From positions 1 through 45,569 of the IMG/VR virus record IMGVR_UViG_3300033182_000507: 45,569 bases of DNA, one strand, 5' to 3'. A program made the position numbers and the translations under genes. Below the pieces are notes generated by a model. That model saw only the letters and a list, made by a program, of their open reading frames with translations. It was not told the origin of the DNA and did no database searches. Of this stretch, positions 1 to 45,569 are shown piece after piece (positions within the stretch are counted from its first letter, which is position 1; each line of letters opens with the position of its first letter). This stretch comes from a virus.

Positions 1-413
1 GTTTCAATGCTTGGTTTAATGATGATACCTATGGATCATACTCTCATCGATGTGAGTGGTTCTTTGGTGACTGTGAAGTAGAAGATGTAAAGACCCGTAA
101 GGATTTACTCTACAAATGGATTCATGCTGCCTACTGTGCTGGTTACAGTCAAAATAAAGCACTCAAAGCATTAGACAAACTACATAAAGAGAATGAAAAA
201 GGTATGAAGGAGTTAGCAGTTGATGATGGATTTGAGATTCAAAAGCAAAGTTTTTATGATCAACTATGGGAACTTTTAGAAACTGAACTTGGTGATACTG
301 TTCTCTGTGATCAGATGGCAGATAGAATCTATGATTTAGTAAGATGGAACTCACATCAACTTGCTGAATACAAATACTTCCTCCATTGCCCAAAATATCA
401 GGATTTCAAATAA
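1..413 (+). CDS. Hypothetical protein, 5' end outside window
   Basis: The frame is open from the first complete codon at position 3 to a TAA at 411-413, giving at least 136 residues, so the gene starts upstream of the window. An internal ATG at 204 should not be taken as the start, because 67 open codons of normal-looking protein precede it (beginning FNAWFNDDTYGSYSH and passing through KTRKDLLYKWIHAAYCAGYS). The visible part is rich in aromatic and acidic residues, with no signal peptide or membrane segment. The protein ends YQDFK, and a near-copy of those last codons lies just downstream at 422-440. I do not recognise the family. It heads the small-gene train of this region. Confidence 0.75.
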   Translation, partial: FNAWFNDDTYGSYSHRCEWFFGDCEVEDVKTRKDLLYKWIHAAYCAGYSQNKALKALDKLHKENEKGMKELAVDDGFEIQKQSFYDQLWELLETELGDTVLCDQMADRIYDLVRWNSHQLAEYKYFLHCPKYQDFK

Positions 414-443
414 ACGCCATTTATCAGGATTACAAGTAAAACT

Positions 444-830
444 ATGACAATCCCTAATTTCAAATCTCAAGATGATCACCAAGAGTTTGTCAATCTATTT
501 TGTGATCGTTGGCAGGTAAAACTTAATCTTCTTAATCGTGTTAAAAATGATTTGTTTCCAGAATATAAATCTTGGGATCATCTTCAATCCAAAACACTTG
601 AGACTATCAACGACATCACACAATCTTTGCTGTATGATGTAGAGTGGACATTCAAAGATAAGCATCCAGAGTATAAGACTGACGATGATGATGTATTCGT
701 TCCTCGTTCTTCATTCAAAGAGACTGTAACTGAAGCACTGCTAGAGGCAAACCAAAAGTTCTGGAACAATGTCAATGATTGTCCTCCTTGTGATACTTTA
801 ACATGTGCTGATCATCTGACTGACGAATGA
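444..830 (+). CDS. Hypothetical protein, 128 aa
   Basis: This ORF of 128 codons starts at ATG 444 after a 30-nt gap from the previous gene. The protein is soluble and acidic, with many Trp, Phe and Asp residues, an Asp tetrad followed by VFVPRSSF near residue 76, and two Cys-containing patches near the C-terminus (CPPCDTLTC). The CxxC-x4-C spacing could bind a metal, but this is only suggestive. Its last codons overlap the next gene by ATGA at 827-830, so translational coupling is likely. No family recognised. Confidence 0.7.
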   Translation: MTIPNFKSQDDHQEFVNLFCDRWQVKLNLLNRVKNDLFPEYKSWDHLQSKTLETINDITQSLLYDVEWTFKDKHPEYKTDDDDVFVPRSSFKETVTEALLEANQKFWNNVNDCPPCDTLTCADHLTDE

Positions 831-904
831 CAACTGTATTCATTTTTGCCTTCATTATTTTACTCACTATCACACTTGAAATGACATGGGGAGTAAAGAA
901 ATGA
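827..904 (+). CDS. 25-aa single-pass membrane peptide
   Basis: This ORF starts in an ATGA overlap with the preceding stop and itself ends in an ATGA overlap (901-904) with the next gene. The 25 residues (MTTVFIFAFIILLTITLEMTW, then GVKK) form one hydrophobic segment followed by a short basic tail, as in a small inner-membrane peptide with the C-terminus in the cytoplasm. The tight overlaps on both sides are the best evidence that it is translated. A second 25-residue membrane peptide in the same arrangement lies at 3081-3158. Function unknown. Confidence 0.6.
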   Translation: MTTVFIFAFIILLTITLEMTWGVKK

Positions 905-1191
905 CACTCGAACTTCCGCCCAGTTTTATACATGAAGCACCCGAAGGATATACCTACACCGTCAAACCTTTCAAAAGGGGTATGTTGGGTATTTGGTTGC
1001 TTCATCATCGGGTCTACAGTTACAGCAGCGATCAAGTTAGCACTATCTGGGGATTTTATGCCCCAAAGACACAACAATACTACGCACCAATTAATGCACA
1101 ACAAGTAGGCAACATCGTAGACATTAATGATACTCGCCCCTACACTGCAATGAAACTTAACCTGAACCCTCTCATGGCAGCGTTCGGGTAG
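901..1191 (+). CDS. Conserved cyanophage-type hypothetical protein, 96 aa
   Basis: I chose ATG 901 over the in-frame ATG 886 because 901 makes an ATGA overlap with the membrane peptide and has a GGAG ribosome site at 890-893, seven bases upstream. The protein begins MTLELPPSFIHEAPEGYTY and contains STIWGFYAPKTQQYYAPIN and DTRPYTAMKLNL. This layout resembles a small protein common in T4-like cyanophages, as recalled from family knowledge rather than a search. It has no membrane segment and no known enzyme motif. A repeat element with a terminator follows directly, so this is probably the last gene of a transcription unit. Confidence 0.75.
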   Translation: MTLELPPSFIHEAPEGYTYTVKPFKRGMLGIWLLHHRVYSYSSDQVSTIWGFYAPKTQQYYAPINAQQVGNIVDINDTRPYTAMKLNLNPLMAAFG

Positions 1192-1192
1192 A

Positions 1193-1250
1193 CAGTTGAG
1201 CAAAGTGTCCACCAGCGCCCCCTGAGGGCGCTTTTTCGTGCCATACTATA
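1193..1250 (+). promoter_or_regulatory. Intergenic repeat element, copy 1
   Basis: The element begins CAGTTGAGCAAAGTGTCCAC, is followed by a C-rich stretch, and reaches GTGCCATACTATATG about 30 nt after the GTCCACC core. The same order occurs at 2325 and 3540. Here the C-rich part is a full hairpin terminator. TACTAT (1244-1249) could be a -10 box, but no TTGACA-like box sits 17 nt before it. A ribosome site (AAAGGG) and the start of the next gene follow. Confidence 0.55.
1214..1236 (+). terminator. Rho-independent terminator
   Basis: AGCGCCC (1214-1220) pairs perfectly with GGGCGCT (1226-1232) around a five-base loop, CCTGA. The stem is followed by a run of T (1232-1236). It lies 22 nt after the stop of the 901-1191 gene and inside the first copy of the repeated intergenic element. 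Confidence 0.85.
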
Positions 1251-1275
1251 TGCATCAACCAAAGGGAACCGACCC

Positions 1276-1458
1276 ATGGCAACCAAAGCAGCAGCACTTC
1301 AACAGTTCCGCTACAACTGGAAAGTGTCAACCAAGGGCACACAATGGGCAAATGATGTTATCGCCAAGCGTGAAGCATGGAATAACTTCACCGATGAACT
1401 TTGCAAAGAGGGTTACATCACCGACCGTCAATACAACACCTGGACTAACCCTTTCTGA
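1276..1458 (+). CDS. Small hypothetical protein, 60 aa
   Basis: ATG 1276 follows AAAGGG, a plausible ribosome site about nine bases upstream. The 60-residue product begins MATKAAALQQFRYNWKVSTK and ends QYNTWTNPF. It is basic at the N-terminus and probably helical (QWANDVIAKREAWNNFTDELCKEG). An overlapping 83-codon ORF starting at 1238 in another frame is low-complexity and unlikely to be real. The gene is the first after the terminator, so it probably starts a new transcript. No family assigned beyond a small cyanophage-type protein. Confidence 0.7.
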   Translation: MATKAAALQQFRYNWKVSTKGTQWANDVIAKREAWNNFTDELCKEGYITDRQYNTWTNPF

Positions 1459-1485
1459 TTCACATTCACCCACATTCTTCACATC

Positions 1486-1653
1486 ATGACTATCACTGAA
1501 CGCAATCAAAAACTCTACGATCTGCGCGTTAAACTTGATAAGAAACGGGCAGAACTTGCATGGATTGAGCAAGAGATCTGGATGGTAAAAGATGAGTACG
1601 ACAAGCAAAGATTTGTCGAAACTCCTCTCTTTGATGAAATCTTCGGAGGTTGA
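1486..1653 (+). CDS. Small coiled-coil-like hypothetical protein, 55 aa
   Basis: This ORF runs from ATG 1486 to TGA 1651-1653. The product begins MTITERNQKLYDLRVKLDKK and continues RAELAWIEQEIWMVKDEYDKQR, a heptad-like helical stretch covering residues 8-43. It ends FDEIFGG. The last codons (ATCTTCGGAGGT) contain the GGAGG ribosome site of the next gene, so the two are translationally linked. The frame has no stop and typical phage codon choice. Function unknown. Confidence 0.65.
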   Translation: MTITERNQKLYDLRVKLDKKRAELAWIEQEIWMVKDEYDKQRFVETPLFDEIFGG

Positions 1654-1658
1654 TTAAC

Positions 1659-1898
1659 ATGAAAGACTTCATTTGTGCATACTTCGGTAAAGATTGGACC
1701 ATCACTGCTCGTGGGTTTGGTTCTCTTAAGGAAGCAGAATCGCATGGCAAGTTTATGATGCCAATGGCAGGATGCTTCGGTTTTGCTGTTATCTCAGAAG
1801 ACCAAGATGCTTGGATTGTGTTTGATCAGTTCAGCATGTTGTCTGGCAAAGAGACAGTAACTCGTGACGATTTCAAGAACTTCGCTATTTCTTTCTGA
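1659..1898 (+). CDS. Hypothetical protein, 79 aa
   Basis: ATG 1659 is preferred over the in-frame TTG at 1650 because GGAGG at 1645-1649 sits nine bases before it. The protein begins MKDFICAYFGKDWTITARGF and contains GSLKEAESHGKFMMPMAGCFGFAVISEDQDAW, which looks like a small compact alpha/beta domain. It ends NFAISF, and its TGA overlaps the next ATG by one base (TGATG at 1896-1900). No family recognised. Confidence 0.7.
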   Translation: MKDFICAYFGKDWTITARGFGSLKEAESHGKFMMPMAGCFGFAVISEDQDAWIVFDQFSMLSGKETVTRDDFKNFAISF

Positions 1899-2107
1899 TG
1901 ATTACTACTGACAATCACAACCGCAAGAATGTGTGGGATATAAAAGAATCCACCGATAGTTGGTTCTATTCACCCGTAAATTATCCAAGAATTAAGAGCA
2001 CACTAACCGAGAAAATGCACAAAGAATGGTTAGATCTTATCAAGAAAGATCCCGTCATGGTTATTGACTTAAATACTCTTAAACTTCGTCCCCCAAAGTA
2101 CAAATGA
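1898..2107 (+). CDS. Hypothetical protein, 69 aa
   Basis: It starts in a TGATG overlap and ends in an ATGA overlap (2104-2107) with the next gene. The product begins MITTDNHNRKNVWDIKESTD and ends RPPKYK. It is basic towards the C-terminus, with a Trp-rich N-terminal third (VWDIKESTDSWFYSP). No membrane segment and no motif that names a function. Its place within a chain of overlapping genes supports translation. Confidence 0.65.
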   Translation: MITTDNHNRKNVWDIKESTDSWFYSPVNYPRIKSTLTEKMHKEWLDLIKKDPVMVIDLNTLKLRPPKYK

Positions 2108-2307
2108 CTGTCTCCAAAGAACAACTCATCGAAGCACTTTACAATGAGTATGTTTTTCTTTGTCATGATGATTTCGATCCAGATGAAGATGTTACTCCTG
2201 AAGAATACCTGGAAGGGTTAAAAGAATTGACCTATGATGAGTTGGTGGATGAGACATCCACCGATGATACTTTCACTCTTGAAGAATATCTTAGGATGTG
2301 GGGGTAA
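2104..2307 (+). CDS. Acidic small hypothetical protein, 67 aa
   Basis: It begins in an ATGA overlap. The product is strongly acidic (MTVSKEQLIEALYNEYVFLC, then DDFDPDEDVTPEEYLEGLKELTYDELVDETSTDD). A hydrophobic helix at the start is followed by Asp/Glu-rich segments. Such small acidic proteins are frequent in early regions of T4-like phages, where some modify or mimic host components, but nothing here points to a specific target. The second repeat element follows 17 nt after the stop. Confidence 0.7.
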   Translation: MTVSKEQLIEALYNEYVFLCHDDFDPDEDVTPEEYLEGLKELTYDELVDETSTDDTFTLEEYLRMWG

Positions 2308-2324
2308 GCAAAGAGAAATTGTGC

Positions 2325-2387
2325 CAGTTGAGGCACTGTCCACCATTCCCCCCAAACGCCCCGATTCTGTGCCATCATACTGGTATG
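2325..2387 (+). promoter_or_regulatory. Intergenic repeat element, copy 2
   Basis: CAGTTGAGGCACTGTCCACC (2325-2344) is followed by a C-rich stretch and by GTGCCATCATACTGGTATG. The distance from the GTCCACC core to CATACT is 32 nt, close to that in copy 1. Unlike copy 1 there is no perfect hairpin with a U tract. AAAGGAAACGCA before the next ATG also resembles AAAGGGAACCGACCC before the gene after copy 1. Confidence 0.5.
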
Positions 2388-2402
2388 AACAAAGGAAACG
2401 CA

Positions 2403-2639
2403 ATGCCCATCACCGTCCGAAACGCAGACAACAAAGTGTATATCTCTCTGGTCCAAGATCCCGCCTTCATTAGTGCAATCGAAGGTCTGCAATCTTTTGT
2501 TCTTGATAACAACGCAGATTGCGACATGGCATACGATTGGGTATGCGATCAGGCAGAATGTCACTCCTTTGTTTGTGACGGTCCCGCATGGGATTTGTTC
2601 TACGACATGTGGGATTCCACCCAAGGTCTTGACGATTGA
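2403..2639 (+). CDS. Hypothetical protein, 78 aa
   Basis: ATG 2403 follows AAAGGA (2391-2396), which fits better than the in-frame ATG at 2385. The product begins MPITVRNADNKVYISLVQDP and contains DNNADCDMAYDWVCDQAECHSFVCDGPAWDLFYDMW. This is unusually rich in Cys, Asp and Trp. Four Cys and a His between residues 46 and 65 could bind a metal, although the spacing matches no standard zinc finger I know. It is the first gene after repeat copy 2. Confidence 0.7.
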   Translation: MPITVRNADNKVYISLVQDPAFISAIEGLQSFVLDNNADCDMAYDWVCDQAECHSFVCDGPAWDLFYDMWDSTQGLDD

Positions 2640-2839
2640 TGCCCAAATACGACGCAAATTACTACTCAAAAATGCAAAACAATCACCTGACTGATTACAT
2701 CAAATCCAAAGGTTATACTGTCGCAGAATGTGACAAACCTGCCAAACTTCCTGAGTTTCCTAAAACTATTCACGGTCGTACTTTTGCCACTCGTGAAGAG
2801 TATCAGGCAGCAATTCATGACTTTCTGAACGGTAACTGA
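2639..2839 (+). CDS. Hypothetical protein, 66 aa
   Basis: The start ATG 2639 overlaps the previous stop by one base (TGATG). A TTG one codon upstream is less likely. The product begins MPKYDANYYSKMQNNHLTDY and contains IKSKGYTVAECDKPAKLPEFPKTIHGRTFATREEYQAAIHDFLNGN. It is mildly basic and probably alpha/beta. No family recognised. Confidence 0.65.
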   Translation: MPKYDANYYSKMQNNHLTDYIKSKGYTVAECDKPAKLPEFPKTIHGRTFATREEYQAAIHDFLNGN

Positions 2840-2865
2840 TTCTGCAAAAACTTTCCCGCAAACTA

Positions 2866-3084
2866 ATGCAATTCCAAATCACTGACATTCAATTTGATTG
2901 CACTCTCGATGAGGACACTGATTATTCGTCTTTGAGTGATCAAATCTGCACGGAGGAGAAACTTCGTGAAGAATACATTGGTACATTCTGGGAGGCAGAT
3001 GATGGTGATGATTTAGTCGAAGAGATCTCCTGTGCATCTGGTTGGTGTATTCGTTCCATTGACTATCGCACAATTCTGTCATGA
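2866..3084 (+). CDS. Acidic hypothetical protein, 72 aa
   Basis: ATG 2866 lies 26 nt after the previous stop. The protein begins MQFQITDIQFDCTLDEDTDY, is strongly acidic throughout and ends CIRSIDYRTILS. The beta-like N-terminal strand and evenly spread acids suggest a small folded domain. Its stop overlaps the next start by ATGA (3081-3084). Function unknown. Confidence 0.65.
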   Translation: MQFQITDIQFDCTLDEDTDYSSLSDQICTEEKLREEYIGTFWEADDGDDLVEEISCASGWCIRSIDYRTILS

Positions 3085-3158
3085 TTAGTTTCATTGTCTG
3101 GATCTGTATTGTGATCCTTCTGTACATCTTCATCAAAAACTTCGTCAACCACGCATGA
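3081..3158 (+). CDS. 25-aa single-pass membrane peptide
   Basis: This ORF starts in an ATGA overlap and ends in an ATGATG overlap with the next gene. The product (MISFIVWICIVILLYIFIKN, then FVNHA) is almost entirely a transmembrane segment followed by a short polar end. It is exactly as long as the membrane peptide at 827-904 and has the same overlap arrangement, but the residues are not obviously homologous. It could act on the host membrane, but there is no direct evidence of function. Confidence 0.6.
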   Translation: MISFIVWICIVILLYIFIKNFVNHA

Positions 3159-3361
3159 TGACTAAAGAGCAACTTGATCAGTTCAAATCCAACTATTGCG
3201 AGATGATCATTGATCAAATGGATATGAATGATCTCATTCAAATGTGCCATGATTTGTTAATGGATGCATACAAAGATTGCACAGAAGAAGAATTGAAAGA
3301 GGAAATCTTGGACCTCTACGATGATAGTGTGCTGAATGGTATTATCGGAGGCAACATCTGA
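3155..3361 (+). CDS. Acidic helical hypothetical protein, 68 aa
   Basis: Two adjacent start codons, ATG 3155 and ATG 3158, are possible. The first gives an ATGA overlap, the second a TGATG overlap. The product (MMTKEQLDQFKSNYCEMIID onward) reads as repeated amphipathic acidic helices (QMDMNDLIQMCHDLLMDAYKDCTEEELKEEILDLYDD). It ends NGIIGGNI. Its last codons include CGGAGG, a ribosome site for the next gene. Function unknown. Confidence 0.65.
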   Translation: MMTKEQLDQFKSNYCEMIIDQMDMNDLIQMCHDLLMDAYKDCTEEELKEEILDLYDDSVLNGIIGGNI

Positions 3362-3534
3362 TGACACAAAAAGAAAAGATCGAAGCACTGCGTAAGGGTA
3401 AGACAGGCGCTCAAATCCTGAGAATCTTGGATAACCTCTACGGTGTAAAGATCACCACGATCTCTACAACAACAGAGGCAATTCCTGACCCTGGTTATAT
3501 CATCACTTGGGATGGGCGGCAGGTCGCCTTTTAG
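3361..3534 (+). CDS. Hypothetical protein, 57 aa
   Basis: ATG 3361 overlaps the previous TGA (3359-3361) and is preceded by GGAGG at 3347-3351. The frame is open for 57 codons to TAG 3532-3534. The product begins MTQKEKIEALRKGKTGAQIL and ends ITWDGRQVAF: a basic helix followed by a beta-rich half. It is the last gene before the third repeat element. No family recognised. Confidence 0.6.
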   Translation: MTQKEKIEALRKGKTGAQILRILDNLYGVKITTISTTTEAIPDPGYIITWDGRQVAF

Positions 3535-3539
3535 TATGC

Positions 3540-3600
3540 CAGTTGGGCAAAGTGTCCACCAAACCCCCACAGGGCAGGGAAATGCTCTATATTAGTTTCA
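3540..3600 (+). promoter_or_regulatory. Intergenic repeat element, copy 3
   Basis: CAGTTGGGCAAAGTGTCCAC (3540-3559) is followed by CAAACCCCCACAGGGCAGGG and CTCTATATTAG. TATATT (3588-3593) lies 28 nt after the GTCCACC core, close to the -10-like boxes of copies 1 and 2. The next gene starts at 3646, so the leader is longer here (about 45-50 nt) and includes a GGGG/CCCC pairing around 3602-3619. Confidence 0.5.
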
Positions 3601-3645
3601 TCGGGGGGCACCGCACCCCACACACCCTTAACTCTCTCAACTCTC

Positions 3646-3993
3646 ATGCGTAAGATCGAACAGCAAATGTGCGCCGCCGTTAAGTCTAACGCTAACTGGC
3701 AATCTGCTAACACTGCTGTTACCTTTGACGAGGAAACTGGCATCTCTAAAGTGTATCTGCACGGCAACAAAATTGCAGAGATTGATGACACCAGCATGAC
3801 TATCTTTGACGGTGGTTGGCAGTCCAACACCACAAAGTCTCGCCTTAATGCACTTTGCGATGAGTTTTGCTTCGCTGGCGAAGGTGTTTTTCAGAAAGAC
3901 TTTAAGTGGTTTGTTCGTAAGTTTGTAGGACAAATGGGAATCGAAAAGATCTTCGTTACTGAAGATTTCGAGTCTGGTTATGTCTTTGCCTGA
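3646..3993 (+). CDS. Conserved-looking hypothetical protein, 115 aa
   Basis: The 115-residue product begins MRKIEQQMCAAVKSNANWQS and continues with alternating strands (NTAVTFDEETGISKVYLHGNKIAEI). The rest (STMTIFDGG-like strand, a helix with SRLNALCDEFC, then FKWFVRKFVGQMG) looks like a complete folded domain. It resembles a protein often seen in T4-like cyanophages, by recollection only. It lies alone behind repeat copy 3, which probably carries its promoter. No catalytic motif recognised. Confidence 0.75.
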   Translation: MRKIEQQMCAAVKSNANWQSANTAVTFDEETGISKVYLHGNKIAEIDDTSMTIFDGGWQSNTTKSRLNALCDEFCFAGEGVFQKDFKWFVRKFVGQMGIEKIFVTEDFESGYVFA

Positions 3994-3998
3994 TAACA

Positions 3999-4163
3999 AT
4001 GATCAAAGCACTGACTAAAACTCGTTCCGCAAACTTCTACGCTAATCAGGTGAAAGTTCTTCTTCTCATTGTCATCGCTGGTCTGTTCTGGTCATCAACA
4101 AATGCTCGTGATTTTACTGCTGATCAACTAAACAACGCTGCTCAAATCATTCGCGCTAATTGA
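3999..4163 (+). CDS. Small membrane or exported protein, 54 aa
   Basis: This ORF runs from ATG 3999 to TGA 4161-4163. The product has a basic N-terminal part (MIKALTKTRSANFYANQVK), a hydrophobic stretch at residues 19-31 (KVLLLIVIAGLFW) and then SSTNARDFTADQLNNAAQII. The layout fits a long signal peptide, with cleavage possible near STNA-RD, or a signal anchor with about 22 residues outside. The remainder would be a short amphipathic helix. Function unknown, but an envelope location is likely. Confidence 0.65.
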   Translation: MIKALTKTRSANFYANQVKVLLLIVIAGLFWSSTNARDFTADQLNNAAQIIRAN

Positions 4164-4165
4164 TC

Positions 4166-4333
4166 ATGAAAAACTATCGTCTTCTGATTGAGTATAAAGT
4201 CCCCAACACTGCGGAGACTTACTATGAAGAATCTTTCATTCAATCGCGTTACTCTTCGGCATACATTTGTGATCAATATGTAGCACAAGACCGCGAAGAT
4301 CTTATCCGCTCTGTTGAAGTTTCCCCTGTTTGA
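4166..4333 (+). CDS. Hypothetical protein, 55 aa
   Basis: ATG 4166 follows two bases after the previous TGA. The 55-residue product begins MKNYRLLIEYKVPNTAETYY and ends LIRSVEVSPV. It has a beta-alpha-beta feel (a strand at 3-10, a helix near 27-41, a strand near 48-53). Its stop overlaps the next start as TGATG (4331-4335). No family recognised. Confidence 0.65.
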   Translation: MKNYRLLIEYKVPNTAETYYEESFIQSRYSSAYICDQYVAQDREDLIRSVEVSPV

Positions 4334-4527
4334 TGATCATGACTGACAAAATGTATCAACGCAACATTGACATCATTGCTGATCATTATATGAATCGAGT
4401 CACACACTTTTGTGATTTGAATGATATTGAGTCATGCAATGCTCTGTATGAAGAGTTCGTCGTCGATGGGCAAGATCCCGAAGATGGTGAATATGAATGG
4501 TGCTTCATTCCTGCTCTCGTTAATTAA
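4333..4527 (+). CDS. Hypothetical protein, 64 aa
   Basis: The start is ATG 4333 in a TGATG overlap, with ATG 4339 as an alternative. The product (MIMTDKMYQRNIDIIADHYM onward) has helices in its first half and an acidic second half (FVVDGQDPEDGEYEWCFIPALVN). It has Cys and His residues but no clear metal-site spacing. Function unknown. Confidence 0.6.
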   Translation: MIMTDKMYQRNIDIIADHYMNRVTHFCDLNDIESCNALYEEFVVDGQDPEDGEYEWCFIPALVN

Positions 4528-4541
4528 TCCTCCACAACACA

Positions 4542-4826
4542 ATGTCTCGTCTCTCGATTGAAAATCTGTCCAAAGGTCTTACATTTTACAATGGTGCAAA
4601 TGCAGAGATCGCTATCACTTTCACTCATGATGATTCACACACAGTTTCAAACTTCATCTCTAAATATGAAGAGCATTTGAATATCGTAATCAATCGCCAT
4701 GAGGATGATGCATTTGTGTTTATTCTCAATGCATCATCATCTAAGGAAATTGCCCGCATTTGTGATATAATGTCAGAGGACATTGATGTCACCGAACTGG
4801 AAATCATTTCTTCAGAGGAGTATTAA
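4542..4826 (+). CDS. Hypothetical protein, 94 aa
   Basis: ATG 4542 lies 14 nt after the previous stop. The product begins MSRLSIENLSKGLTFYNGAN and alternates strands and helices (AEIAITFTHDD, VSNFISKYEEHLNIVIN, DAFVFILNASSSKEIARICDIM). This could be a ferredoxin-like or similar small alpha/beta fold, inferred only from the strand-helix pattern. It is acidic at the C-terminus (SEDIDVTELEIISSEEY). Its final codons contain AGAGGAG, a ribosome site for the next ATG at 4829. Confidence 0.65.
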   Translation: MSRLSIENLSKGLTFYNGANAEIAITFTHDDSHTVSNFISKYEEHLNIVINRHEDDAFVFILNASSSKEIARICDIMSEDIDVTELEIISSEEY

Positions 4827-4828
4827 AC

Positions 4829-4993
4829 ATGTCTAAGATCGATTGGATTTATTTCGACAAAGTTGATGCGTTAATGGATGACATTCCAGATCATCTGTGG
4901 TATAATAAACATGGACAAATCGTAGAGGATGATTACACTGTCCCCGAAGATGTCCCGTCATTTCCTAAAGTTGAATGTCTAACCACATGGTAA
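4829..4993 (+). CDS. Acidic hypothetical protein, 54 aa
   Basis: ATG 4829 is preceded by AGAGGAG (4814-4820), with the start eight bases further on. The product begins MSKIDWIYFDKVDALMDDIP, is acidic and Trp/Tyr-rich, and ends FPKVECLTTW. A possible intragenic promoter (ATGACA 4878-4883, 17 nt, TATAAT 4901-4906) lies within this gene and could serve the three genes downstream. Function unknown. Confidence 0.65.
   Translation: MSKIDWIYFDKVDALMDDIPDHLWYNKHGQIVEDDYTVPEDVPSFPKVECLTTW
4878..4906 (+). promoter_or_regulatory. Possible intragenic sigma70-type promoter
   Basis: ATGACA (five of six matches to TTGACA) is separated by exactly 17 nt from a perfect TATAAT. It lies inside the coding region at 4829-4993, so it may be a chance match, but it would direct transcription of the 4987, 5072 and 5239 genes. 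Confidence 0.35.
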
Positions 4994-5157
4994 GTCAATC
5001 GATCTATTCTCATCCTGATTCTCTATACAAAGAGATCATCCAATACTATCAAGATCCCGACACCCTAAAAAATGACACTCCCCTCAGAAACTATCGTAAA
5101 AGTAGAATTGTCTCATCAGCAGGTAAGCATACTGAGAGCACTGATCATTCAGTATAA
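4987..5157 (+). CDS. Short hypothetical ORF, possibly frameshifted
   Basis: ATG 4987 (or 4975) opens a frame that overlaps the previous stop slightly and runs 86 nt into the next gene, which is far more than the 1-25 nt overlaps nearby. Up to about residue 28 the product looks natural (MVSQSIYSHPDSLYKEIIQY), but afterwards it is Ser/Arg/His-rich, like an out-of-frame reading. The break coincides with an A6 run at 5067-5072. One extra A, or a -1 slip on A-AAA-AAT, would end the protein at TGA 5073-5075 in a standard ATGA overlap with the 5072 gene. The ORF as read is therefore suspect in its second half. Confidence 0.4.
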   Translation: MVSQSIYSHPDSLYKEIIQYYQDPDTLKNDTPLRNYRKSRIVSSAGKHTESTDHSV

Positions 5158-5263
5158 ACATGTCTGGGGAAGTAAGGGCAAATTGCCTACACATATTGCA
5201 GACCTATTAGACTCCACTGATTATCAACTCACCTCATCATGTTCAAAGAAGGACAGTCAGTAA
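5072..5263 (+). CDS. Hypothetical protein, 63 aa
   Basis: ATG 5072 gives a product beginning MTLPSETIVKVELSHQQVSI and continuing LRALIIQYKHVWGSKGKLPTHIADLLDSTDY, a beta strand followed by amphipathic helices, more protein-like than the overlapping frame. The C-terminus (SSCSKKDSQ) overlaps the next gene by 25 nt. No family recognised. It is probably co-transcribed with its neighbours. Confidence 0.55.
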   Translation: MTLPSETIVKVELSHQQVSILRALIIQYKHVWGSKGKLPTHIADLLDSTDYQLTSSCSKKDSQ

Positions 5264-5424
5264 CTTACAAAGGAATGAGTGGGTTTGTGAACTTCATCGA
5301 TGAAGATTACATCACCATTTGTTTCAAGCAGTATGCGTCCGATGCAGTACACGGAGAGACCTATTGTTGCCTCTTGGTGTACCCTAACGAGCACGACCAA
5401 GTGTATGTCCTCGACAGTAAGTAA
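5239..5424 (+). CDS. Small beta-rich cyanophage-type protein, 61 aa
   Basis: The product begins MFKEGQSVTYKGMSGFVNFI and continues with strands (DYITICFKQYAS and CCLLVYPNEHDQVYVLDSK). The pattern of a glycine turn followed by strands resembles a small SH3-like barrel that I recall as common in T4-like cyanophage early regions. This is recollection and fold reasoning, not a search. It is the last gene before about 600 nt of non-coding DNA, and a weak hairpin follows its stop. Confidence 0.7.
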   Translation: MFKEGQSVTYKGMSGFVNFIDEDYITICFKQYASDAVHGETYCCLLVYPNEHDQVYVLDSK

Positions 5425-5451
5425 GTGCCCTCTGAGTGTCTCTGAGGGTGC
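5425..5451 (+). terminator. Weak hairpin after the small-gene train
   Basis: GTGCCCTC (5425-5432) can pair with GAGGGTGC (5444-5451) through six Watson-Crick and two G-T pairs, with an 11-base loop. It directly follows the TAA at 5422-5424 but has no U tract, so termination is uncertain. Confidence 0.35.
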
Positions 5452-5719
5452 TCTGAGTGAGTGTTATGAAATCAATAAAATACCTTAAAAAATATAGTTG
5501 CGTGTTTTGTTCATTGAGTGATAAGTGTGTTAAAAGTGTGTTCCGTGAGTGTCAGTGAATCCGTTGTAAATGTCTCCAGTGAGTGTTATTAAGTCTTCTC
5601 TAAATGTCTCTGAGTGATGTTGACTAAGCGAGCGTACTATGGACCTCGCAGTTTGTCAAGTATTACCCCCAAAAAAGTATGAAATCCCACACAGGACCAA
5701 TGAGACCTACTGAGACACA

Positions 5720-5748
5720 TTGCACCTCTGCCTATACCATGCTATAAT
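5720..5748 (+). promoter_or_regulatory. Sigma70-type (early) promoter
   Basis: TTGCAC (5720-5725), a 17-nt spacer and a perfect TATAAT (5743-5748) form a good host-type promoter. The transcript would start near 5755 and cross about 270 nt without a gene before the AbrB-like ORF at 6029, so either the leader is long or a non-coding RNA is made. Confidence 0.65.
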
Positions 5749-5818
5749 GTGAGAGCATCACACAGGACAGCAAATGACAGGCAGTTAACTAACAGCAACT
5801 CACAGTCAATCTGAGACA

Positions 5819-5870
5819 CTCTGAGTATCACTGAGGGGGACCTACATGCAGTGCTCTGAGTATCATTGAG
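5819..5870 (+). repeat. Two-copy 17-nt direct repeat
   Basis: CTCTGAGTATCACTGAG (5819-5835) and CTCTGAGTATCATTGAG (5854-5870) differ at one base and are offset by 35 nt. Each lies next to a TGAGACAC-type motif. Paired sites downstream of a promoter suggest protein binding or RNA structure, but no function is shown. Confidence 0.6.
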
Positions 5871-5967
5871 ACACAGTGTTTTCCGTTGTTATGTGTTGCG
5901 TTCCTGCGGGCGATGCGGTTTAAATTCAATGGGTCCTTCTAACCTACAACGAACCAAATTCGAGAGA

Positions 5968-5977
5968 GTGATATCAC
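5968..5977. promoter_or_regulatory. Palindrome upstream of AbrB-like gene
   Basis: GTGATATCAC is a perfect ten-base palindrome ending 51 nt before the start of the small AbrB-like gene. It could be an operator. This is inference from symmetry and position only. Confidence 0.3.
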
Positions 5978-6028
5978 GCTAATAAAAAAAAATTTCCATA
6001 TATAAAATTGACTCACAGGTTTCATAGA

Positions 6029-6208
6029 ATGGAAAAAAAATCTCACAGGATCAAAACAACAATAAGGTTCGACCCAGTTTCTGATGAGTATGTTGTGAGT
6101 TTGCCTGAGAGTTTCTGTAATGAACTCGATTGGTATGAAGGCACAGAGATCATGATGAATCTCGATGCCGATGGAGTCTTCCTAGAGGAGGAATACGAAG
6201 ATGAATGA
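6029..6208 (+). CDS. AbrB/MazE-like small protein
   Basis: The start is ATG 6029; the frame extends back to a TTG at 6008, but that offers only a poor alternative. The 59-residue product has the order expected of an AbrB/MazE swapped-hairpin domain: basic first strand (HRIKTTIRFDP), then YVVSLPESFCNELDWYEGTE with the typical 'xLPxxxxxxLxWxxGxx' pattern, then a final strand (IMMNLDADGVFLEEE). Such domains usually bind DNA as dimers. In phages they may be regulators or antitoxin relatives, and no toxin partner is evident. It overlaps the next gene by eight bases, and GAGGAGG (6185-6191) near its end is that gene's ribosome site. Confidence 0.65.
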   Translation: MEKKSHRIKTTIRFDPVSDEYVVSLPESFCNELDWYEGTEIMMNLDADGVFLEEEYEDE

Positions 6209-6365
6209 CACGATCTATCATGTCTACGATGAGGATAACAAAGTCGTCGCTCATAGTCTCAGTGATGAATCTCTTGCAGAGAAAATTCTGAGTGATGAGA
6301 TTGATTTTGCGGATCATCAAATCGTCGGAGTAAAACAAGAAAAATTCAAAGAGGCGTCGTATTGA
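6201..6365 (+). CDS. Hypothetical protein, 54 aa
   Basis: ATG 6201 is preceded by GAGGAGG (6185-6191) with nine bases between. An ATG at 6205 in another frame is a worse choice because it gives a short basic product. The protein begins MNDTIYHVYDEDNKVVAHSL and continues SDESLAEKILSDEIDFADHQIVGVKQ, a compact beta-helix-beta pattern. It is acidic and probably cytoplasmic. Its stop lies inside the -35 box of the promoter for the next gene. Function unknown, but linkage to the AbrB-like gene suggests co-expression. Confidence 0.65.
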   Translation: MNDTIYHVYDEDNKVVAHSLSDESLAEKILSDEIDFADHQIVGVKQEKFKEASY

Positions 6366-6390
6366 CGCACCTACATAATACTGTTAGAAT
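6362..6390 (+). promoter_or_regulatory. Sigma70-type promoter of glycosyltransferase-like gene
   Basis: TTGACG (6362-6367) and TAGAAT (6385-6390) are separated by exactly 17 nt, and the stop codon of the preceding gene lies within the -35 box. The predicted start site is close to 6397, 17 nt before the ATG at 6414. Confidence 0.6.
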
Positions 6391-6396
6391 GCTGAA

Positions 6397-6406
6397 GTAC
6401 TAGTAC
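6397..6406. promoter_or_regulatory. Palindrome at predicted start site
   Basis: GTACTAGTAC is a perfect ten-base palindrome beginning seven bases after the -10 box. A protein bound here would block transcription of the glycosyltransferase-like gene, so it is a candidate operator. No regulator is identified; the AbrB-like protein just upstream is one candidate. Confidence 0.35.
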
Positions 6407-6413
6407 ACACATT

Positions 6414-7166
6414 ATGGCTAAAGGATTTACTGTAAAAGCGAAAGCACCTGAACCGAAAGAACAAGAGTGGGATTACGATAAGGCACGGGAGATGCTTCGT
6501 GGCAAAGCAATCGTCTTCTGCTTGCCTGGTCGTGGTTGCTCATATCAATTCATGAAGTCGTTCTTGCAACTGAGTTTCGACTTGGTGCAAATGGGCGCAA
6601 GTATTCAAATCTCCCAAGACTACAGCAGCATGGTGAACTTTGCTCGTTGTAAGTGTCTGGGCGCAAATGTCCTTCGTGGACCCGACCAGATTCCCTGGGA
6701 CGGCAAATTGAAGTACGACTATCAACTGTGGATCGACTCGGATATCGTCTTTAACACTGAGAAGTTCCTGCAACTCGTTCTGCTCGACAAGGACATCGCT
6801 GCTGGTTGGTACATGACTGAAGACGGTCGTACCACCTCTGTAGCACACTGGTTGGACGAAGGCGACTTCCGTAACAACGGTGGCGTCATGAACCATGAGA
6901 CTGGCGAAACCATGTCTAAGCGTAAGAAGCCCTTTACGGTTGACTACACAGGTTTCGGATGGGTGCTCATCAAGCACGGCGTCTTTGAGAACAAGGAGAT
7001 GAAGTATCCCTGGTTCGCTCCCAAGATGCAAGTCTTTGAGTCTGGTGATGTTCAAGACATGTGTGGAGAGGATGTGAGTTTCTGTCTCGATGCTATCGAA
7101 GCAGGATATGAGATTTGGTGTGATCCCCGTATCAGGGTTGGTCACGAAAAGACTCGGGTTATCTGA
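6414..7166 (+). CDS. GT-A type glycosyltransferase-like protein
   Basis: The 250-residue product has an N-terminal basic tail, then AIVFCLPGRGCSYQFMKSF near residue 31 (a nucleotide-sugar-side strand), SSMVNFARCKCLG near residue 67, and LWIDSDIVF around residue 104, a DxD-type metal and nucleotide-sugar site. A later VDYTGFGWVLIKHGVF segment and the C-terminal EDVSFCLDAIEAGYEIWCDP with VGHEK have the ED...GhxIwxDP...GH layout of family-2-like GT-A enzymes. It probably transfers a sugar to an unknown acceptor (phage protein, DNA or host glycan). There is no membrane segment. Its codons are clearly richer in G+C than those of its neighbours, and it has its own sigma70-type promoter, which suggests separate acquisition or strong expression. 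Confidence 0.75.
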   Translation: MAKGFTVKAKAPEPKEQEWDYDKAREMLRGKAIVFCLPGRGCSYQFMKSFLQLSFDLVQMGASIQISQDYSSMVNFARCKCLGANVLRGPDQIPWDGKLKYDYQLWIDSDIVFNTEKFLQLVLLDKDIAAGWYMTEDGRTTSVAHWLDEGDFRNNGGVMNHETGETMSKRKKPFTVDYTGFGWVLIKHGVFENKEMKYPWFAPKMQVFESGDVQDMCGEDVSFCLDAIEAGYEIWCDPRIRVGHEKTRVI

Positions 7167-7173
7167 TATAATA

Positions 7174-7335
7174 ATGACAGTCTACACGATCTATATCAAC
7201 GGTACTGAGAAGTACACCGATGTAAGTGAAGACGAATTCTTTGACATTATGCAGGAACTCGCGTATGATCATTACGAAACGGGGGTTCCTGCCCTTAACG
7301 ATATTTCTTATAGGATGAAAGAAGACAATGGCTAA
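7174..7335 (+). CDS. Hypothetical protein, 53 aa
   Basis: ATG 7174 is preferred over an in-frame ATG at 7090, which would overlap the glycosyltransferase-like gene by 77 nt. The product begins MTVYTIYINGTEKYTDVSED and ends SYRMKEDNG. A beta hairpin followed by a helix (EFFDIMQELAYDHYET) is likely. TATAAT occurs at 7167-7172 but has no matching -35 box at the right distance. The gene overlaps the next one by eight bases. Function unknown. Confidence 0.6.
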   Translation: MTVYTIYINGTEKYTDVSEDEFFDIMQELAYDHYETGVPALNDISYRMKEDNG

Positions 7336-7474
7336 ACTGAAAGCATCTCTGACCAACAAACTGATCATCGAGTCCAAACCCAAAAAAACTCGACAAGGTA
7401 AATCCAAGAACACCAAATTGAGCGCGTCGGCGCGTAACTCGGCTCGTAAGAAGTATCGCGGTCAAGGTAAGTGA
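7328..7474 (+). CDS. Very basic small protein, 48 aa
   Basis: The frame runs from ATG 7328 to TGA 7472-7474, giving MAKLKASLTNKLIIESKPKK followed by TRQGKSKNTKLSASARNSARKKYRGQGK. Nearly a third of the residues are Lys or Arg, with Ser, Asn and Gly and no hydrophobic core, as in nucleic-acid-binding or virion-internal peptides. It overlaps its neighbours on both sides (8 nt upstream, GTGA downstream), which supports translation. Specific role unknown. Confidence 0.6.
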   Translation: MAKLKASLTNKLIIESKPKKTRQGKSKNTKLSASARNSARKKYRGQGK

Positions 7475-7674
7475 GACCTGAGACTCGCAAAGCAATGGAA
7501 ATGCTCTTCACTGCAAAATGGAATCTTCCTAAGGCAGCAGAGTATTGTAATCTAAGTAATAAGGAAATGAAGATTACCTTCAACGAGTATTGTAATTTTC
7601 ATCCGCCAACATACAATCAGAACAATGAGTCAGTTAATCATCAATCTTCCGCCTCAGAAAGTCTGGGTTCGTAA
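7471..7674 (+). CDS. Small helical protein with GTG start, 67 aa
   Basis: GTG 7471 overlaps the previous TGA as GTGA, which favours it over ATG 7494. The product begins MRPETRKAMEMLFTAKWNLP and continues KAAEYCNLSNKEMKITFNEYC. The NLPKAAEYCNLSNKEMKITF portion reads like a helix-turn-helix of the small terminase or transposase-like type, so DNA binding is possible. The C-terminal 17 residues (Asn/Ser-rich) overlap the next gene by 50 nt and may be little more than a tail. I recall similar proteins in T4-like cyanophages. Confidence 0.6.
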   Translation: MRPETRKAMEMLFTAKWNLPKAAEYCNLSNKEMKITFNEYCNFHPPTYNQNNESVNHQSSASESLGS

Positions 7675-8425
7675 AGAATACCTTAGAGATTTCCAAGATG
7701 GATTTGGTGAATTTGTAGAAGGCGTCTGGGTATCGGTTAAGTCGATCCCTGGACGCGCTTTTTATTTTGAGACATACTTACCGAAGTATGCTGCAATGTA
7801 CGATAAACTTCCCATTTCTGCATTTTTGTCGCGCCCCGAAACGCCTGACCCCGATCTTGACCTTCCTAACCTACAGTTTTGGAACTGCATGGACTATGGC
7901 GTTAGATGCCTTGAGAAGTCCTTTATCACTTCAATGGACTTCGAAGTACGCACACGCAATTTCGGGACCCTTACAGGGGCATATCGCTTCACTCTAGACA
8001 ACTTTCACCCTGATCTAGACACTACAAACTGCAATGTGAGCGAAATTCCTGACGAACATAAGTCTCATAACTGCATCGAACTCGAAAATGGGCAGTTTTG
8101 TCTTTATCCTAACAACAGAACAAGGATTTTTGACCTGTCTATCACCCCCAAAACTCCGCTCGTACCTGACTTTAAGGTGAGTACACACTATTTCCAAGTT
8201 GAAAATGGTGTTAGATGGGGTAGATTAGGTGATACAGACGAATATTTCTGGAAAACTGACGAAGAAAAAGACGAAGATTTCTTAAATTCGGTACTTCCAC
8301 CAGATGATTACATGAATTCCATGTATCCAGACATTCCAAATGACTTAAACGAACCAATCGTCAAGAATGTTTGTCCCAATTGTGGTCAAAATCCGTGCGA
8401 TGTTCGTTGTATTTACGCAGACTAA
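7625..8425 (+). CDS. Conserved-looking hypothetical protein, 266 aa
   Basis: The 266-residue product begins MSQLIINLPPQKVWVRKEYL and contains GVWVSVKSIPGRAFYFETYL and PKYAAMYDKLPISAF in its first third. A middle part follows with NLQFWNCMDYGVRCLEKSF and FEVRTRNFGTLTGAYRFTLD. The acidic C-terminal part ends CPNCGQNPCDVRC (residues 250-262), whose CxxC-x4-C-x3-C pattern could be a small zinc ribbon. There is no membrane segment. The protein lies just before the baseplate block and may be late-expressed, but no family name can be given. Its stop codon is covered by a CTAAATA late promoter motif. Confidence 0.75.
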   Translation: MSQLIINLPPQKVWVRKEYLRDFQDGFGEFVEGVWVSVKSIPGRAFYFETYLPKYAAMYDKLPISAFLSRPETPDPDLDLPNLQFWNCMDYGVRCLEKSFITSMDFEVRTRNFGTLTGAYRFTLDNFHPDLDTTNCNVSEIPDEHKSHNCIELENGQFCLYPNNRTRIFDLSITPKTPLVPDFKVSTHYFQVENGVRWGRLGDTDEYFWKTDEEKDEDFLNSVLPPDDYMNSMYPDIPNDLNEPIVKNVCPNCGQNPCDVRCIYAD

Positions 8426-8428
8426 ATA
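8422..8428 (+). promoter_or_regulatory. Late promoter motif CTAAATA
   Basis: CTAAATA covers the TAA stop (8423-8425) of the 266-residue gene and precedes the 75-residue gene at 8486. It matches the gp55-type late promoter core (TATAAATA) of T4-like phages except at the first positions. Two small hairpins follow in the leader. Confidence 0.55.
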
Positions 8429-8452
8429 TTTTTTAGGGATAGCAACCCCTTT

Positions 8453-8475
8453 AAAAGTTCTGGAAACGAACTTTT
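8453..8475 (+). other. Leader hairpin next to ribosome site
   Basis: AAAAGTTC (8453-8460) pairs perfectly with GAACTTTT (8468-8475) around a seven-base loop. The GGAGG ribosome site follows at once (8476-8480) and the ATG is at 8486. A smaller AGGG/CCCT pairing (8435-8438 with 8447-8450) lies upstream. The hairpin could control ribosome access or RNA stability, or act as a weak terminator. Confidence 0.5.
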
Positions 8476-8485
8476 GGAGGGCAAA

Positions 8486-8713
8486 ATGTCCAATCATCCT
8501 GTTCCCGATCATAATCGTGACATGATGCGGGAAGATTTCGGTACTGAATTTTTAATTACAGACCCCAAATCTGATAAAATCTTAAGAGAAGTGGTCGGAG
8601 ATCACAAACACGATCTAAAAAGACAGACTTTACTCCACGAACAAATTCGTAATGATGAAGATTACGATGATTGGGAGTATGGGACTGAACCAAGCTACGG
8701 GAAGAAGGTATAA
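8486..8713 (+). CDS. Acidic hypothetical protein, 75 aa
   Basis: ATG 8486 follows a strong GGAGG site five bases upstream, so it is preferred to the in-frame TTG at 8474. The product begins MSNHPVPDHNRDMMREDFGT and contains DHKHDLKRQTLLHEQIRNDEDYDDWEYG. It is very polar and probably partly unfolded. The TATAAATA promoter for gp25 covers its stop codon. Function unknown; the position suggests late expression. Confidence 0.65.
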   Translation: MSNHPVPDHNRDMMREDFGTEFLITDPKSDKILREVVGDHKHDLKRQTLLHEQIRNDEDYDDWEYGTEPSYGKKV

Positions 8714-8716
8714 ATA
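8709..8716 (+). promoter_or_regulatory. Late promoter TATAAATA for gp25 operon
   Basis: A perfect T4 late-promoter core, TATAAATA, overlaps the TAA stop (8711-8713) of the previous gene and lies 23 nt before the gp25 ATG. In T4-like phages this motif is read by the phage gp55 sigma-like factor. It probably drives gp25, gp6 and the giant gp7-like gene. Confidence 0.8.
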
Positions 8717-8739
8717 ATCTCGATATATAGTGCCAATTC

Positions 8740-9138
8740 ATGGCTGAGTCTAACTCACGGGCGTTTAAGGACATTGATTTGTCTTTTAAAGCGCATCCTG
8801 TTACGGGAGATCTACCTGTTCTCAAGAATGAGAAGGCGATTAAGCGTGCTGTTAGGAATTTAGTGCAAACAATTGTAGGAGAACGACCATTTGCGTCCAA
8901 TATTGGGACGGATGTGACTCGTTCTCTCTTTGATTTTGTAGATTATGGTTCTGCAGGAGTGATTTCTCAGCAAATTGTTGATGTTTTAGCTGGTTTTGAG
9001 GGGAGAATTGCCAACACAAAGGTTCAAGTCAACCCAAGTCCAGACGACAATTCATTTGATATCAGAATCACCTACGATATTGTCGGTGAAAGTTTTGATA
9101 GTCAGGCATTCGAGTTTATTTTAGAGTCAACTAGGTAA
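8740..9138 (+). CDS. gp25: Baseplate wedge protein gp25
   Basis: The 132-residue product has the same length as T4 gp25. Its conserved core VGERPFASNIGTDVTRSLF (residues 46-65) corresponds to the T4 stretch containing SRPFDPEFGCDL. gp25 belongs to the widespread lysozyme-like baseplate family also found in contractile injection systems (TssE relatives). It joins the gp6 dimer in each wedge and helps trigger sheath assembly. There is no catalytic lysozyme signature. gp6 follows after four bases, as in other T4-like cyanophages. Confidence 0.93.
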   Translation: MAESNSRAFKDIDLSFKAHPVTGDLPVLKNEKAIKRAVRNLVQTIVGERPFASNIGTDVTRSLFDFVDYGSAGVISQQIVDVLAGFEGRIANTKVQVNPSPDDNSFDIRITYDIVGESFDSQAFEFILESTR

Positions 9139-9142
9139 AAAA

Positions 9143-11062
9143 ATGCCCTCTTTTAAGTACACAAACCTAGATTTCGACCAGATTAAGCAGTCGATCAAAG
9201 ATTACCTAAGAGCAAACTCAGATTTTTCTGATTTTGACTTCGAAGGATCGAATATGTCGATTCTGCTGGACGCTTTAGCATATAATACTTACATTACGGC
9301 ATTCAATAGCAACATGGTTGCCAATGAATCCTTCCTAGATTCAGCAACTTTGAGGGAAAATGTCGTATCTTTAGCAAGAAATATTGGATATGTACCTAGA
9401 TCGCGCAAAGCTGCGGAAGCGATCATTGATTTTGACTTCAAATTCCAAGGAAACTCCACTACAGTAACTCTCAAGAGCGGATTGGTTGCTGTTGGATCCG
9501 TAAATAATACTTCTTATGTGTTTTCGATCCCAGAAGATGTAACGGTAAGCAGTCCAATTGATGCTGGGGAGGTTGCTGGCGCGAATCCTAAGAGAACTGC
9601 TACATTTTCTGGTCTAACTGTCTATCAGGGCACATATTTAACTAAGCAGTGGACTGTAAATGGCAGCAGTGATCAAAGATTTTTGATTGAAAACTCTTTT
9701 GTTGACATTGATACCCTTAGAGTCACTGTTAGAAAGTCTGGAGCATCTGCTGGACTCTCTTTTTCTAAAGTAGATAACATTATTAATGTAACTGGCAACT
9801 CAAATATCTACCTAATCCAAGAAGCAGCAAATGAAACTTATGAATTGCTGTTTGGTGACGGACTTTTTGGTACAAAATTAGAAATTGGTGATACTATTAG
9901 CATTTCTTACATCATAACTGATGGAAAGGAAGGAAACGAGGGTAAAAATTTCGCATTTTCGGGAAATATCGTAAATGATGCTGGAACAAGCATTGCACCG
10001 TATCAACTAGCAACCGTAACGACCTCTCAGAGCGCCCGTAATGGGTCTGATATCGAGTCTGTTGACTCTGTTAGGTACTTTGCCCCTAGAATGTACTCAG
10101 CGCAGAACAGGGCGGTCACACCACGCGATTACGAGGCGATCGTTCAGTCGATTTATCCCAATACTGAGTCCATTTCTGTTGTTGGTGGAGAAGAATTAGA
10201 CCCACCAGAGTTCGGAACGGTTGTTTTGAGCATCAAGCCCAGAAATGGCACATTCTTGTCAGACTTTACCAAGCAGAATATCTTAACTAAACTAAAAAGT
10301 TACTCAATTGCTGGAATTAACCAGAGAATCGAAGATTTGAAATTATTGTATGTCGAACTTGATACTTCAGTCTACTACAATAACAGCATTTTTGATGATG
10401 CTAATGATTTGAAGGCACAAATTATTCAAGCATTGACAGAATATGGCGGATCTACCAATTTAAACAAATTTGGAGGAAGATTCAAGTATTCTGAAGCACA
10501 AAGAATCGTAGATCGTGCAAATCCTTCGATTACATCGAACATTATGCGCGTTAAGATGCGTAGAGACATGAAGTGTCTTATTAATCAAGTTGCACAATAC
10601 GAATTGTGCTTTGGAAATCAATTCCATATCTTACAAGGTGGTGGAACAATTAAGTCTTCTGGATTTACCATTCAAGGGAGCGAAGAAATCGTCTATTTGA
10701 CTGATATTCCTAGAGACGATGGTTTGTTTGGTGATATTGCTATCTTTAAACCTGCAAAAGTAGAAGGTGGTGACTCTGAGGTTGTAATTAAATCTGCAGG
10801 AATAGTTGATTACATAAAAGGAGAGATTATCATCAATGCAGTTCAGATAACATCAACTGTTAAGGGTAATGACATTGTTGAGGTTCAGACATTCCCAGAA
10901 TCCAATGATGTTATTGGACTCAAGGACCTTTATTTGACTCTAGACCTCTCAAACTCTCAGATAAATATCGTGAGAGACACAATTTCCTCTGGTCAGCAAA
11001 TTTCTGGCATTGGATACCAAGTCACTTCTAGCTACTCCAACGGATCGCTAATTAGACAGTAG
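9143..11062 (+). CDS. gp6: Baseplate wedge protein gp6
   Basis: The 639-residue product is close to the 660 residues of T4 gp6. It begins MPSFKYTNLDFDQIKQSIKD and contains the typical N-terminal segment MSILLDALAYNTYITAFNSN followed by NESFLDSATLRENVVSLARN (about residues 36-80), shared by gp6/BaseplateJ-type wedge proteins. A middle segment (ESVDSVRYFAPRMYSAQNRA, then VTPRDYEAIV) is the standard baseplate-J core. gp6 dimers form the continuous inner ring of the baseplate with gp25 and gp53. It carries no insertion of the GxGY module, unlike several of its neighbours. The gp7-like gene follows after one base. Confidence 0.93.
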   Translation: MPSFKYTNLDFDQIKQSIKDYLRANSDFSDFDFEGSNMSILLDALAYNTYITAFNSNMVANESFLDSATLRENVVSLARNIGYVPRSRKAAEAIIDFDFKFQGNSTTVTLKSGLVAVGSVNNTSYVFSIPEDVTVSSPIDAGEVAGANPKRTATFSGLTVYQGTYLTKQWTVNGSSDQRFLIENSFVDIDTLRVTVRKSGASAGLSFSKVDNIINVTGNSNIYLIQEAANETYELLFGDGLFGTKLEIGDTISISYIITDGKEGNEGKNFAFSGNIVNDAGTSIAPYQLATVTTSQSARNGSDIESVDSVRYFAPRMYSAQNRAVTPRDYEAIVQSIYPNTESISVVGGEELDPPEFGTVVLSIKPRNGTFLSDFTKQNILTKLKSYSIAGINQRIEDLKLLYVELDTSVYYNNSIFDDANDLKAQIIQALTEYGGSTNLNKFGGRFKYSEAQRIVDRANPSITSNIMRVKMRRDMKCLINQVAQYELCFGNQFHILQGGGTIKSSGFTIQGSEEIVYLTDIPRDDGLFGDIAIFKPAKVEGGDSEVVIKSAGIVDYIKGEIIINAVQITSTVKGNDIVEVQTFPESNDVIGLKDLYLTLDLSNSQINIVRDTISSGQQISGIGYQVTSSYSNGSLIRQ

Positions 11063-11063
11063 G

Positions 11064-14000
11064 ATGATCGAGACAAATTCGCCTTTAAGTCCCAGAATCA
11101 AGACTTATCAAGTAGTAAGTGAAACTGTACCCGAATTTGCAGTTTCAGAGAATCCTGCGTTTGTAGAGTTTTTAAAACAATATTATATCTCTCAAGATTA
11201 TCAAGGTGGACCATCTGATATCGCTGAGAATATTGATGCGTACATCAAATTAGATAATTTAACAACTGATGTAATCAGAGGCACCACAAATTTGACTGCG
11301 GATATCTCAAATTCCGCAGATGTCATTAATGTTACCAATACTGATGGATATCCTCAGCAAAATGGTCTCCTGAAAATAGATAACGAGATTATTACATATT
11401 CTGAGAAAACTAATACATCTTTTATTGGTTGTATTAGAGGATTTAGTGGAATTTCTGGTTACTCGGAAAATGCAGTAACCTGGAGTCAAACTATAGCATC
11501 TCCACACTCTTCTGGCACATCTGTTGTCAATGTGAGTGTTCTTTTTCTTCAGGAATTCTATAAAAAACTGAAGGCAATGTATACTCCTGGTTTGGAAGGA
11601 GTAACACTATCTCCAGACCTCGATGTAAACAATTTTATCAAAGAAGCAAGAAGTTTATATGAAGCAAAGGGAACCGAAGATTCCTTCAAGATTCTTTTCA
11701 AAGCTTTATTTGGAATTGAACCTAAAATCAATGATCTTGAGAAATATCTGATCAAACCATCATACGCAAACTATATCCGCAGAAAAACTATTTCTGTGGA
11801 GTTGATTTCTGGTGATCCTAGTGGTTTGATCGGTGAAACCCTATTTCAAGATGATGATCCAAATAATCCAAATTATAATGCTGCATCTGGACCTATTTCT
11901 GAAGTCACTAACATCAGAGATAACTATTACAAAATTTCTCTGTTTACTGGTTTTGATGAGAGATCTCTGACTGATGGAACATTTAGAGTTGCTGGAAGAA
12001 CAAGAAATATTGGTGAAATTGGTATTGGAGCATCTGTAATTACAGTTGATTCCACTGTTGGATTCTCCAGTGTTGGTTCTCTTAAAATTGGAGATCCTAC
12101 AAACTCATATTATCAGACTCTTACTTACACTACAAAGAGTATTAATCAATTTTTTGGAATCAATCCTTTAGTTTCTACCACTATTCCAGACAACAGCAAA
12201 ATATCTGCTCCCAATGTTGTCTATGGATACGAGCAAGGAGATACTTCGAAGGAAGTAGTCATGAGGGTAACTGGTGCCCTTAGTAAATTTAATAGCAACC
12301 AATCTCTTCAAAACTTAGATGCGAACTCTTCAATTAGAGTAAAGAACTTAGGTAGATATATTGACAATCCTGAGAATGACAAGAGTTACGAGGAAATTTT
12401 CTTCAATTCTTGGATTTATAACACATCTGCTCGCTATTACATTGATTCTTTCTCTGGATCGAATTTTGTTCTTGAAGGAACTATTGATAAATCCAGTCTT
12501 AGAAAAAATGATAGTGTTCAAATTCTAAAAAGAGGAACTACTGAACTGGTTGCTGACAATTTAGTTGTAACTGGAGTAAATGCAGTTACAAGCACCATCT
12601 CTTTGTCTGGAACAATTCCAACATTAGACCCACTAACTTTATACGATGTAAGAAGAAAGCAAAAGAAAGCAGTTTCAACTGTTGTTCCTTTGATCGGTGG
12701 TCAAGAGCAACTTCTTACTGATGTTAATAATACATACATCGTTTCGGAGAATGAATCTGAAAGCGGTAAGAGAGAAGGATTTGTTGCTTCTAGTTCTCTT
12801 CCTAGTTACCCAATCACAACTGATAAGATTCTCGCAAAACTTGTTAATCCTTCTCTTGCATTAGGAAACTGGCAGGGTTATTCTAGCGTAGAAAACGCTT
12901 ATAGTATTATCTCTTTCTCCAATCCTGTTCCCTTTAAGACTGGAGAGCAAGTATATTATGCTGCAGGACCAGGAACAATTGCTATCGGTGGTCTTGAGCA
13001 AAAAGACTATTTTGTAAAGGTTCTGAGTTCACCCAACCAAATTCAACTTTTTGCATCTAGAGCATTTATTAAAGCAAATCTTCCTGTATATTTTACTCCC
13101 CCAACTCAAACAACTGGAACTCACGATTTTATCCTTAGTTCTCAAGGCAATAGATCTCTTTTCCCTGCTAGACCGATTCGTAGGTTCATTCTTGAGCAAG
13201 ATCTTAAGAGTGGAAAGGAAGAGCAAACAACATCAGAATTTACATCTGATGGCAACACTGGAATGCTTATTAATGGTGTTGAGATCTTAAATTATAAGAC
13301 TTCGGATGTAATTTACTATGGTGAAGTAGAATCTGTTGATATTTTGTCTGGTGGATCTGGGTATGATGTACTTCATCCACCTAGCATCACAATTAATGAT
13401 TCAAATGTAAGTGCCGCAAATACTGCAGCTGCTTTAGCAGTTGTATCTGGCAAAATCGAAAACATCGTTGTTGACCCAGTAAATTTTGATATTGATAGCG
13501 TAGTTAGTGTAGAAATTTGGGGTGGTAATGGTAAAGGTGCTAGAGGTAGAGCAGTAACAGAAGAAAGATATAGAGAAATTTCTTTCTCTGGTATTACCAC
13601 CTTATCTGGAGGAGATGTCAATGCTACAAATGATGTATTTACTTTTGATGATGATCACAACCTTCTGACTGGTGCAAGAATTGTCTATGACAATAATGGA
13701 AATTCTAATCTTGGAATTGCTACCACTGGATCTTCAAAGGAAGAACTAACTTTGATGAGTGGTCAGGATTATTATGTCCATGCAAATTCCAACAATTCAA
13801 TTTCTCTCTACTACACCAAGAATGATGCTATTCTCGGGATTAGTAGTATTCAAATTAGCGAAGATGCCGCTGCAGCAAATACTGGTCTTCATATTTTTAG
13901 AACATATGAGCAGAAGACATCTATTGGTAGAGTAAGCATTGAGGACCCAGGCGAAGGATACACTAACAGACATCTTATTGTCAAATCGGTTGGTGTCAGC

Positions 14001-17000
14001 ACTTCAAGAGACTTCATTCAATTTACAAACCATGGTTTCTCTAGCGGAGAAGTAATCAACTATACCTATGATACTACTGGTATTACTGGATTGAGTTCTA
14101 CAAAACAATACCAAGTAATCAAACTTGATAATAATCGTTTTAGGTTAGCAGAAGCTGGAAATAAAGGAGATGTAGAACCTACAACTACAAACTATGATAA
14201 AGGTATTTACCAGTTCTTAGATTCCCCTGGTTCTGGATACCAAAGGTTCTATTATCCCGAGATTCAGTGTAGAATTACTGTTTTAACAGAAGATCAAAGA
14301 GAAAGACAGTTAACTGCTACACCTATTGTTAGAGGAGAAGTAGTAGAGTCAATTATCTATGAAAAAGGATCTGGATACGGATCAGAAATTGTTAATTTTG
14401 AGAATCCTCCAACAGTTTTTGTTCCTAAGGGATCTCTTGCACAGATTGGAATCATTATGAGCAATGGCAAAATTATTTCTGCCTTTGTTCTTGCTGGAGG
14501 ATCTGGATATACTGGTCCCCCAGATCTTATTGTCGAAAGCACAACTGTTGGAGCAGGAGGTGGCGTTCTTAGAGCAGAAGCTGCTAATGGAGCAGTTACA
14601 GGTGTAAAGATTATTTCTAGTGGTGGTGGATATGAGTCTGCAACGACTTCGGTCAGAGTCAGTCCTCCTGGAAATAATCTAAAACTCAGAACTTCTCTTA
14701 GATCTATAGAACTTAATAAGGCATACAGTCTTAATCCAACTCAGTTGACATATCTGTCACCTGTCCCATCTGGACTTGCTGTAAATTACATTGGTTATGG
14801 AAACTCGATTAGAAACTTCTTTGGTGACGATGGATCTGGACACTCTCCCATCATTGGTTGGGCATATGATGGAAATCCTATTTACGGCCCATTTGGATTA
14901 GAAGATCCGAACAACATTCAGTCTGATGTCAAGAGGTTGGAGTCCAGCTACGAAATTGTTCCCACAAATATTTCAAACAGACCTCCAGTATCAACATATC
15001 CATACGGATCTTTTATTGAGGATTATGTTTATACTGGATCTGGTGATCTTGATGAACATAATGGCAGATTCACTAAAACACCCGAATTTCCAAATGGCAT
15101 TTATGCATATTTTGCCACTGTAGATAATCTGTTTACTCCCCAGTTCCCATACTTTATTGGAAATACTTATAGAAGTTCTGCTATCTTAGGTAACACTGTT
15201 AGTGGACTTCTGAGCGATCAAGTTAATTTTGATTTTGAAGACTCCAAGTTAGTTAGAAATACTTTCCCATATAATTTGTTTGGTGACGGAAAAGCATATG
15301 ATTATGTTTTCCAACCTTATAATGAAAACAATCAAGTGTCTACTCCAGACAAACTTGGCGTTGGATCTATAACATCTATTGATGTTTTGGCACCAGGAAG
15401 CGGATATTCTGTAAATGATCAAATTGTATTTGATGAAACCACAAGTAATGGTGGCGGACTTTCTGCAGAAGTTCAGAAAATTTATGGAAAAACGGTTGAT
15501 AGAGTAACTAGTGATGTTACAATTTTCAATACCGTACCAATGGAGTATGGTAGAAATGGAATTGTATTTAATGTAACTCCATATCACGAATTCCAAACCA
15601 ATGATACTGTAGGTATTAGTGGAATTTCAACATATGTTAAGGGATTAGAAGGATATCATCTAATCGATGCTCCTTTATACAAGACTAATCTTGTTGATGC
15701 TGGATACTCTGGAATTATTACTGATCTTCGTGTTGATTATGTTCCTACAGTAGTTTCTGCTGGAGATTCTATTGGTATTGGAACTGAAATCATGAGAGTT
15801 CTGAATGCCTTCCCCAGTGAAAAAATTGTTAGAGTTGAGAGATACGCTGGATTTACCACAGCATCTGCTGGAGCAGCAGTAACTTATTTCAACAGCAAAT
15901 TTACAGTCCCATTGACTGAAATTCCTCTGTTCGAATCAAGATTCCAAGATATCTACTACTTCAACCCCAAGGAAGCAGTGGGTGTAGGCACCACAGTTGG
16001 ATTCTCCACATCGGTTAATGTATCTCTTAATGGAGTTACAAAAAATAGATCTATTATTACTAGATCTATTTTCTTGGAAAATCATTCTCTGAAAACCAAC
16101 GATATTGTCACATTTGACACTCGCGGAAACTCCGATATCTTTGCTACTGATTCAATTAGTCCGTATACGACCCCTAGCGCCCTCTCAGGCAACTATTATG
16201 TCGTAAGGAAGACCAAGAACACCATTGGCATTAAGACCGCCCCAGAGGGTCCAGAACTGTTCTTTACAAACACAGGTGATGATCAGGCAAATTACTCATT
16301 CACCACAAATTATGATCAAGAAACTGCAAAAATTGAAAGAAGTGTTCTGACAGTTGTTTCTACCGAAGATCATGATCTTTCAGTTGGTGATAAAGTCAGT
16401 CTCACAGTTCGTCCTGGTCTTGCTACTGGAATTGGCGCTTCTACAACTGCTGTCGTCAAACTTCTTGATGGTCAGTTGATTGTCAATCCAATTGGAATTC
16501 CCACCACTGGTATTAACACATCAACAAACATTTTTACAGTTAATGATCACGGTCTTGACACTGGATTTAAAGTTCTGTTGTATGGTGCTGCAGGAGTTTC
16601 TACTGCTCTGCCTGATGGATTGGAGCAGAGAACTTACTTTGTTCTGAAAATTGATAACGATCAATTCCAGTTAACAAATTCTAAACAGCAACTTTTCTTA
16701 GATCCCCCCGAGGTTGTAAGTGTAAATGACTTTGGTGTTGACGGACAAACATTAAATCCAATCAATCCCCCAATCAAAGTAACTAGAAGAAACAATCTCG
16801 TATTTAATCTTAATGATCCCACTTTAAGTGGATCTAAACTTAATATTTTCTATGACAATAATTATTTTAACGAATATGTTGGTACAGGGACCACAGATAG
16901 TCTTGAAATCGTTGGAGTAGGTACAGTTGGTATTGGAACGACAAATCCCCCAGATGAACCAACAAAAACCATTATTTTCAATAAACTTCTTAGAAATGAA

Positions 17001-20000
17001 CTCTATTACGCTTTAGAAGTTGGTGGATACATTTCTACCGCTGATAGAGATGTTTTTAATCACACCAAAATCATTTATGTTGATAGTGCATTTAATGGAA
17101 ACTACACTATATCTGGTGTAGGATCAACCACATTTGAAGCTACTTTAGTTAATGATCCAGAATCTTCTGGTTATCTCTCTGCTGATTGCGATGAGTTGTT
17201 CTATACAACGACTTCTATTGGAGCAACTGGAGGTATTGCAAAGGTAAGAGTAAATAACAATGGATTTGGATATCAGGCATTCCCCGCTGTAGTTTCTATT
17301 GGAAATAGTGGTCTTAGTGCTGAATTGAAGTTAAACAGCACAGACATCAATCGTCTTGAGTCGGTTACTGTACCGACAGATGTCTATGGTTATCCATCCG
17401 ACAATACACTGAAACCAGATGCATTCTTACCTAGAGTAGTCAAAATCAAGAACGCTGACAAGGTTATCGAAGCAGATGTAACTTTCGGTGGTAGATCCTA
17501 TCTCAATGCGCCTTCTTTGGCATTGTATGATTTGACTACTGGCGAAATAGTAAATAACGGTCTGATTACTTGCGAATTAAGCGATTCTGCTGTTAATAGC
17601 GTAGAAGTTGTAGTTCAACCAAGAGGTCTGACAAATAATAATTATGGACTTGCTCCTCTGAGAAATAGCAACGGTATTTCTATTATTGAAGCATTCTCTG
17701 ATGTTGGAGTCTTGACATGCAAAATTACCACACCTATTTTGGGTTATGTGGATGAACCATTTAGTACTGGAGAGATTGTATATCTTGAAGGAATTGAATT
17801 TAATAATGATGGTGATGGATTTAACTCTGGAGACTACAAGTTTGCTGACTTCGCAATTACTGATTATAACTCCGCAGTAAACCCGAGACAGGTAACATTT
17901 ACATATTCTGGTCTGACTACAAATGTTGGAACAGGTGCTACAGTACGACCTGGATTCGGTCAAATTGTAAAATCTACCGATCTTGCCAGATTTACAGTTA
18001 CTAAGAAGTTCTCAGAATTTTCTCAAAACGAGACTCTTAAGAGAAATGATGATTTGAAGACAGATCTCATCATGAGATCTATCAATACTGCTACTGGAGA
18101 AATGGTAATCGAGGGTTCTAGACCTCTGGAACCAGATGATCAACTTGTTGGGACAAATAGTGGAGACCGCGCAGAAGTAGATGTAGTTCAAGAATTTGAT
18201 GGATATTTTAATATTTCTGCAACTATTGATGCAAATCTTGGTTGGTCGGACAATATTGGTTTGATTGGTGATAATAATCAATTCTTGCCTGATAATGATT
18301 ATTACCAGAACATGTCTTATGCTATTGAAAGTGAGAAGACATACGATGATATCGTCACATATGTGAACAATATCGCACACCCAGCGGGTATGAAGAACTT
18401 TGCCAACACTCAAATTCTTTCCGTTGGTGATGCAGGCGACTCTACTGGTCCTGCGGACGATGCTGGTGGATTTGTTCTTGACTTCATTTCTGATCCTCTA
18501 AGAGTAGACGCAGTTTATGGATTTGACTTAGCTAGAGATGTAGATGCTGCTGATAATGTTTCTAAGTTTGTTGAATTTAGATCCACAAGACTGTCTGATT
18601 TCATCTTGAATAAAACCAATAGGGTCCTTGTTCATGATGATATCAGTCCCCAGTTTGTTAGCAATGAGTCTAACGATCTGAGTGATGATAGAACTATCGC
18701 AGCTGCAGTTGCGGGAAGACAGTTCTCTAGATATCTGGTACAAACAACTCATTCAGCAGAGAACCCGATAAACAACCAGTATCAACTTAATGAATTGATC
18801 ATGGTTGTCTCTAACCAAAATACATATCTCCTACAAAAATCGTATGTTAATAACAACAACAATGCGGGTCTTTCTACTGGTTATGCAGAGTTCTTCTCCT
18901 TCTTCAATGTTAATGAGAATCAGACAGAACTAAGAATTAAACCTTATGAAACTTTTGATACTGACTATGACATTAAGTGTCTCCAGCAAGGTTTTGCATC
19001 TGATGTTGGTATTGGATCTACTAACAGTGGAAATGTAGTCAACACTTCTGTAAACATTATTGTTGGAACTGCAACTACAGCAACAGTTGTTGGTTTTGCT
19101 ACAACTACTTTTGTTGGTGGAATTGGACACTTCTTGGTTGTTGATAAAGCAACTAATAAGATTGATTATCATGAATTGGCACTTCAGACTGATGGTGTTG
19201 ATACCTACTTGACTGAACTGGCGACATTCAACACAAGACAGAGTTTGGGTGGTCTGTCTGGTCCCACATTTATGGGTACATTTACTTCCAGTATTGAAAG
19301 TGGTGTTGTTAAGATTAACTACATTCACTCTAATTTGGATGCAGTGGATGTTAGATGCAAGTTTGTTTCTTTTGAGAATGTTGGTCTTGGCACAACTAGC
19401 GTTAGACACTTTAATCTTGAGTTTACTCCTGAGAGAACAGAAAGATCTGCGAGAATTGTTGTTGGCGCTTCTGCAACAACAGGAATTGCCACCGTTGTTG
19501 GTGTTTCCAGCAATATTGACTTGTCCTTCAAGTCAACGGTACATGTCTCTTACGGATCCACACAAACCCTGCACCAAATTTATGTGCTCTCTGATCCAGA
19601 GAAACAAGACACATATCTGTCTCAAGGACCTATTGCTGCAGTTGGAACAACAACTGGAATCGGAACATTTGGTGCCGAGTTCTCTGGTGGTAAGGTAAAT
19701 CTTGAGTTCTATCCAGATGCAGGCGTATCTGGAATGGTCAGCATCTTCTCTTACAACGAAATTATCTATAAAGATCTTGATCCTAATGGAACTCTTGCTG
19801 GTATCGGATCCTTCGATTATGGAAAAGTATTTGAGAATGTAACTCAAAATACTTACTTAGGTATTAACAACAGAAACATTAGAGAATTTGATCTGACTTA
19901 TCAGGGAATTCCGATTTATGAGCGCGATCTTAACCCTCAGAACCCCAACCAAATTAACTATGGAACTGGTTTAATTAGTTTCCAACACTTCTTCTCTAAC

Positions 20001-23000
20001 ACCGAACAGGTAACCTACACACCAGACTCTAATATCGTTGGTATTGCTGCTAGTGCTCTGCATTATGTAACTGGATATGGTTCTACAGAACTTCCTTCCA
20101 CTGTTTATATTGTTAAAAACAATAACAGTCAATTCTTTATCTCAACATCTCTCACTGATGCTAGAGCAGGTATCGCTGTCACCTTCCAACCTGGAACTGG
20201 ATCTGGTAACAAGCACAGATTTACAATGGAGAAGAGAGATCAGAAGACTATCATTGCTATCAGTGGAATTGTACAAAAACCAATCACATACACTCAAATC
20301 ACATATGATCTTGATGTCCCCGCTAACGGTATTGTCACATCTCTTGCACTGAGCGGACTTAGCACAATTACTTCTGGAGATCTTCTGAAACTTGAAGATG
20401 AATACACCATCGTTAAAACCGTAGGTTTTGCTACTACATCTACTGGACCTATTACTGGTATTGGTACATGGAGTATCGCTGAAGTTGAGAGAGGTGCTGT
20501 AGGAACTGCTGCAACGGACCACGCTGCTGGAGTCACTGGAAGAATTCACAGAGGTGCTTTCCAAATTCTTAACAGTAAAGTTCACTTTACGGATGCTCCT
20601 CTTGGTGGTGACCTTGGACTTTCCGATCCTAGTAACCTTACATACCCCAGAGCAACCTTTGGCGGAAGAACTTACCTGAGAGTTGATTATGATACAAACG
20701 AACTGTTTGATGACTTCTCTGATCAGTTTGATGGACTTGAAAGTACATTCCCATTGACTGCTATTGGTGCTGCGGTAACAGGTATTGGTACTACTGGAGG
20801 AAACGGTGTTCTCTTTGTTAATGGAATTTTCCAAGCACCGTTTGGAGAGAACAATGAAGGCATTTCTAACTTCAAGATCATTGAGGATCCCGTATCTACT
20901 GCTGCTAGTGTTCAATTCACTGGTATTACATCAGTAGGATTTACGGATCTAATTATTGATGAGGATGATATTAACCAAAATCAGCTACCTAGAGGCGGTA
21001 TCATCATCTCTGTTGCATCCACTCCTGGACTTGGATATGCTCCGTTTGAAGGTGCATCTGTAAGATTGGAGGTCGGAACTGGCGGAACAATCACCAATAT
21101 CATCGGAGTTTCGACTGCAGGACCTTCCGTAAATGTCACTGAGGCATTCTACGATAATAAGACTGGTATTATGACAGTCACAACTGCTACACCGCACGGT
21201 CTCCTTTTGGAAGATCAGGTTAAGTTAGTTGGTTTGGCGTTCACCTGCCCTGGATATGGTGCAACATATAGCGTTTATGACTTCCAGTACGACTACTCTA
21301 CTGGTATTTCTACAATCTTTACTGTAGGTGATCATGGTCTTACTGCTGGTGATGATGTTAAACTAGCATATCTTGAATTCGAATGTCTCTCTGGGGGAAG
21401 AAGTTACAGCATAACCAACTTCGTATATGATGAGAGCACAGGATTAAGCACGGTTACCGTTTCTAGTCCCATTGCACTAAATGTAAGTGACATTGTTAGA
21501 TTGGATAATATTGGATTCACTTGCTCTGCTCCTCATGCTGGTATCACTACTACAATCTTCCCAGATGGAACACAGGGATTTGAATATGCAGTCACCCAAG
21601 TAAATTCTACAACCGAATTCGAACTCAATGTTGGTATTTCTACCATTGCACACACATATGATTCTGGCGGTACTGTATTTGCTGGATTGACTACTACAAC
21701 ATTCCCAGACGGAACTCAAGGATATTTCTACCATGTTGATTCTGTTGGAACTACAACTTCGTTTGTAACTAATGTTGGTATCTCCACTATCTCTCATTTG
21801 TATGTGAGCGGTGGTCAAGTTCAAACTGGTATTACTACCAATATCTTCCCAGATCACGATGATCCGTTTGCTGTTGTTGGTTTCATTTCAGCAACTCAAT
21901 TTAAGACCAATGTTGGACCTTCGACATTCGGACACACTTATGTAAGTGGCGGTACTGCTGCCCAGTGGCACCCCCTCACCTTTGGTTCTGGATACAGAAC
22001 AGGTATTGGCACCATTGGCATCGCTGTAACCTCTTCTACGGGCACTGGAGCGACTATCACTGCCGTTGTAGGCGCTAGTGGATCTCTGGTATTCTCTGTT
22101 GTTGGTCCTGGCACCAATTACACTGCTGATGATCTTGTTCTTCCCCCAGAACCAAATGGAGAAAACCTCAATGTCATTGGTTTGTCTAGAATTGGTCTTG
22201 GTGCAACTACTGTAACAGGTGTTGGTTGTTCAGTCTCTGTTGAAATTGCAGGAGTTTCTACTGCTACTGGAATTGGTTCCACTTACTATGAAGTTGCTAA
22301 GTGGGAGTTCTCCAAGAAAGGTTATGGATTTAAGCGTGGTGATGTATTCACTGTTGCTGGACTCTCTACTGATCCTGCAGCAGGAGACAACTTCAAAAAC
22401 TTTGAAATCGAAGTTGTTGATGTATTCACAGACCAAGTATCAGCATGGCAGTTTGGTAATATTGATTATCTTGATAATATCAAGAAATATCAGAATGGAG
22501 ATCAAAAGAGATTTATTCTCGAATATCAAAGATCTATCGTCAGTTTTGAAATTGATAGAAATGATGCTGATTCTAAGGAAATTGACCTTTCCGCAGTTCT
22601 CCTTATCTTTATCAACGGAGTTATTCAGCAACCTGGAGTTAACTATTCGTTCACTGGTGGTTCTGTTCTCGAATTTACTACTGCACCTACCCCAGAAGAT
22701 AATGTTGTTATCTTTTTCTACAGAGGAACAATCGGACAGGATAGTTTCTTGTTTGATGTCAATGAGGTAATTAAAGTTGGTGATGAGGTAAAACTCGAAA
22801 AGAGTTCTGAGGTAGAACTCAATAGAGTATCTCAGACAGTTGATAACTTTGCTCAAGAGGAAAATAGAATTGTCAAGAGAATTGACAGTGCTGTTACTAT
22901 AGAAACTCCGTTCTATCAAGGAGTGGGTATTAGTAATGATAATTACAAACCACTTACTTGGATTAAACAGAAAAAAGATATTCTGATTGATGGTTCTGTT

Positions 23001-23780
23001 GTTAGTAAGGCAAGAGATTCTATTGAATCTCAAATTAGTCCTATTGCTAGCGTAATCGGTGTTGTAAGTACAACTGACGCATTCCTCTTTGTTGACTCTG
23101 TTGCTCTGTTCAAAGATACTGATGGCGGTTTGACTGAGAACTTTAATCTCACATATATTGCAGAAGTTGGATTTGGAACTACCGCAGTTTCTGGTATCAA
23201 CTACGAGGATATGACTGGCATCAATCCCCTGGTTGCTAATGTCCAAGGTTATATTGGTGTTGTTACTGGCATCAGCACATGTCCTGGAATCGGAACTGAT
23301 CTTGCTCTCTTGATTCAGTTTGATGTTCAAGAGTATGTAAATGATGGAAATGATCCTACTGGACTTGGAACCAACTATCCGTTCAGACTCTATGGAACTG
23401 GAATTAATACTGCAGGTATTGCTATAACATCAATTGACACACATGATAGTGATATTGTTGGTACTAGCACATATTATGGTGATGGTATTTACTATGCTTC
23501 TGCTATTTCTTTCGTAACTGGATCTGGAAGTCGTCTCGGAATCATTACTGCAAATATTGCTTCTTATACTGACACTACTGGATTTGTTGGAGTTGGATCT
23601 ACTGCTTCCCCATATGCATATTTCAGCTGGGGTAGATTTGGTGAAGTCGATCGTGCCCCAAATGCAGTCTATGCAAATGTCAAGGGATTGAATTATGATC
23701 CACAATTGTCACAATATCCTATTGTACAAAGAAGAGGTGTTGGATTGAGAGGGACGGGGGGTCTTCCAAAGCTATTATAA
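11064..23780 (+). CDS. gp7: Giant gp7-like baseplate wedge protein, 4238 aa
   Basis: Position between gp6 and gp8 identifies it as the gp7 counterpart, although T4 gp7 has only 1032 residues. The N-terminal 230 residues look like the conserved anchor (FVEFLKQYYISQDYQGGPSD; LFLQEFYKKLKAMY; EARSLYEAKGTEDSFKILFK). The rest is mostly Gly/Thr/Ser-rich beta modules: repeated GxGY units (nt 13351-17262), repeated 'HGLxxGDxV' units (from nt 13630 to about 21350), a YHYH-type motif GHSPIIGWAYDGNPIYGP at residues 1259-1276, and tandem 46- and 48-residue repeats near nt 21135-21962. It probably forms long baseplate arms and may bind host surface or other fibres. The reading frame is intact throughout. 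Confidence 0.75.
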   Translation: MIETNSPLSPRIKTYQVVSETVPEFAVSENPAFVEFLKQYYISQDYQGGPSDIAENIDAYIKLDNLTTDVIRGTTNLTADISNSADVINVTNTDGYPQQNGLLKIDNEIITYSEKTNTSFIGCIRGFSGISGYSENAVTWSQTIASPHSSGTSVVNVSVLFLQEFYKKLKAMYTPGLEGVTLSPDLDVNNFIKEARSLYEAKGTEDSFKILFKALFGIEPKINDLEKYLIKPSYANYIRRKTISVELISGDPSGLIGETLFQDDDPNNPNYNAASGPISEVTNIRDNYYKISLFTGFDERSLTDGTFRVAGRTRNIGEIGIGASVITVDSTVGFSSVGSLKIGDPTNSYYQTLTYTTKSINQFFGINPLVSTTIPDNSKISAPNVVYGYEQGDTSKEVVMRVTGALSKFNSNQSLQNLDANSSIRVKNLGRYIDNPENDKSYEEIFFNSWIYNTSARYYIDSFSGSNFVLEGTIDKSSLRKNDSVQILKRGTTELVADNLVVTGVNAVTSTISLSGTIPTLDPLTLYDVRRKQKKAVSTVVPLIGGQEQLLTDVNNTYIVSENESESGKREGFVASSSLPSYPITTDKILAKLVNPSLALGNWQGYSSVENAYSIISFSNPVPFKTGEQVYYAAGPGTIAIGGLEQKDYFVKVLSSPNQIQLFASRAFIKANLPVYFTPPTQTTGTHDFILSSQGNRSLFPARPIRRFILEQDLKSGKEEQTTSEFTSDGNTGMLINGVEILNYKTSDVIYYGEVESVDILSGGSGYDVLHPPSITINDSNVSAANTAAALAVVSGKIENIVVDPVNFDIDSVVSVEIWGGNGKGARGRAVTEERYREISFSGITTLSGGDVNATNDVFTFDDDHNLLTGARIVYDNNGNSNLGIATTGSSKEELTLMSGQDYYVHANSNNSISLYYTKNDAILGISSIQISEDAAAANTGLHIFRTYEQKTSIGRVSIEDPGEGYTNRHLIVKSVGVSTSRDFIQFTNHGFSSGEVINYTYDTTGITGLSSTKQYQVIKLDNNRFRLAEAGNKGDVEPTTTNYDKGIYQFLDSPGSGYQRFYYPEIQCRITVLTEDQRERQLTATPIVRGEVVESIIYEKGSGYGSEIVNFENPPTVFVPKGSLAQIGIIMSNGKIISAFVLAGGSGYTGPPDLIVESTTVGAGGGVLRAEAANGAVTGVKIISSGGGYESATTSVRVSPPGNNLKLRTSLRSIELNKAYSLNPTQLTYLSPVPSGLAVNYIGYGNSIRNFFGDDGSGHSPIIGWAYDGNPIYGPFGLEDPNNIQSDVKRLESSYEIVPTNISNRPPVSTYPYGSFIEDYVYTGSGDLDEHNGRFTKTPEFPNGIYAYFATVDNLFTPQFPYFIGNTYRSSAILGNTVSGLLSDQVNFDFEDSKLVRNTFPYNLFGDGKAYDYVFQPYNENNQVSTPDKLGVGSITSIDVLAPGSGYSVNDQIVFDETTSNGGGLSAEVQKIYGKTVDRVTSDVTIFNTVPMEYGRNGIVFNVTPYHEFQTNDTVGISGISTYVKGLEGYHLIDAPLYKTNLVDAGYSGIITDLRVDYVPTVVSAGDSIGIGTEIMRVLNAFPSEKIVRVERYAGFTTASAGAAVTYFNSKFTVPLTEIPLFESRFQDIYYFNPKEAVGVGTTVGFSTSVNVSLNGVTKNRSIITRSIFLENHSLKTNDIVTFDTRGNSDIFATDSISPYTTPSALSGNYYVVRKTKNTIGIKTAPEGPELFFTNTGDDQANYSFTTNYDQETAKIERSVLTVVSTEDHDLSVGDKVSLTVRPGLATGIGASTTAVVKLLDGQLIVNPIGIPTTGINTSTNIFTVNDHGLDTGFKVLLYGAAGVSTALPDGLEQRTYFVLKIDNDQFQLTNSKQQLFLDPPEVVSVNDFGVDGQTLNPINPPIKVTRRNNLVFNLNDPTLSGSKLNIFYDNNYFNEYVGTGTTDSLEIVGVGTVGIGTTNPPDEPTKTIIFNKLLRNELYYALEVGGYISTADRDVFNHTKIIYVDSAFNGNYTISGVGSTTFEATLVNDPESSGYLSADCDELFYTTTSIGATGGIAKVRVNNNGFGYQAFPAVVSIGNSGLSAELKLNSTDINRLESVTVPTDVYGYPSDNTLKPDAFLPRVVKIKNADKVIEADVTFGGRSYLNAPSLALYDLTTGEIVNNGLITCELSDSAVNSVEVVVQPRGLTNNNYGLAPLRNSNGISIIEAFSDVGVLTCKITTPILGYVDEPFSTGEIVYLEGIEFNNDGDGFNSGDYKFADFAITDYNSAVNPRQVTFTYSGLTTNVGTGATVRPGFGQIVKSTDLARFTVTKKFSEFSQNETLKRNDDLKTDLIMRSINTATGEMVIEGSRPLEPDDQLVGTNSGDRAEVDVVQEFDGYFNISATIDANLGWSDNIGLIGDNNQFLPDNDYYQNMSYAIESEKTYDDIVTYVNNIAHPAGMKNFANTQILSVGDAGDSTGPADDAGGFVLDFISDPLRVDAVYGFDLARDVDAADNVSKFVEFRSTRLSDFILNKTNRVLVHDDISPQFVSNESNDLSDDRTIAAAVAGRQFSRYLVQTTHSAENPINNQYQLNELIMVVSNQNTYLLQKSYVNNNNNAGLSTGYAEFFSFFNVNENQTELRIKPYETFDTDYDIKCLQQGFASDVGIGSTNSGNVVNTSVNIIVGTATTATVVGFATTTFVGGIGHFLVVDKATNKIDYHELALQTDGVDTYLTELATFNTRQSLGGLSGPTFMGTFTSSIESGVVKINYIHSNLDAVDVRCKFVSFENVGLGTTSVRHFNLEFTPERTERSARIVVGASATTGIATVVGVSSNIDLSFKSTVHVSYGSTQTLHQIYVLSDPEKQDTYLSQGPIAAVGTTTGIGTFGAEFSGGKVNLEFYPDAGVSGMVSIFSYNEIIYKDLDPNGTLAGIGSFDYGKVFENVTQNTYLGINNRNIREFDLTYQGIPIYERDLNPQNPNQINYGTGLISFQHFFSNTEQVTYTPDSNIVGIAASALHYVTGYGSTELPSTVYIVKNNNSQFFISTSLTDARAGIAVTFQPGTGSGNKHRFTMEKRDQKTIIAISGIVQKPITYTQITYDLDVPANGIVTSLALSGLSTITSGDLLKLEDEYTIVKTVGFATTSTGPITGIGTWSIAEVERGAVGTAATDHAAGVTGRIHRGAFQILNSKVHFTDAPLGGDLGLSDPSNLTYPRATFGGRTYLRVDYDTNELFDDFSDQFDGLESTFPLTAIGAAVTGIGTTGGNGVLFVNGIFQAPFGENNEGISNFKIIEDPVSTAASVQFTGITSVGFTDLIIDEDDINQNQLPRGGIIISVASTPGLGYAPFEGASVRLEVGTGGTITNIIGVSTAGPSVNVTEAFYDNKTGIMTVTTATPHGLLLEDQVKLVGLAFTCPGYGATYSVYDFQYDYSTGISTIFTVGDHGLTAGDDVKLAYLEFECLSGGRSYSITNFVYDESTGLSTVTVSSPIALNVSDIVRLDNIGFTCSAPHAGITTTIFPDGTQGFEYAVTQVNSTTEFELNVGISTIAHTYDSGGTVFAGLTTTTFPDGTQGYFYHVDSVGTTTSFVTNVGISTISHLYVSGGQVQTGITTNIFPDHDDPFAVVGFISATQFKTNVGPSTFGHTYVSGGTAAQWHPLTFGSGYRTGIGTIGIAVTSSTGTGATITAVVGASGSLVFSVVGPGTNYTADDLVLPPEPNGENLNVIGLSRIGLGATTVTGVGCSVSVEIAGVSTATGIGSTYYEVAKWEFSKKGYGFKRGDVFTVAGLSTDPAAGDNFKNFEIEVVDVFTDQVSAWQFGNIDYLDNIKKYQNGDQKRFILEYQRSIVSFEIDRNDADSKEIDLSAVLLIFINGVIQQPGVNYSFTGGSVLEFTTAPTPEDNVVIFFYRGTIGQDSFLFDVNEVIKVGDEVKLEKSSEVELNRVSQTVDNFAQEENRIVKRIDSAVTIETPFYQGVGISNDNYKPLTWIKQKKDILIDGSVVSKARDSIESQISPIASVIGVVSTTDAFLFVDSVALFKDTDGGLTENFNLTYIAEVGFGTTAVSGINYEDMTGINPLVANVQGYIGVVTGISTCPGIGTDLALLIQFDVQEYVNDGNDPTGLGTNYPFRLYGTGINTAGIAITSIDTHDSDIVGTSTYYGDGIYYASAISFVTGSGSRLGIITANIASYTDTTGFVGVGSTASPYAYFSWGRFGEVDRAPNAVYANVKGLNYDPQLSQYPIVQRRGVGLRGTGGLPKLL
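21135..21533 (+). repeat. Tandem 46-residue repeats in gp7-like protein
   Basis: Three units begin VTEAFYDNKTGIMTV, VYDFQYDYSTGISTI and ITNFVYDESTGLSTV, starting at 21135, 21273 and 21411. The first two end in C-x7-YS, and all three contain a 'xDxVxLxxLxFxC' stretch. The first two are 46 codons and the third is cut to about 41 where the next repeat type begins. Confidence 0.75.
21537..21962 (+). repeat. Tandem 48-residue repeats in gp7-like protein
   Basis: Three units start at 21537, 21681 and 21825 with AGITTTIFPDGTQG, AGLTTTTFPDGTQG and TGITTNIFPDHDDP. They end in NVGISTIAHTYDSGG, NVGISTISHLYVSGG and NVGPSTFGHTYVSGG. The period is exactly 144 nt for the first two, and the third is 138 nt. 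Confidence 0.85.
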
Positions 23781-23783
23781 ATA
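23776..23783 (+). promoter_or_regulatory. Late promoter TATAAATA for gp8
   Basis: A perfect TATAAATA covers the TAA stop (23778-23780) of the gp7-like gene and lies 33 nt before the gp8 start. It gives gp8 and the following genes a late promoter independent of the 12.7-kb gene upstream. Confidence 0.8.
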
Positions 23784-23816
23784 CAAAAAAGTTAGACCTT
23801 TCGCCCGCTCATAATA

Positions 23817-25391
23817 ATGGCAGCCATTATCACCGATCAATTTAGGGTCATTAACGCAAATAACTTTGTAGATTCTGTAATTGATGGAACTAATTCATAT
23901 TATACATTTTTAGGTCTTGCTAATCCGACTATTGCGGGTTATGGAAGAACTAGCACTTGGAACAGCACAACTGTCCAACCCCCTTCTCCTATTGATAACA
24001 TTAGTTATGTTAATCATGTCTATGACACGATGCTCTTTGGGCGAAAGGTATTGCCTGGTGATGTTAGGAGATTAATCCGTAAAGTTCAATGGACAAAAGG
24101 TACATCTTATGATATGTACCGCCATGATTATAATACTAATAACAGATCTCTAGTCTCAAACTCTAGTAGGCTGTATTCTGCAAATTATTATGTAATTAAC
24201 CAAGACTTTAGGGTTTACATTTGCATTGATAATGGTTCTGCGGGTATCACATCGACAGCAAGTGCATCTCTCGATGAACCAACATTTACTGATCTGGAAC
24301 CATCCGCTGCTGGGACGAGTGGTGACGGTTATCTATGGAAATACCTCTTTACTGTTCCTCCCGCCGACATTGTTAAATTTGACTCCACAGAGTACATAGC
24401 AGTTCCTAATGAGTGGCAAACTTCCTCTGAAAATGAAATCAAGGTTGTCAGAGACAATGGTGATTCTGAGGTCAACAATAATCAAATTAAAGTTGTTTCC
24501 ATTGACGAACAGGGAGAGGGATATGCGTTCCTGTCTACTCCAGCAGAGGTAGACATTCTAGGAGACGGAACTGGAGGTAAGGTTAGAGTTCAAACAAACA
24601 CTAACGGTCAGATTATTTCTGCAACTGTTACCGCAGGTGGTAAAGGATATAGTTTTGGAAGAGTTGATCTTTCTTCTATCAACGCATCTGCCACTAAGTT
24701 TGCAAAACTCACTCCGATCATTCCTCCGTCCAGAGGACATGGTTACGATCTCTACAAGGAACTTGGAACTGATAAAGTTCTAATTTATTCTAGATTTGAT
24801 AATTCTTCTTACGACTTTGCCTCGGATACTACATTTGCTCAGATTGGGGTCATTAAGAACCCAATTGCAGCTGGAGCAGGATCCACTGCTGTTCTGAATA
24901 CATCCGAATTCTCCAATACTAAAGCGATTAAGTTTACTGGAAGTTCTGCTCAACCATTACCGATTGGTGCAAAAATTCAACAAACTATCACTGGAGTTGG
25001 AACTGCAAAGGGATATGTTGCTTCTTACGACATATCTACTCAGGTAATCAAGTATTTCCAAGATAGAAACTTGTATGTGAATCAAACTTTTTATGATGCA
25101 ACTGATAGTATTGGAGTTAGTGGAGATGCAGCAGTTTTAGATTTCTCTTCTTCTGGAAATGCTGTTACTTCTGATGGTGGATTTAGCGTAAACATTGATT
25201 CTGGATTCTCTGGAATCTCAACAACTACACCATCTGGAAGAGTTGTTGATCTTGGTGTACAGTTTACTAGCGGTCTTGCTCCATCCGAAATAAATAAAAG
25301 GACTGGTGAGATCATTTACCTTGATAATAGACCTTCTATTACAAGGAATGAGCGTCAAAAAGAAGACATCAAAATCGTTTTAGAATTCTAA
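23817..25391 (+). CDS. gp8: Baseplate wedge protein gp8, enlarged
   Basis: The 524-residue product matches T4 gp8 (334 residues) at both ends. Near residue 169, GDGYLWKYLFTVPP with EYIAVP soon after parallels T4 GDGYVWEYLFEIPP and EYIVVP. Near residue 496, GEIIYLDNRPSI parallels T4 GEMIYMENRPPI, and the proteins end in similar IKIVLEF and INILFTF. Between them lies about 190 extra residues, including two GxGY units (GEGYAF near nt 24513, GKGYSF near 24638). gp8 dimers bind the gp7/gp10 part of the wedge. The start has no clear ribosome site but follows the late promoter directly. Confidence 0.9.
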   Translation: MAAIITDQFRVINANNFVDSVIDGTNSYYTFLGLANPTIAGYGRTSTWNSTTVQPPSPIDNISYVNHVYDTMLFGRKVLPGDVRRLIRKVQWTKGTSYDMYRHDYNTNNRSLVSNSSRLYSANYYVINQDFRVYICIDNGSAGITSTASASLDEPTFTDLEPSAAGTSGDGYLWKYLFTVPPADIVKFDSTEYIAVPNEWQTSSENEIKVVRDNGDSEVNNNQIKVVSIDEQGEGYAFLSTPAEVDILGDGTGGKVRVQTNTNGQIISATVTAGGKGYSFGRVDLSSINASATKFAKLTPIIPPSRGHGYDLYKELGTDKVLIYSRFDNSSYDFASDTTFAQIGVIKNPIAAGAGSTAVLNTSEFSNTKAIKFTGSSAQPLPIGAKIQQTITGVGTAKGYVASYDISTQVIKYFQDRNLYVNQTFYDATDSIGVSGDAAVLDFSSSGNAVTSDGGFSVNIDSGFSGISTTTPSGRVVDLGVQFTSGLAPSEINKRTGEIIYLDNRPSITRNERQKEDIKIVLEF

Positions 25392-25395
25392 GAAG

Positions 25396-28300
25396 ATGCC
25401 ACAACAGACTAACCTCAATGTAAGTCCATACTATGACGATTTTGACCCCGAAAAGGGTTATCATCGCGTTCTGTTTAAACCAGGATTTCCTGTTCAGGCA
25501 AGAGAACTTTCTACTCTACAGTCTATCCTGCAAAATCAGGTAGAGACATTTGGTAGTCACATCTTCAAAGAAGGATCCATTGTTATTCCTGGATCCGTCA
25601 CTTTTGATGGTCAATACTATGCAGTTCAAGTAAACCCAACACACCTTGGTATTGACATTGGAGTCTATGCTCAGCAGGTTGTTGGCAAAGTAATTAAAGG
25701 TCAGACATCTGGAGTTACTGCAAAAGTAGTTAATTACATCAGTGCCACTGAGTCTGATAATGACTATGATACTTTCTTTGTAAAATATATCAAGTCTTCT
25801 TCATCTGGTGACTTTAATTTCTTTGGTGATAGTGAGGTTTTGGTTGCTGAAGAAGCATTTAGTTTTGGCGGAACCACAATCAATGTGGGTGGAACATTTG
25901 CATCTACAATCGAATTAAATGCTTGCAGTATTGGATCTGCAGCATCTGTTGATGATGGCGTATATTTTGTCAGAGGAAATTTTGTTAGAGTAAATAAACA
26001 AACAATTATCTTAGATCAATACAATTCTAGACCAACATATCGTGTTGGTTTAAAAATTGTAGAAAGTGCAATTAGTGCTAAAGCAGATAACACACTTTAT
26101 GACAACGCAAAAGGATTCTCTAACTTTGCTGCTCCTGGTGCAGATAGACTTCAAATTAAATTAGTTCTTGCTAAGAAGTCTACTGATGATTTTGAGGATA
26201 CTGATTTTGTAGAGGTCCTCAGAGTCGATAATGGAACGATCCTTTCTATTAAAAAGGATACAGAATATTCTAGAATTAGAGATTATATCGCATCTAGAAC
26301 TTATGATGAGTCTGGAAACTATGCAGTAGAAAAGTTTCTTGTGAATGTTGGAGAGTCTCTGAATGATAGGCAGGGAAATAATGGTTCTTACTATTCGGAC
26401 CAAACAACATTTGATGGAAACACTCCCAGCGATGACCTGGCAGTATTAAAGATTAGCGCAGGTAAAGCATACATCTATGGTTATGATGTATCTACTGATG
26501 GACCCACAACTCTTGACCTTGTAAAACCAAGAGAAACTCAAAAGGTAGAAAACAAAGCATTCCCATTTGAAATGGGAAATAAGTTTGTTGTTAATAATGT
26601 TGTCGGTCTTTCCACATTTACAAATAGAATTGACCTTTACAGCGGTCCTTACAGCGGTGGTAGTGCAGTTGCAGCTGGATCCAGTGTAAAGATTGGAGAT
26701 GCCAAAGTATATAACTTTGGATTAAAAGATGCCGAATATGAAAATGCATCTACAGAATTCAACATGTATCTGTATGATGTCCAAACATACACTACACTCA
26801 CACTAAACGATAATGTCAGCTCCTCTGAATTGATTGAGTCGGCATATATTGTTGGTAAGGAAAGTGGTGCTAGTGCATATGCGGCAGCTGCAGGTGCAGG
26901 AAGTAGTGTTATTAATGTAACACAAACATCTGGATCTTTCAGACTGGGTGAGCAAATTCTGATCAATGGTGTAGAAGAACTGCCTAGATCTATTGAGAAC
27001 ATCAAGACATATGGAATTAATGATGTTTATAGCTTCCAACAGGCAAACACTTTCTCTGCAAGCAAGAAGTTAACTGATCGCATTCCCCCCAGATTTGGGA
27101 ATGGAACGATGAAGATCACTTCTGGTGGAGTTGTAACTTCTCCCAGATTTGATAGTTTTGAGAGATTCAAGCCTGGTGATATTATTAGATACGAATCCCC
27201 TACAGATACATCTAGTGCTGCTCTGAGCATCCCCACTCAAAATGTAGTTCTTACTGTTGCAGCAGATCTTCAGTCAATGACTGTTGGTGCAATGACAACT
27301 GTTGCCAACCTGTTTGATGGTGGAGTAAAGGCATTTGAAGGTCCTATCAAGATTGGTGTTCAAGACACAACTCTTGAAAATGCATCTTTGATCACTAGAC
27401 TTCCTGATCTGAATATTTCAAATGTAGACTTTAGTTCTTCTACCCTTCTTCTCTCTGCTCAAGTTAAAAACGAGACTACGACTTCTGGTGGAGTATTGGT
27501 TGTTCCAATCTCTTCAGTTAACCTCGATGATGCTTCTTTCGTTGCATTCGATCAGGAAAGATATCAGGTACAGTATTCCAGCGGTGCTATCGCTAATATT
27601 GATGAGTCTCAGGTAACTGTCACTCCAACCTCTCTTACAATTTCTAACCTAACTCCTAGTCAGTCAAACATTACTGTTAATGTAACTGTTTCTAAGGCAA
27701 ATGTCAAGAATAAGGTAAAGGAATTTAAGAGATCCCAAAAGGTTTCTATTACTAGATCCACTAATAGAAGATCTGGAACTGATCCCTCAACCAGTATTAA
27801 TGATGGTTTGAATCATAGCGAACTCTATGGCATCAGAGTTCAAGATAGAGAGATTTGTCTCAACTATCCAGATGTAACTGACATTGTTGCAATTTACGAG
27901 TCCCTAAACTCTTCCGCACCGATCTTAGATAAATTAACATTCTCCTCTACTGATGATGTCTTTACCAGTGCCATTATTGGAGAAAATATCTTTGGAACAA
28001 CGAGTAAAGGTATCGCCAGGGTAGTATCTATTGATGCTTTAAATAGTCAAATTGAAGTTGTCTATTTAACTGATGATAGATTCTCGGTACTAGAACCTCT
28101 GGAATTTGAAGAGTCTAGAGTCGTTGCTGTACTTCAAGCATATACTCCTGGCAAGTACAGAGATATTACCACAAGCTATCTGCTGGACAAAGGACAAAAA
28201 AACCAGTATTACGATTATTCTAGAATCGTTAGAAATAGAGGAGGTTATGTTCCCCACAGACAACTGTTGGTTGTTTATAACAGATTTGATGTTCCTAGCG

Positions 28301-31300
28301 GAGACACTGGTGATGTATTCACCGTCAACAGTTACGATGAAGAAAGGTATGCAAAAGACATTCCTAATATTGGACCGTCGGAAACCGCTGCTCATGATGT
28401 ATTAGACTTTAGACCCAGAGTATCTGCATTCAATCCAGCATCTGCATCTAAGTCTCCGTTCTACTATACATCTAGAGACTTTTCTGGCGAACCTGATAGA
28501 ATTTTGACTCCCAATGAGTCAATGACTTTTGATTATGATTTCTACCTCCCAAGAATTGATAAATTGATTCTTCTTCCAGATGGAAATTTCAAGATTGAGG
28601 GTGGTACACCAGCAAGACAACCAGTTCCTCCTGCTGCAACCAGCAAAGGAATGGAGATTGCTACTATTCTTCTCCCCGCATATCTCAAAGATGTAGAAGA
28701 AGCAAGAGTCTTCTTGAAGGATAACCGTAGATTCACAATGCGTGATATCGGTGATCTTGCAGATAGAGTTGAAAATCTAGAGATTGCTACTAGTCTTTCT
28801 CTGCTCGAAAAGAGTGCAGAGTCTCTGCAAATCAGAGATGCTCAAGGTCTTACAAGATTTAAGTCTGGTTTCTTTGTAGATAACTTCAAGACTAATGACT
28901 TTATGGATCCAAGTTCTCCTGCGGAGATCGACACAGAACTTGGTGAACTGAGACCTCTGAGAGAATTTTCTTCCATTGATCTTCAAGTCGCTCCTAAGAC
29001 TGATCTTCCCACATCTCAAATTGACTTTGATTCTAACTTCGAACTTTTAGATTCTGCAAATACTCAAAAGACAGGAGATCTGCTTTCTCTTAGATATGAG
29101 GAAGTTGAGTATATTAAGCAAGAGTTTGCAACTAAGACCAACAACATCAACCCCTTCCATGTTGTTGCTTACACAGGTGCTCTAAGACTCAATCCCACCG
29201 TTGATAACTGGATCAATACCAGAAGAACCGAAAATGTTATTCGTAACACAATTGGCATCACGGTATTTAATAACCAAGTTGCAGCAAACTTCAGTCTCAC
29301 CAGAGGTGGAGTTCTTGGTGGATCTGCTACCGTAACTACTAGAGAAGTTGGCAGAACTGTTCAAAGAGATGATATTAGATCCGAAAATACATTTATTGCA
29401 GAAGAAACATTCGATCCATTTTGCCGCTCTAGAAACATTGAGTTTAAAGCGATTGGTCTAAAACCAAACACTCGTTTCTATGCATACTTCGATAATCAGA
29501 ATGGTTTAGATATCATTCCAAAACTTCTTGAGGTTAATAATGTTTCTGGTTCTTTCCAAGTTGGCGAAACTATTAGGGGTTCGGTAAATGGAAACGACTT
29601 TGAATTTAGACTTTGCGCACCAAATCATAAGTCTGGACCATTCAATAATCCTAGCGAAACATACACTATCAACCCGTATGACACGGTATCCACTCTTCCT
29701 AATGGATACTCTCAAGCATCTACAGTATTGAATATTGATACTGTAGCACTTGCTGCTCAGGCACAAGGAGCTTTCTTTGGACTTGTTCTTCCTGGAATGG
29801 TTTTGAGAGGTCTGACAAGTGGTGCTCAAGCAACTGTTTCTCAAATCAGATTGGTTTCTGATGACTTTGGCGATCTGATCGGATCTGTTTACATTAGAGA
29901 TCCTAACCAAACACCGACACCTCAAGTTAGAATTAGATCAGGTAGCAGAGACTTCAAACTCACTTCTAGTGCTACTAATGAAAATCCGTTACCTGGAAGC
30001 ACCTTGATTTCTACCGCGATTGGTAGATATCTCGCAACTGGCACTACAAGAGTAATTCAAACAGATATTAGAATCACAACTCTTGAAACAACAACGGTTA
30101 CCAATCTTTCTACAATTGATATTAGAGGCACGATTCCTCCTCCGCCGCCCCCGCCGCCGCCAGTTATCATCAATAACACTACAGTTATTGATAGAACAAG
30201 AACGGTTGTTGTTAACAGAGCTCGCCCTGTTCAGGTAAGAAGAAGAGACCCTCTTGCACAAACAATCGTAACAGGACCAGAAGGTGCGTGGATTACTTCT
30301 CTCGATGTATTCTTTGCTAAGAAGAATACGGGAACCACTCCAGTAACTGTTCAAATTAGAACTGTTGAACTTGGCACACCCACATTGTCAGTAATTGATA
30401 GAAACGCTATCGCAGTTCTCAGACCTGCTGACATTACAACATCTGAAAATGGAACTATTCCTACACGAGTAAGATTCAGAACACCTTTCTACTTAGATCC
30501 TAACACTGCTTACGCTATTGTTCTTCTTTCTGATAGCGATGAGTATGAGGTATTCTGTGGAGAGATGGGTCAAAAAGCACTCAATACTCAGTTGCTTCCC
30601 TCTGCTCAGGGTAAGATTTACTCTCAGCAGTTTGCGATGGGTTCTCTCTTCAAGTCTCAAAATGGAGAGACCTGGACTCCTTCTCAGTTTGAAGATCTTA
30701 CATTTAAACTCTATAGAGCTAAGTTTACTTCTGATATCGGTCTCCTTACATTCTACAATCCTCCTATTGAACCCAATAACGGACTACTGCCTCCCATTAA
30801 CTTCGACCCGATTACATCCCTTCCCAAGAAAGCAAAGATTGGTATTACGACCACATCTAATGCTGGTTTGATTGGAACAGTATTTACTCAGGGTAGAAAG
30901 ATTGGCGAAAGCACTGAGACATATCGCTATGGATATGTTGATGATAAAGGTGGTCCTGTTCTTGGAACTCCTGGCATTCTGACTGGTGGTAAAAATTATG
31001 GAACTCCTACCAATCCAGTAAGCACTTACAATATTATTGGTAATGGCGAAGGACTCACTTTCACTGTTACTGTTGGTTCTGGTATTTCTGCTATCACAGG
31101 AGTATCAATTGCATCTTCTGGTAGTGGATATAAAGTGGGTGATGTTGTTGGTCTGGTTACTGCTGATGTTGGAAACTCTGGTTCTGGAGTTCGTATTGGC
31201 ATTAATTCTCTCGGTGGAATTGATACCCTCTATCTGACAAATGTTCAGGCAGAACTATTTGATACTGCAACTAACGACTTACTTTACTATCACGATAGTG

Positions 31301-32697
31301 GTTCTACAATCGATACTGGATTGGACATCATCACATATGATGCTACTGGATCTGTTTATACTGGAGAATACTTCAGAGTAGATAATAGAAACCACGGTAT
31401 GCATAGCTCCTCTAACAGAGTTATCATCCAAGATGTTCAATCTGATGTAGTTCCAACTGAACTGTCTGTCAACCTTGCTTCGAATGAAACGACAATTTCT
31501 GTAGCAGCTACTTCTCAGTTTGCTACCTTCGAAGGTGCTACTGTTAGTGCAGCAAACACTGGATATGCATTCATCAACAGCGAAATTGTTTCTTATACAA
31601 CTGTTGGAGTTTCTAGTCTCGGTGGTGTTGTAAGAGGAGTTGATGGAACTAAGGCTCTTAACCATCTCCAAAATGATATCATCTCTAAGTACGAATATTC
31701 TGGAGTATCTCTCAGAAGAATCAATACAGAGCATGATGTCTCTACTGTCCTGAGAGGAATTGATGAATACTATGTCCAAATTGACAGAGGATCTAGCAGA
31801 GGAAGTGATGATTCTGTAAATTCCATTCCGCAGGTTTCGTTCAGAGAAGAAGCTTCTGGTGGTGGTAAGAATGTCCATGCTTCTAAGAACCTCCAGTTCG
31901 ACGCTGCAAGACCTTTGTTTGATGCTATTACATTCGGACCTGGAGACTTTATTTCTCTGCAGTTGAGAACTGTTACAGGCACATCTCCGAATGGTTCCGA
32001 GTCTGCTTATGTTGATGCTGGACTTTCTAATATCGATTTCAATAGAATAAATCAGTTTGAGTCCACAAGAATTATCGCATCTCGTGCAAATGAGACTGCT
32101 AAACTTGGATCTCTTCCCAGAAACAAATCTTTTGCATACACTATTACATTAGACAATAATGAGGATGAGTACAATTCTCCCGTTGTTAACATGGAATCTG
32201 CCGCAACTCTGCTGTATGAAAACAGGTTGAACAATCCCATCGAAGACTACAGAACAGATTCTAGAGTCAATAGCAGATTCAACGATCCGCATGCTTCTTA
32301 CTACATGTCTAACCCGATTTATGTTAAGAATCCTGCAACTTCTCTCAAAGTTATCTTTGAAGCACGCAGACCAATTGAGTGTGATATTAGGGCATTGTAC
32401 AGCATTATGAAGACAGACTCTAGTGAAGTAACTCCTGACTTTGAACTGTTCCCTGGTTATCTTAACCTTAGAGATACTGATGGTGATGGCATTGGTGATC
32501 AGGTAATTGATTCTACACAAAATGACGGTAGACCTGATACATTCGTTCCCGCAGACGAGACTCAGTACAGAGAGTATACATACTCTATAGATGATCTTCC
32601 TAGTTTCAATGGATTCCAAATCAAATTGGTATTCAGTGGATCTAATCAAGCGAAGTATCCTGTAGTTAAGAACCTTAGAGTTATCGCTGTAGCATGA
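25396..32697 (+). CDS. Giant DUF4815-like virion protein, 2433 aa
   Basis: The N-terminus (VSPYYDDFDPEKGYHRVLFK, PGFPVQARELSTLQSILQNQ, then FGSHIFKEGS) matches the DUF4815 domain found in large baseplate/tail proteins of marine T4-like phages, from family memory. A nine-proline run (nt 30136-30162) separates this long part from a C-terminal section with DPLAQTIVTGPEGAWITSLD and VFFAKKNTGTTPVTVQIR, a recurring phage tail module. One GxGY unit lies near nt 31120 and an 'EIVSY...GVVRGVDGT' unit near 31579-31670. It sits where T4 has gp9/gp10 and could serve as an outer baseplate or fibre-attachment protein. The frame is intact. Confidence 0.7.
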   Translation: MPQQTNLNVSPYYDDFDPEKGYHRVLFKPGFPVQARELSTLQSILQNQVETFGSHIFKEGSIVIPGSVTFDGQYYAVQVNPTHLGIDIGVYAQQVVGKVIKGQTSGVTAKVVNYISATESDNDYDTFFVKYIKSSSSGDFNFFGDSEVLVAEEAFSFGGTTINVGGTFASTIELNACSIGSAASVDDGVYFVRGNFVRVNKQTIILDQYNSRPTYRVGLKIVESAISAKADNTLYDNAKGFSNFAAPGADRLQIKLVLAKKSTDDFEDTDFVEVLRVDNGTILSIKKDTEYSRIRDYIASRTYDESGNYAVEKFLVNVGESLNDRQGNNGSYYSDQTTFDGNTPSDDLAVLKISAGKAYIYGYDVSTDGPTTLDLVKPRETQKVENKAFPFEMGNKFVVNNVVGLSTFTNRIDLYSGPYSGGSAVAAGSSVKIGDAKVYNFGLKDAEYENASTEFNMYLYDVQTYTTLTLNDNVSSSELIESAYIVGKESGASAYAAAAGAGSSVINVTQTSGSFRLGEQILINGVEELPRSIENIKTYGINDVYSFQQANTFSASKKLTDRIPPRFGNGTMKITSGGVVTSPRFDSFERFKPGDIIRYESPTDTSSAALSIPTQNVVLTVAADLQSMTVGAMTTVANLFDGGVKAFEGPIKIGVQDTTLENASLITRLPDLNISNVDFSSSTLLLSAQVKNETTTSGGVLVVPISSVNLDDASFVAFDQERYQVQYSSGAIANIDESQVTVTPTSLTISNLTPSQSNITVNVTVSKANVKNKVKEFKRSQKVSITRSTNRRSGTDPSTSINDGLNHSELYGIRVQDREICLNYPDVTDIVAIYESLNSSAPILDKLTFSSTDDVFTSAIIGENIFGTTSKGIARVVSIDALNSQIEVVYLTDDRFSVLEPLEFEESRVVAVLQAYTPGKYRDITTSYLLDKGQKNQYYDYSRIVRNRGGYVPHRQLLVVYNRFDVPSGDTGDVFTVNSYDEERYAKDIPNIGPSETAAHDVLDFRPRVSAFNPASASKSPFYYTSRDFSGEPDRILTPNESMTFDYDFYLPRIDKLILLPDGNFKIEGGTPARQPVPPAATSKGMEIATILLPAYLKDVEEARVFLKDNRRFTMRDIGDLADRVENLEIATSLSLLEKSAESLQIRDAQGLTRFKSGFFVDNFKTNDFMDPSSPAEIDTELGELRPLREFSSIDLQVAPKTDLPTSQIDFDSNFELLDSANTQKTGDLLSLRYEEVEYIKQEFATKTNNINPFHVVAYTGALRLNPTVDNWINTRRTENVIRNTIGITVFNNQVAANFSLTRGGVLGGSATVTTREVGRTVQRDDIRSENTFIAEETFDPFCRSRNIEFKAIGLKPNTRFYAYFDNQNGLDIIPKLLEVNNVSGSFQVGETIRGSVNGNDFEFRLCAPNHKSGPFNNPSETYTINPYDTVSTLPNGYSQASTVLNIDTVALAAQAQGAFFGLVLPGMVLRGLTSGAQATVSQIRLVSDDFGDLIGSVYIRDPNQTPTPQVRIRSGSRDFKLTSSATNENPLPGSTLISTAIGRYLATGTTRVIQTDIRITTLETTTVTNLSTIDIRGTIPPPPPPPPPVIINNTTVIDRTRTVVVNRARPVQVRRRDPLAQTIVTGPEGAWITSLDVFFAKKNTGTTPVTVQIRTVELGTPTLSVIDRNAIAVLRPADITTSENGTIPTRVRFRTPFYLDPNTAYAIVLLSDSDEYEVFCGEMGQKALNTQLLPSAQGKIYSQQFAMGSLFKSQNGETWTPSQFEDLTFKLYRAKFTSDIGLLTFYNPPIEPNNGLLPPINFDPITSLPKKAKIGITTTSNAGLIGTVFTQGRKIGESTETYRYGYVDDKGGPVLGTPGILTGGKNYGTPTNPVSTYNIIGNGEGLTFTVTVGSGISAITGVSIASSGSGYKVGDVVGLVTADVGNSGSGVRIGINSLGGIDTLYLTNVQAELFDTATNDLLYYHDSGSTIDTGLDIITYDATGSVYTGEYFRVDNRNHGMHSSSNRVIIQDVQSDVVPTELSVNLASNETTISVAATSQFATFEGATVSAANTGYAFINSEIVSYTTVGVSSLGGVVRGVDGTKALNHLQNDIISKYEYSGVSLRRINTEHDVSTVLRGIDEYYVQIDRGSSRGSDDSVNSIPQVSFREEASGGGKNVHASKNLQFDAARPLFDAITFGPGDFISLQLRTVTGTSPNGSESAYVDAGLSNIDFNRINQFESTRIIASRANETAKLGSLPRNKSFAYTITLDNNEDEYNSPVVNMESAATLLYENRLNNPIEDYRTDSRVNSRFNDPHASYYMSNPIYVKNPATSLKVIFEARRPIECDIRALYSIMKTDSSEVTPDFELFPGYLNLRDTDGDGIGDQVIDSTQNDGRPDTFVPADETQYREYTYSIDDLPSFNGFQIKLVFSGSNQAKYPVVKNLRVIAVA

Positions 32698-32897
32698 GTT
32701 TGATTCCCGTCGAAGGACACTCTTACCTTTGGAGAGATTCTGAAACTGGAGCCATCGTCAACGGCGATGACTCCAATTATCAGGCATACATAAGACAAAG
32801 AGATGCTAAAAAGTCTGAGAAGGAAGAAATCGAGTCTATGAAAAAAGATATCGATGAGATTAAGAATATGTTAAGTAAAATTATTGATAAATTATGA
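32694..32897 (+). CDS. Small coiled-coil protein of tail block, 67 aa
   Basis: It starts in an ATGA overlap with the giant gene and ends in another (32894-32897). The first half reads MSLIPVEGHSYLWRDSETGA followed by IVNGDDSNYQAYIRQRD. The second half is a charged heptad helix (KSEKEEIESMKKDIDEIKNM, then LSKIIDKL), a likely coiled coil. Similar short proteins occur beside tail genes of T4-like cyanophages and pelagiphages, by recollection. It may be a small structural or assembly protein. Confidence 0.75.
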   Translation: MSLIPVEGHSYLWRDSETGAIVNGDDSNYQAYIRQRDAKKSEKEEIESMKKDIDEIKNMLSKIIDKL

Positions 32898-33058
32898 GCA
32901 GAAATCCTCATTCTGAATTTTTAAAATATCACGGATTTGCTCCAGAGGATACTGGCAATATCCCACGCACTGAACTAGATTTGCTCAAAGCAGATGTTCT
33001 AGAGATCAAATTAATTATGCAGCAGGTATTACAGGAATTAAGGAAACTAAATACCTAG
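32894..33058 (+). CDS. Small hypothetical protein, 54 aa
   Basis: ATG 32894 overlaps the previous TGA and the frame ends at TAG 33056-33058. The product begins MSRNPHSEFLKYHGFAPEDT and ends with a helix (LLKADVLEIKLIMQQVLQEL) suited to coiled-coil pairing, perhaps with the preceding 67-residue protein. The pair may work together. The late promoter for the next gene lies in its last codons. Confidence 0.65.
   Translation: MSRNPHSEFLKYHGFAPEDTGNIPRTELDLLKADVLEIKLIMQQVLQELRKLNT
33047..33053 (+). promoter_or_regulatory. Late promoter motif CTAAATA
   Basis: CTAAATA lies in the last codons of the 54-residue gene, 28 nt before the ATG at 33082. It matches the late-promoter core of T4-like cyanophages and would drive the fibre genes. 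Confidence 0.55.
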
Positions 33059-33081
33059 TAGGATAATCCGTGATGTAAAGA

Positions 33082-33420
33082 ATGGCAGTTTACATTGCTA
33101 ATCTTCAAATTGATACTGGGGTTGATTTTCAACACGGTTTCAGTTTAGGGGACAACGACACAGGAAGTTATTTAAACTTAAACAACTACACAGCGACTTC
33201 TCAGATGAGAAAGTGGGCAGGTAGTAGCACTGCCGTCTCCTTTGCATCTACCGTTACCGATCCCGAAAACGGTCAGATTCAGATCTCTCTGAGTTCTACT
33301 CAAACCGTTGATTTAAAACCAGGGCGTTATGTATATGATGTGAACCTCGAAGACTCTGGTGGCTATAAGTACAAGGTCGTTGAAGGAATGGTCCTAGTCA
33401 GAGCAGGAGTCACAAGGTAA
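33082..33420 (+). CDS. Small virion-type beta protein, 112 aa
   Basis: The product begins MAVYIANLQIDTGVDFQHGF and has strands typical of small structural beta-sandwich proteins (TATSQMRKWAGSSTAVSF; GQIQISLSSTQTVDLKPGRY; VYDVNLED). It ends EGMVLVRAGVTR. Similar proteins lie upstream of fibre genes in T4-like cyanophages and are probably virion components. The next gene starts in a TAATG overlap (33418-33422). Confidence 0.75.
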   Translation: MAVYIANLQIDTGVDFQHGFSLGDNDTGSYLNLNNYTATSQMRKWAGSSTAVSFASTVTDPENGQIQISLSSTQTVDLKPGRYVYDVNLEDSGGYKYKVVEGMVLVRAGVTR

Positions 33421-33632
33421 TGCCATCATTACGAATCGGCACATCGAATCAAGTCAAAGTTATTGCCAGTGGTGCCCTCGGGGGTGGATCTGGTGGTAGA
33501 TTAACTTTGCTCGCGGATGTAGACGCGACAAACTTGGAGGACGGTGTTATTTTGGTTTATGAAGCGGCGACAAACACCTTTATTACAACGAAAAATTTCC
33601 CAGCCGCTATCATTGACGGAGGTGTCTTCTAA
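33420..33632 (+). CDS. Small fibre-associated protein, 70 aa
   Basis: It starts and ends in TAATG overlaps with its neighbours. The product begins MPSLRIGTSNQVKVIASGAL and contains GGGSGGRLTLLADVDATNLEDGVILVYEAATNTFI. The 'L..DVD...L.DG..L.Y......F' pattern is common in short repeats at the base of phage tail fibres. It probably links to the long fibre encoded next, but this is inferred from position and pattern. Confidence 0.7.
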   Translation: MPSLRIGTSNQVKVIASGALGGGSGGRLTLLADVDATNLEDGVILVYEAATNTFITTKNFPAAIIDGGVF

Positions 33633-36600
33633 TGTCCGCAACGATCCTCCTCAAAAGAACGCTTGGTACTTCTCCGCCGAACATTGCTCCTGTAGGTACT
33701 GGTGTATCCTTCGGTGAACTTGTTTATACTTACGATACCAGCGATGTAGGTGCTGGTAAGTCATATAAGAAGTTATACATTGGTAACCCTTCTGGTCCTA
33801 CTGCATCTCCGATTCCGATTGGTGGTGAATATTATACCAGTCTCTTCCCAGAAAATCCTGCTTCTTTTGGTACACCTGAAGCAGAAAAACTCGTTGTACT
33901 TGATGATCAAGCAAGAGTTTCTAAGTGGACTGTTGTAGATGATTTCTATGTCGCTGGTATTGGTACAGTAAATAGTGACTTTACTGTAGGTGGTAATCTT
34001 AATGTAACTGGTGACCTCGTTTATGACGAGGCAAATGCTAGAAATTGGAATATCACTGGTGTTGCAACTGCTGCTACATTAGAAGCAACAAACTTTACCT
34101 TTACTAATGGTATTATCGAAGACCTGTTTGCAGTAACAGGTGTTGTAACCACTATTAGTGGCACAAGTGCTGACTATTACGAAGTCAATGTAGGTCATGC
34201 CCTTACTGCTAATAATTTAGAAGTAACAGGTGTTGGTTCGTTTAGTAACCAAGTTACCTTTGCAAATGATATTGTCAAGATTGGTCGTGACACTGCTGTA
34301 GGTCTTAGCAGTGCTGATGGATCTATCTTCATTGGTGACTATGCCGCCGCTGGCATGGGACAAACCGTCCTTAACCGTCGCAATATTGCGATTGGTGCCA
34401 GCGCAATGCAGTATGCTGGTATTCTTTCCAGCTTTGATGAATTAGAATCTAACATCGTTATTGGTAACTTTGCTGGTTATCGCCTGCAAGGCACCAGAAA
34501 CTTGATGTTGGGCGATAAGGTAGGTTTTGCCTTATCATCTAGCGGTAACGACGAGAACATTGCTTTGGGTAACCAGGCAATGTATGGTGAGACTTTCCCC
34601 GTTGTTGATGGAGTAACTCTCAGTGTCAATGTTGGCGATCAGACTGCTCTTGCTAACTATGACGAAACTGAAGATGTAACGGAGACCACTGGATCTGGTC
34701 AAGGTCTCTTAGTCAGAATTCAAACTGGCGCAACTGGTCTTGTTACCAATATCGAAATCATTGCTCCTGGTGATGGTTACGAGGTTGGTGATACATTCAC
34801 CATGCCTTTTGGATTCCAGACCCTCACAGGTTCTGTAACCAGTAAAAACGGAACCTTCCTGAGTGGTGGTACAGGAACAAGGCAACAGAAACAAAACATT
34901 GCTATTGGTCCTTACACTCTGTATAGAGTTGACGGTAGTAAGAACATTGCCATTGGTTACTCTGCTGGTAACGAAACTTATGGCAGTGGCAATGTCATTA
35001 TCGGTTATCAGAGAAATGTTGCTATTGGAGATAGCGACAATCAGCTCGTAATCGGCAATGAAAATATTAACTGGATCGACGGTAACCAACTTGGTTATGT
35101 TGGTATCGGCACCACACGACCCTTCGGGTTGCTCGATGTTGGTGGTGTAGTAATCGTTGATAAGGGAACTGGTAATACAGTAATCGCTGGCGTAACATCC
35201 GTTCCGCAAATCGATGCCAATGATATTGGCGTTGAGGATATCAAGGTCACTGCTGGTTTAGCAACTGACTTTGCGATTACTTACGCTAAGATTCAGTCTG
35301 GTATCATCACAGATACTGTCGGTACTGCTGCAACTATTACGAATGTAGATTTCGTAAATGCAGATATCGAAGCAGCGAAGATCACTGCTGGCATCATCAC
35401 TAGTCAGGTCGGTACTTATGCCACCATTACTGTATTTGATACAGAGACTGCTGACCTTAGAGATGTCAAGATCTCTACTGGACTTGTAACTTCTCTTGTA
35501 GGTACATACGCAACCATTACAACCTTCGATTCTAACGAAGGTGATATCAACACCATCAAGGTTGTTGCTGGTGTTGTTACTTCTCTGTCTGGTTACGGAG
35601 TAACTTATAACACAGCAGACTTTGAGAATCTTGATGCACTTGATGCCAAGATCACTACAGGTATTATTACTTCTCTGACAGGCACATATGCAACAATCAG
35701 AGACGCTAACTTCCAAAACGATGTTCGTGTTGGTGGTGCTCTTACAGTTGTTGGTGATCTGACTGTTAACGGAAATACCACTTTTGTTCAGAGTCAGGTT
35801 CTGCAAGTAACCGACAAGAACATTGAGATTGGTATTACTTCTGGTGTTCCTGCCTCTAATGCTTCGGCTAACGATGGTGGTATTATTCTTAAGGGAACGA
35901 CTGATAAGACTTTCCTGTACGACTTCCCAAGAGAGGCATGGGAATCTAATCTTAAGTTTATTCCTAATGTTGACGACTCTCTTGATCTTGGTACTACCGA
36001 TCGTGAGTGGAGAGATATTTACATCGATGGCACTGCACACCTCGATGCTGCTGACATCCTGGATGCCAAGATCACTGCTGGCATTATTACCAGTCTGGTA
36101 GGCACCTATGCGACCATTACAACTGTTGACATTGAGACACTAGATGCTCGTAATGTTAACATCACTGGTCTCGCTGTAACTGATATTGTTGGCACTGCTG
36201 CCACAATCACAACCCTTGACACTGAGACTGCTGATCTTAATGATGTTAAGATCACTACAGGTATTATCACCAGTCAGGTCGGTACTTATGCGACCATCAC
36301 AACTGTTGATATCGAGACTCTCGATGCCCGTGATGTAAACATCACTGGTCTGGCAGTTACCGACATCGTTGGCACTGCTGCTACCATTACGACGATTGAT
36401 GCCGTCGAAGGTGACATTGTTAATGCCAAGATCACTGCTGGTGTTGTAACCTCTCTGGTTGGCACCTACGCTACGATCACCGTATTTGACACCGAGACCT
36501 TAGATGCTCGCAATGTCAATATCACTGGTTTAGCGGTCACCGATATCGTCGGTACTGCTGCCACAATCACAACCATTGATAACAACCTTGGTACGATTGA

Positions 36601-39600
36601 CAATGTTGCTACATTAGATGCTCTTGATGCCAGAATTACCGCTGGTATCATCACATCTCAGGTCGGTACTTATGCCACCATCACCACGGTCGATATTGAG
36701 ACCCTGGATGCTAGAGATGTAAACATCACTGGTCTTGCTGTAACCGACATCGTTGGTACTGCTGCTACAATCACTACGATTGATGTAACAGAAGGCGATA
36801 TCGTCAACGCTAAGATTACTGCTGGCGTTATCACCTCGATTGTTGGTACTTATGCTACCATCACCACCGTAGATGTTGATAATCTGGTCGGTGATACCTC
36901 TTATATCAATGTTGGTTACATCACTTCGCTGTATGACTCCACTGGAGTTGTCGGTGTTAACACTCAGCACATCCTGAGCACTGATCCTGCAGGCACAATC
37001 ACCTGGCGTGAACCTGCTCAGATCGGTATTGCTACCATTAATGCCAGAACAGACACATGGTATGTCTCTCTGAATGGTGTTGACGATGGTGATGCCTCTC
37101 GCGGTAGAACTCCTGAGAGACCTTACAGAACGATTAAGTATGCCCTGCAGCAAATGACAGGGGTCGGGGTCAATGAAGTTCTGCAAGTTGACGCTGGTGT
37201 TTATGAAGAAACCTTCCCACTGACTATCCCTGCTGGTGTAACGGTCAAGGGTTCTGGTCTCCGTGCTACCAAGATTATGCCTACTACTGCCACAAGGCAG
37301 AAGGATGCATTCTTGATGAACGACAGAACGGTCGTCGAAGATGTTACCGTTGCTGGTCAGTACTTCGATACCGCTGGTAACCAAGGTTGGGCGTTCCGCT
37401 ATGCCCCTGGCATTGCGATCACATCCAGATCTCCTTATGTCCAGCGTGTAACCGTATTCAACAAGGGTAGCAACATCACTGCCACCGATCCATACGGATA
37501 CGGTTCTGCCGATTCTCCACCATCTTCCTACATCTCGGGTGGTGGTGCCTATGTTGATGGTTCAGAGGTCGCTTCTGGGTCCTTAGAGGCAGGTTTCCTG
37601 TTCAACGAATGTACCTTCATCGTTCCTGGCGGTAAAGGTCTAGAAATGACCAACGGTGCTCGTATCGAGTACCTGAACTGTTTCACATACTTTGCTAGCG
37701 AAGCTGTTAAGGGTATATCTGGATCTGTCGGTCTGTCCTCCACTGGTGAAACCAGACTGAGAATGACTGGCATCACCACCATTGGTGTTGGTGACACTGT
37801 TACTTACTACGATACTGACGGGGTAACAGGACTTGCTACCGCTGTTATCGCTGATTATGATGGAACTTACATCGATGTAACTGGTAAGCAAACTGGATTC
37901 GAAGTTCTTAACGCAAGAACTGCAAAATCAATCACCTTCAACGGCAATGCTCAGTTGAGCACAACCGTCAAGAAGTTTGGTACTGCTTCTCTCGAATTAG
38001 ACGGAACCAACGATTCTATCAGTGTTCCTTCTAGTGGAGATCTCGGATTCGGAACTAACACCGACTTCACCGTTGAATTCTTTGTCAACTCTTATCAGTC
38101 TGGTCTGTCTTCTGCTACTCTAATCGACTTCAGAGATAACGGGACGGATGCTGAGGGTATCAGTCTTGCATTCCGTGCTGCTGGTGAAATCGACATGCGT
38201 GTCGGTACTACCACTGCAATCACTGGTTCTGGTGCTGGTATTGGTACTGGAACTTGGTATCATGTTGCACTGGCAAGACAAGGCACAGATACCAGACTGT
38301 TTGTTGACGGTTCTGTAGTAGGTACTAAGGCATCCGATACAACTGATTACGGCGCATCCAAGGGTCTGGTTATCGGTGCCGACTTTGATGGAACCAGCAA
38401 CTCTCTGGAAGGTTACATCGACGAAGTTAGAATTGAGTATGGAGTTGCTAAGTACACTGCAGGATTCACTGCTCCGACCGCCGAGTTGCTCGGTGATAAG
38501 GATACATCCCTGTTACTGCACTTCAATGGTTCTGCAGGAATCAGCACAACAACTGACGATGTAATCAGATACCAAGATGTTCGCATCACTCAAGCGGGTG
38601 GTGGCATCGGAACTGCTACTAAAGTTACCCTTGCTGACTACAGCGAATTCGGTGCCGACATGCGTTCGGTCGGATGTGCTGTTGAGTATGGTCAAAAGGG
38701 TGTTATCGCTGATGGTGATGGTGTAACCCTGAGACTCTTTGCTCTGAACTTCAACCATGTTGGTGCTGGCGGAGACTTCTCCAACGATCCTAACCTGGCA
38801 ATTCAGGCAAACGAAGTTACTGAGGTTAACAACGGCGATGTCTCCTATGTCAGCATCGACCACAAGGGTGACTTCAGAGTCGGTGATGCCTTCTATGTCG
38901 ATCAGGAGTCTGGCACGGTTGCGTTCTCGCAGCAGGTAACCAGTCTGCAGGCACTGTCTTCCCTCCAGATCACTGATGGCGTAGACAGCAGCACGATCAC
39001 TCCTACCAGCGGCACATTCGGTAACATCCAGATCTCTGGAAACAACATCGAATCCACCACTGGCGATATCAACATTGACCCTGCTGGTGCTGGTTCGATT
39101 AACATCACTGGCGATGTCAATGTCCTGGGTATCCTGACCGCTACGGTCATCCAGTTGGATGCCTTCCAGAAGGGCGACACCTCCATTGCTCTGGACGACT
39201 CTGGTTCTGATGGCACTATCCGCTTCAACACTGACGGTGTTGAGGGTATGCGTCTTGATGCTGGTCAGTTACTGGGTATCGCTACTGCATCTCCAAGAGC
39301 AAGACTCGATGTTCTCGGATCTACCCTGCTGGAAGATCTTAAGATCACTGGCGTTGCTACCTTCACATCCAACCTCACCGTTGGTGCTGGTCTGACCGTA
39401 ACTGGAGACTCTGAGTTTGAAGCGAATCTCGCGGTTGAAGATCTTAAGGCAGTAACTGGTGTCGTAACATCCCTGGTTGGTACATATTCTACTATCACCA
39501 CGGTCGATATTGAGACCCTGGATGCTAGAGATGTAAACATCACTGGTCTGGCAGTAACAGATACCGTTGGTACTGCTGCTACTATCACAACGATAGATAC

Positions 39601-40477
39601 GGAGGCACTCGATGCCTTTGATGCCAAGATCACTGGAGTTGCAGTAACAAACGCAGTATTCACTGGAATTGTTACTTACAAGGATGGAGTCAAGGCAAAC
39701 TTCGGTAATGATAACGATCTCCAGATCTACCACGATGGAAGCAACTCTTACATTGATGATGCTGGCACAGGTACACTTGCAATCCGTTCTAATCAGGTAG
39801 AACTTCAGAAGTATACTGGAGAGACTCTCGCCAACTTTACTGCTGATGGCAAGGTTCAACTGAACTATGATAATGGTAGGAGATTTGAAACTACCGCAAT
39901 TGGTGCTAGCGTCTCTGGTGAACTACAGACTGGTAAGTTAGATGTTGCTAGTGACACAGTAATTGGTCTGGGTCTGACGGTCGTTGGTATTGCTACCTTC
40001 AACACCGATGTTTACATCGCTGGTAACCTGAACATCATTGGTGATGTTGTTTATGATGAGGTTAACGGTCGTAACCTGTTTATCTCTGGTGTAACTACCA
40101 CAAATAACCTGAAAGTAACTGGCGTATCCACTATCGCCAACATTACAATCGGCGCTGGTTCTTCTTCCACCAAAATAAATACCCTTAGCGGTGAACTCGT
40201 TCTTGATTCTGCTGCTGGTCAGGTAACTGTCCAAGATGATCTGAGTGTAATCGGTTATGGTACATTCCGTGACGGCATCTACTACAGATCTGATCAAGGT
40301 GGAATCAACGGTATTGGATATAGTGGACCTAACGGTGTTGCTTACTTTGAAAACGATGGAAGACTGGTTAGCGGTCTCAGCACAGTTGGATTCCTGACCA
40401 CTTCAAACTATGTCCTGACAACTGACGAAAACAACATTCCAATCTGGTCTGACAGCATCGATGGAGGAACCTTCTGA
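33632..40477 (+). CDS. Long tail fibre, 2281 aa
   Basis: The sections run in order as follows. The N-terminal part begins MSATILLKRTLGTSPPNIAP. YadA-like repeats follow (NIAIGASAMQYAG, NIVIGNFAGYRLQG), interrupted by about 100 residues with a GxGY unit (nt 34592-34889) and resumed at QNIAIGPYTLYRV. An array of 30-residue 'ITxGIITSxVGTYATITT' units spans nt 35280-36890. A beta-helix-like section starts at WYVSLNGVDDGDASRGRTPE (nt 37060), and a LamG/ConA-type section at about nt 37927-38546 includes EFFVNSYQSG and TWYHVALARQGTDTRLFVDG. The tail is typical of cyanophages (DLQIYHDGSNSYIDDAGTGT near nt 39718). It probably binds host surface polymers. DNA from about 36500 to 39500 is richer in G+C than the gp7-like gene. 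Confidence 0.85.
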   Translation: MSATILLKRTLGTSPPNIAPVGTGVSFGELVYTYDTSDVGAGKSYKKLYIGNPSGPTASPIPIGGEYYTSLFPENPASFGTPEAEKLVVLDDQARVSKWTVVDDFYVAGIGTVNSDFTVGGNLNVTGDLVYDEANARNWNITGVATAATLEATNFTFTNGIIEDLFAVTGVVTTISGTSADYYEVNVGHALTANNLEVTGVGSFSNQVTFANDIVKIGRDTAVGLSSADGSIFIGDYAAAGMGQTVLNRRNIAIGASAMQYAGILSSFDELESNIVIGNFAGYRLQGTRNLMLGDKVGFALSSSGNDENIALGNQAMYGETFPVVDGVTLSVNVGDQTALANYDETEDVTETTGSGQGLLVRIQTGATGLVTNIEIIAPGDGYEVGDTFTMPFGFQTLTGSVTSKNGTFLSGGTGTRQQKQNIAIGPYTLYRVDGSKNIAIGYSAGNETYGSGNVIIGYQRNVAIGDSDNQLVIGNENINWIDGNQLGYVGIGTTRPFGLLDVGGVVIVDKGTGNTVIAGVTSVPQIDANDIGVEDIKVTAGLATDFAITYAKIQSGIITDTVGTAATITNVDFVNADIEAAKITAGIITSQVGTYATITVFDTETADLRDVKISTGLVTSLVGTYATITTFDSNEGDINTIKVVAGVVTSLSGYGVTYNTADFENLDALDAKITTGIITSLTGTYATIRDANFQNDVRVGGALTVVGDLTVNGNTTFVQSQVLQVTDKNIEIGITSGVPASNASANDGGIILKGTTDKTFLYDFPREAWESNLKFIPNVDDSLDLGTTDREWRDIYIDGTAHLDAADILDAKITAGIITSLVGTYATITTVDIETLDARNVNITGLAVTDIVGTAATITTLDTETADLNDVKITTGIITSQVGTYATITTVDIETLDARDVNITGLAVTDIVGTAATITTIDAVEGDIVNAKITAGVVTSLVGTYATITVFDTETLDARNVNITGLAVTDIVGTAATITTIDNNLGTIDNVATLDALDARITAGIITSQVGTYATITTVDIETLDARDVNITGLAVTDIVGTAATITTIDVTEGDIVNAKITAGVITSIVGTYATITTVDVDNLVGDTSYINVGYITSLYDSTGVVGVNTQHILSTDPAGTITWREPAQIGIATINARTDTWYVSLNGVDDGDASRGRTPERPYRTIKYALQQMTGVGVNEVLQVDAGVYEETFPLTIPAGVTVKGSGLRATKIMPTTATRQKDAFLMNDRTVVEDVTVAGQYFDTAGNQGWAFRYAPGIAITSRSPYVQRVTVFNKGSNITATDPYGYGSADSPPSSYISGGGAYVDGSEVASGSLEAGFLFNECTFIVPGGKGLEMTNGARIEYLNCFTYFASEAVKGISGSVGLSSTGETRLRMTGITTIGVGDTVTYYDTDGVTGLATAVIADYDGTYIDVTGKQTGFEVLNARTAKSITFNGNAQLSTTVKKFGTASLELDGTNDSISVPSSGDLGFGTNTDFTVEFFVNSYQSGLSSATLIDFRDNGTDAEGISLAFRAAGEIDMRVGTTTAITGSGAGIGTGTWYHVALARQGTDTRLFVDGSVVGTKASDTTDYGASKGLVIGADFDGTSNSLEGYIDEVRIEYGVAKYTAGFTAPTAELLGDKDTSLLLHFNGSAGISTTTDDVIRYQDVRITQAGGGIGTATKVTLADYSEFGADMRSVGCAVEYGQKGVIADGDGVTLRLFALNFNHVGAGGDFSNDPNLAIQANEVTEVNNGDVSYVSIDHKGDFRVGDAFYVDQESGTVAFSQQVTSLQALSSLQITDGVDSSTITPTSGTFGNIQISGNNIESTTGDINIDPAGAGSINITGDVNVLGILTATVIQLDAFQKGDTSIALDDSGSDGTIRFNTDGVEGMRLDAGQLLGIATASPRARLDVLGSTLLEDLKITGVATFTSNLTVGAGLTVTGDSEFEANLAVEDLKAVTGVVTSLVGTYSTITTVDIETLDARDVNITGLAVTDTVGTAATITTIDTEALDAFDAKITGVAVTNAVFTGIVTYKDGVKANFGNDNDLQIYHDGSNSYIDDAGTGTLAIRSNQVELQKYTGETLANFTADGKVQLNYDNGRRFETTAIGASVSGELQTGKLDVASDTVIGLGLTVVGIATFNTDVYIAGNLNIIGDVVYDEVNGRNLFISGVTTTNNLKVTGVSTIANITIGAGSSSTKINTLSGELVLDSAAGQVTVQDDLSVIGYGTFRDGIYYRSDQGGINGIGYSGPNGVAYFENDGRLVSGLSTVGFLTTSNYVLTTDENNIPIWSDSIDGGTF
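34592..34889 (+). repeat. GxGY module interrupting YadA-like repeats
   Basis: YadA-like repeats end at IALGNQAMYGE and start again at NIAIGPYTLY. Between them lie about 100 residues with GLLVRIQTGATGLVTNIEII and APGDGYEVGDTFTMPFG, the same module type as in gp7-like protein, gp8 and gp14. Boundaries are approximate and set by where the repeats stop and resume. Confidence 0.6.
35280..36890 (+). repeat. Array of 30-residue repeats in tail fibre
   Basis: About 13-14 units with a 30-residue (90-nt) period are visible, of the forms ITAGIITSLVGTYATITTVD and ITGLAVTDIVGTAATITTID. The array is interrupted once (about nt 35700-36050) and one unit is 38 residues. Two further units occur at about nt 39450-39640. 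The two forms often alternate. A beta-helical or triple-stranded shaft is likely. Confidence 0.85.
36680..36735 (+). repeat. Exact 56-nt repeat, copy 1
   Basis: The 56 bases 36680-36735 (beginning ATCACCACGGTCGATATTGA and ending ACATCACTGGTCT) are identical to 39494-39549. Other repeat units of the array use different synonymous codons, so this identity is not explained by protein similarity alone. Confidence 0.85.
39494..39549 (+). repeat. Exact 56-nt repeat, copy 2
   Basis: This is the second copy of the 56-base block at 36680-36735, located about 2.8 kb downstream in the same gene. The flanking bases differ on both sides. Confidence 0.85.
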
Positions 40478-41298
40478 TGGCGAAACCAACTACAAGGCAG
40501 GAACTCAAGGATTATGCCCTCAGGCAACTTGGGTATCCTGTCTTGGAGATCAATGTAGCAGATGAACAAGTAGATGATGCCTTAGACGACGCTCTTCAAC
40601 TTTTTCAAGAGCGTCACTTTGATGGGGTAGAAAGACTTTATCTAAAGTACAAAGTTACCGCAGATGACATCGCAAGAGGCAGAGCAAGAGGTAATTCGGA
40701 ATCTCTTGGTATCGTTACTTCTACTACATCATCTGGAGACTTTGAAGAAAACTCAAATTACTTAGTTGTACCAGATTCTGTAATTGGAATTGAAAGAGTC
40801 TTTATCTTTGACTCTAGTCATGTTTCTAATAACATGTTCAGTTACAAGTATCAGATGTTCCTGAACGATGTTGCATTTAACTTGGGGTATGATGGACTCT
40901 TGAGTTATGCAATGACAAAGACATATATTGAAGATATCGATTTCTTGCTTTCTACTAATAAGCAGATCAGATATAATAAGAGAAATAATAGACTATATTT
41001 GGATATTGATTGGGGATCTACTAAAGAAGACACCTACATAATTATTGACTGCCAAAGAATCATGGATCCTGCAAACTATGCTGGAGTCTACAATGATTCT
41101 TTCCTCAAGAAGTACTTTACTTCTCTCGTTAAGAGGCAGTGGGGTCAAAACCTTATCAAGTTCCAAGGAGTCAAACTCCCTGGTGGTGTTGAACTCAATG
41201 GCAGACAAATTTATGAAGATGCTGTATATGAATTACAGCGTATTGAAGATAGGATGCTTTCTACATACGAAATTCCCCCCCTTGACCTTATTGGATAA
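40477..41298 (+). CDS. gp13: Neck protein gp13
   Basis: The 273-residue product begins MAKPTTRQELKDYALRQLGY and continues PVLEINVADEQVDDALDDAL and QLFQERHFDGVERLYLKYKV, the hallmark N-terminus of cyanophage gp13. T4 gp13 has 309 residues. gp13 joins gp14 to close the head-tail connector after DNA packaging. The start overlaps the fibre stop (TGATG), and the gp14 gene follows in a TAATG overlap. The order 13-14-15-16 is the T4 order. Confidence 0.9.
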   Translation: MAKPTTRQELKDYALRQLGYPVLEINVADEQVDDALDDALQLFQERHFDGVERLYLKYKVTADDIARGRARGNSESLGIVTSTTSSGDFEENSNYLVVPDSVIGIERVFIFDSSHVSNNMFSYKYQMFLNDVAFNLGYDGLLSYAMTKTYIEDIDFLLSTNKQIRYNKRNNRLYLDIDWGSTKEDTYIIIDCQRIMDPANYAGVYNDSFLKKYFTSLVKRQWGQNLIKFQGVKLPGGVELNGRQIYEDAVYELQRIEDRMLSTYEIPPLDLIG

Positions 41299-42728
41299 TG
41301 GCGTTAAATCCCTTCTTTCTCCAAGGATCACCGAATGAGCAAAATCTCATTCAGGAGCTTATTGACGAACATTTAAAAATGTTTGGGGTGGATGTTTATT
41401 ACATCCCCAGAAAGATGATTGTGACTGATGATGTACTCGGAGAGGTACAATCGTCCAAATTTACTGATGCATATATCTTAGAAGCATACCTCAACAACTA
41501 TGAGGGATATGCAAAAGGAAGTGATATCATGACTAAGTTTGGTATTAATCTTCAGAACGAGATTACGATTACTGTTTCTAGAGAGAGATACGAAGACTTT
41601 ATCGCTCCGTTTGTAGTATCTCATGATGCCAGAAATGCTGGAACTGATATCCTCTTTGGCGAAAGACCAAAAGAAGGAGATCTAATTTATTTCCCTCTGG
41701 GAGAAAGATTGTTTGAAATCAAGCATGTAGAACACGAAAATCCGTTCTACCAACTTGGAAAGAATTATATTTACGAATTACAGTGTGAACTCTTCCGCTA
41801 TGAAGACGAGTATGTTGATACGAATATTGAATTTATTGATGAGAGATTGACGCCAGAAGGAGAAGTTACTACAGTTGTTCTTGCTGGTATTGGATCCACT
41901 GCATTAGCAGTTGTTGATTCTTTTGCTAGCCAAGGTGCTTTACAGCAAATTTTCCTGAACGACGATGGATATGGTTTTACTTCCGCACCCAATATCACAA
42001 TCGCCCCTTCTCCTGCTGGTGTTACTTCATCCAGAGCGAGTGCCGTTGCATTCACCACGGAAAGATCAGGTCTCTATTCTATTGATCAAGTCGTACTGAC
42101 AAATCCTGGATTTGCATACACCTTACCACCTGCAATTAGTTTTGGTGGTCCTGGTGCTGGTGCCGCTGCAACTGCTTCTCTTACTAATAGTGGCATTACA
42201 TCTATTCGTATTACTGATCTAGGAACCAATTATGTAACTCCCCCAATTATTTCAATTCAGCATCCCGCTGAAGTTGGCATCGGTACAACTGGGGCAACAG
42301 TTGGAATTAAGACAGGTCAAGTTCAAGCAACAGCTGTTGCAACTCTTTCTGGAGATAGACTCAATAGAATTTACATCACTAATGCTGGTGCTGGATACGA
42401 AGCAACTCCCATCATTACAATCGGTAGTCCTCTGTCTCTTGGTGTTGGCACATACTTCTTCAACGAAAGAGTCGTTGGATCTCTTTCTGGAACAGAAGGA
42501 TATGTCAAGATATTCAATGAAGATGAAAGAAAGTTAGAAATTGCAATAAATAATGGAGTATTTACTCCTGGCGAATTTATTACTGGAACTGCATCTTCTG
42601 CTAGATATCAAGTATTGTCGCACACTGGAATTGATACCGCAAGTCCATATACTCTCAATGATGAAATAGAGACTGCCGCTGACGATATTCTCGATTTCAC
42701 TGAAATTAATCCATTTGGTAACTTCTGA
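41298..42728 (+). CDS. gp14: Neck protein gp14, enlarged
   Basis: The N-terminal part (LIQELIDEHLKMFGVDVYYI, then PRKMIVTDDVLGEVQSSKF) is typical of gp14, which completes the neck with gp13. T4 gp14 has 256 residues, against 476 here. From about residue 190 to 380 there is a run of GxGY-type units (NDDGYGFTSAPNITI, NPGFAYTLPPAISF, LGTNYVTPPIISI and NAGAGYEATPIITI). A more typical gp14 end follows (ADDILDFTEINPFGNF). The insertion is Gly/Thr-rich beta sequence like that in the baseplate proteins. It could decorate the neck, perhaps like a whisker or collar element, but this is inference. Confidence 0.9.
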   Translation: MALNPFFLQGSPNEQNLIQELIDEHLKMFGVDVYYIPRKMIVTDDVLGEVQSSKFTDAYILEAYLNNYEGYAKGSDIMTKFGINLQNEITITVSRERYEDFIAPFVVSHDARNAGTDILFGERPKEGDLIYFPLGERLFEIKHVEHENPFYQLGKNYIYELQCELFRYEDEYVDTNIEFIDERLTPEGEVTTVVLAGIGSTALAVVDSFASQGALQQIFLNDDGYGFTSAPNITIAPSPAGVTSSRASAVAFTTERSGLYSIDQVVLTNPGFAYTLPPAISFGGPGAGAAATASLTNSGITSIRITDLGTNYVTPPIISIQHPAEVGIGTTGATVGIKTGQVQATAVATLSGDRLNRIYITNAGAGYEATPIITIGSPLSLGVGTYFFNERVVGSLSGTEGYVKIFNEDERKLEIAINNGVFTPGEFITGTASSARYQVLSHTGIDTASPYTLNDEIETAADDILDFTEINPFGNF

Positions 42729-43528
42729 TGTTAGGTACATACTTTTATCACGAAATTCTCCGAAAAACAGTTGTTGCTTTTGGTACTCTGTTTAATGATG
42801 TTCACATCCAAAAAGAAAACAAAGCTGGTGCAACAATTAGTGATCTGAAAGTTCCTCTAGCATATGGTCCGAGATCTAAGTTCCTTGCAAAGTTAGAACA
42901 GCAACAGGATCTCAATAAACCAACTGCTATTTCTCTTCCGAGAATGTCTTTTGAGATGAGTTCTTTGAGTTATGACGGATCTAGAAAAACTTCGATTACA
43001 AAAACATTCAAAGCAGTTGACGGTGGAGGAAATGTAAAGAAGGTATTTCTTCCTGTTCCTTACAATGTTGGATTCGAACTCAACATCATGACAAAGTTGA
43101 ATGATGATGCTTTGCAGATTGTTGAGCAGATTCTTCCATTCTTCCAACCATCTTTTAATGTTACCATTGACTTGATCGATAGTATTGGAGAAAAAAGAGA
43201 TATCCCTGTTATACTGGAAAACATCTCATTCACCGATGAGTATGAAGGCGACTTTTCTACAAGAAGAGTTCTGACATACACACTAAGTTTTACAGCAAAG
43301 ACTTATCTGTTTGGTCCTATTGCAGAAAGCACCGACGGTCTCATTCGTAAGGTTCAGGTCGATTACTACGCAGATACCGATATTCAGACTGCTAAGAGAG
43401 AAGTTAGATACACTGCTGTGCCAAATCCAATTGATGCAGAACCAGGGGATGATTTTGGATTCTCAGAAACATTTACTGATTTTACTGATGGTAAAGTTTA
43501 CAGTCCCACTAGACGGGAGGATGTATGA
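42728..43528 (+). CDS. gp15: Tail completion and sheath stabiliser gp15
   Basis: The 266-residue product matches T4 gp15 (272 residues) in length and key segments. QIVEQILPFFQPSFN parallels T4 IVEQILPYFQPHFN, and the start MLGTYFYHEILRKTVVAFGT parallels T4 MFGYFYNSSFRRYATLMGDL. An RRVLTYTLSFTAKTYLFGPI and GLIRKV segment also matches. gp15 caps the tail tube and last sheath ring and joins the tail to the neck. It starts in a TGATG overlap after gp14 and ends in an ATGA overlap with gp16. Confidence 0.93.
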   Translation: MLGTYFYHEILRKTVVAFGTLFNDVHIQKENKAGATISDLKVPLAYGPRSKFLAKLEQQQDLNKPTAISLPRMSFEMSSLSYDGSRKTSITKTFKAVDGGGNVKKVFLPVPYNVGFELNIMTKLNDDALQIVEQILPFFQPSFNVTIDLIDSIGEKRDIPVILENISFTDEYEGDFSTRRVLTYTLSFTAKTYLFGPIAESTDGLIRKVQVDYYADTDIQTAKREVRYTAVPNPIDAEPGDDFGFSETFTDFTDGKVYSPTRREDV

Positions 43529-43941
43529 AGAATGATTTTAACAAAATAGATGAGGCACTAAACACTACAAGCGAAATTGTAGATGTAACACCCGTTAAGA
43601 AAGAAAAAGAACTACCAGATCGTCTAACAAAAGATGATGTGGAAAAGGATTACGAATATACCAGAGCAAATTTATACTCCTTAATTGAAAAAGGTCAAGA
43701 AGTTTTAAATGGTATTATGGAGTTGGCAGAGGAATCTCAATCTCCTAGAGCATATGAAGTTGCTGGTCAATTACTTAAGAGTGTTGCTGATACAACAGAT
43801 AAGTTTTTGAAACTTCAGAAAGATTTGAAGGATATCAATGAAGAGAGTAAGGGTCCAACAAATGTAACTAATAACGCAATGTTTGTCGGGAGCACAGCAG
43901 AACTCCAAAAGATGCTTAAACAGATGAGTAAAAATAAATAA
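43525..43941 (+). CDS. gp16: Small terminase subunit gp16
   Basis: Position after gp15, size (138 residues, against 164 in T4) and content support gp16. The product has an acidic N-terminal arm, a long helical middle (TRANLYSLIEKGQEVLNGIM, then AYEVAGQLLKSVADTTDKFL) suitable for coiled-coil ring formation, and a basic C-terminus (MLKQMSKNK). The ring recognises DNA and regulates the large terminase gp17, which is not seen within the remaining 1.6 kb. The start is in an ATGA overlap. A late promoter motif lies across its stop codon. Confidence 0.85.
   Translation: MKNDFNKIDEALNTTSEIVDVTPVKKEKELPDRLTKDDVEKDYEYTRANLYSLIEKGQEVLNGIMELAEESQSPRAYEVAGQLLKSVADTTDKFLKLQKDLKDINEESKGPTNVTNNAMFVGSTAELQKMLKQMSKNK
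43934..43940 (+). promoter_or_regulatory. Late promoter motif ATAAATA
   Basis: AATAAATA overlaps the TAA stop (43939-43941) of gp16 and lies 22 nt before the ATG of the membrane protein gene. It matches the late core but is in an A-rich context, so it is less certain than TATAAATA sites elsewhere. Confidence 0.45.
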
Positions 43942-43962
43942 AAGAGCCTTACTTTTCTACAC

Positions 43963-44292
43963 ATGCTAGGTAAATCTAAAGCACAAGTAGAAGAGAAAGA
44001 CCACGATCATGAAGATAAAAGTGAAGTTCTTGGTAATCTGGTGAAAGTTGTTGTACTTATCTGGTCTGCGTCTCTCCTCACATTCTCATATGTTCGTCTC
44101 CCGAACGGTCAAAAGATTTTAGATTTTGATCCCACTTTTATCGCATCAGTTTTCTCTGGATCTCTTGCTGCATTTGGATTAAGTCCTGCTAAATCTGGCG
44201 GTGCTAGTAATGGGAATGGTATTTCTAAGGCAAAAAAAGAGCCAGAAGTTGTTTCTGCTATTGAACCCAAGAAGGAAGACCAAGATAAATAA
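43963..44292 (+). CDS. Two-segment membrane protein next to gp16
   Basis: The 109-residue product begins with a highly charged, His/Asp-rich stretch (MLGKSKAQVEEKDHDHEDKS). Two hydrophobic segments follow, at about residues 24-44 (VLGNLVKVVVLIWSASLLTF) and 62-80 (FIASVFSGSLAAFGLSPA), then a Gly/Asn/Lys-rich cytoplasmic-type tail. A two-pass small membrane protein with charged ends is the general shape of a holin, but many other functions fit and no holin motif is seen. It is late-promoter-linked. Hypothetical, membrane location likely. Confidence 0.7.
   Translation: MLGKSKAQVEEKDHDHEDKSEVLGNLVKVVVLIWSASLLTFSYVRLPNGQKILDFDPTFIASVFSGSLAAFGLSPAKSGGASNGNGISKAKKEPEVVSAIEPKKEDQDK
44284..44291 (+). 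promoter_or_regulatory. Late promoter motif GATAAATA
   Basis: GATAAATA overlaps the stop TAA (44290-44292) of the membrane protein gene and lies 28 nt before the ATG at 44320. A short perfect stem, ACTAAA/TTTAGT with a three-base loop (44294-44308), follows in the leader. Confidence 0.6.
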
Positions 44293-44319
44293 TACTAAAT
44301 GGTTTAGTCGATTATAGAA

Positions 44320-45267
44320 ATGTCGTTCTCTTATTCTGAAATCTCGGACTTTTTGTCGGAAGCAAAGAAGAAGAAACCATTAACCACTGGAGACTGTGAT
44401 GCTCCAGAGGTTGATGACTCTGATGTGAAAATTACTGAGCAGAGTTTTCAAATTAACGCTACTGGTCATCGTAAAGCACAGAGAGATCAGAAGATTAGAA
44501 ATTTAGCGACTGGTGGATCTACCGCTGGTGAAAGAGCAGCAGCTTCTGGTAAGTTGAAGGGTCCTACCCTTCCTCTTGCTAATTCTTATGAAGCAAAAGG
44601 TGAGATGGTTGAGCAAAAGGGACAACCCTACAAAGTAGGAGATACAATTCCTGATTCGGCAACCAAACCCAGAAAACCTTCTAAATTTTCTGTTGATAAA
44701 ACTGGACTGAAAGGACCAGAAAAACCTTTCACTGAAGAGACACTTGAAGAGAAGAAGAAAGGTCTCTGGGACAACATTCATGCTAAGCGTAAGCGTGGTG
44801 AACCACCCGCTAAACCTGGCGATAAAGATTATCCCAAGACTCTTGACATTGATGAAGGTCTTGGACTTCAAATTGCTCGTACCATTGATAAAACCAAACC
44901 TCCTGTCGGTAGATCATCTAAGAGAAGAGCAGTCAGTTCTGCCCTCAAGATGAGAGAGGTCATCAAGTCCGCAAAGAAGAATAAGAACCGTAAGTTCTCT
45001 GGTAAAGCAGCAGTTGAAGAAAGTGCTGCTTGGACTAGAAAAGCAGGAAAGAACAAGGAAGGTGGTCTCAACGAAAAAGGACGCAAGTCCTATGAGGCAG
45101 AGAATCCTGGTAGCGATCTTAAAGCACCGTCTAAAGAGAAAGGCAATAAGCGTCGTGCATCATTCTGTGCAAGAATGAAAGGCATGAAGAAGAAACTCAC
45201 TTCTGCCAAGACTGCGAACGATCCTGATTCCAGAATCAATAAATCCCTTAGAGCTTGGAATTGCTGA
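44320..45267 (+). CDS. Basic DUF6321-like protein, 315 aa
   Basis: The C-terminal third (AWTRKAGKNKEGGLNEKGRK, then SYEAENPGSDLKAP and RRASFCARMKGMKKKLTSAK, ending DPDSRINKSLRAWNC) has the layout of DUF6321, a basic domain seen in many marine phages (family memory). A central segment, KKGLWDNIHAKRKRGEPPAK followed by PGDKDYPKTL, is a second recurring phage motif. The N-terminal half (VKITEQSFQINATGHRKAQR and TLPLANSYEAKGEM) is low in hydrophobics and likely disordered. The high Lys/Arg content suggests DNA contact or a virion-internal role. It is preceded by a late promoter. Confidence 0.75.
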   Translation: MSFSYSEISDFLSEAKKKKPLTTGDCDAPEVDDSDVKITEQSFQINATGHRKAQRDQKIRNLATGGSTAGERAAASGKLKGPTLPLANSYEAKGEMVEQKGQPYKVGDTIPDSATKPRKPSKFSVDKTGLKGPEKPFTEETLEEKKKGLWDNIHAKRKRGEPPAKPGDKDYPKTLDIDEGLGLQIARTIDKTKPPVGRSSKRRAVSSALKMREVIKSAKKNKNRKFSGKAAVEESAAWTRKAGKNKEGGLNEKGRKSYEAENPGSDLKAPSKEKGNKRRASFCARMKGMKKKLTSAKTANDPDSRINKSLRAWNC

Positions 45268-45268
45268 T

Positions 45269-45569
45269 ATGAAAAATTTTATTGTTGAAAGCGATCTTTA
45301 TTTACAGATTGCCAGAGGTAAGGTAAGAGGTGCATCCTTTGTTCATAAGTTTGGTGCAAACTTTGACATCGACAACAGCTCAGAACCAGAGTCAGTATGG
45401 ACTGGTGGTGGATTGTATCCTTGGAGTGCGTTTGACACAGCAGGTGTATTGGTTGTTACTAGTGACGACACTGATGATGATGTGGGTCAATCAGGTGCCA
45501 CAGAAATTATCGTAGAAGGATTGGATGACAACTACGAAAGTGTATCAGAAACATTCGCAATGGATGGCA
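45269..45569 (+). CDS. Probable virion protein, 3' end outside window
   Basis: ATG 45269 follows the previous TGA by one base and the frame is open to the end of the window (100 complete codons). The product begins MKNFIVESDLYLQIARGKVR and continues GASFVHKFGANFDIDNSSEP, then SVWTGGGLYPWSAFDT and TEIIVEGLDDNYESVSETFA. The 'G.V.G...VHKFG.N..........VW..GG.Y.W' pattern with a later 'V.GLD.NY..V.ET' is common in virion structural proteins of marine phages. Identity and total length cannot be given. Confidence 0.7.
   Translation, partial: MKNFIVESDLYLQIARGKVRGASFVHKFGANFDIDNSSEPESVWTGGGLYPWSAFDTAGVLVVTSDDTDDDVGQSGATEIIVEGLDDNYESVSETFAMDG

Follow-up and report, generated by a model that had tools for sequence, protein, structure and literature searches.

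An inverted repeat at fixed distance from a -10 box as a candidate promoter class before small-gene blocks of T4-like cyanophages

RESULTS

Three copies of one element between small genes

The window analysed here is a whole IMG/VR record of 45,569 bases, whose nearest records are Synechococcus phages and whose genes include T4-type baseplate and sheath proteins together with one Kyanoviridae-specific protein; judged by these marks, the record is a T4-like cyanophage. Small ORFs on the + strand, often overlapping, make up most of its first 9 kb, and it is here that the original prediction had placed a recurrent intergenic control element. All three copies are indeed present: the pattern CAGTTG-N5/6-(G/C)TGTCCACCA matches at 1193, 2325 and 3540, always on the + strand and without a fourth match in the whole 45,569 bases, while 100 shuffles of the record gave a mean of 0.01 and never three. 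Similarly, the core together with a -10 box was found three times in the window vs 0 in 200 first-order resamples. The predicted intergenic placing also holds, each copy lying between the stop of an upstream small ORF (1191, 2307 and 3534) and the start of the next one (1276, 2403 and 3646).

Copy 1, which reads CAGTTGAGCAAAGTGTCCACC at 1193, has its operator at 1188..1214 (+ strand; position-weight model scan, score 48), whose left half GTAGACA (1188-1194) shares bases with the stop of the preceding ORF and whose right half or core is GTGTCCACCA at 1205-1214. Nested between operator and -10 is an intrinsic-terminator-like hairpin, AGCGCCCCCTGAGGGCGCT, that is followed by TTTTTC (1214..1232, + strand) and folds with -13.3 kcal/mol (z -3.0), in agreement with the idea that copy 1 doubles as a terminator. 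By family alignment, an extended -10 box (TGC-CATACT; 1242..1247) leads to a predicted +1 at A1254 on the same strand, 22 nt ahead of a 60-aa + strand ORF (1276..1458; phrog_336) of no known function.

Copy 2 (CAGTTGAGGCACTGTCCACC at 2325) was scored 40 by the same scan and its operator spans 2320..2345 on the + strand, with TGTGCCA (2320-2326) as the left and CTGTCCACCA (2336-2345) as the right half or core. Family alignment sets its -10 box, CATCAT preceded by TGC, at 2373..2378 and the predicted +1 at A2385, both on the + strand and 18 nt (from +1) before a 78-aa ORF (2403..2639, +; phrog_714), again with no known function. It has no terminator-like hairpin and folds no better than shuffles. 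In the S-RIM2 promoter, CATACT is found at about the place of this -10 box, and copy 2 and S-RIM2 have 39 identical non-coding promoter bases in common, next to adjoining DNA of ~73-75% identity.

Copy 3 (CAGTTGGGCAAAGTGTCCACC at 3540) received the highest score (49) for its operator at 3535..3561 on the + strand, which consists of TATGCCA (3535-3541) and, as in copy 1, the right half or core GTGTCCACCA (3552-3561). Its -10 box TATATT (3588..3593) and predicted +1 (A3600), both from family alignment and on the + strand, precede by 46 nt (from +1) an ORF of 115 aa (3646..3993, +) that belongs to the Kyanoviridae Gp96 family (PF23790). The copy 3 sequence folds no better than shuffles; directly 5' of it, within the 3' end of ORF 3361-3534, a simple scan gave weak evidence for a terminator-like hairpin (3514..3529, + strand).

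A distance of 28-32 nt between core and box, as proposed previously, was not borne out, since the family alignment sets the box at 26-27 nt instead. The reported lack of a standard -35 box 17 nt before the -10 was correct for all three copies, none of which has the TTGACA-like -35 at 16-18 nt that is typical of classical sigma-70 early promoters; in contrast, TTG occurs 16-18 nt before the -10 in 54/217 related class 1 sites (see below).

Promoter signals and nested hairpins in related sites

An initial IMG/VR scan with loose settings (gap 3-12) yielded chance matches for the most part, and its convincing matches combined a spacer of 5-7 with a -10 downstream. The IMG/VR collection holds 298 distinct cores, of which the 217 with a -10 at 25-29 nt form the class 1 set; here, the core lies 26-28 nt ahead of a yATAmT -10 box. 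With no distance imposed, -10-like hexamers were met in 71 cases at 26 nt after the core end, in 149 at 27 and in 28 at 28, with at most 12 at each of the other distances from 15 to 40 nt. Aligned on the -10, the 217 sites show a purine at the expected +1 and T at +2 (86%), neither of which played any part in site selection, so that the TATAAT-like -10 and a start signal about 7 nt downstream, as expected with sigma-70, are both seen. TGn directly precedes the -10 in 90/217 class 1 sites, and TG at either offset in 114/217. In 196/217 cases (opposite strand, 53/217), an ORF of at least 40 codons has its ATG within 150 nt downstream, the predicted +1 lying a median of 19 nt (quartiles 17 and 22) before it, and just 16/217 sites fall inside an ORF of at least 60 codons vs 66% of random places. 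The purine-T at the expected start and the tight gap of 17-22 nt to the ATG fit a promoter.

GC hairpins with a stem of 6 bp or more, located entirely in the stretch from operator to -10, were found in 64/217 class 1 sites, copy 1 of the window among them, compared to 4.9 in shuffles, and 23 of these 64 carry a T run in the spacer too. No hairpin of this kind is seen in the other 70% of class 1 sites. In S-PM2, a stem-loop at 11369-11391 that was discussed as a possible PeSL by Puxty et al. (PMC4503421) falls within the element that our model scan places at 11363.

Operator shape and a sister class

Aligning orthologous promoters of the Gp96 gene (PF23790), i.e. the gene behind copy 3, uncovered a sister class. 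The aligned promoters differ in the right half: the window, Bellamy and S-SCSM1 carry GTGTCCACy, S-RIM2, S-H25, MbCM6, IOM18 and S-M1 carry GTGGCAC, and Syn9 carries GTGTCACA. Class 2, defined by the right half GTGGCACA, comprises 59 distinct sites that share with class 1 both the register to the -10 and the purine-T start signal, and about 30/59 have TTG at -35 spacing. Both classes combined yield an inverted repeat, TGTGmCA-N10-TGkCACA, with its centre near -53, from which class 1 deviates by a right half that is one base longer and is followed by a conserved yA. The operator is a 24-25 bp imperfect inverted repeat, TGTGmCA-N10/11-TGTCCACyA, with TGTGmCA-N10-TGGCACA as its sister form. The N5/N6 variation within it would be unusual for a rigid dimer site. 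Since class 1 and class 2 are present together in one genome, either one protein accepts both or there are two proteins.

Distribution among phages and host genomes

In early regions of cultured cyanophages, the bipartite core stands before small genes and is followed first by a spacer, either C-rich or with a TTG, and then by a -10. The pattern with the -10 at 26-28 nt occurs in 15/15 marine Kyanoviridae cyanophages and the reversed pattern in 0. A position-weight model that was trained solely on IMG/VR (uncultured viral contig) sites and then run on independent sequences found between 10 and 33 sites per genome in eight cultured Kyanoviridae cyanophages (Syn9 10, S-RIM2 12, MbCM6 12, P-SSM4 18, freshwater S-CRM01 19, P-SSM2 21, S-PM2 21, S-CAM7 33) next to 3 in the window, exact counts being soft because a few palindromic class 2 sites are scored on both strands. 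It also detected 5 variant sites in S-TIM5, a separate myovirus lineage, 4/5 with TGGCCC as the right half; a first-pass view from pattern counts that S-CRM01 and S-TIM5 are without the element was thereby overturned. The model gave no match in T4, Syn5, Ma-LMM01, the SAR11 T4-like phage HTVC008M or 220 kb of host DNA, and the reversed and complemented controls were all empty as well. Model sites cluster among small genes, and most genomes have some outside too. Cores in Syn9 (NC_008296) include those at 46306, 47220, 48574 and 49094, and +1 is predicted 12 nt past the first base of each -10. The expectation that the motif is kept before genes in related phages is thus upheld for every Kyanoviridae cyanophage examined, and the motif is absent from the non-cyanophage controls.

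Matches to the class 1 core are at chance level in 300 host-family genomes (75 vs ~90 with the pattern reversed, by manual count), which gives no support to an origin of this core in the host. Five full-element matches in genome_contigs look real (L188, L196, L202, L203 and L201), and all except L201 seem to be located on phage-like contigs. The dyad form occurs in 5/101 host genomes, which amounts to ~3 independent sites vs ~3 expected by our own estimate, with three of the five genomes counted once for one common rRNA-upstream site. The site common to these three related genomes is a perfect copy of the repeat at ~430-440 nt upstream of 16S rRNA. Mimicry of rRNA promoters as such was not adopted in view of the near-chance dyad count and the lack of the repeat from 30 other rRNA upstream regions.

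With respect to a binding factor, occurrence in cyanophages of two lineages and in no SAR11 T4-like phage suits a host-group factor or one carried by the phages, and right-half variation between phages leans towards the latter. Proteins that are common to element-bearing phages (including S-TIM5) and absent from the negatives are encoded by photosystem and high-light genes, and the same phyletic profile adds a very basic protein of 47 aa and two small proteins of no known function. These last three have no domain match and are leads only, and no recognised DNA-binding fold is found among the proteins with this profile.

DISCUSSION

Based on sequence, the three repeats appear to be copies of a switch set before blocks of small genes by viruses that infect cyanobacteria of the ocean and, in some cases, of freshwater. 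The suggestion in the original prediction of a regulator-bound site or a phage-specific promoter class gains support from the motif, its fixed -10 distance and its gene-front position in cyanophages, and we consider it likely that the copies represent a promoter class of T4-like cyanophages. Here, a DNA-binding dimer of phage or host origin, whose binding is suggested by dyad symmetry and position, would occupy the inverted repeat near -53 and hold host sigma-70 polymerase at a promoter whose -35 is too weak alone, and blocks of small overlapping genes would thereby be switched on together. If present, the nested hairpin would terminate transcription of the preceding block past the operator and ahead of the next -10. 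The blocks switched on are probably early genes, the small-gene cluster being generally known for its early timing.

Dyad symmetry and several copies per genome would fit a repressor equally well, the inverted repeat then being an operator through which an early phage protein later shuts the genes off and no activator being needed, and TTG at -35 spacing in 54/217 class 1 and about 30/59 class 2 sites may be cited in its favour. However, the operator ends 26-28 nt short of the -10, overlapping neither this box nor +1, and a -35 that is missing from most class 1 sites is a better match to activation, which makes repression unlikely to our minds. As for plain sigma-70 promoters with an inherited upstream likeness and no protein bound, -10 and start do look ordinary, but the operator is kept across marine and freshwater phages and, as a variant, in S-TIM5 with flanks differing; given also its dyad form and 0 matches in the controls, this option seems hardly credible.

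Two further scenarios take the hairpins or the shared sequence as their starting point, and we see both as improbable. In one of them the core acts within the upstream transcript, as a terminator part or an RNA-protection signal, and the -10 is separate. While a hairpin adjoins the core in 64/217 sites (23 with a spacer T run) and copy 1 folds in a terminator-like manner, 70% of class 1 sites are hairpin-free, copies 2 and 3 fold like shuffles, and the fixed -10 distance plus the conserved +1 require a link at the DNA level. The other has the sequence kept mainly as a PeSL-like homology patch for the shuffling of gene blocks, as might be argued from the 39 bases that copy 2 shares with S-RIM2 beside far less similar DNA and from the possible PeSL of S-PM2 (PMC4503421) within the element at 11363. 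Yet spacers diverge while operator, spacing, -10 and +1 stay, which points to transcription as the selected function; recombination might be a by-product.

Returning to activation by a bound dimer, a bolder version is that an undescribed regulator, be it a virion-injected protein or a picocyanobacterial transcription factor, recognises TGTGmCA-N10-TGkCACA and activates small-gene blocks of T4-like cyanophages worldwide, with many of the promoters nesting a terminator between activator site and -10. Given the perfect repeat upstream of 16S rRNA in three related host genomes, a host control site may then have been borrowed by the phages. We put this forward tentatively and regard it as possible rather than probable.

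Among published concepts, the PeSL promoter-stem-loop cassette comes closest, reportedly proposed by Arbiol 2010 and Comeau 2014 (both cited in PMC4503421) for the exchange of gene blocks in T4-like phages. PeSLs unite a promoter and a stem-loop terminator in a short intergenic gap, a form that fits copy 1 and 64/217 class 1 sites, not copy 2. With T4 early promoters and PeSLs the cyanophage element shares its small size, its place in the gaps separating blocks of small variable genes, and the pairing of a putative promoter with a stem-loop; unlike these, it has a conserved dyad operator near -53, a -35 that is usually weak or missing, and a hairpin that, where present, sits between operator and -10. 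By analogy to T4 middle promoters (MotA/AsiA), a phage-specific upstream site may replace the -35 in an activator-dependent logic. The MotA box, however, lies near -30, whereas the cyanophage inverted repeat extends from about -65 to -40, and no conserved block is seen near -30 in the 217 class 1 sites. A MotA profile matched 0/15 genomes, though its positive control was likewise silent. T4 late promoters (gp55), with TATAAATA replacing the -10 and no upstream site, were ruled out by yATAmT and the operator. Doron 2016, said to be a transcript study of Syn9, lies outside the literature searched, in which the motif is not named, and may describe part of it; if the motif is reported there, the element counts as already known.

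Other cyanophage promoters with a regulator site upstream are those with a PhoB/Pho box (PMC10976474) or NtcA sites (PMC3037559). The cyanophage site shows no enrichment in host genomes, and neither the Pho box (CTTA-N7-CTTA) nor the NtcA site (GTA-N8-TAC) is contained in the consensus of the 217 class 1 sites. Middle promoters of the T4 type and motA/asiA are reported as absent from cyanophages in a section of PMC5780444 that cites Doron 2016, which raises the question of how T4-like cyanophages, reportedly without the T4 middle system, transcribe their many small genes. In this context, a family-wide operator at fixed spacing offers a concrete DNA bait for the regulator, and the operator model allows transcription starts to be predicted for uncultured contigs as well as for many phages. 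Moreover, the element sorts genes of no known function into blocks that are likely co-expressed, and a hairpin nested within a promoter is an unusual arrangement that is directly testable.

Results and discussion

Over 39 bases of non-coding promoter, the window (2337-2375) is identical to the cultured cyanophage S-RIM2 (46379-46417), whereas the DNA downstream of this shared stretch is only ~73-75% identical between the two, a difference that hints at an exchange having taken place recently at the promoter. In S-PM2 (NC_006820), an element of the same class (11363-11392) has, placed between operator and -10 box, a stem-loop (11369-11391) that has been discussed as a possible PeSL, the promoter-stem-loop cassette of T4-like phages (PMC4503421). 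S-TIM5 (NC_019516), a myovirus from another lineage, carries a variant whose right operator half reads TGGCCC (163790, 165060, 165346 and 170904) and in which the spacing is unchanged.

Four contigs with element matches (L188, L196, L202, L203) come from assemblies labelled Rhodopirellula, Prochlorococcus, Synechococcus and Euryarchaeota. Since the phage promoter element adjoins phage-like helicase, methylase or clamp-loader genes on these contigs, we consider them to be probably of cyanophage origin within those assemblies. As for the host family, three related genomes have a perfect TGTGACA-N10-TGGCACA repeat ~430-440 nt ahead of 16S rRNA (L391:1756-1779, L392:4955-4978 and L393:4999-5022), and this repeat is absent from the 30 other rRNA upstream regions examined.

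Within the first ORF downstream of copy 1, the window also has a weak copy of the element (1314-1333; CAACTG-GAAA-GTGTCAACCA). The same weak copy is found in Syn9 at 47328, and its presence in both phages probably reflects coding conservation.

Follow-up and report, generated by a model that had tools for sequence, protein, structure and literature searches.

T4-like cyanophages are among the most abundant viruses of the ocean, and to our knowledge the start of their replication is reportedly covered by a single prediction, made for Syn9. We know of no motif common to the T4 origins. T4 oriE comprises direct repeats at even spacing (12-nt iterons) and an early promoter; at oriF and oriG, synthesis is primed from an R-loop in an AT-rich unwinding element that accompanies a promoter (PMC3016281). 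The T4 record annotates the oriE point 1.7 kb upstream of gene 6 and oriF next to gene 25; the primer RNA of oriE is complementary to the transcript of the local gene. Cyanomyoviruses are without motA (PMC2984593), and the same paper cites a prediction that Syn9 has a single theta origin. The described conserved noncoding elements of cyanophages include the cis-regulatory and antisense RNAs PhotoRC-II, wcaG and CfrI (PMC9602691).

Here we compare with these systems a noncoding gap in the genome of a T4-like cyanophage. Our leading reading, to which we assign a probability of about 0.4, is that the gap may be an origin at which transcription primes replication, similar in type to T4 oriE and oriF.

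The noncoding gap and its conservation

The window, i.e. the whole stretch of DNA analysed, is a 45.6-kb virus record, a fragment of 45,569 nt (IMGVR_UViG_3300033182_000507). The gap (5425-6028, no strand assigned) follows a run of tiny + strand ORFs and is flanked by ORFs at 5239-5424 and 6029-6208, both on the + strand. Farther downstream are a glycosyltransferase-like gene (6414-7166), gene 25 (8740-9138) and gene 6 (9143-11062), the last two named by comparison with annotated relatives. Gene 6 is followed directly by a single ORF of 4238 aa (11064-23780), and Sf-FS3 and S-PM2 have a very large ORF of about 3000 codons in a similar position. The initial annotation had described a gene-free gap of 600 nt, and this description holds: the gap measures 604 nt, contains no ORF of at least 60 aa and belongs to the longest intergenic stretch of the window when genes are called at at least 60 aa.

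Relatives were gathered from IMG/VR, 80 stretches via the glycosyltransferase and 24 via the repeat pattern. The gap could be aligned in many of them at 68-87% identity, and conserved blocks were distinguishable from drifting sequence in the alignment. The order of the elements is repeats, an AT-rich block, a leftward promoter-like site (PL), a rightward promoter (PR), a second group of repeats and the AT-rich block D; PL and block D had been overlooked in the first reading of the gap. Conservation of the gap in T4-like cyanophages argues against simple gene decay, the fallback explanation offered earlier. We read the gap as a control locus of T4-like cyanophages that is noncoding and acts in cis. 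The earlier suggestion of a control or replication site therefore stands as far as a conserved noncoding DNA control region is concerned, but the GC-skew shift proposed with it does not, as there was no consistent extremum at D in eight genomes. The skew test is weak because all genes run one way. In Syn9, the detrended skew had its maximum at 44.5 kb and its minimum at 101.7 kb, not at D.

The AT-rich block (5463-5512, no strand assigned) is 76% AT, contains conserved columns and lies downstream of PL in the leftward direction. When 30-bp stretches of the window are ranked by stability, it holds one of the six least stable, and two of these six fall within the gap. A reading frame over this block (5451-5553) encodes an IKYL-KY-CVF-like peptide in several relatives. 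A conserved micro-ORF was rejected, as the matches track DNA conservation and the IKYL.KY.CVF frame is shifted or stopped in relatives L004, L098 and L095. A small gene lies between the upstream promoter and D in L032 (there between PR and D), L002 (5664-5870), L065 and Sf-FS3; the window has none.

Block D in cyanomyovirus genomes

Block D (about 5880-6012, + strand) contains box 1, TTTAAA (5919-5924), the core TAACCTACAA (5940-5949), an A/T tract (5984-5995) and box 3, ATATATAAAA (5998-6007). The spacing between box 1 and the core is 25 nt in 40 of the 44 sequences and 24 or 26 nt in the others. An HMM built from roughly the final 130 nt of the gap and searched at E<=5 gave exactly one match in each of eight cyanomyovirus genomes, including Syn9, S-PM2, P-SSM4 and P-SSM2. 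The E-values were 7e-7 for S-PM2, 9e-7 for P-SSM4 and 2e-4 for Syn9, none of which is represented in the model. With a model made from metagenomic contigs alone, D ranked first in every genome, the weakest match being that in Syn9 (E=0.06), and reversed or Markov-shuffled genomes, used as controls, yielded nothing better than E=6.8. G001 does not provide an independent test, because its own D is among the training contigs.

D was found at 53.5 kb in Syn9, 69.1 kb in P-SSM2, 51.8 kb in P-SSM4 and 25.1 kb in S-PM2. In seven annotated genomes it is intergenic and lies 1.6-4.7 kb upstream of gene 25 (baseplate genes 25-6); cyanophage genes 25 and 6 are adjacent and just downstream of D. All 100 scanned contigs with the core 18-mer have one D, and 97 of them also carry the glycosyltransferase; in the other three, D sits near the contig end.

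The usual neighbour of D, in the window and in most lineages, is a gene for a small protein (6029-6208, + strand; 59 aa in the window, 58 aa in most lineages), which belongs to phrog_661, listed as of unknown function. PF04014 matched 11 of 18 homologues with weak scores (best E 1e-4) and did not match the copy from the window when searched alone; a PDB sequence search with the family gave no match. The predicted fold is beta-beta-alpha-beta-beta, and the top Foldseek matches were AbrB/SpoVT/MazE proteins (probability 0.96-0.99). The product is classed as an AbrB/MazE-like (swapped-hairpin) protein, a putative DNA-binding protein. D is retained where this gene is replaced and another protein is encoded downstream, as in Sf-FS3, S-SSM7, Bellamy and RB11-B.

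The initial annotation had also proposed an early non-coding RNA. In its structured form this proposal failed: RNAalifold predicted 0 pairs in D, the mean folding z-score was -0.3 to -0.4 over 48 sequences, and Rfam gave no match even at E<=5. An unstructured transcript from the gap is possible. D shows conservation at the DNA level, has no RNA structure and is kept whichever gene follows it, which makes an ordinary single-gene leader unlikely. D was likewise rejected as a late promoter of the T4 type, since its boxes do not match the late motif and lack strand bias, and D is present in a single copy. The late motif of these phages is NATAAATA-like and strand-biased (+:- 43:5, 37:1 and 36:5); in Sf-FS3 it takes the forms NATAAATA and CTAAATA (43:5 and 33:2). 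The duplex instability of D is extreme in some genomes and ordinary in others (80th percentile at 40 bp in Syn9; not extreme in P-SSM2).

Promoter-like sites and repeats beside D

PL (5631-5659, - strand) consists of TTGACA (5659-5654), a 17-nt spacer and TACGCT (5636-5631), followed by a conserved CGCTTAG. It is kept in 33 of 34 distinct relatives as TTGACA (TTGACG in one), exactly 17 nt and TA[C/T][G/A]CT, and in many of these relatives the 17-nt spacers are unrelated. Conserved hexamers at a fixed distance around a free spacer are the trace expected of a promoter, and we regard PL as a sigma70-like promoter-like site with an atypical -10, from which transcription would proceed leftward. Across the 1.64 Mb of eight genomes, the strict PL pattern has just two occurrences, each on the minus strand and upstream of D, at a distance of 210 nt in G001 and 3.1 kb in P-SSM2; among D-bearing loci, 26 of 97 have it. 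PL is directed into the end of the upstream gene, the nearby genes are oppositely oriented, and no conserved leftward ORF was found behind it. Such a site, pointing against all genes and without a conserved ORF behind it, is as expected of a primer or an antisense transcript. Contig L016 (IMGVR_UViG_3300044513_000486) ends in a long inverted repeat (50-200) whose fold-back point coincides exactly with PL; a second contig of that metagenome, L091, begins at the same base. This is probably an assembly artefact.

PR (5720-5748, + strand) consists of TTGCAC (5720-5725), a 17-nt spacer and TATAAT (5743-5748) preceded by TG, i.e. an extended -10; its RNA would be expected to start near 5755. PR was absent from a generic promoter scan because its -35 matches in only 3 of 6 positions. 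The extended -10 is kept in aligned relatives, and the conservation of PR lies mainly there. In several sister lineages, a perfect TTGACA-17-TATAAT occupies the equivalent place. A strong rightward promoter precedes D in about 28% of 116 distinct loci, which is no commoner than in other intergenic stretches, and a universal promoter before D was rejected because its frequency did not exceed this background. The strong promoter named in the initial annotation is therefore real by the measure of conservation, but it has a poor -35 and is lineage-specific. Another promoter-like site, TTGACG-17-TAGAAT with a TG extension (6362-6390), stands directly before the glycosyltransferase gene, and TTGACA/TATAAT-type sites precede this gene in many other cyanomyoviruses.

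The repeats were compared with 1000 dinucleotide shuffles of the 604-nt gap. TGAGTG occurs 7 times (shuffle mean 0.56, maximum 3), CTCTGAG 6 times (mean 0.06, maximum 2), CTGAG 9 times (mean 0.9, maximum 4) and TGAGACAC 3 times (mean 0.02, maximum 1), far above the shuffles, in agreement with the many TGAGTG copies reported before. The enrichment of TGAGTG is local, since the window as a whole shows none, and the repeats are one-sided, with zero copies of the reverse complements CTCAG and CACTCA in the gap. The 17-nt direct repeat reported earlier is also present (5457-5473 and 5579-5595, 88%), with a third copy at 76%. In cluster 1 (5430-5457, + strand), CTGAG starts at 5432, 5442 and 5453, in steps of 10 and 11 bp. 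Cluster 2 (5811-5871, + strand) has CTGAG at 5811, 5821, 5831 and 5856 and TGAG at 5867, in steps of 10, 10, 25 and 10 bp. Relatives repeat the 10-bp steps together with a gap of 24-26 bp between CTGAG copies, and a spacing of 10 and 25 bp like that of cluster 2 was found in L007, L096, L102, L004 and L010. Most of the clustered repeats therefore lie on one face of the helix. CTGAG arrays near D are confined to the clade of the window and absent in most other genomes. CTCTGAG as a genome-wide operator was rejected, as its enrichment near D was limited to this clade and, weakly and as CTCGGAG, Sf-FS3. The palindrome AGAGTGATATCACGCT (5965-5980) pointed out in the initial annotation is present in the window, but its palindromic form is not kept in relatives. 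In the genomes examined, D is the universal part of the locus, and PL, PR and the CTGAG repeats are lineage-specific additions.

Comparison with the T4 origins and alternative readings

A promoter opposing the genes, phased repeats, AT-rich stretches and a place upstream of gene 6 together resemble T4 oriE, and for this reason we favour an origin. As at T4 oriE, an early host-type promoter is predicted to be directed against the local late genes (PL, present as a conserved sequence in only part of the D lineages), its RNA would run counter to the local structural gene, and the D region lies upstream of baseplate gene 6. The resemblance to the T4 iterons is partial: CTGAG recurs in steps of 10-11 bp in the clade of the window, but most other genomes have no such array near D, and each CTGAG repeat is shorter than an iteron. 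The universal part, D, has no known counterpart in T4. Moreover, the T4 site lies inside gene 5 and the region of its leftward RNA encodes repEA and repEB, whereas the locus described here is noncoding and has no leftward ORF. The combination of a promoter and an AT-rich stretch at oriF and oriG recurs in the window, but the AT instability is not extreme in Syn9 and P-SSM2 and the promoter is not universal; unlike the promoters in the window, those of oriF (uvsY) and oriG are MotA-dependent middle promoters. An HMM comparison of D with the T4 oriE and oriF regions detected no sequence similarity. Because this homology test and the skew test were negative, the D region is not a demonstrated member of the oriE/oriF group and would at most work like these origins. 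Syn9, for which a theta origin was predicted, has one D, at 53.5 kb. D also differs from PhotoRC-II, wcaG and CfrI, being located elsewhere in the genome and having neither an Rfam match nor RNA structure.

If the gap is an origin, transcription by host RNA polymerase would begin early, from PL and/or PR, and the RNA would stay annealed as an R-loop in the AT-rich block at 5463-5512 and in block D, where it would serve as the leading-strand primer. Opening of the DNA or loading of the replisome would fall to a protein that binds the phased CTGAG repeats, the boxes of D with their fixed spacing, or both. All lineages would use D, with PL, PR and the CTGAG repeats added lineage by lineage. The broader claim is put forward only tentatively: D would be the origin from which all T4-like cyanophages replicate, with its sequence and place conserved throughout the group, while the divergent primer promoters and iteron-like arrays beside it would differ between lineages. 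Counting against an origin are the missing consistent skew extremum, the instability that is not universal, the promoters at background frequency, the presence of PL in 26 of 97 loci, the confinement of CTGAG to one clade and the lack of sequence similarity to T4 oriE and oriF.

The main rival is transcription control, which is a real possibility, if short of an even chance. The gap would then hold divergent early promoters, a phased CTGAG operator array and a 5' leader of ~270 nt that includes D, and would set the timing and level of the AbrB-like regulator and the genes following it; the AbrB-like protein may in turn bind back. The two promoter-like sites PL and PR, a repeat spacing close to one turn of the helix, as seen where DNA-binding proteins act cooperatively, and the putative DNA-binding protein encoded by the next gene are all in line with this. 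However, D persists beside an unrelated downstream gene in Sf-FS3, S-SSM7, Bellamy and RB11-B, its boxes show neither a match to the late motif nor the strand bias of that motif, the glycosyltransferase gene has a promoter-like site of its own (6362-6390), and PL has no gene to control. It is improbable that the product is instead an early non-coding RNA from PL and/or PR, for example one running antisense leftward over the small early genes. PL does face the end of the upstream gene and lacks a conserved ORF behind it, and S-PM2 makes the antisense RNA CfrI elsewhere (PMC2984593), but D has no conserved RNA structure or Rfam match, conservation is concentrated in the promoter-like and D blocks, and many lineages with D have neither PL nor PR.

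We rate as even less probable a packaging-start or recombination site at D, bordering a hypervariable region of small genes. IMG/VR contigs end within 500 nt upstream of the D core in 35 of 116 cases and downstream in only 3 of 116, yet these ends are scattered over 20-490 nt rather than falling on one base, and D was never next to terminase genes in the stretches seen. Scattered ends are better accounted for by assembly breaks at a hypervariable border that differs between strains than by a physical end, and a fixed genome end or packaging site was rejected. Least probable, and by our estimate very much so, is a decaying gene. The small gene between promoter and D in L032, Sf-FS3 and L065 and the peptide frame over 5463-5512 that is broken in L004, L098 and L095 suggest that parts of the gap may be gene remains, and one part may be the scar of a lost gene. 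PL, PR, the phasing of the repeats and D are nevertheless conserved as DNA across divergent phages; decay is contradicted for PL, PR and D by this conservation and could apply only to the stretches between them.

As a single-copy noncoding element with a fixed place in every genome examined, D offers a short and concrete target in culturable phages. If it acts instead as a transcription switch, it would still be a group-wide cis element. No Rfam family matches D, and the open-access papers searched contained no description of it; its novelty is provisional, the original Syn9 genome and T4 oriE papers lying outside this comparison. These genomes contain several conserved intergenic elements besides D, among them tRNAs. 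One further element, GCAAGTAAGCCGAC..CGGAACGGATCGTTCAT, was observed in S-PM2 (142256-142548), P-SSM2 (245025-245215) and S-SSM7 (220394-220542), and is possibly a known leader RNA of a photosynthesis gene.
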